Positions 1 through 33,271 of a DNA stretch of 33,271 bases are shown here, piece by piece. This DNA comes from Candidatus Aegiribacteria sp. (GTDB taxonomy: Bacteria; Fermentibacterota; Fermentibacteria; Fermentibacterales; JCC-6). The position numbers were made by a program, and so were the translations under genes. Position 1 is the stretch's first letter. Every line of letters starts with the position of its first letter. The notes beneath the pieces are model-generated. The model made no database searches. It was not told the DNA's origin and worked only from the letters and a program-made list of their open reading frames with translations. The DNA lies in contig JAIOQY010000179.1 of NCBI GenBank assembly GCA_021108435.1, forward strand, positions 1 through 33,271. The letters are read 5' to 3'.

Positions 1-79
1 TCGCCATGAGAAAATGCCCCATCTCATGAAAGAATACAATCACTCCCAGCCCGAATATTATGGCAACAACACTCAGCAT
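1..79 (-). CDS. rseP: RIP-type site-2 zinc metalloprotease RseP, N-terminal fragment
   Basis: This is a partial gene: only the first 26 codons lie in the window and the rest continues beyond base 1. The visible peptide begins MLSVVAIIFGLGVIVFFHEMGH, a first transmembrane helix followed by the HExxH zinc-binding motif (HEMGH) that marks site-2 intramembrane proteases. Family knowledge: RseP cleaves membrane-bound anti-sigma factors and leftover signal peptides within the inner membrane. The ATG at 77-79 lies inside the last codons of dxr (7-base overlap), so the two are probably translationally coupled. The order dxr-rseP after rpsB-tsf-pyrH-frr-uppS-cdsA is the usual one in Gram-negative bacteria, which supports the call despite the short fragment. 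Confidence 0.85.
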   Translation of the reverse strand, partial: MLSVVAIIFGLGVIVFFHEMGHFLMA

Positions 80-1185
80 AATTTACTCACAATTCCGGAA
101 GCAACGGCTCTCGCATTCCTGTCAGCTTCGAGTATATCCTCAAGACTCCCGATAGAGAAGGATCGATGAAGGGAAAGCACTTCATCAATGATTTCCGCAA
201 TATTCCCAAAGAGAATTCTGCCATCGAGAAACGCTTGAACAGCAATTTCATCTGCCGCATTTGCCACTGCCGGAAAAGTCTCTCCATCGATTCCGGTCTG
301 AACAACAGTACTGAATGCAGGATACCTTGTCTCATCCATTTCCCTGAACGTGAGTGTTCCCCAGTTAAAAGGTCTATCACCAGCAATTAAATCAAGCTCC
401 CCGTCCGGCCACTGAAGTGCGAATTGAATCGGTACTTTCATGTCCGGCTGACCGAGCAGAGCTTTCCATGAACCATCCTCGAGTCTTATGAATGAATGCA
501 CAATACTCTGTGGATGAATTACCACATTAACGGGAATATTCTCGAAAAGCCAGCCTGCTTCTATAACCTCGTATGCCTTGTTAACCATGGTTGCAGAATC
601 TACAGTGATCCTTGAACCCATTTCCCAGGTTGGATGTTTCAGAATCTGCTCAGGTCCGGCAGTTCTGATCTCATCAATTGGCATCAGGAGTGTGGATCCG
701 CCACTCGCGGTTAAAGTAATCCCTCTGACAGGTCTTCTTTCTGACTGAAGGCATCTTGCGATTGTACTGTGCTCGCTGTCTACCGGTATCACCTTCCCAG
801 CCTTCAGATGATCTTTCAGCAGTTTACCACCAATAACAAGGCTTTCCTTGTTCGCAAGCGCAATCGGTATATCCAGTTCCTGGCATAGAATGCTGGCTTT
901 GAGTCCGGCGCTTCCAACTATCGCGTTGAGAACTATGTCAGCGCCTTCTATGACCTGATCAAGAACTTCAGTTCCTTTGATGATATCATGCGGAATATCT
1001 CCTTCAGGTGAAACAATCGCACTCATGGAAGGGAGGAATTTCTCCTTCTGCTGTCGAAGAAGGCTGCTGTTTCTCATGCATAGAATTGAATGAAGTTGCA
1101 GGTCCGGTCTGGCATCGATTATTTCAAGTGCCTGTCTACCGACAGAGCCGGTACTGCCAAGAACCGCAACTTTTCTGATACTCAT
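73..1185 (-). CDS. dxr: 1-deoxy-D-xylulose 5-phosphate reductoisomerase
   Basis: Converts 1-deoxy-D-xylulose 5-phosphate to 2-C-methyl-D-erythritol 4-phosphate with NADPH, the committed step of the MEP isoprenoid pathway in the cytoplasm. The protein has 370 residues, near the family norm. Visible motifs are the NADPH-binding GSTGSVG near the N-terminus, LANKESLV, the metal-binding VDSEHS, the substrate-loop TASGG, and the run HPTWEMGSRITVDSATMVNK. I chose the ATG at 1183-1185 rather than the longer frame up to 1227, because it starts MSIRKVAVLGS as in homologues and follows a strong AGGAGGT ribosome-binding site. That ATG overlaps the cdsA stop as ATGA. The only other MEP gene in the window is ispE, about 31 kb away. 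Confidence 0.97.
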   Translation of the reverse strand: MSIRKVAVLGSTGSVGRQALEIIDARPDLQLHSILCMRNSSLLRQQKEKFLPSMSAIVSPEGDIPHDIIKGTEVLDQVIEGADIVLNAIVGSAGLKASILCQELDIPIALANKESLVIGGKLLKDHLKAGKVIPVDSEHSTIARCLQSERRPVRGITLTASGGSTLLMPIDEIRTAGPEQILKHPTWEMGSRITVDSATMVNKAYEVIEAGWLFENIPVNVVIHPQSIVHSFIRLEDGSWKALLGQPDMKVPIQFALQWPDGELDLIAGDRPFNWGTLTFREMDETRYPAFSTVVQTGIDGETFPAVANAADEIAVQAFLDGRILFGNIAEIIDEVLSLHRSFSIGSLEDILEADRNARAVASGIVSKLC

Positions 1186-2006
1186 AAGGAACCTCCTGCA
1201 GATCCGTAGAACATAAGTATTAACCATACTACAGGAACTACAGCAAGAATACTGTCAAACCGGTCAAGCACACCTCCGTGCCCCGGAAGGATTGAGCCGG
1301 TGTCCTTTATGCCTGCATCCCTTTTCAGAGCGGATTCAAAAAGATCACCTGTAACAGCAGCTATTCCACCTGCTATTCCGGTCGCGACCATCAGAAACAG
1401 TGGGAATCCTGCTCCAGCTGTACCTGCGAACACTGCTCCTGCAACAGCTCCCGCCATACCTGCAATGAATCCCTCCCAGGATTTTGCCGGGCTGACAGCG
1501 GGTGCCAGTTTGTGTTTTCCGAAGGCACTTCCAATGAAATAGGCCATCGTATCTGCAGCCCAACATAGAATAAGCGGTATGAAAAGAATCCAGGGTGACT
1601 CAAAATCAAGTCTCAATCTTGCCAGAAGACCAAAACCGAGCGCGATAACAGCCATGATTCCGATGCTGCCCGTAATCCTTTTTCCTGCATCGGTAACACC
1701 CTCCTCGAGAACCCACCAGAGTGACATCACTGCACCTGGAATCAGGAGAATCACTAAAGCGAAAGCAGGATCAAGCAGAGAAACTGATGCAGCCGCACCT
1801 CCAGCCAGAATCGCTCCTCCTACTTTCTTTGAAATTCCTGCACCGGAGTCCAGGAGAGAAATTGCCTCTGCTCCGCACAATGCTGCTATTGAAGAAAATA
1901 GTATGACTGTAAGAATCGGTATATTCAGAAGAGCTACCGCAACAAATAGTCCAATACCTGGAACGGCAATGGCAATTCTATTCACAAGTGAATGAAATGG
2001 CTTCAT
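1182..2006 (-). CDS. cdsA: Phosphatidate cytidylyltransferase (CDP-diglyceride synthase)
   Basis: Makes CDP-diacylglycerol from phosphatidic acid and CTP in the inner membrane, the entry point to phospholipid synthesis. The 274-residue protein is very hydrophobic with about eight candidate membrane helices. It carries the family signature near the C-terminus: S-A-L-K-R-D, then K-D-T-G-S-I-L-P-G-H-G-G, then LDRFDS. The ATG at 2004-2006 shares one base with the uppS stop codon, and the gene's own stop overlaps the dxr start. It is therefore an internal gene of the rpsB-rseP run. Its product feeds pgsA (11827-12444) and pgpA (11363-11830) in this same window. Confidence 0.96.
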   Translation of the reverse strand: MKPFHSLVNRIAIAVPGIGLFVAVALLNIPILTVILFSSIAALCGAEAISLLDSGAGISKKVGGAILAGGAAASVSLLDPAFALVILLIPGAVMSLWWVLEEGVTDAGKRITGSIGIMAVIALGFGLLARLRLDFESPWILFIPLILCWAADTMAYFIGSAFGKHKLAPAVSPAKSWEGFIAGMAGAVAGAVFAGTAGAGFPLFLMVATGIAGGIAAVTGDLFESALKRDAGIKDTGSILPGHGGVLDRFDSILAVVPVVWLILMFYGSAGGSL

Positions 2007-2725
2007 CAGTTACCGCCAATATCTCCAAAACGTCTCCGCCTGGATCCGTAGTCCTCGAAAGCCTCCTGCAGGTGTTTCCGTCTGAAATCAGGCCATAAAG
2101 TATCGGTAAAATACAATTCTGAATACGCTGATTCCCATAAAAGAAAATTGGAAAACCTTTTCTCCCCGCTCGTACGAATTATCAAGTCAGGATCGGGTAC
2201 GTCAGGAAGGTACATGCGCGAAGAGATTGATTTTTCTGAAATATCCATCATGGATTTACTGCCGGCTTTAATATCACCGGCTATGCGTTTCACGGCATCA
2301 ACTATCTCCGCTCTGCCGCCGTAGCTCAATGCAAGAATCAGGTTCAGACCCTGATTAGATTCTGTCCTGGTAATAGCTGCGTCAAGATCAGCACGGGGTT
2401 TTGCGGGAAGATCATCAAGTCTGCCTGTAGCGCGAATCTTAACATCTTTGTCATCAAGATTGTCAATGTTATTTTTTATGAATCTGCTTAGAAGGAACAT
2501 TATGAAACTGACTTCAGCCTTTGGGCGTTTCCAGTTTTCTGTAGAAAAGGCGAATAGAGTAAGGTATTTGACTCCAATCTCGCCGCAGTATTCAACTGCT
2601 TCATGAATGGATTTCTCAGCAGCTTTATGTCCATCAATTCTTGGAAGACCGCGCGATCTTGCCCAGCGACCATTGCCGTCCATAATAATACCCACATGCG
2701 TGAGCAGAGAGTTATCAGACCTCAA
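2006..2725 (-). CDS. uppS: Undecaprenyl diphosphate synthase (cis-prenyltransferase)
   Basis: Condenses isopentenyl diphosphate units onto farnesyl diphosphate in cis to give the C55 lipid carrier for peptidoglycan and O-antigen. The 239-residue length is normal. Motifs include HVGIIMDGNGRWA with the catalytic Asp near residue 16, LTLFAFSTENWKRP, and the C-terminal DLIIRTSGEKRFSNF followed by ELYF. The start is a TTG at 2723-2725, 11 bases inside the end of frr. The next in-frame candidate, a GTG at the V of HVGIIMDG, would remove conserved residues, so TTG is preferred. An AAGGA about a dozen bases upstream is a plausible but distant ribosome-binding site. Confidence 0.96.
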   Translation of the reverse strand: MRSDNSLLTHVGIIMDGNGRWARSRGLPRIDGHKAAEKSIHEAVEYCGEIGVKYLTLFAFSTENWKRPKAEVSFIMFLLSRFIKNNIDNLDDKDVKIRATGRLDDLPAKPRADLDAAITRTESNQGLNLILALSYGGRAEIVDAVKRIAGDIKAGSKSMMDISEKSISSRMYLPDVPDPDLIIRTSGEKRFSNFLLWESAYSELYFTDTLWPDFRRKHLQEAFEDYGSRRRRFGDIGGN

Positions 2726-3272
2726 GAATGTCAGCTTCCTTCACCTCAAGAAGTCTGTCTATCTCGGTAATGGCATTATCGGCTGATTCCTGTATCTCGC
2801 TTAGAGCCTTACGCTCTTCATCCTCGGTAATATCGCTTGCTTTGCTGGCCTTATGCAGCAATTCATTACCACTTCTCCTGATATTCCTGATAGATGTTCT
2901 TCCCGACTCTGCCATCGCTCTGACATGACGGCCCAATTCTTTTCTTCTATCATCGGATAGTTTCGGCACAGGAATCCGTATAACCGGACCATCCGCATTA
3001 GCTCTGAGTCCAAGATCTGATTTCTGAATCGCTCTTACAATGGCATCAGATGTTGATGGATCGAAAGGCTGAATAACGATAAGCCTTGGTTCCGGTGCGG
3101 AAAGACCGGCAACCTGTTTTATCGGGTGCTGCCCTCCCCAGCATTCCACACGGATGTTATCAAGTAAAGCAGGGCTGGCTTTCCCGGTTCTGATAACAGC
3201 CATTTCGCGTGCAGTATTTTCTACTGTTTTCTTCATTTTGTTTTTCTGATCTTCAAGAAGCTCGGTTACCAT
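2715..3272 (-). CDS. frr: Ribosome recycling factor
   Basis: Splits post-termination ribosomes together with EF-G. The 185-residue length is exactly the family norm. The N-terminal helix contains REMAVIRTGKASPALLDNI, and the domain-II region has GLSAPEPRLIVIQPFDPS. The C-terminal half has the conserved GPVIRIPVPKLSDDRRKEL, followed by a long helix with IRNIRR. The ATG at 3270-3272 overlaps the pyrH stop by 7 bases. The gene lies between pyrH and uppS, its usual position. Confidence 0.97.
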   Translation of the reverse strand: MVTELLEDQKNKMKKTVENTAREMAVIRTGKASPALLDNIRVECWGGQHPIKQVAGLSAPEPRLIVIQPFDPSTSDAIVRAIQKSDLGLRANADGPVIRIPVPKLSDDRRKELGRHVRAMAESGRTSIRNIRRSGNELLHKASKASDITEDEERKALSEIQESADNAITEIDRLLEVKEADILEV

Positions 3273-3991
3273 GAATCATTCCTCCCAACAATACTTCCAA
3301 TAGACGGTTCTGAAAGAATCCTGACAATATTCCCCGGATCCCTGATATCAAAAATACTAATAGGAAGTTCGGCATCGCGACAGATGGCAACAGCTGCAGC
3401 ATCCATAACCTTCAGGTCGAGCTTGAGAACCTCGTCAAATGATAACTGCGCAAATCGTTTCGCATCGGGATTATGCATTGGATCACTGTCGTAAATGCCA
3501 TCGACTTTCGTACCTTTCAGCAGCATAGAACAGCCTGTCTGAACCGCTCTGAGTGCTGCCGCAGTGTCAGTTGTCAGACATGGGTTGCCGGTTCCGCCGG
3601 CATAAATGACAACATATCCACATTCAAGATAGTCATTCGCAAGGCGGGATGAGAAGGGTTCCAGAAAGCCAGGCATCGCAATGGCAGAAAGCACGGCAGC
3701 ATTACCACCGTGCTTCTCAATAGCGTCTCTAAGTGCAAGACTGTTAATTACAGTAGCAATCATTCCCATCTGGTCCCCGGTAATTCGATCTACTGACGAA
3801 AGATCTCTTCCCCGGATGAAATTGCCCCCACCTGTTACGATTCCAACCTGAATACCATCTGAAACAAGATCCATCAAGGAATCTGTCAGCTTCTTTACTG
3901 TAAGAGAATCAAGACCGTGACCAGTTTCGCCAGCCAGAACCTCTCCGCTTAATTTAAGGAGAATCCTGACAGGCTGGTCTTCCTCTTTCAT
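3266..3991 (-). CDS. pyrH: Uridylate (UMP) kinase
   Basis: Phosphorylates UMP to UDP with ATP in pyrimidine nucleotide synthesis; the bacterial enzyme is a hexamer of the amino-acid-kinase fold. The 241 residues contain ILLKLSGEVLAG at the N-terminus, the glycine-rich VTGGGNFIRGRDL, the DTAAALRA segment, and LLKGTKVDGIYDSDP before the C-terminal region. All are typical of PyrH rather than eukaryote-type UMP/CMP kinase. The ATG at 3989-3991 shares one base with the tsf stop. Its tsf-pyrH-frr position is conserved across bacteria. Confidence 0.97.
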   Translation of the reverse strand: MKEEDQPVRILLKLSGEVLAGETGHGLDSLTVKKLTDSLMDLVSDGIQVGIVTGGGNFIRGRDLSSVDRITGDQMGMIATVINSLALRDAIEKHGGNAAVLSAIAMPGFLEPFSSRLANDYLECGYVVIYAGGTGNPCLTTDTAAALRAVQTGCSMLLKGTKVDGIYDSDPMHNPDAKRFAQLSFDEVLKLDLKVMDAAAVAICRDAELPISIFDIRDPGNIVRILSEPSIGSIVGRNDSW

Positions 3992-4587
3992 CAGGTTCCT
4001 ATGGAGAATCTGGCGAACCGACTGATAACGATATTTTCACGAAGTTTCGCTATCAGATTGGTAAGTGCATCTTTAACTGTTCCTACTTCAGGATCATCCG
4101 CCCATTCCTGATCAAGAAGACAGGCTTCAGCGTAATATTTGTCCAGTCGTCCTTCAATGATCTTCTCTATGATGTTATCCGGTTTACCAGAATCTTTCAG
4201 CTGCGCAAGAAGTACTTTCTTCTCAGCTTCAATTTCTTTTTCCGGCAGGTCATTGCGGGATACAACACTTGGAGGATATGCTGCTATGTGCATTGCTACC
4301 ATTTTTGCGAACTTCTTGAAGTCATCGGTTCTGGCAACGAAATCGGTTTCACAGTTAATCTCTACCAGCACACCGAGCTTGCCGGGAGGATGTATATATG
4401 ATACAACCAGTCCCTCCGAAGCTTCTCTGAGAGCTTTCTTGGATGCAACTTTAACACCCTTTTCCCGAAGGAATGAAATAGCTCCCTGCATGTCTCCATT
4501 GCTTTCTTCGAGCGCTTTCTTGCAGTCCATCATTCCTGCTCCAGTGGCTTTTCTCAGTTGTTTCAGATGATCTAGATTAACGGACAT
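3991..4587 (-). CDS. tsf: Elongation factor Ts, short form
   Basis: Nucleotide-exchange factor that releases GDP from EF-Tu. The N-terminal UBA-like domain LRKATGAGMMDCKKAL and the ETDFVAR core motif with a following DDFKKFA are clear. At 198 residues it is much shorter than the roughly 280-residue E. coli protein and resembles the compact Thermus-type EF-Ts with a reduced core. The C-terminal helix (VKDALTNLIAKLRENIVISR) is intact, so this is a natural short form and not a truncation. The ATG at 4585-4587 shares one base with the rpsB stop, giving tight coupling. Confidence 0.96.
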   Translation of the reverse strand: MSVNLDHLKQLRKATGAGMMDCKKALEESNGDMQGAISFLREKGVKVASKKALREASEGLVVSYIHPPGKLGVLVEINCETDFVARTDDFKKFAKMVAMHIAAYPPSVVSRNDLPEKEIEAEKKVLLAQLKDSGKPDNIIEKIIEGRLDKYYAEACLLDQEWADDPEVGTVKDALTNLIAKLRENIVISRFARFSIGT

Positions 4588-5714
4588 TATTCACCCGAAT
4601 CCTTTCCCTCTTCCTGAGCATTTTTCGGCTTTTCGCTGACTGAAGCTGTATCCGTTGTAATATCTCCAGCAGTTTCTTCTGCTGCAGCCTTCTTTTCAGT
4701 CTTTCTGGCCGTAGTTTTCTTTGCAGGTGTATCTGCTGTTGTCTTCTCAGATCTGGCAGCAGTTGTTTTCTTCTCCGGTTTAGCGGCAACCGTTTTCTTC
4801 TCCGGTTTGGCGGCAGCTGTCTTCTTCTCCGGTTTGGCGGCAACCGTTTTCTTCTCCGGTTTGGCGGCAACCGTTTTCTTCTCCGGTTTGGCGGCAACCG
4901 TCTTCTTCTCCGGTTTGGCGGCAGCTGTCTTCTTCTCCGGTGCGGCAGAAGCTGTCTTTCTTTTTTCAGCTTCAACACCACCTGTACTATCATCCGTCGG
5001 GATCGGTTTCTCCGCTGTAGTATCAGGAGCAGCCCCTTCAGCACCAAGAATGACGTGATCAGCCAGAGTACCAATAATCAATGAAATGGATTTGATCGCA
5101 TCATCATTTCCCGGAATCGGATAATCAACTTCGGTCGGATCACAATTCGTATCAACTATTCCGATACAGGGAATATTAAGTTTCCTTGCTTCATGAACAG
5201 CAATCTGCTCCTTCTTGATATCGACAACCACGACTACTCCAGGCAGCTTTTTCATGTGACGAATACCTGTAAGATCCTTCTCCAGTTTTTCCCTTTTTCT
5301 TCTTTTCTGAAGAATCTCCTTTTTCGTCATGCTTGCAGGAAACCCATCCTTCTCAGCCTTTTCAAGTTCAACCAGGGTTTCTATGCCTTTAGAAATGGTC
5401 TTGAAATTAGTGAGCATGCCCCCCATCCATCTTTCAGTAACGTAGTACTGACCACATCTTATGGCGTGTTCCTTCAAACATTCCCTTCCCTGCTTCTTTG
5501 TGGCAACGAAAAGAACGCTTTTTCCGGACGCGACAGTTTTAGCGATCAGATTGGAGGCATCCTCCAGAAGGGCTCTGGATTTTTTGAGATCAATGATATG
5601 AATACCGTTTCGAGCCATGAAGATGTAATTCCGCATTTTCGGGTTCCATCGACTTTTCTGGTGACCGAAGTGAATTCCGGCCTCCAGCATTTCCTGCATG
5701 GAAGGTATTTCCAT
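4587..5714 (-). CDS. rpsB: 30S ribosomal protein S2 with long repetitive Lys/Ala-rich C-terminal tail
   Basis: Small-subunit ribosomal protein. Residues 1 to about 225 are an ordinary S2: MLEAGIHFGHQKSRWNPKM, RNGIHIIDLKKS, TKKQGRECL, and the GIVDTNCDP/PGNDDAIKSI region. S2 in E. coli is 241 residues, but this protein is 375. The extra roughly 140 residues are low-complexity, rich in Lys, Ala, Thr, Pro and Glu. They include seven near-identical 9-residue units (KPEKKTVAA type) encoded by the 27-bp tandem repeat at 4765-4953. The tail then continues irregularly (KKTTARKTEKKAAAEE) and ends acidic. It resembles histone-H1-like tails in composition, but I can assign no function. The start codon follows the structured leader at 5740-5799. 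Confidence 0.95.
   Translation of the reverse strand: MEIPSMQEMLEAGIHFGHQKSRWNPKMRNYIFMARNGIHIIDLKKSRALLEDASNLIAKTVASGKSVLFVATKKQGRECLKEHAIRCGQYYVTERWMGGMLTNFKTISKGIETLVELEKAEKDGFPASMTKKEILQKRRKREKLEKDLTGIRHMKKLPGVVVVVDIKKEQIAVHEARKLNIPCIGIVDTNCDPTEVDYPIPGNDDAIKSISLIIGTLADHVILGAEGAAPDTTAEKPIPTDDSTGGVEAEKRKTASAAPEKKTAAAKPEKKTVAAKPEKKTVAAKPEKKTVAAKPEKKTAAAKPEKKTVAAKPEKKTTAARSEKTTADTPAKKTTARKTEKKAAAEETAGDITTDTASVSEKPKNAQEEGKDSGE
4765..4953 (-). repeat. 27-bp in-frame tandem repeat in rpsB (seven copies)
   Basis: Seven consecutive 27-bp units, each reading on the plus strand roughly as TTCTTCTCCGGTTTGGCGGC plus a variable 7-base part, encode K/A-P-E-K-K-T-[VAT]-A-A. The units differ only at a few positions: gttttc/gtcttc, caacc/cagct, and tgcggcag in the last copy. 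Because the period is a multiple of three, copy-number change alters tail length without shifting the frame. The near-identity at DNA level points to recent duplication or ongoing slippage. Confidence 0.95.
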
Positions 5715-5739
5715 TTAATTATCCTTTCGGTTATCCGCC

Positions 5740-5799
5740 GGCTGATTTGATTGAACCAATCTCCGTGTAACGGAGACACCGAGGTTATCACCACCAGCC
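5740..5799 (-). promoter_or_regulatory. Candidate structured leader of rpsB-tsf mRNA
   Basis: On the transcript strand GGCTGGT (5793-5799) can pair over 7 positions, including one G-U, with ATCAGCC (5740-5746). This closes a roughly 60-nt element with internal hairpins: GGT-GATA-ACC and a strong TCTCCG-TTACA-CGGAGA (5760-5776), with a weaker TTG/CAA arm. The element ends about 25 bases before the rpsB ATG at 5714. It looks superficially like a small cloverleaf. Ribosomal-protein operons often carry such leaders for autoregulation, so S2 feedback is a reasonable inference, but I recognise no catalogued leader family. Confidence 0.45.
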
Positions 5800-5843
5800 G
5801 TGTGTATTCAGATGAGGCAGATAAATATCATGCACATCTGTGT

Positions 5844-6230
5844 TTATCGTTTTGAGAACTGGAAGCGCTTTCTTGCTTTCGGCTGACCGTATTTCTTTCT
5901 CTCGACTATTCTTGGGTCTCGCCGAAGCATCCCTTCCGATTTCAGCAAAGGCCTGAATTCGGGATCTATTGTAACCAGAGCTCTTGCTATTCCAAGTCTT
6001 ATTGCGCCGGCCTGCCCGGTAATTCCACCACCGTGAACATTTACAAGCAGATCGTACTTGCTCGATACTCCAACTGTTTCAAGTGGCTCAAATGCATGCT
6101 CAAACTGCCTGAGAAGGACAAAATACTCTCCTGGGTCTCTTTGGTTAACCTTGATTTTACCGTTTCCAGGTCTCAGATAGCACCTTGCAGTTGCTTTTTT
6201 TCTTCTTCCTACACCTATGTACTGCTTCAT
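5844..6230 (-). CDS. rpsI: 30S ribosomal protein S9
   Basis: Small-subunit protein whose C-terminal tail reaches the P-site tRNA. The 128 residues match the family length. The start is [17 protein letters not shown]; the middle has the family signature [19 protein letters not shown]; the C-terminus is [24 protein letters not shown], ending in the conserved KR. The ATG at 6228-6230 overlaps the rplM stop as ATGA. The strong GGGAGGTGAG ribosome-binding site lies within the last codons of rplM. rplM-rpsI is a universal bacterial pair, and it stands directly upstream of rpsB here. Confidence 0.97.
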
Positions 6231-6682
6231 CTCACCTCCCTTGAAACATTAATTTTAAGAATCTGTGGTTCCTGAGCTTCATGCGGGTGTTCATTTCCGG
6301 CATAAATCTTCAGTTTCCTGATCTGCTTTCGAGCAAGTCTGTTCTTTGGCAGCATCCCCTGAACAGCTTTTCTGAGAATTCTGTCAGGATGCTTATCAAG
6401 CAGTTCTATCATGCGAGTAACCTTCCTGCCACCAGGATATCCTGTATGACGATGGTACTCTTTCTGCTCAAGCTTTCTACCCGTAAACCGCATTTTCTCA
6501 ACATTTGTTACAATAATGAAATCACCGGTATCGATATGCGGAGTATATACCGGCTTGTTTTTGCCCTGAAGTATCATGGCAATTGTCGAGGCCAATCTTC
6601 CAGGAGAGTGTCCTGCGGCATCGACCAGCCACCATTTTCTCTCAATTTCTCCGGTCTTGGCCGAATAGGTCTTCACTTTCAT
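6227..6682 (-). CDS. rplM: 50S ribosomal protein L13
   Basis: Early-assembling large-subunit protein. With the ATG at 6680-6682 the product is 151 residues, starting [20 protein letters not shown]. It contains the conserved [25 protein letters not shown], the HRHTGYPGG turn, and [25 protein letters not shown]. The frame is open up to 6772, but the start at 6682 is preferred because it follows GGAGGTTC and matches homologue N-termini. The 245 bases upstream hold a hairpin-containing leader (6717-6765). The gene is the first of the visible rplM-rpsI-rpsB-tsf series. Confidence 0.96.
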
Positions 6683-6716
6683 GAACCTCCATTGATCAAG
6701 CAAACTTCTTAATCCA

Positions 6717-6765
6717 GTGCTGCTGCACCAATATTTCCAGTGATTCTTCAGAAGAATATCGCTGG
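6717..6765 (-). promoter_or_regulatory. Hairpins in the rplM leader
   Basis: Two inverted repeats lie 35 to 83 bases upstream of the rplM start. The distal one (6737-6765) pairs CCAG with CTGG and TTCTT with AAGAA around a tiny loop, with one mismatch and a two-base bulge. The proximal one (6717-6728) pairs GTGC with GCAC. L13 operons in several phyla carry autoregulatory leaders, so a translational-control role is plausible. I do not recognise a specific family here. The rest of the 6683-6927 gap has no gene and no confident promoter. Confidence 0.35.
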
Positions 6766-6927
6766 AACACATCTACTTACAAGAACTACCTTCTACTTAT
6801 CCGAAAGTTATACCATCCCTGAAAGTTCTGCTTCTCAGATAACTCCCGCAACTCTGGAGTGTATTACCGGATGCAAAACTGCCGAAGGGAACAGGTAAAC
6901 TGCTTTAATTCAGTCAAAAAGTCAAGG

Positions 6928-7770
6928 TCAGAAGATGTACTCATTCTCTATAATACCGGTTATTTCTTCAAGCAGTTCACGTCTTCGAGCCGAGTTATAG
7001 GTTCTGGCAGCTTTTGAGCCGCCGTAGATATTTCCGCCATAGAAAGAAAGGCTCAGCCATCCGAGAAGGACAGATGTGGTTGTGTTCTCTTCCTGCAACG
7101 ATTCGTAGAACAGGTAGGCCATTAATCCATTAACTCCCAGCGCAATCACTCCATCCGTGAAATGCCCGCATATCATCTGTCCTGACCCCGGTAATACCGC
7201 GCTGGACAATCCACACCAGAAGGGACTTCTTTCAGGCAGAGAGGAACCTCTGGAGACAACCCCTGCAAGCCGTTCCGCTCCGGAAGCAAATGGCCCTCCG
7301 GAAGATGATATCCTTGAAAGCTCTTCCGCCGAGCTGTCCCATCTTCCCATTCTAGCGTACATAAGCCCCGCCATGATATCTGCTCTGTTCTGTATTCCAA
7401 TATCGGCAGCAGTACGAGCGGCATCGACATACGCAAGCCTTGCCGAAGTGAATTCACCGGTTTCCTCCAGTACTGCACCTGCTCCCATGAGAGCACCCGC
7501 CTGCATATCACGATCAGTCAGATAGCCACCAAGGAAAGTATAGAGAAACAACGCGTCGCTGAAGCGGCCAATTTTCTGCAGGCATCCGGCCAGCCGGAGC
7601 GAAACCAGAGGACAAGAGAGAGTATCAGCATTGTTAGCATGAATAATTCTGAGATATTCTCCGGCAGCCAGCTCGTATTCTCCGCTTGAGTACAGAAAAT
7701 CGGCATAGCCCGAATCAGGAGTTGAATGTGGAAATACTGTCAGAATGGCAGCAAGGATTGTCCCCAGCAT
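6928..7770 (-). CDS. TPR-like secreted/membrane protein with C-terminal PGSGQ-type membrane segment
   Basis: A 280-residue protein starting MLGTILAAILTVFPHS, a probable signal peptide. Residues about 20-165 form alternating helices of TPR character (YADFLYSSGEYELAAGEYLRI; SLRLAGCLQKIGRFSDALFLY; GAVLEETGEFTSARLAYVDAA). Residues about 185-270 contain LPGSGQMICGHFTDG, two hydrophobic helices and YGGNIYGGSKAARTYN, a pattern seen in small membrane domains of the DUF5683-like type. The start codon follows AGAGGA at good spacing and overlaps the YidD-like gene by 31 bases. Its place directly after that gene suggests an envelope role. The exact function is unknown to me. Confidence 0.7.
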   Translation of the reverse strand: MLGTILAAILTVFPHSTPDSGYADFLYSSGEYELAAGEYLRIIHANNADTLSCPLVSLRLAGCLQKIGRFSDALFLYTFLGGYLTDRDMQAGALMGAGAVLEETGEFTSARLAYVDAARTAADIGIQNRADIMAGLMYARMGRWDSSAEELSRISSSGGPFASGAERLAGVVSRGSSLPERSPFWCGLSSAVLPGSGQMICGHFTDGVIALGVNGLMAYLFYESLQEENTTTSVLLGWLSLSFYGGNIYGGSKAARTYNSARRRELLEEITGIIENEYIF

Positions 7771-8141
7771 ATGCTTTCCTCTCTTTCCTCAACCGGATCC
7801 GATACACTGTACATTCCCGCTTCCGGATAATCGCCATACCCAAGTGATGCCGGATGGCATCTGGTCCACCTTTCAAGAGCCATCATCATTCCTACGACAA
7901 ACCCGTGCGTCTGCATCGCCTCCTGGCCGTATTCTGAACAACTGGGAGAAAATACACATTTCCTGCCCAGGAGATCTCTAAAAACAGCCCTGTATTGAAT
8001 GAAAAGAACATCACCGAAAGAATTTTCGATCTGAATTTCATCGTTCACCTCAGCAGGATTACTGAATATGCTGAACTGATCGGCATGATTCCCGGATAGC
8101 ATGAACATGGCAATAATCTGGCAGATAATCGAGAATTTCAT
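7740..8141 (-). CDS. YidD-like (membrane protein insertion efficiency factor) domain protein with signal peptide
   Basis: The core around residues 55-95 reads LLGRKCVFSPSCSEYGQEA, then HGFVVGMMMALERWTRCHPAS. This matches the YidD family: C-x-F-x-P-x-CSEY, the H-G helix, and RCHP. YidD homologues are small (about 70-85 residues) and lie beside YidC, where they aid membrane-protein insertion. This one has 133 residues, with an N-terminal signal-like segment (MKFSIICQIIAMFMLSG), a 25-residue insert before the core, and a C-terminal extension. I use the ATG at 8139-8141 because it overlaps the upstream stop as ATGA; a longer start at 8159 is possible. It is not next to rnpA or yidC, so I give no gene symbol. 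Confidence 0.8.
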   Translation of the reverse strand: MKFSIICQIIAMFMLSGNHADQFSIFSNPAEVNDEIQIENSFGDVLFIQYRAVFRDLLGRKCVFSPSCSEYGQEAMQTHGFVVGMMMALERWTRCHPASLGYGDYPEAGMYSVSDPVEEREESICWGQSLLPF

Positions 8142-8656
8142 GAAAACCCGTGTTCGCATTTGCCTTCGAGCCTGTCCAGTGAGCACGCTTTCACTCCGCC
8201 GTCTTTGAAGATAGAAGTAATCTCATCATTCCAGACTGCAGGTACAACCCACAGCTCATACCCCTCCAGCAAAGCTGCTGCGGATCTGCCAACCAGTGAC
8301 AAAGCTCTTTTCGAAGGGGGTATTCTTTCTGAAAACGATTGCGGGATTACAGCGATGTTATCTTTAACAAATGGCAGAAGCAATGAGATACCCGGCCATG
8401 GCTGTAATCGGAGAGGTCGACTGAATCCGTGTTCCCGAAGTATCTCCCAGGTATATCTGTATATATACCTTGCCTTTCTTGAATCAAGCCGATTATCAAG
8501 CTGCAGGACAGACCTCCTGAGTGCAGGAGGTGCTGGTGATGACAGAACTTCTGCCATGACCGACGGAAGATACAGGGGAATCTCAGAAACGGAATCAGGT
8601 TCAAGCATCCTTCTGCCAAGTTCTGTCCAGAAGTAAAGGAACCACCGGTTCCTCAC
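8138..8656 (-). CDS. Hypothetical protein between recX and the YidD-like gene
   Basis: A 172-residue protein I do not recognise. The GTG start at 8654-8656 overlaps the recX stop (GTGA), and the stop overlaps the YidD-like start (ATGA), so it is a genuine coupled gene. The N-terminal half is basic and helical with several Arg clusters (LRRSVLQLDNRLDSRKARYIYRYTW). The C-terminal half alternates beta-like and helical segments (NIAVIPQSF, RALSLVGRSAAALLEGYELWVV). It ends in a Cys-containing tail (KACSLDRLEGKCEHGFS). There is no signal peptide, and no clear membrane segment or catalytic motif. Coupling to recX gives no firm functional hint. Confidence 0.7.
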   Translation of the reverse strand: MRNRWFLYFWTELGRRMLEPDSVSEIPLYLPSVMAEVLSSPAPPALRRSVLQLDNRLDSRKARYIYRYTWEILREHGFSRPLRLQPWPGISLLLPFVKDNIAVIPQSFSERIPPSKRALSLVGRSAAALLEGYELWVVPAVWNDEITSIFKDGGVKACSLDRLEGKCEHGFS

Positions 8657-9279
8657 GAAGTATCCTCTCCTGAATCAACAAAAGCACTCTTTATTACCAT
8701 CATGATAAGATCTGAGTTGAATCCTCTGCGCCTCAGGTAACCGGCAGCTCTTCGAAATGCCTTATCGCTATCAAGGTGAGCATATCTGCTTTTCACAGTT
8801 TTTATCAGAATCTCAGACAGCTCGTTGTCGTCATACTCTTCAAGAATACTATCGATGATACTTTCTTTAATCCCCCTCCGCCGGAGTTCAGCACGAATCC
8901 GGTATTTCCCCATCGGAGAATTATTGGAATGGCTTCGCAGAAAGATAGATGCATATCTTTCATCATCTACAATATTACTTCGCTCCGCCCACTCCAGGGT
9001 ATCATTAATAACCTGCTCAAGATATTTCTTATCAAGAAGATGTTTTCTGAGCTGGTTGGCTGTATGCTCGGATTTCGCCAGGTATCTCTCAGTGTCTTTT
9101 CTGGCTGCAGGTGCCTGTTTACGAACAGCAGCTTCTTCAACAGCAGCAGCATCGATTTCCGCATCAGGTTCAAGTCCCATCCGCACGATCTGATCCTGTG
9201 GAAGCAGCCATGATCTTCCGCCTGCTATGACAAGGAACCAGCCTTTCCTGATCTGTCTGATTTCCTCTATGAGAGCCAG
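8653..9279 (-). CDS. recX: Regulatory protein RecX, apparently starting at CTG
   Basis: RecX binds RecA filaments and inhibits or modulates recombinase activity. The RecX three-helix repeats are clear: LAKSEHTANQLRKHLLDKKY, then IVDDERYASIFLRSHSNNSPMGKYRIRAELRRRGI, and a third repeat near DKAFRRAAGYLRRRGFN. The first ATG/GTG/TTG in frame is GTG 9184-9186. However, the 31 codons upstream encode IRKGWFLVIAGGRSWLLP followed by MGLEPDAEID, which matches the usual RecX N-terminus. That stretch is open back to the recA stop codon, with no ATG, GTG or TTG. CTG at 9277-9279 lies 6 bases after a perfect AAGGAG (9286-9291) and is my start, giving 208 residues. The gene follows recA by 3 bases. Confidence 0.88.
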   Translation of the reverse strand: MALIEEIRQIRKGWFLVIAGGRSWLLPQDQIVRMGLEPDAEIDAAAVEEAAVRKQAPAARKDTERYLAKSEHTANQLRKHLLDKKYLEQVINDTLEWAERSNIVDDERYASIFLRSHSNNSPMGKYRIRAELRRRGIKESIIDSILEEYDDNELSEILIKTVKSRYAHLDSDKAFRRAAGYLRRRGFNSDLIMMVIKSAFVDSGEDTS

Positions 9280-9282
9280 TCT

Positions 9283-10329
9283 CTACTCCTTTTTCTCTCC
9301 CGGTTCCTCCTGGGTATCTTCCTGTCCGGGTATTTCAAGTTTCTCCCTTATCTTCATTTCAAGGGAATCGGCAATATCAGGGTTTTCCTGAAGGAAGGTC
9401 CTGCTGTTCTCGCGTCCCTGTCCGAGCTGAATGTCCTCCATTGAGTACCATGTTCCCCTGCGTGTTATCAGACCGATATCCATTCCCAGATCAATGAGTT
9501 CACCATGTCTGGAGATTCCGAAACCATGGAGAATATCGCATTCAATATTCCGGAATGGGGGGGCCAGCTTATTCTTAACAACTTTTATTCTTGTACGGCT
9601 TCCTATAACTTCATCACCCTGCTTCAGAGATGCAATTCGTCTTACATCCAGACGTATGCTGCTGTAAAACTTAAGTGCTCTGCCGCCGGTTGTAGTTTCA
9701 GGATTGCCGAACATCACGCCAATTTTCATCCGGATCTGATTGATAAATACCACAGCACAATTCGAGTGAGACACTGCACCGGTCAGTTTTCGGAGAGCCT
9801 GTGACATCAGCCGGGCCTGAAGGCCTACATGGCTATCACCCATCTCACCTTCAATTTCAGCTCTGGGCACAAGCGCCGCAACAGAATCAATTACTATGAC
9901 ATCGACCGCGTTACTTCTAACAAGCATTTCAGTTATTTCCAGTGCCTGCTCACCGTTTGAGGGCTGAGAGACCAGAAGATCATCTACTATAACACCCAGT
10001 CTTTCAGCATAAGTGGGATCAAGAGCATGTTCAGCATCTATAAACGCAACCTCACCCCCATTTTTCTGAGCGCTGGCAATGATATGAAGGGCAAGAGTTG
10101 TTTTTCCTGAAGCTTCAGCTCCATATATTTCCGTAACCCTTCCCCTGGGTATGCCTCCAATTCCCAACGCGGCATCAAGAGCAATTGAACCTGTTGAGAT
10201 TATGTCTATTTTCATGTGAGGGTGTTCACCCAGTCGCATTACCGCACCCTGTCCAAATTGTTTCTGGATCTGGAGAAAAGCCGCTTTTAGAGCTTTTTCC
10301 TTCTCGGCAGATTTGCGTTTTTCAGACAT
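9283..10329 (-). CDS. recA: Recombinase RecA
   Basis: ATP-dependent strand-exchange protein and SOS coprotease activator. The 348 residues show the Walker [24 protein letters not shown], Walker [18 protein letters not shown], the [10 protein letters not shown] segment, the [22 protein letters not shown] loop, and [15 protein letters not shown]. The C-terminus is short and acidic ([12 protein letters not shown]). The ATG at 10327-10329 begins 4 bases after the thpR stop. It is followed directly by recX, a classic pair. I see no obvious LexA-box-like operator, as there is almost no upstream gap. Confidence 0.98.
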
Positions 10330-10333
10330 TGAA

Positions 10334-10873
10334 CTACCTTTCTGCTAAATGAAGATCGAATCTTTTCAACCTGCTGTACTCCGGTCCAGCCGGAGTCAGT
10401 CTGCTGTTAAATATAACCGCTTCATGAAATATACCCTGCAGTACCGGTGGTTCCGGAAGTTGCGGCGATGCGGATGACTTTTTTCGTCTGGCAATCGTTA
10501 TATGCGGAAGATATTTTTTACTGTTAGTCCTGCCGCGATCATCCGGGATTCCCCCGAGATCTTCCGCCATATGCGAGACTGCGGATGGGAAACTTCCTCC
10601 AAGCCAGTATACGAATGGAAGTTGATCCTTACCACAAAAAGATCCAAGTTTATCAAGTGTGAATTCCAGCAGCCCCATTTGTCTGGAAGACAGCAGTTTC
10701 TCAACTTCGAGTATTCTATCTCTTTTTATGTCTCCAAAGAATCTTAGAGTCAAGTGCATGTGCTCAGGTTTGACCCATTTGAGTGAGGGGTGAAGATATA
10801 CTAATTGTTCCTGCCATCCGTGAATTTCCCTGATAATGTGTTCCGGCAGCTCAAGTGCTACGAATATCCTCAT
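10334..10873 (-). CDS. thpR: RNA 2',3'-cyclic phosphodiesterase (ThpR/LigT family)
   Basis: A 2H phosphoesterase, historically called 2'-5' RNA ligase. The protein has 179 residues with both catalytic histidine motifs, HLTLRFFGD near residue 42 and HITIARRKK near residue 125, and the N-terminal [13 protein letters not shown] typical of the family. The ATG at 10871-10873 overlaps the pncC stop (ATGA), and the stop lies 4 bases from recA. The neighbourhood pgsA-pgpA-pncC-thpR-recA is commonly seen and supports the assignment. The physiological substrate is uncertain for the whole family. Confidence 0.92.
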
Positions 10874-11376
10874 TTTCCATCTTCTCGTAATCTCGAATAC
10901 AACATCGAAAGAAGATAGCTTGCCGATGCTTTTCTGACCACTTCTCTCGATTGTGAACGGGAATGGGGAAAATGCTTCATCTCGGCTGTACAGGATCCGT
11001 CTCTGTCGACTGCCATGCAGACAGTTCCAACCGGCTTTTCGCGTGTTCCGCCTGCTGGACCGGCGATTCCTGAAATGGAAATCGAGTAGTCAGTTCCGGT
11101 AAGACTTCGTATACCACCGGCCATGACAGTAACCACTTCATTGCTTACTGCGCCAAACTCCTGAATCATTGCTGTCGGCACACCGAGCAAATCTGTTTTT
11201 ATCCTGTCCGAATAAGCTATGACTCCGCCTGTGAACCATTTTGATGAACCGGGTTCGGAAGTAAGCAACATTCCCAGGAGTCCTCCTGTGCAGGATTCAG
11301 CAACTGAAAGAGTTTGTTCATTCCGCCGCAGAATCGCACCGATCTTCCTGACCAGAATCCTGTCAGATAATTCCAT
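10870..11376 (-). CDS. pncC: Nicotinamide-nucleotide amidase, CinA C-terminal domain
   Basis: Deamidates nicotinamide mononucleotide in NAD recycling. This is a stand-alone CinA C-terminal domain without the molybdopterin-binding-like N-terminal half. Motifs are LSVAESCTGGLLG, the FTGGVIAYSDRIKTDLLGV segment, and the ISGIAGPAGGTREKPVGTV run. The frame is open up to 11436, but the ATG at 11374-11376 (MELSDRILV) gives a normal 168-residue product and a small 14-base overlap with pgpA. The upstream ribosome-binding site (GGAAAT) is weak, so a longer start cannot be excluded. Its position before recA is typical for cinA genes. Confidence 0.93.
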   Translation of the reverse strand: MELSDRILVRKIGAILRRNEQTLSVAESCTGGLLGMLLTSEPGSSKWFTGGVIAYSDRIKTDLLGVPTAMIQEFGAVSNEVVTVMAGGIRSLTGTDYSISISGIAGPAGGTREKPVGTVCMAVDRDGSCTAEMKHFPHSRSQSREVVRKASASYLLSMLYSRLREDGK

Positions 11377-11830
11377 AGATTTGATTTCCAATAATGATGA
11401 TAACCGCTGACAGTACACCGGCAGCAACATCATCAAGCAGTATTCCAGCAGGAGATTTCATTTCGTCAAAAACTGATACCGGCCATGGCTTCAAAATATC
11501 AAACAATCGAAATAGGATGAATGCAACGGTAATTCCCGCAATACCCCATGAAACAGGAACTGCAAGGCATGCAATCCAGCACCCTGCAAATTCATCGATC
11601 ACCACCCGCGAGGGATCATCGCCCCATAATCTCTGACCGATTGAACCGCTCCAGTATCCAACTGGAAGAATAACTGCGAGAACAAGTAAATGGAATGAAT
11701 TTCCAGAAGGGATCAAAAAGAACAGCAATGCGGATATCAGACTTCCGGCAGTTCCGGGAGCAACCGGCAAATACCCCGCTCCAAAGACTGTCGCAATAGC
11801 TGTTCCGGTATACCGTGCCAGGTTCTTCAC
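11363..11830 (-). CDS. pgpA: Phosphatidylglycerophosphatase A
   Basis: Removes the terminal phosphate of phosphatidylglycerol phosphate at the inner membrane. The 155 residues contain the PgpA signatures GAGYLPVAPGTAGSL, DDPSRVVIDEFAGCW with the acidic metal ligands, LFRLFDILKPWP, and GILLDDVAAGVLS. Four hydrophobic segments are visible. The ATG at 11828-11830 overlaps the pgsA stop by 4 bases. It acts directly on the product of its upstream neighbour pgsA, so the pair forms a two-step module for phosphatidylglycerol. Confidence 0.95.
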   Translation of the reverse strand: MKNLARYTGTAIATVFGAGYLPVAPGTAGSLISALLFFLIPSGNSFHLLVLAVILPVGYWSGSIGQRLWGDDPSRVVIDEFAGCWIACLAVPVSWGIAGITVAFILFRLFDILKPWPVSVFDEMKSPAGILLDDVAAGVLSAVIIIIGNQIYGII

Positions 11831-12444
11831 AGCACAAGCCGCCTTAGAATAGATCTGTTTCGCCAGAAATAATCTGCTCCGGAAATTATGGAGAGGAATA
11901 CAGCGATGAGTATCAGGGTATCAGCAGATAACAGCAGCAGACTTTTGATGGATAACATCGATCCTGAATCAACAGAGGATAGAAATGCTCCTCTTTCAAT
12001 ATGTGATCCGTAATATAGAACTGAGAACAACAGATAAAAGAACATGGACAGCATTTGAGACAGAGTCTTGTATTTGCCCATTCGCGATGGCAGAATAAGC
12101 ACTCCCGCATACGCTGCTATTGCTCTGAGCCCTGTAACCAGAAGCTCCCGGCCTATTATCAGGTAGAGAGCCCAGGCAGGTACAAGATCAATCTGATTGA
12201 GACCGATAAGCGCAAGAGCTACCAGCAGTTTGTCTGCCAGAGGATCAAGAAATTTTCCGAGATTCGTTATCCAGCCGTATTTCCTTGCAAGGTACCCATC
12301 GTAAAGATCAGTAAGAGAAGCAATTGCAAAAACGCCAAGAGCAGCTATACGTGATCCTTGCCTGTTATCAATAAGGAGAATCATGAATAAGGGACTAAGA
12401 AGAATTCTGAGAATAGATATCCGGTTGGGCCAGTTCAACTGCAA
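11827..12444 (-). CDS. pgsA: CDP-diacylglycerol-glycerol-3-phosphate 3-phosphatidyltransferase
   Basis: Forms phosphatidylglycerol phosphate from CDP-diacylglycerol and glycerol 3-phosphate. The 205-residue membrane protein starts MQLNWPNRISILRILLSP, typical for PgsA. It carries the CDP-alcohol phosphotransferase motif D-x2-D-G-x2-A-R-x8-G-x3-D-x3-D (SLTDLYDGYLARKYG, then NLGKFLDPLADK). Several membrane helices follow. The last third has a longer hydrophilic loop than E. coli PgsA. It starts 3 bases after recR and overlaps pgpA. Substrate specificity within the CDP-alcohol family is inferred from pgpA adjacency and the N-terminal NRIS pattern. Confidence 0.93.
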   Translation of the reverse strand: MQLNWPNRISILRILLSPLFMILLIDNRQGSRIAALGVFAIASLTDLYDGYLARKYGWITNLGKFLDPLADKLLVALALIGLNQIDLVPAWALYLIIGRELLVTGLRAIAAYAGVLILPSRMGKYKTLSQMLSMFFYLLFSVLYYGSHIERGAFLSSVDSGSMLSIKSLLLLSADTLILIAVFLSIISGADYFWRNRSILRRLVL

Positions 12445-12447
12445 CTG

Positions 12448-13035
12448 TCAAACCTTCTGTCTACCCTCAAACGCCTGCATAAGCGTAAGAGAATCAGCGA
12501 ATTCCACAGAGGCTCCGGGGGGAAGACCTCTTGCAAGTCGAGTAATCCGAACACCTGTTTTTTCAAGAGTTCTGGCAAGATAGGCTGATGTTGCTTCTCC
12601 GTCAGCTGTAGAATCCAGCGCCAGAATAATCTCATCAGCTCCTGAATTCTCTATCATCTTCTTCAATTTACTGATACCAAGTTCATCAGGCCCCATTCCG
12701 TCAAGCGGAGCAAGGAATCCGTGCAGTACGAAATACTTTCCCCTGAAAAGTCCGGCATCTTCGATTGAACGCATATCAGCGGGATTGTGAACAACGCATA
12801 CAGAATCATTACGAGATGTGCTTGAGCAAATATCGCAAACTTCATTCTCCGTGATATTTCTGCAGATCTGACACTCTCTAACTTCTTCCCATGTCAATTT
12901 CAGAACATCTGAAAGTTCCTTTGCAAACTCCCTGTTATCCGCAAGACTGAATGCGAGTCTAAAAGCGGTTTTTCTGCCGATTCCGGGTAGTCTCTGAAGC
13001 TGCTCAGCGAGTCTGTCGAAAAGCACAGAGCTCAC
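12448..13035 (-). CDS. recR: Recombination mediator RecR
   Basis: Acts with RecO (and RecF) to load RecA at single-stranded gaps. The 195 residues contain the helix-hairpin-helix LQRLPGIGRKTAFRLAF, a four-cysteine zinc motif (CQICRNIT, then VCDIC), a Toprim domain starting VCVVHNPADMRSIE with LALDSTADGEATSAYL, and the C-terminal TRLARGLPPGASVEFAD. Length and order are normal. The start is GTG at 13033-13035, overlapping the ybaB stop (GTGA). The dnaX-ybaB-recR order is conserved in many bacteria. Confidence 0.97.
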   Translation of the reverse strand: MSSVLFDRLAEQLQRLPGIGRKTAFRLAFSLADNREFAKELSDVLKLTWEEVRECQICRNITENEVCDICSSTSRNDSVCVVHNPADMRSIEDAGLFRGKYFVLHGFLAPLDGMGPDELGISKLKKMIENSGADEIILALDSTADGEATSAYLARTLEKTGVRITRLARGLPPGASVEFADSLTLMQAFEGRQKV

Positions 13036-13346
13036 ATTATTCCCCCAATTCCCGGTATTCCCAGGGTATCCATCCTGCTTTTTGACAGCTTCTGGCTCTC
13101 GGATACTGCATTTTTTACCGCAACCAGAACAAGATCTTCGAGCATTTCAATATCATCGGGATCAACTGCATCCTTCGATATACTGAGCTCAACAAGTTCA
13201 CCTTGCCCTGTAACTACTGCTTTGACAAGACCATCAGCAGCAGAACCTTCTACTCTGGTATCTTCAAGCTCCTCCTGAATTCTTTGCATGCCGTTCTGCA
13301 TTTTCTGAGCCTGGGCCATCATTTTCCTGAGTTGTTTCTGATCCAT
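13032..13346 (-). CDS. ybaB: YbaB/EbfC family nucleoid-associated protein
   Basis: A small DNA-binding protein of the nucleoid-associated YbaB/EbfC family, 104 residues. It begins MDQKQLRKMMAQAQKMQNGMQ, a helical coil-forming segment. The typical beta core follows (VEGSAADGLVKAVVTGQGELVELSISKDAV, DDIEMLEDLVLVAVKNA), and it ends GIPGIGGIM. I chose the ATG at 13344-13346 over the open frame to 13376 because GGGAGGATTA precedes it and homologues start there. It lies 26 bases downstream of dnaX and overlaps recR. Confidence 0.95.
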   Translation of the reverse strand: MDQKQLRKMMAQAQKMQNGMQRIQEELEDTRVEGSAADGLVKAVVTGQGELVELSISKDAVDPDDIEMLEDLVLVAVKNAVSESQKLSKSRMDTLGIPGIGGIM

Positions 13347-13372
13347 TAATCCTCCCGCATACTCCAGACAGA

Positions 13373-14848
13373 TCAAACGGCGTCAAACAGACCCATGATC
13401 TTCCGGGAAGTTTCCTTTTCTTTCTCATTATCAATACCGCTCTTTGAAGTAACATCCTCTTCTTCAGATTCACTTTCACCTTCGCCCTTAGATTTATCAT
13501 CCTGCGAGTCTTCGTGTGAATCATCCTGCGGATGCAAGCCCTGTGCAGTAATTTCAGAATCCTCTTCAGGTAGTTCTGCGTTACTTCTCTGTTCAGTGTT
13601 CTCATTCCGCTCATTATCAGAGATTCCAGTTTCTCTGACGGGTTCCATCTCTTCTGCACGCTTACTTTCCAGAGTGACCGATTCACCTGATGAAAGGACA
13701 GCCTCAGCTTCATTCCGTGCGATTGTCACAGCTACATCAGGCAGATCGCTGATTGGAAATACACAGGATAATTTGGATGCTGTCATTATCGCAGTCTCAA
13801 GAATAACTCTCGGAAGAGTGCTTCTTTTGATTTGTATTGCGGCTCCGCTGATAATTCTCAGGATATTAAGAACCGCCACATCAGGAATATTCGGAGCCAT
13901 TGACCTGAGAAGTTCAATTTCAGAATCCGGAACGTCTTCCAAACTGCCTGAAGCACCGGAAACAATCAACAATAAATTGCGAAGGAAAACGGTCAAGGCA
14001 TCTATCAATTCATCCACACTGTAGCCTCTTGCAAGTGCTGCGGAAACCGAATCAATAGCTTTCGCTGTCTCTCCTGCCAATATATTTGTTGTAATAACGG
14101 CAAGAAGATCGGTCTCTACGATACCAAGAAGTTTTACTACTTCCTCGCCACGAATCTCAGTGCCTGAATAACTTACAAGCTGATCCATCAATGAAAGAGC
14201 ATCCCTCATACTTCCCCCGCTGGATCTGCATACGAGACTAAGTGCTGTGGAATCAAGGCTGATCCCCTCTTTGGAGGCTTCCATTCGAAGATACTCGGAC
14301 ATATCAGTTACTGAGATCCGTCTGAAATCAAATCTCTGGCATCTGCTGAGAATCGTGTCGGGCACTTTCCTCGGCCGCGTAGTTGCAAAGATAAAAACCA
14401 CAGAATCAGGGGGTTCTTCCAGTATCTTCAACAAAGCGTTGAAAGCTTCATTTGTAAGCATGTGAACCTCATCGATGATGTAGATTTTATATCTCCCTGA
14501 TACTGTTGCATATCTTGCTTTCTCGCGGAGATCCCTGATCTGATCGATACCTCTATTGCTTGCACCATCAATTTCCAGAACATCCATGTGATTACCAGCG
14601 GCAATCTGTCTGCAGGAATCACATTCCTGACAAGGAGTCGGAGTTGGTCCATTTTCACAGTTCAGAGCCTTTGCAAGTATTCGCGCAGTTGTTGTCTTTC
14701 CAACTCCGCGAGGACCGGTCATCAGGTACGCATGTCCAATCCTGTCAGTTTCAATTGCATTTCTGAGAGTAACAGTCACATGATCCTGAGAAAGAACCTC
14801 TTCAAAAGACTGAGGACGCCATTTTCGTGCAAAAACCAGATAACTCAA
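13373..14848 (-). CDS. dnaX: DNA polymerase III subunit gamma/tau
   Basis: Clamp-loader ATPase. The N-terminus SYLVFARKWRPQSFEEV is standard. Walker A is GPRGVGKTTTARILAKAL, followed by the zinc motif CQECDSCRQI, Walker B YIIDEVHML, and NALLKILEEPP. The start is TTG at 14846-14848, preceded by GGAGGT and giving the usual N-terminus; a longer frame from 14902 has no matching homology. The product has 491 residues. After about residue 410 the sequence becomes disordered and acidic (SKGEGESESEEEDVTSK), shorter than the E. coli tau tail. I find no A-AAA-AAG slippery site, so programmed frameshifting to a gamma form is not apparent. Confidence 0.97.
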   Translation of the reverse strand: MSYLVFARKWRPQSFEEVLSQDHVTVTLRNAIETDRIGHAYLMTGPRGVGKTTTARILAKALNCENGPTPTPCQECDSCRQIAAGNHMDVLEIDGASNRGIDQIRDLREKARYATVSGRYKIYIIDEVHMLTNEAFNALLKILEEPPDSVVFIFATTRPRKVPDTILSRCQRFDFRRISVTDMSEYLRMEASKEGISLDSTALSLVCRSSGGSMRDALSLMDQLVSYSGTEIRGEEVVKLLGIVETDLLAVITTNILAGETAKAIDSVSAALARGYSVDELIDALTVFLRNLLLIVSGASGSLEDVPDSEIELLRSMAPNIPDVAVLNILRIISGAAIQIKRSTLPRVILETAIMTASKLSCVFPISDLPDVAVTIARNEAEAVLSSGESVTLESKRAEEMEPVRETGISDNERNENTEQRSNAELPEEDSEITAQGLHPQDDSHEDSQDDKSKGEGESESEEEDVTSKSGIDNEKEKETSRKIMGLFDAV

Positions 14849-14927
14849 GCAAACCTCCAATCGGGAAATGCTGGCCGTACAAATCTGCTGGACATGCTTC
14901 ACGAATCGTAAAATGCAGCCAGCTCAA

Positions 14928-15022
14928 ATCAGGTTGGCCTGAGTCACCCGACAGTCTCCGTTTACCGCTGCTACCTTCCGGTCCTGACGGGGTTCACGGG
15001 CTGGCGTCGCTCAAGTCCTGAT
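14928..15022 (-). ncRNA. ffs: Small bacterial SRP RNA (4.5S type)
   Basis: The minus strand contains the SRP apical-loop signature: GTCAGGACCGGAAGGTAGCA, with the GGAA-type tetraloop context and the AGCAGC asymmetric loop. Outer pairing is visible as ATCAGG (15017-15022) with CCTGAT (14928-14933) and CTTGAG with CTCAGG, giving a single long hairpin of about 95 nt without an Alu domain. This RNA binds Ffh for co-translational targeting. Location just upstream of dnaX is conserved in many bacteria. Ends are estimated from base pairing and could shift by several bases. Confidence 0.93.
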
Positions 15023-15193
15023 CATCAACACCGCTTACAATGAAACAGACTCGCTACGCTATGCCGCACAGAGTATCTCAGCCCCGCTATAGCGGATTGC
15101 GGGTACAGGGCACCGCTAGCTCCCCGCCCAGCACGGCCAGCGGAAAGAATATACTTCGAGGAGATAAATGAGAGAAGAGGGAGTTTCTATTCA
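15023..15193. other. Gap with GC-rich palindromic stretch
   Basis: No gene is supported here. Bases about 15049-15150 are visibly richer in G and C than the surroundings. They include a perfect 12-bp palindrome CCGCTATAGCGG at 15084-15095 and several further CCGC/GCGG pairings. It may hold the SRP RNA promoter and the end of the upstream PP2C-like transcript, but there is no T-run terminator and I see no clear -10/-35 pair. Confidence 0.4.
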
Positions 15194-15994
15194 TTACAGA
15201 CTCAGAGGCATAACAATTTCCTCTGAGAAAGATGCAGAATCCGGTGATTCCATACCGGAATTTTCATTATTGTATTCCCGTTTATTGCACAGAATTGAAA
15301 GTGCAACAAGCACCAGAGTACCGATCAATACGATGGAGAAACCAGACTTCTTCAAGAGTCCTGTAATCCTTTTTGAACCTGATCCAAGTCTCACTGCAGC
15401 AATTGAACCACCTTTCTTTCTGAATCTGATACGGGTTTCCGCGACCATCTCTTCGAGACATTCAGCAAGTGGATCATTGTAGAGTGATGTATGCCTGGCA
15501 GCAACAACTGAACCAATGAGTTTTCTTAGTCCGTGGGTTACAAGTATTACAGACTGGCCATATTCCAGCACAAATCGATGAAAAAGAATATCGTTAATCA
15601 TCGAACTGCCTTCCATGCTCTCCTCCTGAATATCTCCGTGTGTTAGAAATGCATGGCATGTTCCTGTACTGACAACCCGGACTTCACAGCCGAGAACCGC
15701 GATAGAAGCAATTGAACATGAGTCATGTCCATTCTCAGAGTTTTTCTTTAAAACTTCATTGAAAGCGTTGTTCAACGCATCATCAATGCCGTAAGCTACT
15801 CCCTCAGCAAATGTGTCCCTTACTATGGCAGCAGATGTTAAAGCACAGGCAGGATCATTCTTTTCGCATTCCGCGACAACGACTACACTCGCAAATGGAG
15901 GCGAAGCTTGAAAACCATCTGAAACCGATGCCATTTTTGTTGATAGGCGTCCCGGCTGATTCAGCCAGGCAATTTCTATTTTACTATTCCTCAT
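15194..15994 (-). CDS. PP2C-like (PPM fold) protein, degenerate, with C-terminal membrane anchor
   Basis: A 266-residue protein with the overall pattern of PP2C serine/threonine phosphatases: an opening NQPGRLSTKMASVSDGF, a central helix pair (ALTSAAIVRDTFAEG, ALNNAFNEVLKKN), then SCSIASIAVLGCEVRVVSTGTCHAFL and SVILVTHGLRKLIG. The metal-ligand motifs that define active enzymes are not present: the usual DGMGG is replaced by AECEKND, and the usual SDG by THG. A single membrane helix (SIVLIGTLVLVALSILC, about residues 218-236) follows, then a short tail. It is probably a pseudophosphatase or sensor. No good ribosome-binding site precedes the ATG. It follows tRNA-Ala on the same strand. Confidence 0.65.
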   Translation of the reverse strand: MRNSKIEIAWLNQPGRLSTKMASVSDGFQASPPFASVVVVAECEKNDPACALTSAAIVRDTFAEGVAYGIDDALNNAFNEVLKKNSENGHDSCSIASIAVLGCEVRVVSTGTCHAFLTHGDIQEESMEGSSMINDILFHRFVLEYGQSVILVTHGLRKLIGSVVAARHTSLYNDPLAECLEEMVAETRIRFRKKGGSIAAVRLGSGSKRITGLLKKSGFSIVLIGTLVLVALSILCNKREYNNENSGMESPDSASFSEEIVMPLSL

Positions 15995-16015
15995 GTTTGA
16001 AATTACATATAAAAA

Positions 16016-16091
16016 TGGTGGAGATGAGCGGGATCGAACCGCCGACCTCTGCCTTGCGAAGGCAGCGCTCTTCCAACTGAGCTACATCCCC
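16016..16091 (-). tRNA. tRNA-Ala (anticodon CGC)
   Basis: The 76-nt minus-strand sequence folds as a full cloverleaf. The acceptor GGGGATG pairs with CATCTCC, including the G3-U70 pair that identifies alanine tRNA. The D arm GCTC/GAGC, anticodon stem CTGCC/GGCAG around loop TTCGCAA (anticodon CGC, reading GCG), and T arm GGCGG-TTCGATC-CCGCT are all clear. The 3' ACCA is encoded. It lies between the acidic-linker protein gene and the PP2C-like gene. Confidence 0.97.
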
Positions 16092-16153
16092 ACCGGCAGG
16101 CTGAAATTCTGAAATAATCTCGAAGATGAATAAGTACACGATTCCCCTCGAGT

Positions 16154-18004
16154 TCACTCGATGAGATAGAGTTTCCCAAATCCAGTTATTACTGTGTAAT
16201 TATCAGGGGAATTCTCATTCGACAGGACTATTCCTGGATCTGAAGCAATTATGGATGCAGTTCTGACATTGAAGATCCTGTTATTCCCTCCAAGCAGGAT
16301 AACACGTACTGGAGAAGGGGTTCTGAATACGCCTTTCATTTGCACCTGATCCTTCAATACAGCAAGCGAATTGTCCGGTTGACCATCCAGCGGTTCAGAA
16401 CTTATCGATCCGGTAGTAAGGATCAGAGCACTGAGCCGAACGGTCATATTCTCTGACAATTCCAGAATCAATGGCTCCTCAGGGCCACAGTTCAGCAGGA
16501 AGGTTCCGCAGCCGACAATAGTGCAGGTTCCGTCTTTATTAATATTAACAGAAAGAGTATCCTCGAATACAGTAAGCAGGCATTGATCAATATCAACTGA
16601 CCCGGAAGTCAGATAGACGGTAAGCAGTCCTGAATCAATGGACCAGGGATCAAAACTCAGAATGGTTTCCTCTTCCTGAATCTGCTCCTCGACTTTTTCG
16701 TCTTCCTGAATCTGCTCCTCGACTTTTTCCTCTTCCTGAACCTGCTCTTCGGGTTCTTCTACCTCAGAAGGAGTTTCTTCCTCCTGACTCTTACCTATTA
16801 GAACTTCAATTTGCGCAGAGTCTGATTCGCTTTTCTCAGAAGTTTCTTCATCGACTATTTCGGTATGGGGTTTTTTCGTTTCTGCATCGTTGAAGATCGC
16901 CTGCAGAGATCCACTGGAAGTGTAAGTGGAATCACTCTCCTCTTCCGTATCCGGAACCCTGGCGTCAGTTTCAGTATCTGAAGCTGGCTGATCTGAATCT
17001 TCTTCCACACCCTCTTCTTCCTGTTCCTGTTCCTGTTCCTGTTCCTGTTCCTGTTCTTGTTCTTGTTCCTGTTCCTGTTCCTGTTCCTCAACAGTTTCTG
17101 TTACTTCTTCACCTGATTCTTCAATTTCCTCTTCACTCTCGGAGGGAATCGATGCTGTACCAAAAATCTCATCCAGAGTCGGGCCTTTCGGTTTCTTTTT
17201 CGCATCAGGAATTTCTTCAATAGTTGATTCGGTATCTCCCTGATCATCGGATTCTGAGTCTCCTGTGTTGTCAGTTTTTTTACCGTCTGATGTATCTGTC
17301 TCCTCTGCACCGGATTCTGAGAAAACAGACTGGAGAGTCTCAGATGTTGAGACTCCTATATTCTCAAGTAATTTTGAGATATCATCTGAATCATCTTCTT
17401 CAGATTCATCGGGAGATAATCCTATATTCTTGAGAAGCTTCTCAATACTGTTCTCATTTTCATCCTCTGAATCAGCAAATAAGCTATCGGTTGGAACGTC
17501 GGGAAACACCTGAATACCCTCCCTGAGTTGTTCATTATCCTGTTTTTCATCCAGCAACGAATCAGGGGAAGTATCTGTTTTGCCGCTTGATGCAGCAAAT
17601 ATGTCAGCAAGATTCACACCTGATTCTTTTGTTCTTGCGGCAATTCGCTTCAGTGCAACCGCAGCTCCATGATGATCTGGTTCATCTTCACGTACAACAC
17701 TGTAATTATCATACGCAAGTTGATATTCGCCAAGCTCTTCCAGAACCTGAGCTAACCTGAAATTATTACCTACAACACCATCTTCAAGTGTAATAAGTAT
17801 TTCCAGCTGAGACCTGGCTTCAGTCCAAAGTTCCATACTCATGCAGGTATCAGAAAGAATACTTCTTGCTCTAGGCCTGGTTCCGATAAGCGATATAGCC
17901 TTGAGTAAAAGTTCTCGAGCCTGTTCAGGAGATCCACCTGCAAGGTAGTTTTCAGCATCTCTACAAAGAGTATTGTAGGTTTCATCGGTAAATGTATCAG
18001 ACAT
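16154..18004 (-). CDS. Long acidic protein: N-terminal TPR, disordered Glu-rich linker, C-terminal beta-rich domain
   Basis: 616 residues with three parts. Residues 1-125 are TPR-like helices (AENYLAGGSPEQARELLLKA; LAQVLEELGEYQLAYDNYSV). Residues 126-446 are a strongly acidic, low-complexity linker containing eleven Glu-Gln dipeptides, a 10-residue repeat (VEEQIQEDEK type), two copies of [IS]-x-KLL-x-NIG (187-195 and 209-217), and four L-x-x-[IV]-F motifs (132, 224, 277, 367). Residues 447-616 are a beta-rich domain ending VITGFGKLYLIE. Its repeated short strands resemble the AIM24/TIGR00266 type of fold, a tentative likeness only. No signal peptide. The start follows GGGAGGAT. Function unknown; it looks like a scaffold. 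Confidence 0.8.
   Translation of the reverse strand: MSDTFTDETYNTLCRDAENYLAGGSPEQARELLLKAISLIGTRPRARSILSDTCMSMELWTEARSQLEILITLEDGVVGNNFRLAQVLEELGEYQLAYDNYSVVREDEPDHHGAAVALKRIAARTKESGVNLADIFAASSGKTDTSPDSLLDEKQDNEQLREGIQVFPDVPTDSLFADSEDENENSIEKLLKNIGLSPDESEEDDSDDISKLLENIGVSTSETLQSVFSESGAEETDTSDGKKTDNTGDSESDDQGDTESTIEEIPDAKKKPKGPTLDEIFGTASIPSESEEEIEESGEEVTETVEEQEQEQEQEQEQEQEQEQEQEQEEEGVEEDSDQPASDTETDARVPDTEEESDSTYTSSGSLQAIFNDAETKKPHTEIVDEETSEKSESDSAQIEVLIGKSQEEETPSEVEEPEEQVQEEEKVEEQIQEDEKVEEQIQEEETILSFDPWSIDSGLLTVYLTSGSVDIDQCLLTVFEDTLSVNINKDGTCTIVGCGTFLLNCGPEEPLILELSENMTVRLSALILTTGSISSEPLDGQPDNSLAVLKDQVQMKGVFRTPSPVRVILLGGNNRIFNVRTASIIASDPGIVLSNENSPDNYTVITGFGKLYLIE
16671..16750 (-). repeat. 30-bp in-frame repeat (about 2.6 copies) in acidic protein
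   Basis: The plus strand repeats TCTTCCTGAATCTGCTCCTC followed by GACTTTTTCx, two full copies plus a diverged partial one. The encoded unit is V-E-E-Q-I-Q-E-[DE]-E-K, a charged helix-forming decapeptide next to the C-terminal domain. Confidence 0.9.
17021..17086 (-). repeat. Hexanucleotide repeat, eleven units, encoding (Glu-Gln)11
   Basis: Eleven tandem hexamers on the plus strand, CTGTTC in nine units and TTGTTC in two (17057-17068). They give eleven consecutive Glu-Gln pairs in the linker of the 616-residue protein. The unit length preserves the frame under slippage, so repeat number may vary between strains. Confidence 0.95.
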
Positions 18005-18114
18005 ATAATCCTCCCTGATAAAGAAACCTCATACACCGTAGATCATAAGTAAATATGACTCAATAACCTCAGTGACAGATACTCAGAGTATCTGAAATCG
18101 GCATACGGCCAGGG

Positions 18115-18207
18115 TGGCGGAGAGAGAGGGATTCGAACCCTCGAGAACGAATACACGCTCTACACGGTTTCCAACCGTGCTCCTTCGGCCAGCTCGGACA
18201 TCTCTCC
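18115..18207 (-). tRNA. tRNA-Ser (anticodon GGA)
   Basis: A 93-nt class II tRNA on the minus strand. The acceptor GGAGAGA pairs with TCTCTCC, with discriminator G and encoded CCA. The anticodon stem CACGG/CCGTG surrounds TTGGAAA (anticodon GGA). A long variable arm (TAGAGCGTGTATTCGTTCTCG) is typical of serine tRNAs, and the T arm is AGGG-TTCGAAT-CCCT. It lies between pckA and the acidic-linker gene. Confidence 0.97.
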
Positions 18208-18220
18208 GCGCAAGTGTTAA

Positions 18221-18249
18221 TTGATAGATAATATACAGTAATCTGTCAA
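18221..18249 (-). promoter_or_regulatory. Sigma-70-type promoter for tRNA-Ser
   Basis: On the minus strand TTGACA (18244-18249) is separated by exactly 17 bases from TATCAA (18221-18226), 13 bases upstream of the mature tRNA-Ser 5' end. The perfect -35, ideal spacing, AT-rich spacer and position make this one of the best promoter matches in the window. Confidence 0.7.
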
Positions 18250-18300
18250 CTTCAGAAACCATTCAAGAATCTCCGGACAGAATCCGCCACGATCAATATA

Positions 18301-19953
18301 TTACTTGCCAGGACACTCGCATGCAATCTCTTCCGAGATGCCCTTGTCCCCATACGTTTTGTCGAAATGTGCCTTGAATTCGGAAGCCAGCTTCTCTGCC
18401 CGGTTCCTGTAGGCTTCCCGATCGCTCCATGTATTCACAGGATCAAGCATTGAATCATCAGGTAATCCAGGACAGGTATCCGGAACCATCACGTGAAATA
18501 CCGGATCTTCATGAAAGCTCACATCGCTGAGTTTTCCGGAAAGTACAGCATGCACCATTATTCTGGTGAGGGGAAGGTCTATCCTTGAACCAACTCCGTA
18601 AGGCCCACCGCTCCAGCCTGTATTGATGAGGTATACCTCTGTTCCGTGCGCATCCATTCTCTTGCCCAGCAAGGAAGCATAAACTTCCGGGTTTCGGGGC
18701 ATGAATGGTTCCCCGAAGAAGCGTGAGAATGTGCTGGCAGGCTCAGTTATTCCTGTTTCAGTTCCAGCAAGCTTACTGGTGTAGCCCATAAGGAACCAGA
18801 ACATGGATTGTCCTCTGTTGAGCTTCGAAATTGGAGGTATTACACCGTTCGCATCTGCTGTGAGAAAAAGAATTATTGCTGGATGACCGGCTACAGATGA
18901 TTCCTTTATGTTGGAGAGGTAACGAAGCGGATAGGAACCTCTGGAGTTAGGCGTAAGCCTGTCATCATACAGATCAAAGTGACCATCAGGATACATCATG
19001 GTATTCTCGATAATGGATCCATGTTCAAGGTAATCATCGATATGGAAGCAGGCATTGAATATCTCTGGTTCATTTTTCTCGCTGAGATCAATGAGTTTTG
19101 CGTAGCATCCGTTTTCAAAGTTCGCTATCCCGGAATCACTCCAGCCATGTTCATCATCTCCGAGAAGAGCTCTTGAAGGATCTGCTGAAAGCGTTGTCTT
19201 TCCTGTTCCTGAAAGCCCAAGAAGGAGAGCGCTTCTGCCATCGATCCCCTCGTTCGCGCTGCAATGAAGAGGAAGAACACCTTCTTCAGGAAGATAATAG
19301 TTCATTACAGTGAATATCAGCTTCTTAACACTGCCACAGTATGCAGATCCGAAAACAATCCCGATCCGCCTGTCCATATCCATGCCAACCATCATAGTCG
19401 AGGTGTGGCCAAGCCTTGGATCTATCCTCAGGCGGTCCTTGTATCTCACCGGATCCAGTTTGTGATATGGAAGTGCTATGAGTGTAAATGGTTTGTCTCT
19501 GAAACACGAATTTTCAGTAACGGTTTCATCGCATGGTCGGAACATATTATCTGTAAATAAAGCGATAAGAGCCATATCTGTTATTGTCCTGACCGGCAGG
19601 GAATACGAAGGTTCTGCTCCAATAAGCCTGTCGGTGACAAATACTTCGGGAACTTCCTTCAGAATTTTCAATGCATCCTTGAAGACCATGTCAAAGGTTT
19701 CCTGATCAACCGGAATATTATTGGGGCTGGTCCAGTCAATTGTGTCTTCACTTGAACTGCGTTTCACAATTATCGTATCTTTGGGACTCCTGCCTGTTGA
19801 CTCCGGAGGTGTCCAGGTTTCAAGAGCGCCGCAAGCGCTTACAAGAGCTTCCCCGTTATCAACTGCTTTTCTGATCATCTCTCTGCGAGAAATGTTCTCC
19901 ATTACATTATTTCTCGAATCCAGAACCTCTGATACTGTTTTCCCAAGTGTCAT
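18301..19953 (-). CDS. pckA: Phosphoenolpyruvate carboxykinase (ATP)
   Basis: Interconverts oxaloacetate plus ATP with phosphoenolpyruvate, CO2 and ADP. Features are ESTGRSPKD, the RIDPRLGH/IGIVFGSAYCGSVKK region, the kinase-1a P-loop GLSGTGKTTLSAD, LLGDDEHGWSD, IDLSEKNEPEIF, NTMMYPDGHFDLYDD and GVGSRIDLPLTR. The start is chosen at ATG 19951-19953 (550 residues; AAGGGA at good spacing). ATG 20014-20016 (571 residues) has an AGAGGAAA site and is a real alternative. The frame stays open to 20286, but that would overlap the divergent transporter gene. In a fermentative cell it could run toward oxaloacetate. A palindrome lies in the divergent gap (20035-20052). Confidence 0.95.
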   Translation of the reverse strand: MTLGKTVSEVLDSRNNVMENISRREMIRKAVDNGEALVSACGALETWTPPESTGRSPKDTIIVKRSSSEDTIDWTSPNNIPVDQETFDMVFKDALKILKEVPEVFVTDRLIGAEPSYSLPVRTITDMALIALFTDNMFRPCDETVTENSCFRDKPFTLIALPYHKLDPVRYKDRLRIDPRLGHTSTMMVGMDMDRRIGIVFGSAYCGSVKKLIFTVMNYYLPEEGVLPLHCSANEGIDGRSALLLGLSGTGKTTLSADPSRALLGDDEHGWSDSGIANFENGCYAKLIDLSEKNEPEIFNACFHIDDYLEHGSIIENTMMYPDGHFDLYDDRLTPNSRGSYPLRYLSNIKESSVAGHPAIILFLTADANGVIPPISKLNRGQSMFWFLMGYTSKLAGTETGITEPASTFSRFFGEPFMPRNPEVYASLLGKRMDAHGTEVYLINTGWSGGPYGVGSRIDLPLTRIMVHAVLSGKLSDVSFHEDPVFHVMVPDTCPGLPDDSMLDPVNTWSDREAYRNRAEKLASEFKAHFDKTYGDKGISEEIACECPGK

Positions 19954-20034
19954 CTGAATCCCTTCGATAAATTTTGCTCTAAATTGGATTGATACAAGGT
20001 TCGTAAAATACTCCATGATCTTTCCTCTAACCAG

Positions 20035-20052
20035 CATGAATGTACACTCATG
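20035..20052. promoter_or_regulatory. 18-bp palindrome, candidate operator in pckA/MFS divergent region
   Basis: CATGAATGTACACTCATG is an inverted repeat with only one symmetric mismatch pair, centred on TGTACA. It lies between the starts of pckA and the MFS gene, and just upstream of a possible plus-strand TTGAAG-16-TATGTT promoter (20055-20082). A homodimeric regulator site is plausible; I cannot name the regulator. Confidence 0.4.
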
Positions 20053-20054
20053 CT

Positions 20055-20082
20055 TTGAAGGAATTCGCCAACCATTTATGTT
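20055..20082 (+). promoter_or_regulatory. Weak candidate promoter for the MFS gene
   Basis: TTGAAG and TATGTT are separated by 16 bases, each matching four of six consensus positions. The implied leader to the CTG start at 20108 would be only about 20 bases, but it includes the AAGGAGG site. Low confidence; listed because the palindrome at 20035-20052 abuts it. Confidence 0.25.
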
Positions 20083-20107
20083 CCTGCAATGATAAGGAGG
20101 AATTTCT

Positions 20108-21400
20108 CTGAAAAGAATATTCAGATTATCGCCTGAAAATGCATGGTGCATGTACGACTGGGGAAATTCCGCATTCGTTACAACTGTAGTTGCCGCGGTA
20201 TTGCCTGTGTACTTCGCTGAGACAATTTGTGGTGGAAACACTGTGGAATGGGCATTCCTCGGAAGACAGCTTACAGGCAGCGCCACTTCGCTCTGGGGAT
20301 ATGCGATGGCTCTTGCCGCATTCTTCGTTGCATTACTCGCTCCTGTTCTCGGAGCAACGGCTGACGCCGGAGGAAGAAGAAAACAATTCCTTTTAATAAT
20401 GACTGGAACAGGCGTGCTGGCAACTGTTCTGCTGTCAATGACCGGAGCTGGAGACGTCTGGCTTGTTCTGGGAATCCTTGTTCTGGGACAGATTGGCTTT
20501 GCCGGAGCAAACGTTTTCTATAACTCACTGCTTGTTTCCGTAGCAACACCGGAGAGAAGAGATCTCATATCATCGAGAGGATATGCATTCGGCTACCTTG
20601 GTGGGGGCATTCTTCTGGCAATAAACCTCCTTATGATCAGAAAACCATCCATATTCGGTTTTGCTGATGCATCTGTTGCTCTGAGATACGTTTTTCTGTC
20701 AGTAGCTGTATGGTGGTCTCTTTTCTCTATTCCGCTTTTTCTCAGGGTTCCGGAGGGGCCTTCGGGGGGAGAACGAACTTTCATCGGCTCTCTGAAACAT
20801 GGAATATCAACGCTTTTCTCAACATTCAAACACATCAGGAAGAACAATAATATTTTTCGATTCCTGATTTCATTCCTTCTGTATAATGATGGTATACAGA
20901 CTGTTATCATGATGGCCACAATCTATGGAAAAGTGGAGCTTGGACTAAGTTCAGGGAATCTTATCGGCGCTCTTCTTCTAACTCAGATTGTAGGAGTTCC
21001 AGGCAGCCTTCTCTTCGGAAAACTCGCAAAAAAATACGGTTCAAAGCAGATGCTTTTCACCGGCATAATTGCTTATGTGTTTGTTATCCTCTACGCTTTC
21101 TGGATGAAAAAAGCTCTTGATTTCTGGATACTCGCAGGAATTGTCGGTCTGTTCATGGGTGGACTACAAGCCGTAAGCCGTGGATTCTACTCAAAGCTTA
21201 TTCCTGATGGAATGAGCGCTGAGTACTTTGGATTTTTCTCGATTTCTCAGAGATTTGCAAGTATATTCGGCCCATTGATGTTCGCTCTGATAAGTGATAT
21301 TACCGGAAGCTCCAGGTTATCCATCCTGTCTCTTGCGTTTCTCTTCCTTGCAGGTGGTCTTATTCTGGTAAAGGTCAGAACACCGGAAGAAGCAGTATGA
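20108..21400 (+). CDS. MFS transporter, UMF1/Atg22-like family, apparently starting at CTG
   Basis: A 12-helix-type membrane transporter. The opening YDWGNSAFVTTVVAAVLPVYF is the hallmark of the Atg22-like/UMF1 group (YDWANSAF in many homologues). Other conserved parts are LLAPVLGATADAGGRRKQFL and LGQIGFAGANVFYNSLLV. The first ATG (20150) would start exactly at MYDW and lose the usual N-terminal lead. The frame is open back to a TAA at 20093-20095 with no ATG, GTG or TTG, but CTG 20108-20110 sits 7 bases after a perfect AAGGAGG (20094-20100), so I start there (430 residues). The stop overlaps the next gene (ATGA). The substrate is unknown; amino-acid efflux is known for yeast Atg22, which need not apply here. 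Confidence 0.88.
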   Translation: MKRIFRLSPENAWCMYDWGNSAFVTTVVAAVLPVYFAETICGGNTVEWAFLGRQLTGSATSLWGYAMALAAFFVALLAPVLGATADAGGRRKQFLLIMTGTGVLATVLLSMTGAGDVWLVLGILVLGQIGFAGANVFYNSLLVSVATPERRDLISSRGYAFGYLGGGILLAINLLMIRKPSIFGFADASVALRYVFLSVAVWWSLFSIPLFLRVPEGPSGGERTFIGSLKHGISTLFSTFKHIRKNNNIFRFLISFLLYNDGIQTVIMMATIYGKVELGLSSGNLIGALLLTQIVGVPGSLLFGKLAKKYGSKQMLFTGIIAYVFVILYAFWMKKALDFWILAGIVGLFMGGLQAVSRGFYSKLIPDGMSAEYFGFFSISQRFASIFGPLMFALISDITGSSRLSILSLAFLFLAGGLILVKVRTPEEAV

Positions 21401-22248
21401 TTATTGTATCTATGATATCGTTCTTTCTTTTGATAGTCGAAGAACTTTGTCACAGACTGAACAAAGCAGTTCCCTTATTGGATATCGATCTGACTGATGA
21501 CTCCTTCGACAGACTGTCCAATGGAAATCCATCAAGAATAACCAGATTGCTTGTATGGATACGCATTGGACAGCTTCTGATTTTCGGAATTCTTTTTGCC
21601 TTGATCGCAGCTTTGTCAGGAATGAAAGTTCTATATACAACACCTGGTCAGCTTGCCGGTTTGATTTTGCTGATTCAGGTTGTCAGGATAGCTAACAGAA
21701 GAATCATCAAACAGTGGGCAGTACTTGGAAGCGCTGTGTTCCTGCAGATCATACTGCTTACTCTCCTTATCCTTACCGGATTAACGGCAGTGAATGCACA
21801 TGAATCCGCTTTCTATCAGACTGATTGGATATTGTCATCTTTTTCTTTCATTGTGCTTTTCATGCTGTCTCTTTCATTTCCGCTCGTATGTACCTATTTT
21901 ATCCGGCTTTTAGCCAGGGAAGGCAGTAATCTCTACTATTTTTCCCCGCCTCTTGCCTTTTCGGAATACTGGATAAGACGGATACTCCGCACTACAGTCT
22001 TGATAGCACTTGCGACGTTCCTGTTTCATCTTTTTCTGGTTCTTCAATCCGGTAATCATGCGGGTCCGGCAATACTTCATTTGGTACTCACAATGCTGCT
22101 TCTCACATCAGTATTCCTTTTTCGTAATAAACGCAAGCTTCATCATCCTGTCGCTTTTACTCTGATAATAATCGCCTGGATTGTAAATATCTCCTGGCTT
22201 CTTGCCGGATTAACAGCAGCAAGCAGGAACTGGATTGGCCAGGGCTAG
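21397..22248 (+). CDS. Polytopic membrane protein, unknown function
   Basis: 283 residues with about eight hydrophobic segments: residues 1-17, about 53-74, 80-99, 107-132, 147-172, 196-218, 229-246 and 253-276. I do not recognise the family. A hydrophilic stretch after the first segment is acidic (LLDIDLTDDSFDRLSNGNPS). There are no obvious catalytic motifs. The ATG overlaps the MFS stop by 4 bases, and the C-terminal 14 bases overlap the radical SAM gene, so all three are likely translated from one mRNA. A role with the transporter or the radical SAM protein is possible but unproven. Confidence 0.75.
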   Translation: MIIVSMISFFLLIVEELCHRLNKAVPLLDIDLTDDSFDRLSNGNPSRITRLLVWIRIGQLLIFGILFALIAALSGMKVLYTTPGQLAGLILLIQVVRIANRRIIKQWAVLGSAVFLQIILLTLLILTGLTAVNAHESAFYQTDWILSSFSFIVLFMLSLSFPLVCTYFIRLLAREGSNLYYFSPPLAFSEYWIRRILRTTVLIALATFLFHLFLVLQSGNHAGPAILHLVLTMLLLTSVFLFRNKRKLHHPVAFTLIIIAWIVNISWLLAGLTAASRNWIGQG

Positions 22249-24031
22249 CATCGAAGCACTACTTCTGCAGCTTCCATTGAATCCATCCGCGCCACTCGAA
22301 TTAACAGGAAACGTTCCTCTCGCCGGTGCTTCTCTTGCAAGTGCAGCAGGGCTTCATAGGGATTCTGTTCTCGACCAGAATACAACAGATATATCCGGAG
22401 ATAGAACCCTGGTTAATCTGGTCACCGAAAAATCTCCCCGGCTTATTGCTTTTACTCTTTATTCCTGGAATGTGGAGAGAAGCATTTACATCGCTAAAGA
22501 AATAAGGAAAAAATTACCTGATATCATTATTGCAGCAGGCGGTCCGGAAGTTACGGCTGATAATGAATGGCTTCTGAGAAATAAGGAATTCGATCTTTTC
22601 GTTTCTGGTGAGGGTGAACCTGTTGCCAGTGAAATACTTACGTATGATTCAGCAATTAGTATCATTGAAACCTCTTCAGGCTTTCTGGAAATAGGTCAGA
22701 TGGATTTCATCCCCGGATCATGGCCGAATCCATGGCTGACCGGTTATCTGGATCCTTCTGAAGGGGCTTCAATTCATATCGAAACCGTGAGAGGATGTTC
22801 CGGCTCCTGCGGCTATTGTTCATACAGGAGAAACCATCCGGTTCCCAGGATACTTCCTGCAGAAGATGCTATTGCACTTCTTTCGAGACTGTCCGGCGCC
22901 GGAGCAGGAGAGATTGTATTTCTTGATCCAACATTTAATAACCGACCGGATCTCATCGAGCTTCTTGAAGGAATGATCAGTCTCAGAATTAACTGTTTTG
23001 GTGAAATGAGAGGTGATACGATATCAAAACATATCGCTGATGCTATTGCCAGGGCCGGATTCAGGAGTGTTGAAATTGGTTTTCAATCGGGAAATCCAGA
23101 GGTTCTCAGACAATCCGGACGATTGGGAGACCCTCAGGATATACTTGATGGCGCTCTTAATCTTAAGAATGCCGGTGTAACTCCTGTGATCGATCTAATG
23201 CTTGGTCTTCCGGGCGATACTCCGGCAGGCTCAATCAAATCTGCATGCATAATCAGGGACATGGGTCTGCATCAACATGTTCAGGTTTTTCATCTCTCAA
23301 TGCTTCCGGGAACACAGATGAGAATAGATTCGGCTGAACGATTCATGCCCCGTCCACCCTACTACCGATTCACAGACATGAGTATGGGAGGATACACGGC
23401 AGCAAGGGAGGAAATCGCTGATATTCTTGGTTACGATCTTGATCTTGACCCCAGACCGCTGCTTTTTGATGAATGGGCTGGTACAGAGTATATCGATCTT
23501 TCCACAGACACTGAACTGTCCAGACGAATGCCATCGTTCAGGCATGGCGCGATAAGATTCAGATCGGATAATCCATGGAACGACAGGAAGCGGATTATCG
23601 AATTCGTCAGAAGCAGGCTGCAGTCCGATCCTTTCTGCATCCTTGATGTTATAATCGAACCTGCTGTTGAATTCCCGCTGGACCTGATCGGTCTTCTGCG
23701 TCAACTCGACAATCCTCTTGACTACTCCGGAAGAGTTGCAAAGGTACTTGGCAGACAGGGCAATCTCAGAATAACCATCCTTCTTGCTGACTGGCATGAA
23801 TTCAACCCAACCTGGATTGAGGCTGCTACCGGTACGTGTTCAATTGTAGCAGACGCACCTTCTCCAACCGAACTCCCTGACAAATTCTGGGATATGGGTG
23901 TATCTGTCAGATTGCCCGGAATTGAATGGAATATCAAAGATCTTTCAGCAAGCATCCCTTCAATACACCAGGTTCTCTTCCAGAACAGGATCATGGAAGA
24001 ACGATGGAGCAGAGAAATCCTGGGAATCTGA
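22235..24031 (+). CDS. B12-binding-type radical SAM protein
   Basis: 598 residues. The N-terminal 150 or so form a Rossmann-like cobalamin-binding-type domain (LIAFTLYSWNVERSIYIAKEIR, IIIAAGGPEVTADNEW, FDLFVSGEGEP), as in the B12-radical SAM family. The usual DxHxxG cobalamin ligand is not evident. The radical SAM cluster motif is RGCSGSCGYCSYRR (Cys188, 192, 195; C-x3-C-x2-C). IVFLDPTFNNRP, SVEIGFQSGNPEVL and DLMLGLPGDT follow in the barrel. The remaining about 200 residues are a C-terminal domain I do not recognise. The start is TTG at 22235-22237 inside the upstream gene. The product and substrate are unknown. Confidence 0.88.
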   Translation: MARASIEALLLQLPLNPSAPLELTGNVPLAGASLASAAGLHRDSVLDQNTTDISGDRTLVNLVTEKSPRLIAFTLYSWNVERSIYIAKEIRKKLPDIIIAAGGPEVTADNEWLLRNKEFDLFVSGEGEPVASEILTYDSAISIIETSSGFLEIGQMDFIPGSWPNPWLTGYLDPSEGASIHIETVRGCSGSCGYCSYRRNHPVPRILPAEDAIALLSRLSGAGAGEIVFLDPTFNNRPDLIELLEGMISLRINCFGEMRGDTISKHIADAIARAGFRSVEIGFQSGNPEVLRQSGRLGDPQDILDGALNLKNAGVTPVIDLMLGLPGDTPAGSIKSACIIRDMGLHQHVQVFHLSMLPGTQMRIDSAERFMPRPPYYRFTDMSMGGYTAAREEIADILGYDLDLDPRPLLFDEWAGTEYIDLSTDTELSRRMPSFRHGAIRFRSDNPWNDRKRIIEFVRSRLQSDPFCILDVIIEPAVEFPLDLIGLLRQLDNPLDYSGRVAKVLGRQGNLRITILLADWHEFNPTWIEAATGTCSIVADAPSPTELPDKFWDMGVSVRLPGIEWNIKDLSASIPSIHQVLFQNRIMEERWSREILGI

Positions 24032-24041
24032 TAAGCATCGC

Positions 24042-24070
24042 TTGACATAAACCCCGTGTAGACATATTCA
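24042..24070 (+). promoter_or_regulatory. Candidate promoter for the small unknown gene at 24217
   Basis: TTGACA (24042-24047) and TATTCA (24065-24070) are 17 bases apart. The -35 is perfect and the -10 is partial. It begins 10 bases after the radical SAM stop codon and about 145 bases before the GTG start. The rest of the 24071-24216 gap has no gene that I can support. Confidence 0.45.
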
Positions 24071-24216
24071 TAGATAGTATATACCAGCCTGCATCCATCA
24101 CAAGTTCTCGTAGCGAAGCGCTGCAAATGGTTGCGGTAGCTATATATGTCGCTGCAGCAGAGTATTTGTGCTGAATGCGGGTTGGATATTTATATATTTT
24201 ATTGAAGGGATTAACA

Positions 24217-24606
24217 GTGAATAAGGTTGTTGTGCATTATGCTGACGGCAGTATACAGAAGGGATATACTAACGATTTCTCTATTAACAGGACTACATTT
24301 CATCTTGCTTCTATTGAAGATCATGAAACGGAAATAATAGATATTCACAAGTTGAAAGCCGTCTTTTTCGTGAAAGACTTCGAAGGTGATCCCGAACACA
24401 AGGACATGAAGGACTTCGATGATACCCAGGCTGCATATGTCAAAAAATACTACGTGCTTTTCAGGGATGGTGAAGAGTTCGCCGGAACAGGTATGGGATA
24501 TCACCCGGACAAATTAGGGTTCTTCTTAACACCCTGTGATCCTGATTGCAACACTATCAGAGCTTTTGTCAATAATGAATTCATAACCAAAATAGAACAG
24601 ATATAA
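24217..24606 (+). CDS. Small conserved-looking protein of unknown function (KVVVxYADG type)
   Basis: 129 residues from GTG 24217-24219, preceded by AAGGGA at 7 bases; the frame is open to 24175 but without a site. The N-terminal KVVVHYADGSIQKGYTNDF, followed by TTFHLASIED and LKAVFFVKDFEGDP, is a beta-rich pattern. I recall it from small proteins in uncultured bacteria, but I cannot name the family with certainty. The C-terminal half includes YHPDKLGFFLTPCDPDCNTIRAFV with two Cys. No signal peptide or membrane segment. It is convergent with korC, with 28 bases between, and probably has its own promoter at 24042-24070. Confidence 0.8.
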   Translation: MNKVVVHYADGSIQKGYTNDFSINRTTFHLASIEDHETEIIDIHKLKAVFFVKDFEGDPEHKDMKDFDDTQAAYVKKYYVLFRDGEEFAGTGMGYHPDKLGFFLTPCDPDCNTIRAFVNNEFITKIEQI

Positions 24607-24634
24607 CCGGAAATCATTCATGCTGTTCGCTCTC

Positions 24635-25255
24635 TCAGTTATTACCGTTTTTCTCTTTAAGACAATCTGGGACAGGTCGCTTCCTGTCATAAGCGACTGG
24701 AACTCTTCCTTCTTCAACGTGAAGTATCTCCCTGCCTTCCTTATGTCCCAATTCGAATGCTTTCAGGTTCATCTTTATGAACCTTTCAGGAACTGTTTCT
24801 TTCAGAGAAGCAATCCAGATTTCCAGACTGAACAATCTGCATAGAGATGCTATCAATCCAACTGCTATGATATTCGCAGCCACCGGAGTTCCATACTCCT
24901 CAATACTTCTTCTGGTAAGTGGATATTCATAAACCTTACCTTCAGGTATCTGGTTTACAAATGTTGTATCCACGAGAATAATCCCGTCTTCTTTCACTTC
25001 TCCCGCAAACTTGTCCGCGCTCTCCTGATTCATAGCAAGGAGAATATCAAGTTCTCTGCAGTTGGGGAAGAGAATCTCTTTTCTGGAAATAATGATGTCA
25101 GTACGGCTGGCTCCTCCTCTTGCTTCAGGACCGTAGCTCTGAGTCTGACATACATTGTAACCGGATTTGATGGAGCATTCAGAGAATACTCTTCCGGCAA
25201 GAGCCAGCCCCTGTCCACCGGCGCCGGATAATCTGATTTCATAGTAGTTCTTCAT
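24635..25255 (-). CDS. korC: 2-oxoacid:ferredoxin oxidoreductase, gamma subunit
   Basis: Gamma subunit of a four-subunit 2-oxoacid:ferredoxin oxidoreductase that oxidatively decarboxylates a 2-oxoacid to its acyl-CoA and reduces ferredoxin. The 206 residues contain the family motifs IRLSGAGGQGLALAGRVF, QSYGPEARGGASRTDIIIS and MNQESADKF. The ATG overlaps the korB stop by 4 bases. It is the last gene of korD-A-B-C. A hairpin (GTCGCTT/AAGCGAC, 24678-24699) lies inside its coding end, without a T-run. Confidence 0.95.
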   Translation of the reverse strand: MKNYYEIRLSGAGGQGLALAGRVFSECSIKSGYNVCQTQSYGPEARGGASRTDIIISRKEILFPNCRELDILLAMNQESADKFAGEVKEDGIILVDTTFVNQIPEGKVYEYPLTRRSIEEYGTPVAANIIAVGLIASLCRLFSLEIWIASLKETVPERFIKMNLKAFELGHKEGREILHVEEGRVPVAYDRKRPVPDCLKEKNGNN

Positions 25256-26097
25256 CTCGAAGCTCCCACTGAATTTCTGGCTTTCTCACATAACTTTTCG
25301 TATCGCTCTTCATACGGGATTGAAACTTTGTCGACGAAAACTCCACGAATGACTTTCCCATGAACATCCTCTGGTTTCATTGCCTTTGCCTGGCTGATGT
25401 TTATGGTATTCTCCTTCAGGAGTTTCATCATTTCAACGGGTCCGCCCAGTCTGTTTGCTCTGCCAAAATTCGTCGGACATGGGGCAAGAACCTCAACTAC
25501 ACTGAAACCTTTCTTCTTGAAGGCTCTCGTCAATATTTTGTCAAGTTCTATTATATGATAGACAGTTCCTCGAGCTACAAAAGACGCTCCGGCACCCTCC
25601 ATAAGATTGCACACATCAAATCCCGGTTCAATCATCCCGTAAGGCGTTGTAGCGGTTCTGGCTCCCTCGGGAGTAACGGGTGAAAACTGCCCTCCGGTCA
25701 TTCCGTAATTATCATTATTAACTATGATAGAGGTAATATTTATGTTTCTTCTGGCAGCATGGATTATATGGTTTCCTCCGATTGCAAGACTATCCCCGTC
25801 ACCCATCACAGCCATTACATTAAGAGAAGGATTAGCCATCTTCACTCCGGTGCCAAAGGCCAGCGCCCTGCCGTGAGTAGTATGAATAGTGTTGAAATCG
25901 ACATACACCGGCATTCTGGAAGTACATCCAATACCGGAAACCATAACGATGTTATCCTTTTCCCATGACAGAGAGTCAACTGCCCTGATAATCGATCCCA
26001 TGACGATTCCGATACCGCAGCCGGGACACCAGACATGCGGAAATTTCTTCTTTGATCTGAGATATTTATACTCATACGGAAGCGGAGCAGGCATCAC
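25252..26097 (-). CDS. korB: 2-oxoacid:ferredoxin oxidoreductase, beta (thiamine-pyrophosphate) subunit
   Basis: The catalytic TPP-binding subunit, 281 residues. Visible are WCPGCGIGIVMG, GIGCTSRMP, HTTHGRALAFGTGVK, and the TPP motif VMGDGDSLAIGGNHI with NNDNYGMTGGQFSP. The alpha, beta, gamma and ferredoxin subunits are separate genes, the KorDABC arrangement. Substrate could be 2-oxoglutarate or a branched-chain 2-oxoacid (VOR type); sequence alone does not settle it. The ATG overlaps korA by 4 bases. Confidence 0.95.
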   Translation of the reverse strand: MMPAPLPYEYKYLRSKKKFPHVWCPGCGIGIVMGSIIRAVDSLSWEKDNIVMVSGIGCTSRMPVYVDFNTIHTTHGRALAFGTGVKMANPSLNVMAVMGDGDSLAIGGNHIIHAARRNINITSIIVNNDNYGMTGGQFSPVTPEGARTATTPYGMIEPGFDVCNLMEGAGASFVARGTVYHIIELDKILTRAFKKKGFSVVEVLAPCPTNFGRANRLGGPVEMMKLLKENTINISQAKAMKPEDVHGKVIRGVFVDKVSIPYEERYEKLCEKARNSVGASR

Positions 26098-27236
26098 ATC
26101 ACCTCCAGAACAGCATTTACGATTTCTTCAGGAGTGATTTCGTACCCGTCTATGCGGTGAAGAGGGACCACTCTTACAGAATCACTTGTCATTCTTTCGA
26201 CTTCATGAATAATTTGCCCCTGATTCAGCTCCGGAACCAGAATGACTTCTTTTGAGTCGAGTTCTTCCTTCACAGTTCTGTCAGGGAAAGGCCATAGGGT
26301 AACAGGACGGAAAACACCAACTTTCTTCTTTCTTTTTTTGAGCATTGCCTGGGCAGCAAGAGCAGACCGATAAACGGAACCGTAAGCAAATATTGTAACC
26401 GGGTTCTCTTCTACATCATGCATGCGGACATCTTCAAGCTCATCAAGTCTTCTTGTTATTTTATGCTTGAGACGGTTCATTTTTCCGATGACTTCCTTTT
26501 CTTTCCTGGTGGGAAATCCATGAGTATCATGGGTCAGTCCGGTTACATGAAATCTGTAACCGCTTCCGATACATGCCATCGGGGACACGTTTGAGGCGGT
26601 AACGTGATAATGTTCATACCATTCAACCGGTACATCCGGAACCGGTTTTGGTTCCACATGAAGATCGCCTTCGGAAGGGAAGGTTATACGCTCTCTCATA
26701 TGGCCGATGATCTCATCCGGAAGAAGAATTACAGGTGTTCTGAACTGTTCCGAAAGATTGAACGCCCGGATAGTCATCTCAAAACACTCTCTGACATTTG
26801 ATGGAGCCAGTGCGATAGCAGGATGATCTCCATGAGTTCCCCATCTTGCCTGCATAACGTCTCCCTGGGCAGCCTGAGTGGGAAGACCTGTTGATGGGCC
26901 ACCTCTCATCACGTTAACTAAAACAAGCGGAACTTCAGCCATGCAGGCGTATCCCAGTCCTTCCTGCATGAGGCTGAATCCCGGGCCACTGGTGGCAGTC
27001 ATGGATTTTGCGCCCGCAAGTCTCGCGCCAATCAGAGCGCTTATGCTTGCTATCTCATCCTCCATCTGGATCCATTTCGTACCAAGGAGGGGCATGTATT
27101 TCGCCAGGAGTTCAGCAATCTCCGTAGATGGAGTAATAGGGTATCCGGCAAAAAACTCTATTCCGGCAGCAACAGCTCCAAGGGCAACAGCTTCATTTCC
27201 CTGCACAAGTCTGGTTTCTCCCCAAGGTACAATCAC
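26094..27236 (-). CDS. korA: 2-oxoacid:ferredoxin oxidoreductase, alpha subunit (KorA/VorB type)
   Basis: The large subunit, 380 residues: VQGNEAVALGAVAAGIEFFAGYPITPSTEI, the QMEDEIASISALIGARLAGAKSMTATSGPG region, and MRGGPSTGLPTQAAQGDVMQ then ARWGTHGDHPAIALAP. The start is GTG at 27234-27236, overlapping the korD stop (GTGA), with AGAGGA upstream. Homologues are annotated both as 2-oxoglutarate and 3-methyl-2-oxobutanoate enzymes, so the kor name is the family name and not proof of substrate. Confidence 0.95.
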   Translation of the reverse strand: MIVPWGETRLVQGNEAVALGAVAAGIEFFAGYPITPSTEIAELLAKYMPLLGTKWIQMEDEIASISALIGARLAGAKSMTATSGPGFSLMQEGLGYACMAEVPLVLVNVMRGGPSTGLPTQAAQGDVMQARWGTHGDHPAIALAPSNVRECFEMTIRAFNLSEQFRTPVILLPDEIIGHMRERITFPSEGDLHVEPKPVPDVPVEWYEHYHVTASNVSPMACIGSGYRFHVTGLTHDTHGFPTRKEKEVIGKMNRLKHKITRRLDELEDVRMHDVEENPVTIFAYGSVYRSALAAQAMLKKRKKKVGVFRPVTLWPFPDRTVKEELDSKEVILVPELNQGQIIHEVERMTSDSVRVVPLHRIDGYEITPEEIVNAVLEVM

Positions 27237-27601
27237 CTGGAATCATCCTCTCCCTTGCCGGTAGTTACTTCTGGCAGTCTATTTAAATTGTTCTGCTTCT
27301 CGTTCACTCGCCCGGTTTCATCTGCAATTCCAATCGCGAAATCAGGACATCTCCTCGCACACAGATAACATCTGATACACTTCTCAGGATGTGCGACAAC
27401 TGCCTTCTGGTTCTTCATTGAAAGAACACCGACAGGACAGAAAGCAACGCAGATCTCGCAACCCTTGCACCAGTCAGGAAAGACATGGATAAAAGATTCT
27501 ATCATTTTTTTCTTCTTAGCCGTTCCCATTTTCTCCTTCACCTTCCCACCATTTCTCTTACTGGTGGAGGTTTGATTCTCAGGTGAAGATTTACTGGTCA
27601 T
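27233..27601 (-). CDS. korD: 2-oxoacid:ferredoxin oxidoreductase, ferredoxin-like delta subunit
   Basis: 122 residues with two [4Fe-4S] ferredoxin motifs, WCKGCEICVAFCP starting near Cys45 and KCIRCYLCARRCP about 30 residues later. Both have the C-x2-C-x2-C-x3-C-P pattern. The first 35 residues form an extra hydrophilic, Lys-rich extension (NGGKVKEKMGTAKKKKM) not usual in KorD. The ATG at 27599-27601 has GGGAGGT about 9 bases upstream. It is the first gene of korDABC and transfers electrons from the TPP subunit to ferredoxin. Confidence 0.93.
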   Translation of the reverse strand: MTSKSSPENQTSTSKRNGGKVKEKMGTAKKKKMIESFIHVFPDWCKGCEICVAFCPVGVLSMKNQKAVVAHPEKCIRCYLCARRCPDFAIGIADETGRVNEKQNNLNRLPEVTTGKGEDDSR

Positions 27602-27649
27602 TTAACCTGTACCTCCCTCTTGTTTTGCACAGGTAAGCAATTAGTTACG

Positions 27650-27678
27650 CAGAAAGGCAGGAAATTAACCTGCCCTCT
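27650..27678 (-). terminator. Hairpin between the P-loop gene and korDABC
   Basis: On the minus strand GGCAGG (27669-27674) pairs with CCTGCC (27656-27661) around a 7-base loop, extendable by CAGA/TCTG. TTTCTG follows, a weak T-run. It lies between the upstream gene stop (27705) and korD (27601), so partial termination or attenuation is plausible. Confidence 0.4.
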
Positions 27679-27704
27679 GCACAGTATCTCATTGATGATT
27701 CCCG

Positions 27705-29030
27705 TTACTTCACAAATGACTCCAGAATTTCGGGAAGATCAGGTCTTCCGATTTCCTGGAGTTCGTATCCCACTCTGACAACAGGTTTATTTATCTTGAT
27801 TATTCTCGTGAGATCAATTGGAGTAGCAATTACAACGACATCACAATCAGCTGCATTGATACTCTGCTGCAGATCTCTCATCTGGTCCTCACCGTAACCC
27901 ATCGCGGGAAGAATATACGCCTCTTCTCTATCAGAGTAGTATTTCTCATAAGTATCAATGATGGTGCCTACAGCAAAAGGTCTAGGATCAACATAATCTC
28001 CGGCACCGAATTTTTCAGCTGCCACAAATCCCGCGCCGTACTCCATCTCACCGTGGGTAAGAGTAGGTCCATCCTCAACAACAAGAACGTTTGCGCCTGT
28101 AATGAGAGAAGGGTTGTCTACAGTCAATGGACTTGCAGCATCAACAATCCTGGCATCAGGATTAACAGCTCGGATATTTGTTCTTACCTCGTCAACATCT
28201 TCAGGATAGGCGCTGTCAATTTTATTGATTACCACTACATCGGCCAGTCTGAGATTAATCTGTCCGGGATAGTAGGATATTTCGTGTCCGGGTCTATGAG
28301 GATCTACAACTGTGATTGTGAGATCGGGTTTGTAGAAAGAAGTATCGTTGTTTCCTCCATCCCAAAGAATGATATCCGCCTCTTTCTCGGCTTCTTTAAG
28401 TATTGCTCCGTAGTCTACTCCGGCATACACAACAGTACCGCGCTTTATATGAGGCTCGTACTCCTCCATCTCTTCAATAGTGCAGTTGTTTAGTGAAAGA
28501 TCCTCTATAGTCTCGAATCTCTGAACCTTCTGAGCTACAAGATCTCCATATGGCATGGGGTGTCTGATAGCAACAACTTTTTTTCCTGCCGCCTGAAGGA
28601 TCTCGATTACACGTCTGGTTGTCTGGCTCTTGCCGCAACCTGTCCGAACAGCGCATACAGCAATAATTGGTTTCGTACTCTCAATCATTGTTCTGGAAGC
28701 CCCAAGCATCATGTAATCGGCTCCGGCTGCGTTAACCTTGGACCCAAGTTCCATTACAGCATTATCGGAAAGATCGCTGTAAGACATGATACAGAGTTCG
28801 ATTTTCTTATCATGAATAGTCTGTAAGAGATTATCTTCTGCAAGGATAGGAATACCATCCGGATATAGTTCTCCAGCAAGTTCTGCAGGGTATTTTCTAC
28901 CGTCAATATCAGGAATCTGTGTAGCAGTAAATGCTACTATTTCGTAGTCTGGATTATCCCGATAGAGAACGTTAAAGTTATGAAAATCGCGCCCTGCTGC
29001 GCCCAGTATCAAGGTTCTGATCTTGCTCAT
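27705..29030 (-). CDS. P-loop GTPase of the cyclic 2,3-diphosphoglycerate synthetase family
   Basis: 441 residues from ATG 29028-29030 (MSKIRTLILGAAGRDFHNFN), with AAAGGA upstream; a longer frame to 29087 has no support. The N-terminal Rossmann-like domain (about 1-115) precedes a P-loop RTGCGKSQTTR at 129-139, then WDGGNNDTSF and VVINKID. This is the pattern of the family that includes archaeal cyclic 2,3-diphosphoglycerate synthetase (COG2403-like). Bacterial members are widespread among anaerobes, and their reaction is mostly untested, so I give family but not enzyme activity. A hairpin-rich leader precedes it. Confidence 0.85.
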   Translation of the reverse strand: MSKIRTLILGAAGRDFHNFNVLYRDNPDYEIVAFTATQIPDIDGRKYPAELAGELYPDGIPILAEDNLLQTIHDKKIELCIMSYSDLSDNAVMELGSKVNAAGADYMMLGASRTMIESTKPIIAVCAVRTGCGKSQTTRRVIEILQAAGKKVVAIRHPMPYGDLVAQKVQRFETIEDLSLNNCTIEEMEEYEPHIKRGTVVYAGVDYGAILKEAEKEADIILWDGGNNDTSFYKPDLTITVVDPHRPGHEISYYPGQINLRLADVVVINKIDSAYPEDVDEVRTNIRAVNPDARIVDAASPLTVDNPSLITGANVLVVEDGPTLTHGEMEYGAGFVAAEKFGAGDYVDPRPFAVGTIIDTYEKYYSDREEAYILPAMGYGEDQMRDLQQSINAADCDVVVIATPIDLTRIIKINKPVVRVGYELQEIGRPDLPEILESFVK

Positions 29031-29036
29031 CTGTCG

Positions 29037-29094
29037 TCCTTTCCGCAAGAGGATGAGTGCTTGCGGGAAAGCAACAGCGAACCGCAAGCGGTTC
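29037..29094 (-). promoter_or_regulatory. Two-hairpin leader with alternative pairing, abutting the ribosome-binding site
   Basis: On the minus strand hairpin 1 is GAACCG-CTTG-CGGTTC (29079-29094), with a CUUG tetraloop closed by G-C. Hairpin 2 pairs TTCCCGCAAG (29060-29069) with CTTGCGGAA (29041-29049), with one bulged C. CTTGCGG of hairpin 1 is also complementary to CCGCAAG of hairpin 2, so the two folds exclude each other. The base of hairpin 2 touches the AAAGGA site (29037-29042). It could be a translation switch, but no ligand or family is recognised. Confidence 0.45.
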
Positions 29095-29111
29095 GGCCTC
29101 TCCCATGTGAA

Positions 29112-29136
29112 AAAGTCCGGTCAACTCCTGACCGGA
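29112..29136 (-). terminator. Intrinsic terminator after the Na/Pi cotransporter gene
   Basis: A perfect 8-bp stem, TCCGGTCA with TGACCGGA (29116-29136) and a 5-base loop, is followed on the minus strand by CTTTTTC. It stands 58 bases after the Na/Pi stop codon and about 80 bases before the P-loop gene start. Confidence 0.8.
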
Positions 29137-29193
29137 TGTAGAAATCTCTTTATCTGAATTGCAAATGTCAACTCATTAACTATAGATCAGTTA

Positions 29194-31272
29194 TTAGTGT
29201 ATATCATCTATGCCGTGCCAGACGCCACCGCCCAGCAAGGATTGAGCTATGTTGGTCAGATGATCTCCGATACGTTCGCAATACTCAATAAAATCAAGCA
29301 TTGCCAGGCCTGTCATTCCATCGTTCTTCTTACTTGAAAGGCTGTCGGCATAATAATTTCTTGCATCCTCTTCAAGTCTGTTCAATTTTTCTTCGAATGC
29401 AAGAACTTTCTGAGAGGCAACTCTGTCATGAGACTGAAGCGCCGCCTCAATTGATTCCACCATGCTTATCACAATCGAAGCAGCCTGATCGACAGCATCG
29501 TGAAGTGGGCCGGATTTTGTCTTAAGATTACCCGACACCCTGTCTCTTGCTTCAACCATATTGACAGCGTGATCAGATATCCTCTCGATATCGTTGATAG
29601 TATGAATAATAACAGGCAGTTTCAAGGATTGATTCTGATCCAGATCCCGCTGGAAAATCTTGGACGCATAGATAGTCAAATCTCGCTGCATGTAATCGAC
29701 TGTGTCCTCCATGGATATGATTCTTTCCGGGTTTGGACTCCCGGTCAGGAAACATGAAATTCCATGCTGGATTGTTGCCCCTGCATAGTTGGCCATTTTT
29801 ACCATTTCACGTTCCAGACTATCTATCGCAAGGGACGGAGAATCAAGAAGATTCTCATCCAGCGTAAGTTCTATTTCTTCCTGCCCTGTTTTTTCTTTGT
29901 CCGGAATGATGAATTCGCACAGCCTGGCCAGCAACGGGACAAGAGGAAGGAACAGCAAAGCGTTGAATATGTTAAACATACTGTGAGCATTGGCTACCTG
30001 TCTCATTGAATCACCGGACGTCGAACGTACAAAATTAAGAATGAATCCATTGTTATTGGTAATGAGTAATCCCATGTATATTGCACCAATAACATTGAAA
30101 AGAGTATGTGCCATTGCGGTCTGACGGGCAGCTCTGGATCCACCTATCGCTGAGAGCTGTGCGGTGATTGTAGTGCCTATGTTGTCTCCCAGAACAAGGT
30201 AAAAAGCTCCCTGGAGATTTATCAGACCGGCACCGGCAAGAGTCATGGTCAATCCAACTGTCGCACTTGAACTCTGTATAATCGATGTTACCAATGTTCC
30301 AGCCAGAATTGCAAGCAATGGATTCGTGCTGAAGCTCATGAAGAAGCTTTTCACAACCATGCTGGTCTTAAGAGGATCAAGAACTCCTTTCATTATGGTC
30401 ATTCCGATGAAAATCAGAGCAAGCCCGGTAATAGCCTTTCCCCAGAACTGGGTTCTTCGATTCTTCGAGAAAGCAAACATTGCGAATCCAATGGTCAGCA
30501 TCGGGAAAGCGTAATGTGTAATCTTGAAGGCTATCAGCTGACCTGTAATAGTAGTACCAATATTTGCGCCTATTATGACGCCGACAGCTTGCTTGAGTAC
30601 TATGAGACCGGAATTGACGAAGCTCACCGCTATGACGGATGTAGCACTTGAACTTTGTATCGCCGCTGTTACCAGAGCTCCTGCCATGAGACCGAGGAAC
30701 CTGTTGCTGGTAACCTTCTTGAGTATTCCTCGCATTTTGTTACCGGCAACTCGCTGAAGCGACTCGGACATCATCTTCATGCCCAGAAGGAAAATAGCCA
30801 GTCCGCCCAGTATCTGGAAAATTATGTTTTTCAGATCAACAGCAAGAGCAGAAAAATCAACTTCCTCTTCTGAACCGTCCGGGAGCATAACAGTTGCTTC
30901 AACAGTATTATTACTGGATTTATCTCCGAGTTTGATCGAGATTGCAGCAATTCCATCTAACCCTGTAAGTATTCTGACAGATGAAAATTCTCCAGATACA
31001 GAATCACCCTCAAGAATTAAGGGATACTCTCCTATTATTGGATATGCAAGAGTTCCCTGATCGGATTTCATTTCGAACTCGACCGGAACTCCGCTGACAG
31101 GTTCTCCGGAAGAATCTAAAATCACTACTTCAAGTGGATCAGCAAGAACCGTCTCAATTCTACCATGCTGAGAATTGCCGCTTACTTCAACAGTGTAAGC
31201 TCCGGCAAAAGCCGATAATGCCGCAAATATCAGGATAATTGAGACTGACCGCATTACGCTCCTTCCGAGCAA
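29194..31272 (-). CDS. Na/Pi cotransporter family protein with N-terminal Ig-like domain and C-terminal PhoU-like domain
   Basis: 692 residues. A signal peptide (about 7-26, IILIFAALSAFAGA) leads to a periplasmic Ig-like stretch of Big-1 type (about 40-130: DSSGEPVSGVPVEFEMKS, LTGLDGIAAISI). Then comes the duplicated Na/Pi cotransporter core, with QSSSAT at 206-211 and 333-338 and paired GANIGTTIT/GDNIGTTIT motifs. A PhoU-like helical tail (about 485-680: ISMEDTVDYMQRDL, INDIERISDHAVNMVE) follows. PF02690-type transporters import phosphate with Na+; the PhoU tail is common, the Ig-like N-terminus unusual. The start could also be ATG 31252-31254. A terminator follows at 29112-29136. Confidence 0.9.
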   Translation of the reverse strand: MLGRSVMRSVSIILIFAALSAFAGAYTVEVSGNSQHGRIETVLADPLEVVILDSSGEPVSGVPVEFEMKSDQGTLAYPIIGEYPLILEGDSVSGEFSSVRILTGLDGIAAISIKLGDKSSNNTVEATVMLPDGSEEEVDFSALAVDLKNIIFQILGGLAIFLLGMKMMSESLQRVAGNKMRGILKKVTSNRFLGLMAGALVTAAIQSSSATSVIAVSFVNSGLIVLKQAVGVIIGANIGTTITGQLIAFKITHYAFPMLTIGFAMFAFSKNRRTQFWGKAITGLALIFIGMTIMKGVLDPLKTSMVVKSFFMSFSTNPLLAILAGTLVTSIIQSSSATVGLTMTLAGAGLINLQGAFYLVLGDNIGTTITAQLSAIGGSRAARQTAMAHTLFNVIGAIYMGLLITNNNGFILNFVRSTSGDSMRQVANAHSMFNIFNALLFLPLVPLLARLCEFIIPDKEKTGQEEIELTLDENLLDSPSLAIDSLEREMVKMANYAGATIQHGISCFLTGSPNPERIISMEDTVDYMQRDLTIYASKIFQRDLDQNQSLKLPVIIHTINDIERISDHAVNMVEARDRVSGNLKTKSGPLHDAVDQAASIVISMVESIEAALQSHDRVASQKVLAFEEKLNRLEEDARNYYADSLSSKKNDGMTGLAMLDFIEYCERIGDHLTNIAQSLLGGGVWHGIDDIH

Positions 31273-31392
31273 AAAATTCAGGATATTGAATTTTTCTATT
31301 GCCGGAGATTTAACGGGATACCGCTGCTTCTGCTGTTAACCCGACAAGAACAGAATAAGACAAGAAATTTACGGGCTAACTGATGTGAGCAA

Positions 31393-31398
31393 TATAAT
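31393..31398 (+). promoter_or_regulatory. Candidate -10 element for the UbiA-family gene
   Basis: A perfect TATAAT lies 62 bases before the ATG at 31460, in the divergent gap between the Na/Pi gene and the UbiA gene. The -35 region at the right spacing (TACGGG) is poor, so this is only suggestive. The rest of the 31273-31459 gap shows no gene. Confidence 0.3.
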
Positions 31399-31459
31399 GA
31401 TCGCATTTGGAATGAACAAAACTGTTTCTCAACCGTATTGTTAATTATTGTTATGTGTT

Positions 31460-32377
31460 ATGAAAACATTATCAGCTCTTTTAAGAAGTTTAAGAATAAG
31501 ATCATGGACGAAGAATCTCTTTGTTTTTGCAGGAATCCTTTTTGGAAATCACTGGGATGATCCCAGGGCAATCGGTTTGACAGCACTGGGGGCTTTAGGT
31601 TTCTGCCTGCTTTCAAGTTCGGTTTACCTTACAAATGATATTGCTGATCGAAAGCGGGACAAGTGCCATCCTGAAAAGAAGAATAGACCCATTGCTTCCG
31701 GGGCTCTACCCGTTTCATCTGCAGCAGTGACCGCATTTCTGCTTGCCGCAGGTGTATTGATCGCGTCATGGATTCTGGCACCAACATATGCTCTGATTCT
31801 CAGCACATATATGATAATGCAGCTGGCTTACTCTTTCAAACTGAAACATGTTGTAATACTGGATGTGCTGATAATAGCAGCTGGATTCGTACTGAGAGCT
31901 CTCGCGGGGGTCACTCTGGCCATGGATGCCGGATACTCAGATATATCAATATCTCCCTGGCTAATAGTCTGCACTTTCTTCCTTGCCGTATTTCTTGCAT
32001 TCGCAAAGAGGCGATACGAAGTTGTTTCTCTCGGAGAGAATGCAGCCGGACACCGGGAGATACTCGAGGAGTACAGCATTTCCCTTCTTGATGAACTGAT
32101 GGGAATAGCAACAGCCGCTAGTATTATTGGATATTCGATCTATTCAGTAAGCCAGAGAACCATGGAACTGGTATCAACCAAGTTATGGATAACAATCCCG
32201 TTTGTAGTATATGGTGTATTCAGATACCTCTATCTTATACATATAAAAGGTCATGGAGGCAGTCCTGACAGAATTCTTCTCACTGATAAACCCCTTCTGC
32301 TCAATATTCTGCTCTGGGTGATTACGGTCGCTCTGGCGCTGACGCTATTTCCGGGTGCTGAATCCGTTCCGGCGTGA
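31460..32377 (+). CDS. UbiA-family prenyltransferase, decaprenyl-phosphate phosphoribosyltransferase-like
   Basis: 305 residues, about eight membrane helices. The opening LLRSLRIRSWTKNLFVFAG and the motif NDIADRKRDKCHPEKKNRPIASG (with NDxxDxxxD Asp ligands) are those of the DPPR-synthase branch of UbiA. Those enzymes transfer phosphoribosyl from PRPP to a polyprenyl phosphate, and the first step toward an arabinose-type lipid donor is known in mycobacteria. A second Asp-containing loop lies near FAKRRYEV. The ATG at 31460 is preferred to TTG 31448; neither has a good ribosome-binding site. The stop overlaps ispE (GTGA). No partner oxidoreductase is visible in the window, so the downstream sugar is unknown. 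Confidence 0.8.
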   Translation: MKTLSALLRSLRIRSWTKNLFVFAGILFGNHWDDPRAIGLTALGALGFCLLSSSVYLTNDIADRKRDKCHPEKKNRPIASGALPVSSAAVTAFLLAAGVLIASWILAPTYALILSTYMIMQLAYSFKLKHVVILDVLIIAAGFVLRALAGVTLAMDAGYSDISISPWLIVCTFFLAVFLAFAKRRYEVVSLGENAAGHREILEEYSISLLDELMGIATAASIIGYSIYSVSQRTMELVSTKLWITIPFVVYGVFRYLYLIHIKGHGGSPDRILLTDKPLLLNILLWVITVALALTLFPGAESVPA

Positions 32378-33243
32378 ATATTTCCCTGATCGCGCCTGCG
32401 AAAATAAATCTCGGATTGAGAATTTTAAATTCACGATCAGATGGTTTTCACGATATTCGCAGCCTTTTCCAGGAAATATCGCTGCATGATACTGTTCACA
32501 TTATCGCAAAACCAGGAAACGGCAACATCTCACTTACATGCAAAGATTACCGAGTACCATCCGATTCTTCAAATCTAGCCTGGAAAGCAGCAGCTCGCTT
32601 TCTTTCTCTTTCAGAAGAGAACCTGGACATAGAAATAGATCTTGTTAAAAGAATCCCCTCTGAGGCGGGTCTTGGAGGTGGCAGCAGTGACGCTGCAGCT
32701 GTCCTTCTGGGGCTCCGAACTCTTACTGCAAGACCAACTCTGGATCTTTCGGGCGCTGCTTCTGCGCTGGGCAGTGATGTTCCATTCTTCCTGCATGGCG
32801 GCACCGCGCTTATCGAAGGAAGAGGGGAAAGGATAATACCTGTTCCTTCAGTCCCTTTCCATGCTGTTCTTCTTCATCCTTCTGTCACGGTTTCCACGGC
32901 TTGGGCTTACAACGCATGGGACGGAATGCGTACGTCCTTGACAAACAATGGTATTCTTAAGCATTATTCAGCCTCGTCAGCAGTATGGCATGAGGGTAAG
33001 ATTTTCCCGCATAATCTGTGGAATGATTTTCTACCACTGCTTGAGAAACACTTTCCTGAAATAGAAGAGCTGGCGCGTTTTCTGAGGAATTCCTGTGAAA
33101 ACTGGGGCTTGTCAGGATCCGGTCCAACCTTCTATGCGCTTTTCAGAATGAAGAGCGAGGCAGTAAGTTTCTCACAGATACTGACAGGGAACTATACCCT
33201 GTGCAGATCAGCAGAGACTGCTGGGGCGTCGTCAAATGGTTAA
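32374..33243 (+). CDS. ispE: 4-diphosphocytidyl-2-C-methyl-D-erythritol kinase
   Basis: GHMP-fold kinase of the MEP pathway, phosphorylating the 2-hydroxyl of CDP-ME. The 289 residues contain the N-terminal APAKINLGLRIL, the ATP-binding IPSEAGLGGGSSDAAAVLLGL, SDVPFFLHGGTALIEGRGE, and the C-terminal LSGSGPTFYALF. The start is GTG 32374-32376, overlapping the upstream stop. The last 22 bases, including the TAA stop at 33241-33243, overlap the 5' end of tRNA-Gln. Its C-terminal ASSNG is thus also tRNA sequence. Confidence 0.96.
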   Translation: MNISLIAPAKINLGLRILNSRSDGFHDIRSLFQEISLHDTVHIIAKPGNGNISLTCKDYRVPSDSSNLAWKAAARFLSLSEENLDIEIDLVKRIPSEAGLGGGSSDAAAVLLGLRTLTARPTLDLSGAASALGSDVPFFLHGGTALIEGRGERIIPVPSVPFHAVLLHPSVTVSTAWAYNAWDGMRTSLTNNGILKHYSASSAVWHEGKIFPHNLWNDFLPLLEKHFPEIEELARFLRNSCENWGLSGSGPTFYALFRMKSEAVSFSQILTGNYTLCRSAETAGASSNG

Positions 33244-33271
33244 GACACAGGGTTTTGGTCCCTGCATTGGG
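33222..33271 (+). tRNA. tRNA-Gln (anticodon TTG), 5' part, cut by the window edge
   Basis: The acceptor 5' strand TGGGGCG, the D-arm region GTC...GAC with AATGGTTAA loop, and the anticodon stem CAGGG/CCCTG around TTTTGGT (anticodon TTG) match tRNA-Gln. The 3' half lies outside the window. The 5' end overlaps the end of ispE by 22 bases. Confidence 0.88.

Follow-up and report, generated by a model that had tools for sequence, protein, structure and literature searches.

Where translation begins is the question raised by an Atg22-like MFS transporter gene of Candidatus Aegiribacteria sp., whose reading frame, within the 33,271-nt stretch of DNA analysed here (the window), contains no ATG, GTG or TTG before an ATG at 20150–20152 on the plus strand. 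The frame runs from stop to stop over 20096–21400 (434 codons, with the closing stop at 21398–21400) and is closed upstream by an in-frame TAA at 20093–20095, which overlaps a Shine-Dalgarno (SD) sequence, AAGGAGG, at 20094–20100; a CTG at 20108–20110 follows this SD by 7 bases. The first-pass annotation had proposed the CTG as the start codon, and both its description of the open stretch from the TAA to the ATG and its placement of the CTG behind the SD were confirmed, coordinates included. Read from the CTG, a start assigned by conservation, the coding sequence (20108–21400, plus strand) would specify a protein of 430 aa, which matches PF11700 (ATG22) with an E-value of 1.2e-70 and 239.1 bits against a curated cut-off of 24.1, in an alignment of residues 12–423 with profile positions 8–472 of 482 that covers most of the length, and which also matches PF07690 (MFS_1).

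No plus-strand open reading frame of at least 100 aa lies between 15482 and 20150, and hence no upstream gene was seen to which translation could be coupled; the upstream neighbour, which by eye we take to be a PEP-carboxykinase-like gene, lies on the opposite strand. A phage search with the transporter start region gave no match. Further off in the window, an open reading frame at 4587–5714 on the minus strand, presumably ribosomal protein S2-like as recognised by eye, carries a long repeated KPEKKT(V/A)AA tail. The combination of SD and CTG is by itself non-diagnostic, given that AAGGAGG-N7-CTG occurs 7 times in the host genome (G000; 2.92 Mb in 218 contigs) against 4 times for the reversed pattern used as a control, which is near chance; the raw pattern was therefore dropped as evidence, and conservation was left to decide.

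To follow the CTG among relatives, we used a same-genus search set of 19 genomes (G000–G018), the closest named relatives of the host being Candidatus Aegiribacteria and Candidatus Fermentibacteria records. The N-terminal match to the transporter was absent in G002 and G010, leaving 17 genomes that hold the region, and in 15 of these 17 the codon at this position is a CTG behind an SD (AAGGAGG, AAGGGAGG or AAAGGGG), with an SD-to-start spacer that varies in length among relatives while the CTG stays in frame. The other two have an SD-led GTG (G001) and probably an ATG (G005), both at nearby but not identical codons, indicating that CTG is not obligatory for the transporter. In the neighbouring genus g2 (G019), an SD-led CTG lies 3 codons further upstream, and the transporter CTG is present also in several named public records. 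Given that the 15 CTG-bearing proteins share pairwise identities of 0.70–0.96 and that the codon recurs in public records, it is neither a local mutation, the possibility that the first-pass annotation had wished to check through ATG codons in close relatives, nor a sequencing error.

Codon usage along the alignment sets the start codon apart from the rest of the gene. The comparison used the 15 rows with CTG, without G001, G005 and G019; since possession of the CTG was the basis for inclusion, a single codon in the start column follows from the selection itself, and 15 of 17 remains the fair figure. The G015 row was read from record L016, equated with it by matching coordinates and identity, and stops at a contig edge, so that only about the first 205 residues entered the 15-row comparison. 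Within them, 123 columns held an invariant residue, 83 of these with at least 3 synonymous codons, and the start was the only one written with a single codon, as opposed to none of the other 82 and none of the 15 other invariant Leu columns. Without G015, the 14 full-length rows gave 4 single-codon columns out of 166, and the start stood alone among 34 Leu columns. These figures bear directly on the proposal that another near-cognate codon is the start (the ATT before the CTG in relatives, ATA at 20117 or TTA at 20126), with the CTG as spacer or an ordinary Leu codon. ATT does lie immediately 5′ of the CTG in several relatives, and ATA is a near-cognate, but none of the three is kept across the 15 rows, and an ordinary Leu codon should have drifted as the other invariant Leu columns have, making this proposal very unlikely.

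In 11 of the 15 CTG-bearing genomes, the host included, an in-frame stop lies at most 6 codons upstream of the CTG with no standard start between them. In G004, G013, G017 and G018, the frame runs on to an ATG, GTG or TTG 5–6 codons before the CTG, and this upstream codon sits just 5′ of the SD. At about the same place in the sister genus g5, the nearest standard codon, read by eye, is GTG in 6, TTG in 4 and ATG in 1 of 11 cases. The transporter locus L097 (G020, genus g3) has AGGGGGAGG, then six bases and a GTT, with a standard codon absent at the usual place, and a GTT start is possible there.

If translation began at the CTG, the 13 codons between it and the ATG (20111–20149; KRIFRLSPENAWC) would form an N-terminal extension. 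In the transporter frame, pN/pS across this stretch was 0.16, as against 1.40 and 2.06 when the stretch is read in the alternative frames; variable columns numbered 6, 4 and 11 at the three codon positions, and synonymous sites were near saturation (pS 0.67). Judged by this pattern of substitution, the stretch is protein-coding, which answers the doubt, raised with the original proposal, over whether codons between 20108 and 20150 are conserved. The ATG22 match likewise opens upstream of the ATG, at A12, 3 residues before the corresponding Met.

These observations weigh against initiation at ATG 20150 with an accidental SD and CTG upstream. That ATG is the first standard start in the host genome, and a Met codon just before the YDW motif is common in the family, occurring as ATG in 39 of the 50 distant homologues readable at the motif (from 63 loci of other phyla, L017–L079). 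However, among the 15 CTG-bearing genomes the codon is ATG in only 4 and CTT or CTC (Leu) in 11, where the next standard codon comes 27–66 codons after the CTG. Moreover, 47 of the 50 distant homologues have a standard codon 8–40 codons upstream of YDW, suggesting that the Met before the motif is mostly internal in the family, as we read it in the host; the other three (L048, L077 and L078) have no standard codon 2–40 codons upstream of YDW and count against the CTG reading. With constraint at the protein level and a Pfam match both reaching upstream of the ATG, and with the CTG kept genus-wide as described above, initiation at ATG 20150 is highly improbable. The CTG start is thus supported by its conservation, by the constraint on the codons that follow and by a domain match from residue 12, and on this comparative evidence three points can be regarded as established: where the CTG lies, that the genus has retained it, and that the adjoining stretch is coding.

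The DNA ahead of the SD is itself partly conserved. An alignment of 14 of the 15 CTG-bearing leaders (G018 left out) contained the invariant blocks TTATG, TTC, TGA and CTGAA, and TATGTT at 20077–20082 (plus strand), kept in all 14, is a possible −10 element, while a sigma-70 scan of the promoter region returned no site. Should TATGTT be a −10 element, the leader may measure ~20 bases and hold little but the SD. Directly 5′ of the SD, at 20078–20092, lies a four-codon frame, ATG TTC CTG CAA TGA; as a conserved upstream open reading frame (M-F-x-R/Q/N-stop) it was rejected, being intact, by eye, in 11 leaders and broken in 3, and a promoter element accounts better for the conserved bases, though this is not proved. 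Two of the 14 leaders (L006 and L007, equated with G011 and G016) carry an extra AGTGACGTCCGG... just upstream of TTTATG.

Taking these observations together, we propose that the transporter is very probably translated from CTG 20108, through weak fMet initiation that is kept by selection and by a device shared with a few other genes. The SD would position the 30S subunit at the CTG, where the ordinary initiator fMet-tRNA would pair with CUG despite a first-position mismatch, and the protein would begin fMet-Lys. With such a mismatch, initiation would be weak, and retention of the CTG suggests that this weakness is what selection has kept, the purpose being perhaps a low transporter level or a level set by initiation factor IF3. 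The same device would operate at the CTG of a class V aminotransferase gene, the CTG or ATA of recX, the CTG of thiE, the ATA of an AMMECR1-like gene and the ATT or ATC of infC.

The class V aminotransferase (PF00266; L148:16343, plus strand) has a CTG start in 17 of 17 genus orthologues, at protein identities down to 0.35, and here, in contrast to the transporter, none of the genus rows was set aside; the matches in G005 and G014 were weaker and resembled paralogues, and stand outside the 17. Its CTG is the sole single-codon column among 62 invariant degenerate columns and the sole one among 14 Leu columns. The SD of this gene is weaker and varies, and the CTG is missing in G019 and G020, which belong to other genera.

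The second CTG start in the window is that of recX (8653–9279, minus strand; Pfam RecX domains), with the CTG at 9279–9277 behind AAGGAG at 9291–9286. In the 17 genus rows whose N-terminus was read, a set without G008 and without G004, where a match was lacking, the start is CTG in 3 (G000, G006 and G015), ATA in 11, behind GGAGG- or GAGGAG-like SDs, and ATG in 3 (G001, G005 and G007), the ATA and ATG rows being read by eye. The first-pass annotation had named recX as its other CTG case, which holds for the host and two relatives but gives way to ATA in most of the genus. A start that is kept non-canonical while the codon itself differs points to selection for weak initiation. The TAG that ends recA, at 9283–9285, shares the recX frame and precedes the CTG by a single codon, so that recX could be reached also by termination-reinitiation; the distance to an upstream in-frame stop differs among relatives. 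RecX is reported to interact with and modulate RecA (PMC3062782), and given that recX follows recA, weak initiation could plausibly serve to keep the RecX:RecA ratio low.

These two genes also help to weigh a historical account of the transporter start, in which the CTG arose once and was retained by chance or for overlapping DNA signals, not for weak translation. All CTG rows come from one genus, plus possibly G019, and the leader adjoining the codon is partly conserved, as this account would have it. Against it, the near-saturated synonymous sites just downstream make chance retention unlikely, the aminotransferase has retained its CTG likewise, and recX has ATA in 11 rows where close relatives have CTG. 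We consider the historical account unlikely and continue with a CTG start kept for its weakness.

Starts of this kind recur, with varying constancy, in further genes. A gene at L314 (minus strand, 852) is presumably thiE-like, given its LYLVTDP motif; of its 14 genus rows, 3 show CTG, 7 have ATG or GTG in its place, and 4 have ATG or TTG one codon upstream. Another, at L121 (minus strand, 15737), is presumably AMMECR1-like; of its 15 genus rows, 5 show ATA, 9 have ATG as the aligned codon, and the last has its ATG a codon further on. A single in-frame TGA occurs in six AMMECR1-like frames from relatives, and the host has a tRNA-SeC (L128:1383–1479, minus strand); the TGA-bearing frames are possibly selenoproteins, or else sequence errors. 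For infC, the 14 genus rows divide into 4 with an ATT start and 10 with ATC, and ATT is the apparent start in the host; an ATT or ATC start of infC is the usual mark of IF3 autoregulation. Two ATA starts look good as candidates: a frame at L134 (minus strand, 15711; G000:C182) with a signal-peptide-like beginning, IKKLVFALLLL..., whose ATA lies behind a ten-base SD match and whose standard start comes 7 codons later, and a membrane-protein-like frame at L324:16876 (plus strand; G000:C30) with ATA behind TAAGGAGG, a stop 6 codons upstream, the next standard start 37 codons on and orthologues in the genus. Candidate starts that were not confirmed comprise a CTG at L195, a CTG of a tpiA-like gene at L198, which has a TTG two codons upstream, and a CTT or ATC at L209.

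How common such starts are in the host was estimated in a sample of 913,810 bases (31% of G000) by counting codons in coding-like frames, from the stop upstream as far as the first standard start, where neighbouring codons can share an SD. Overall, 208 of 4,381 codons were preceded by an SD. For CTG the count was 10 of 102 (one-sided Fisher p = 0.022, uncorrected, with four overlapping groups tested and the two window genes that prompted the question included in the sample), for ATA 7 of 118 (p = 0.33), and pooling CTG, ATA, ATT and ATC gave p = 0.13; the seven near-cognates together were not enriched (31 of 671, p = 0.60). The ten SD-led CTG matches comprise the transporter, recX, the aminotransferase and thiE, and six that stayed unconfirmed, five of which lacked both a strong SD and an N-terminal homologue in the loci examined, the sixth being L208. 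The suggestion of the first-pass annotation that more than one gene initiates at CTG gains support from recX, the aminotransferase and thiE, although it extends to no more than a handful of genes. With CTG only mildly enriched and the pooled near-cognates not, non-canonical starts appear to be few, without a general loosening of start choice.

Statistical start scans of single genomes were noisy, one of them allowing excess G-U pairing, and served only to nominate candidates. The same use was made of an EM start model, which produced false AAA, CTT and GCT starts. The strict scan missed the transporter itself, whose orphan stretch scored −1.2, and was loosened for the final count. In an E. coli control, the strict scan of 250 kb made 2 matches, neither of them at a near-cognate codon, and did not detect infC, whereas the EM model recovered the ATT of infC together with false AAG, AGT and GTC starts.

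The same counts speak to the idea that CTG is a strong start in this clade, owing to a dedicated initiator tRNA with the anticodon CAG or to a changed IF3. Several CTG starts within one genus would accord with it, but near-cognate starts are not generally enriched, the host IF3 has both Pfam domains, and ARAGORN found seven tRNAs, including tRNA-SeC and none with CAG, in 51 of 80 host stretches, a small part of the genome; we regard a strong CTG start as extremely improbable. For a weak CTG start, control by IF3 is possible, the circumstantial pointer being the apparent ATT start of the host infC. More tentatively, and with some doubt, we speculate that the transporter, aminotransferase, recX, thiE and AMMECR1-like genes form an Aegiribacteria start-codon regulon with infC as its hub, in which starts are kept non-canonical, the codon itself is free to change, and the level or activity of IF3 would set translation of the members jointly.

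Natural CTG starts are rarely documented in bacteria, and here two unrelated genes retain theirs in most or all members of a genus. The transporter appears to be a well-conserved new case of a bacterial gene with a weak, non-canonical start. Among the matches listed from the open-licence literature, none described a CTG start that is conserved throughout a bacterial genus, or a recX gene that begins with CTG or ATA. In the 11 genomes where a stop lies close upstream, a gene caller limited to ATG, GTG and TTG would drop 14 to 66 residues of the transporter, and standard annotation would probably truncate the N-termini of these proteins. The genes assembled here form a set ready for asking whether IF3 controls more than itself.

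One close known system is the autoregulation of infC from an ATT, ATC or ATA start; the apparent ATT of the host infC and the ATT or ATC of the genus resemble it, although infC encodes the regulator itself and the transporter would be a target at most. The rarity of the codon is illustrated by a comparison of 36 genome groups, in which only 2 of 61,358 ancestral AUG starts had switched to CUG (PMC5622118). In E. coli, complexes of CUG with initiator tRNA are reported to be less stable than those with AUG, GUG or UUG (PMC11497404); the codon, the CAU initiator tRNA and the poor first-position pair are as proposed here, whereas those complexes were formed in the laboratory with mutant initiator tRNA and the transporter CTG is natural and conserved. 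A caution comes from Caulobacter dnaA, where an SD-led CUG detected by toeprinting is reported not necessarily to serve in vivo, and which differs in that a canonical AUG is required there (PMC8443254). In Staphylococcus aureus, cvfC1 and ccpN are reported to have conserved AUU and AUA starts that give ~10% of AUG expression in poor medium and, for ccpN, up to 30% in rich medium (PMC13009471). Like the transporter, they combine a clade-conserved near-cognate start with a strong SD; they differ in the gene and in using AUU or AUA, and were characterised by ribosome profiling and reporters, the transporter by comparison alone (PMC13009471). Streptomyces sigR starts with GTC in 32 of 34 species and GTT in the other two and is reported to be repressed by IF3 (PMC5472188). 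It shares with the transporter a genus-wide non-canonical start behind an SD, extended in sigR, and differs in its codon and in the direct test of IF3 control made there; in both a weak start would tune the dose of the protein (PMC5472188).
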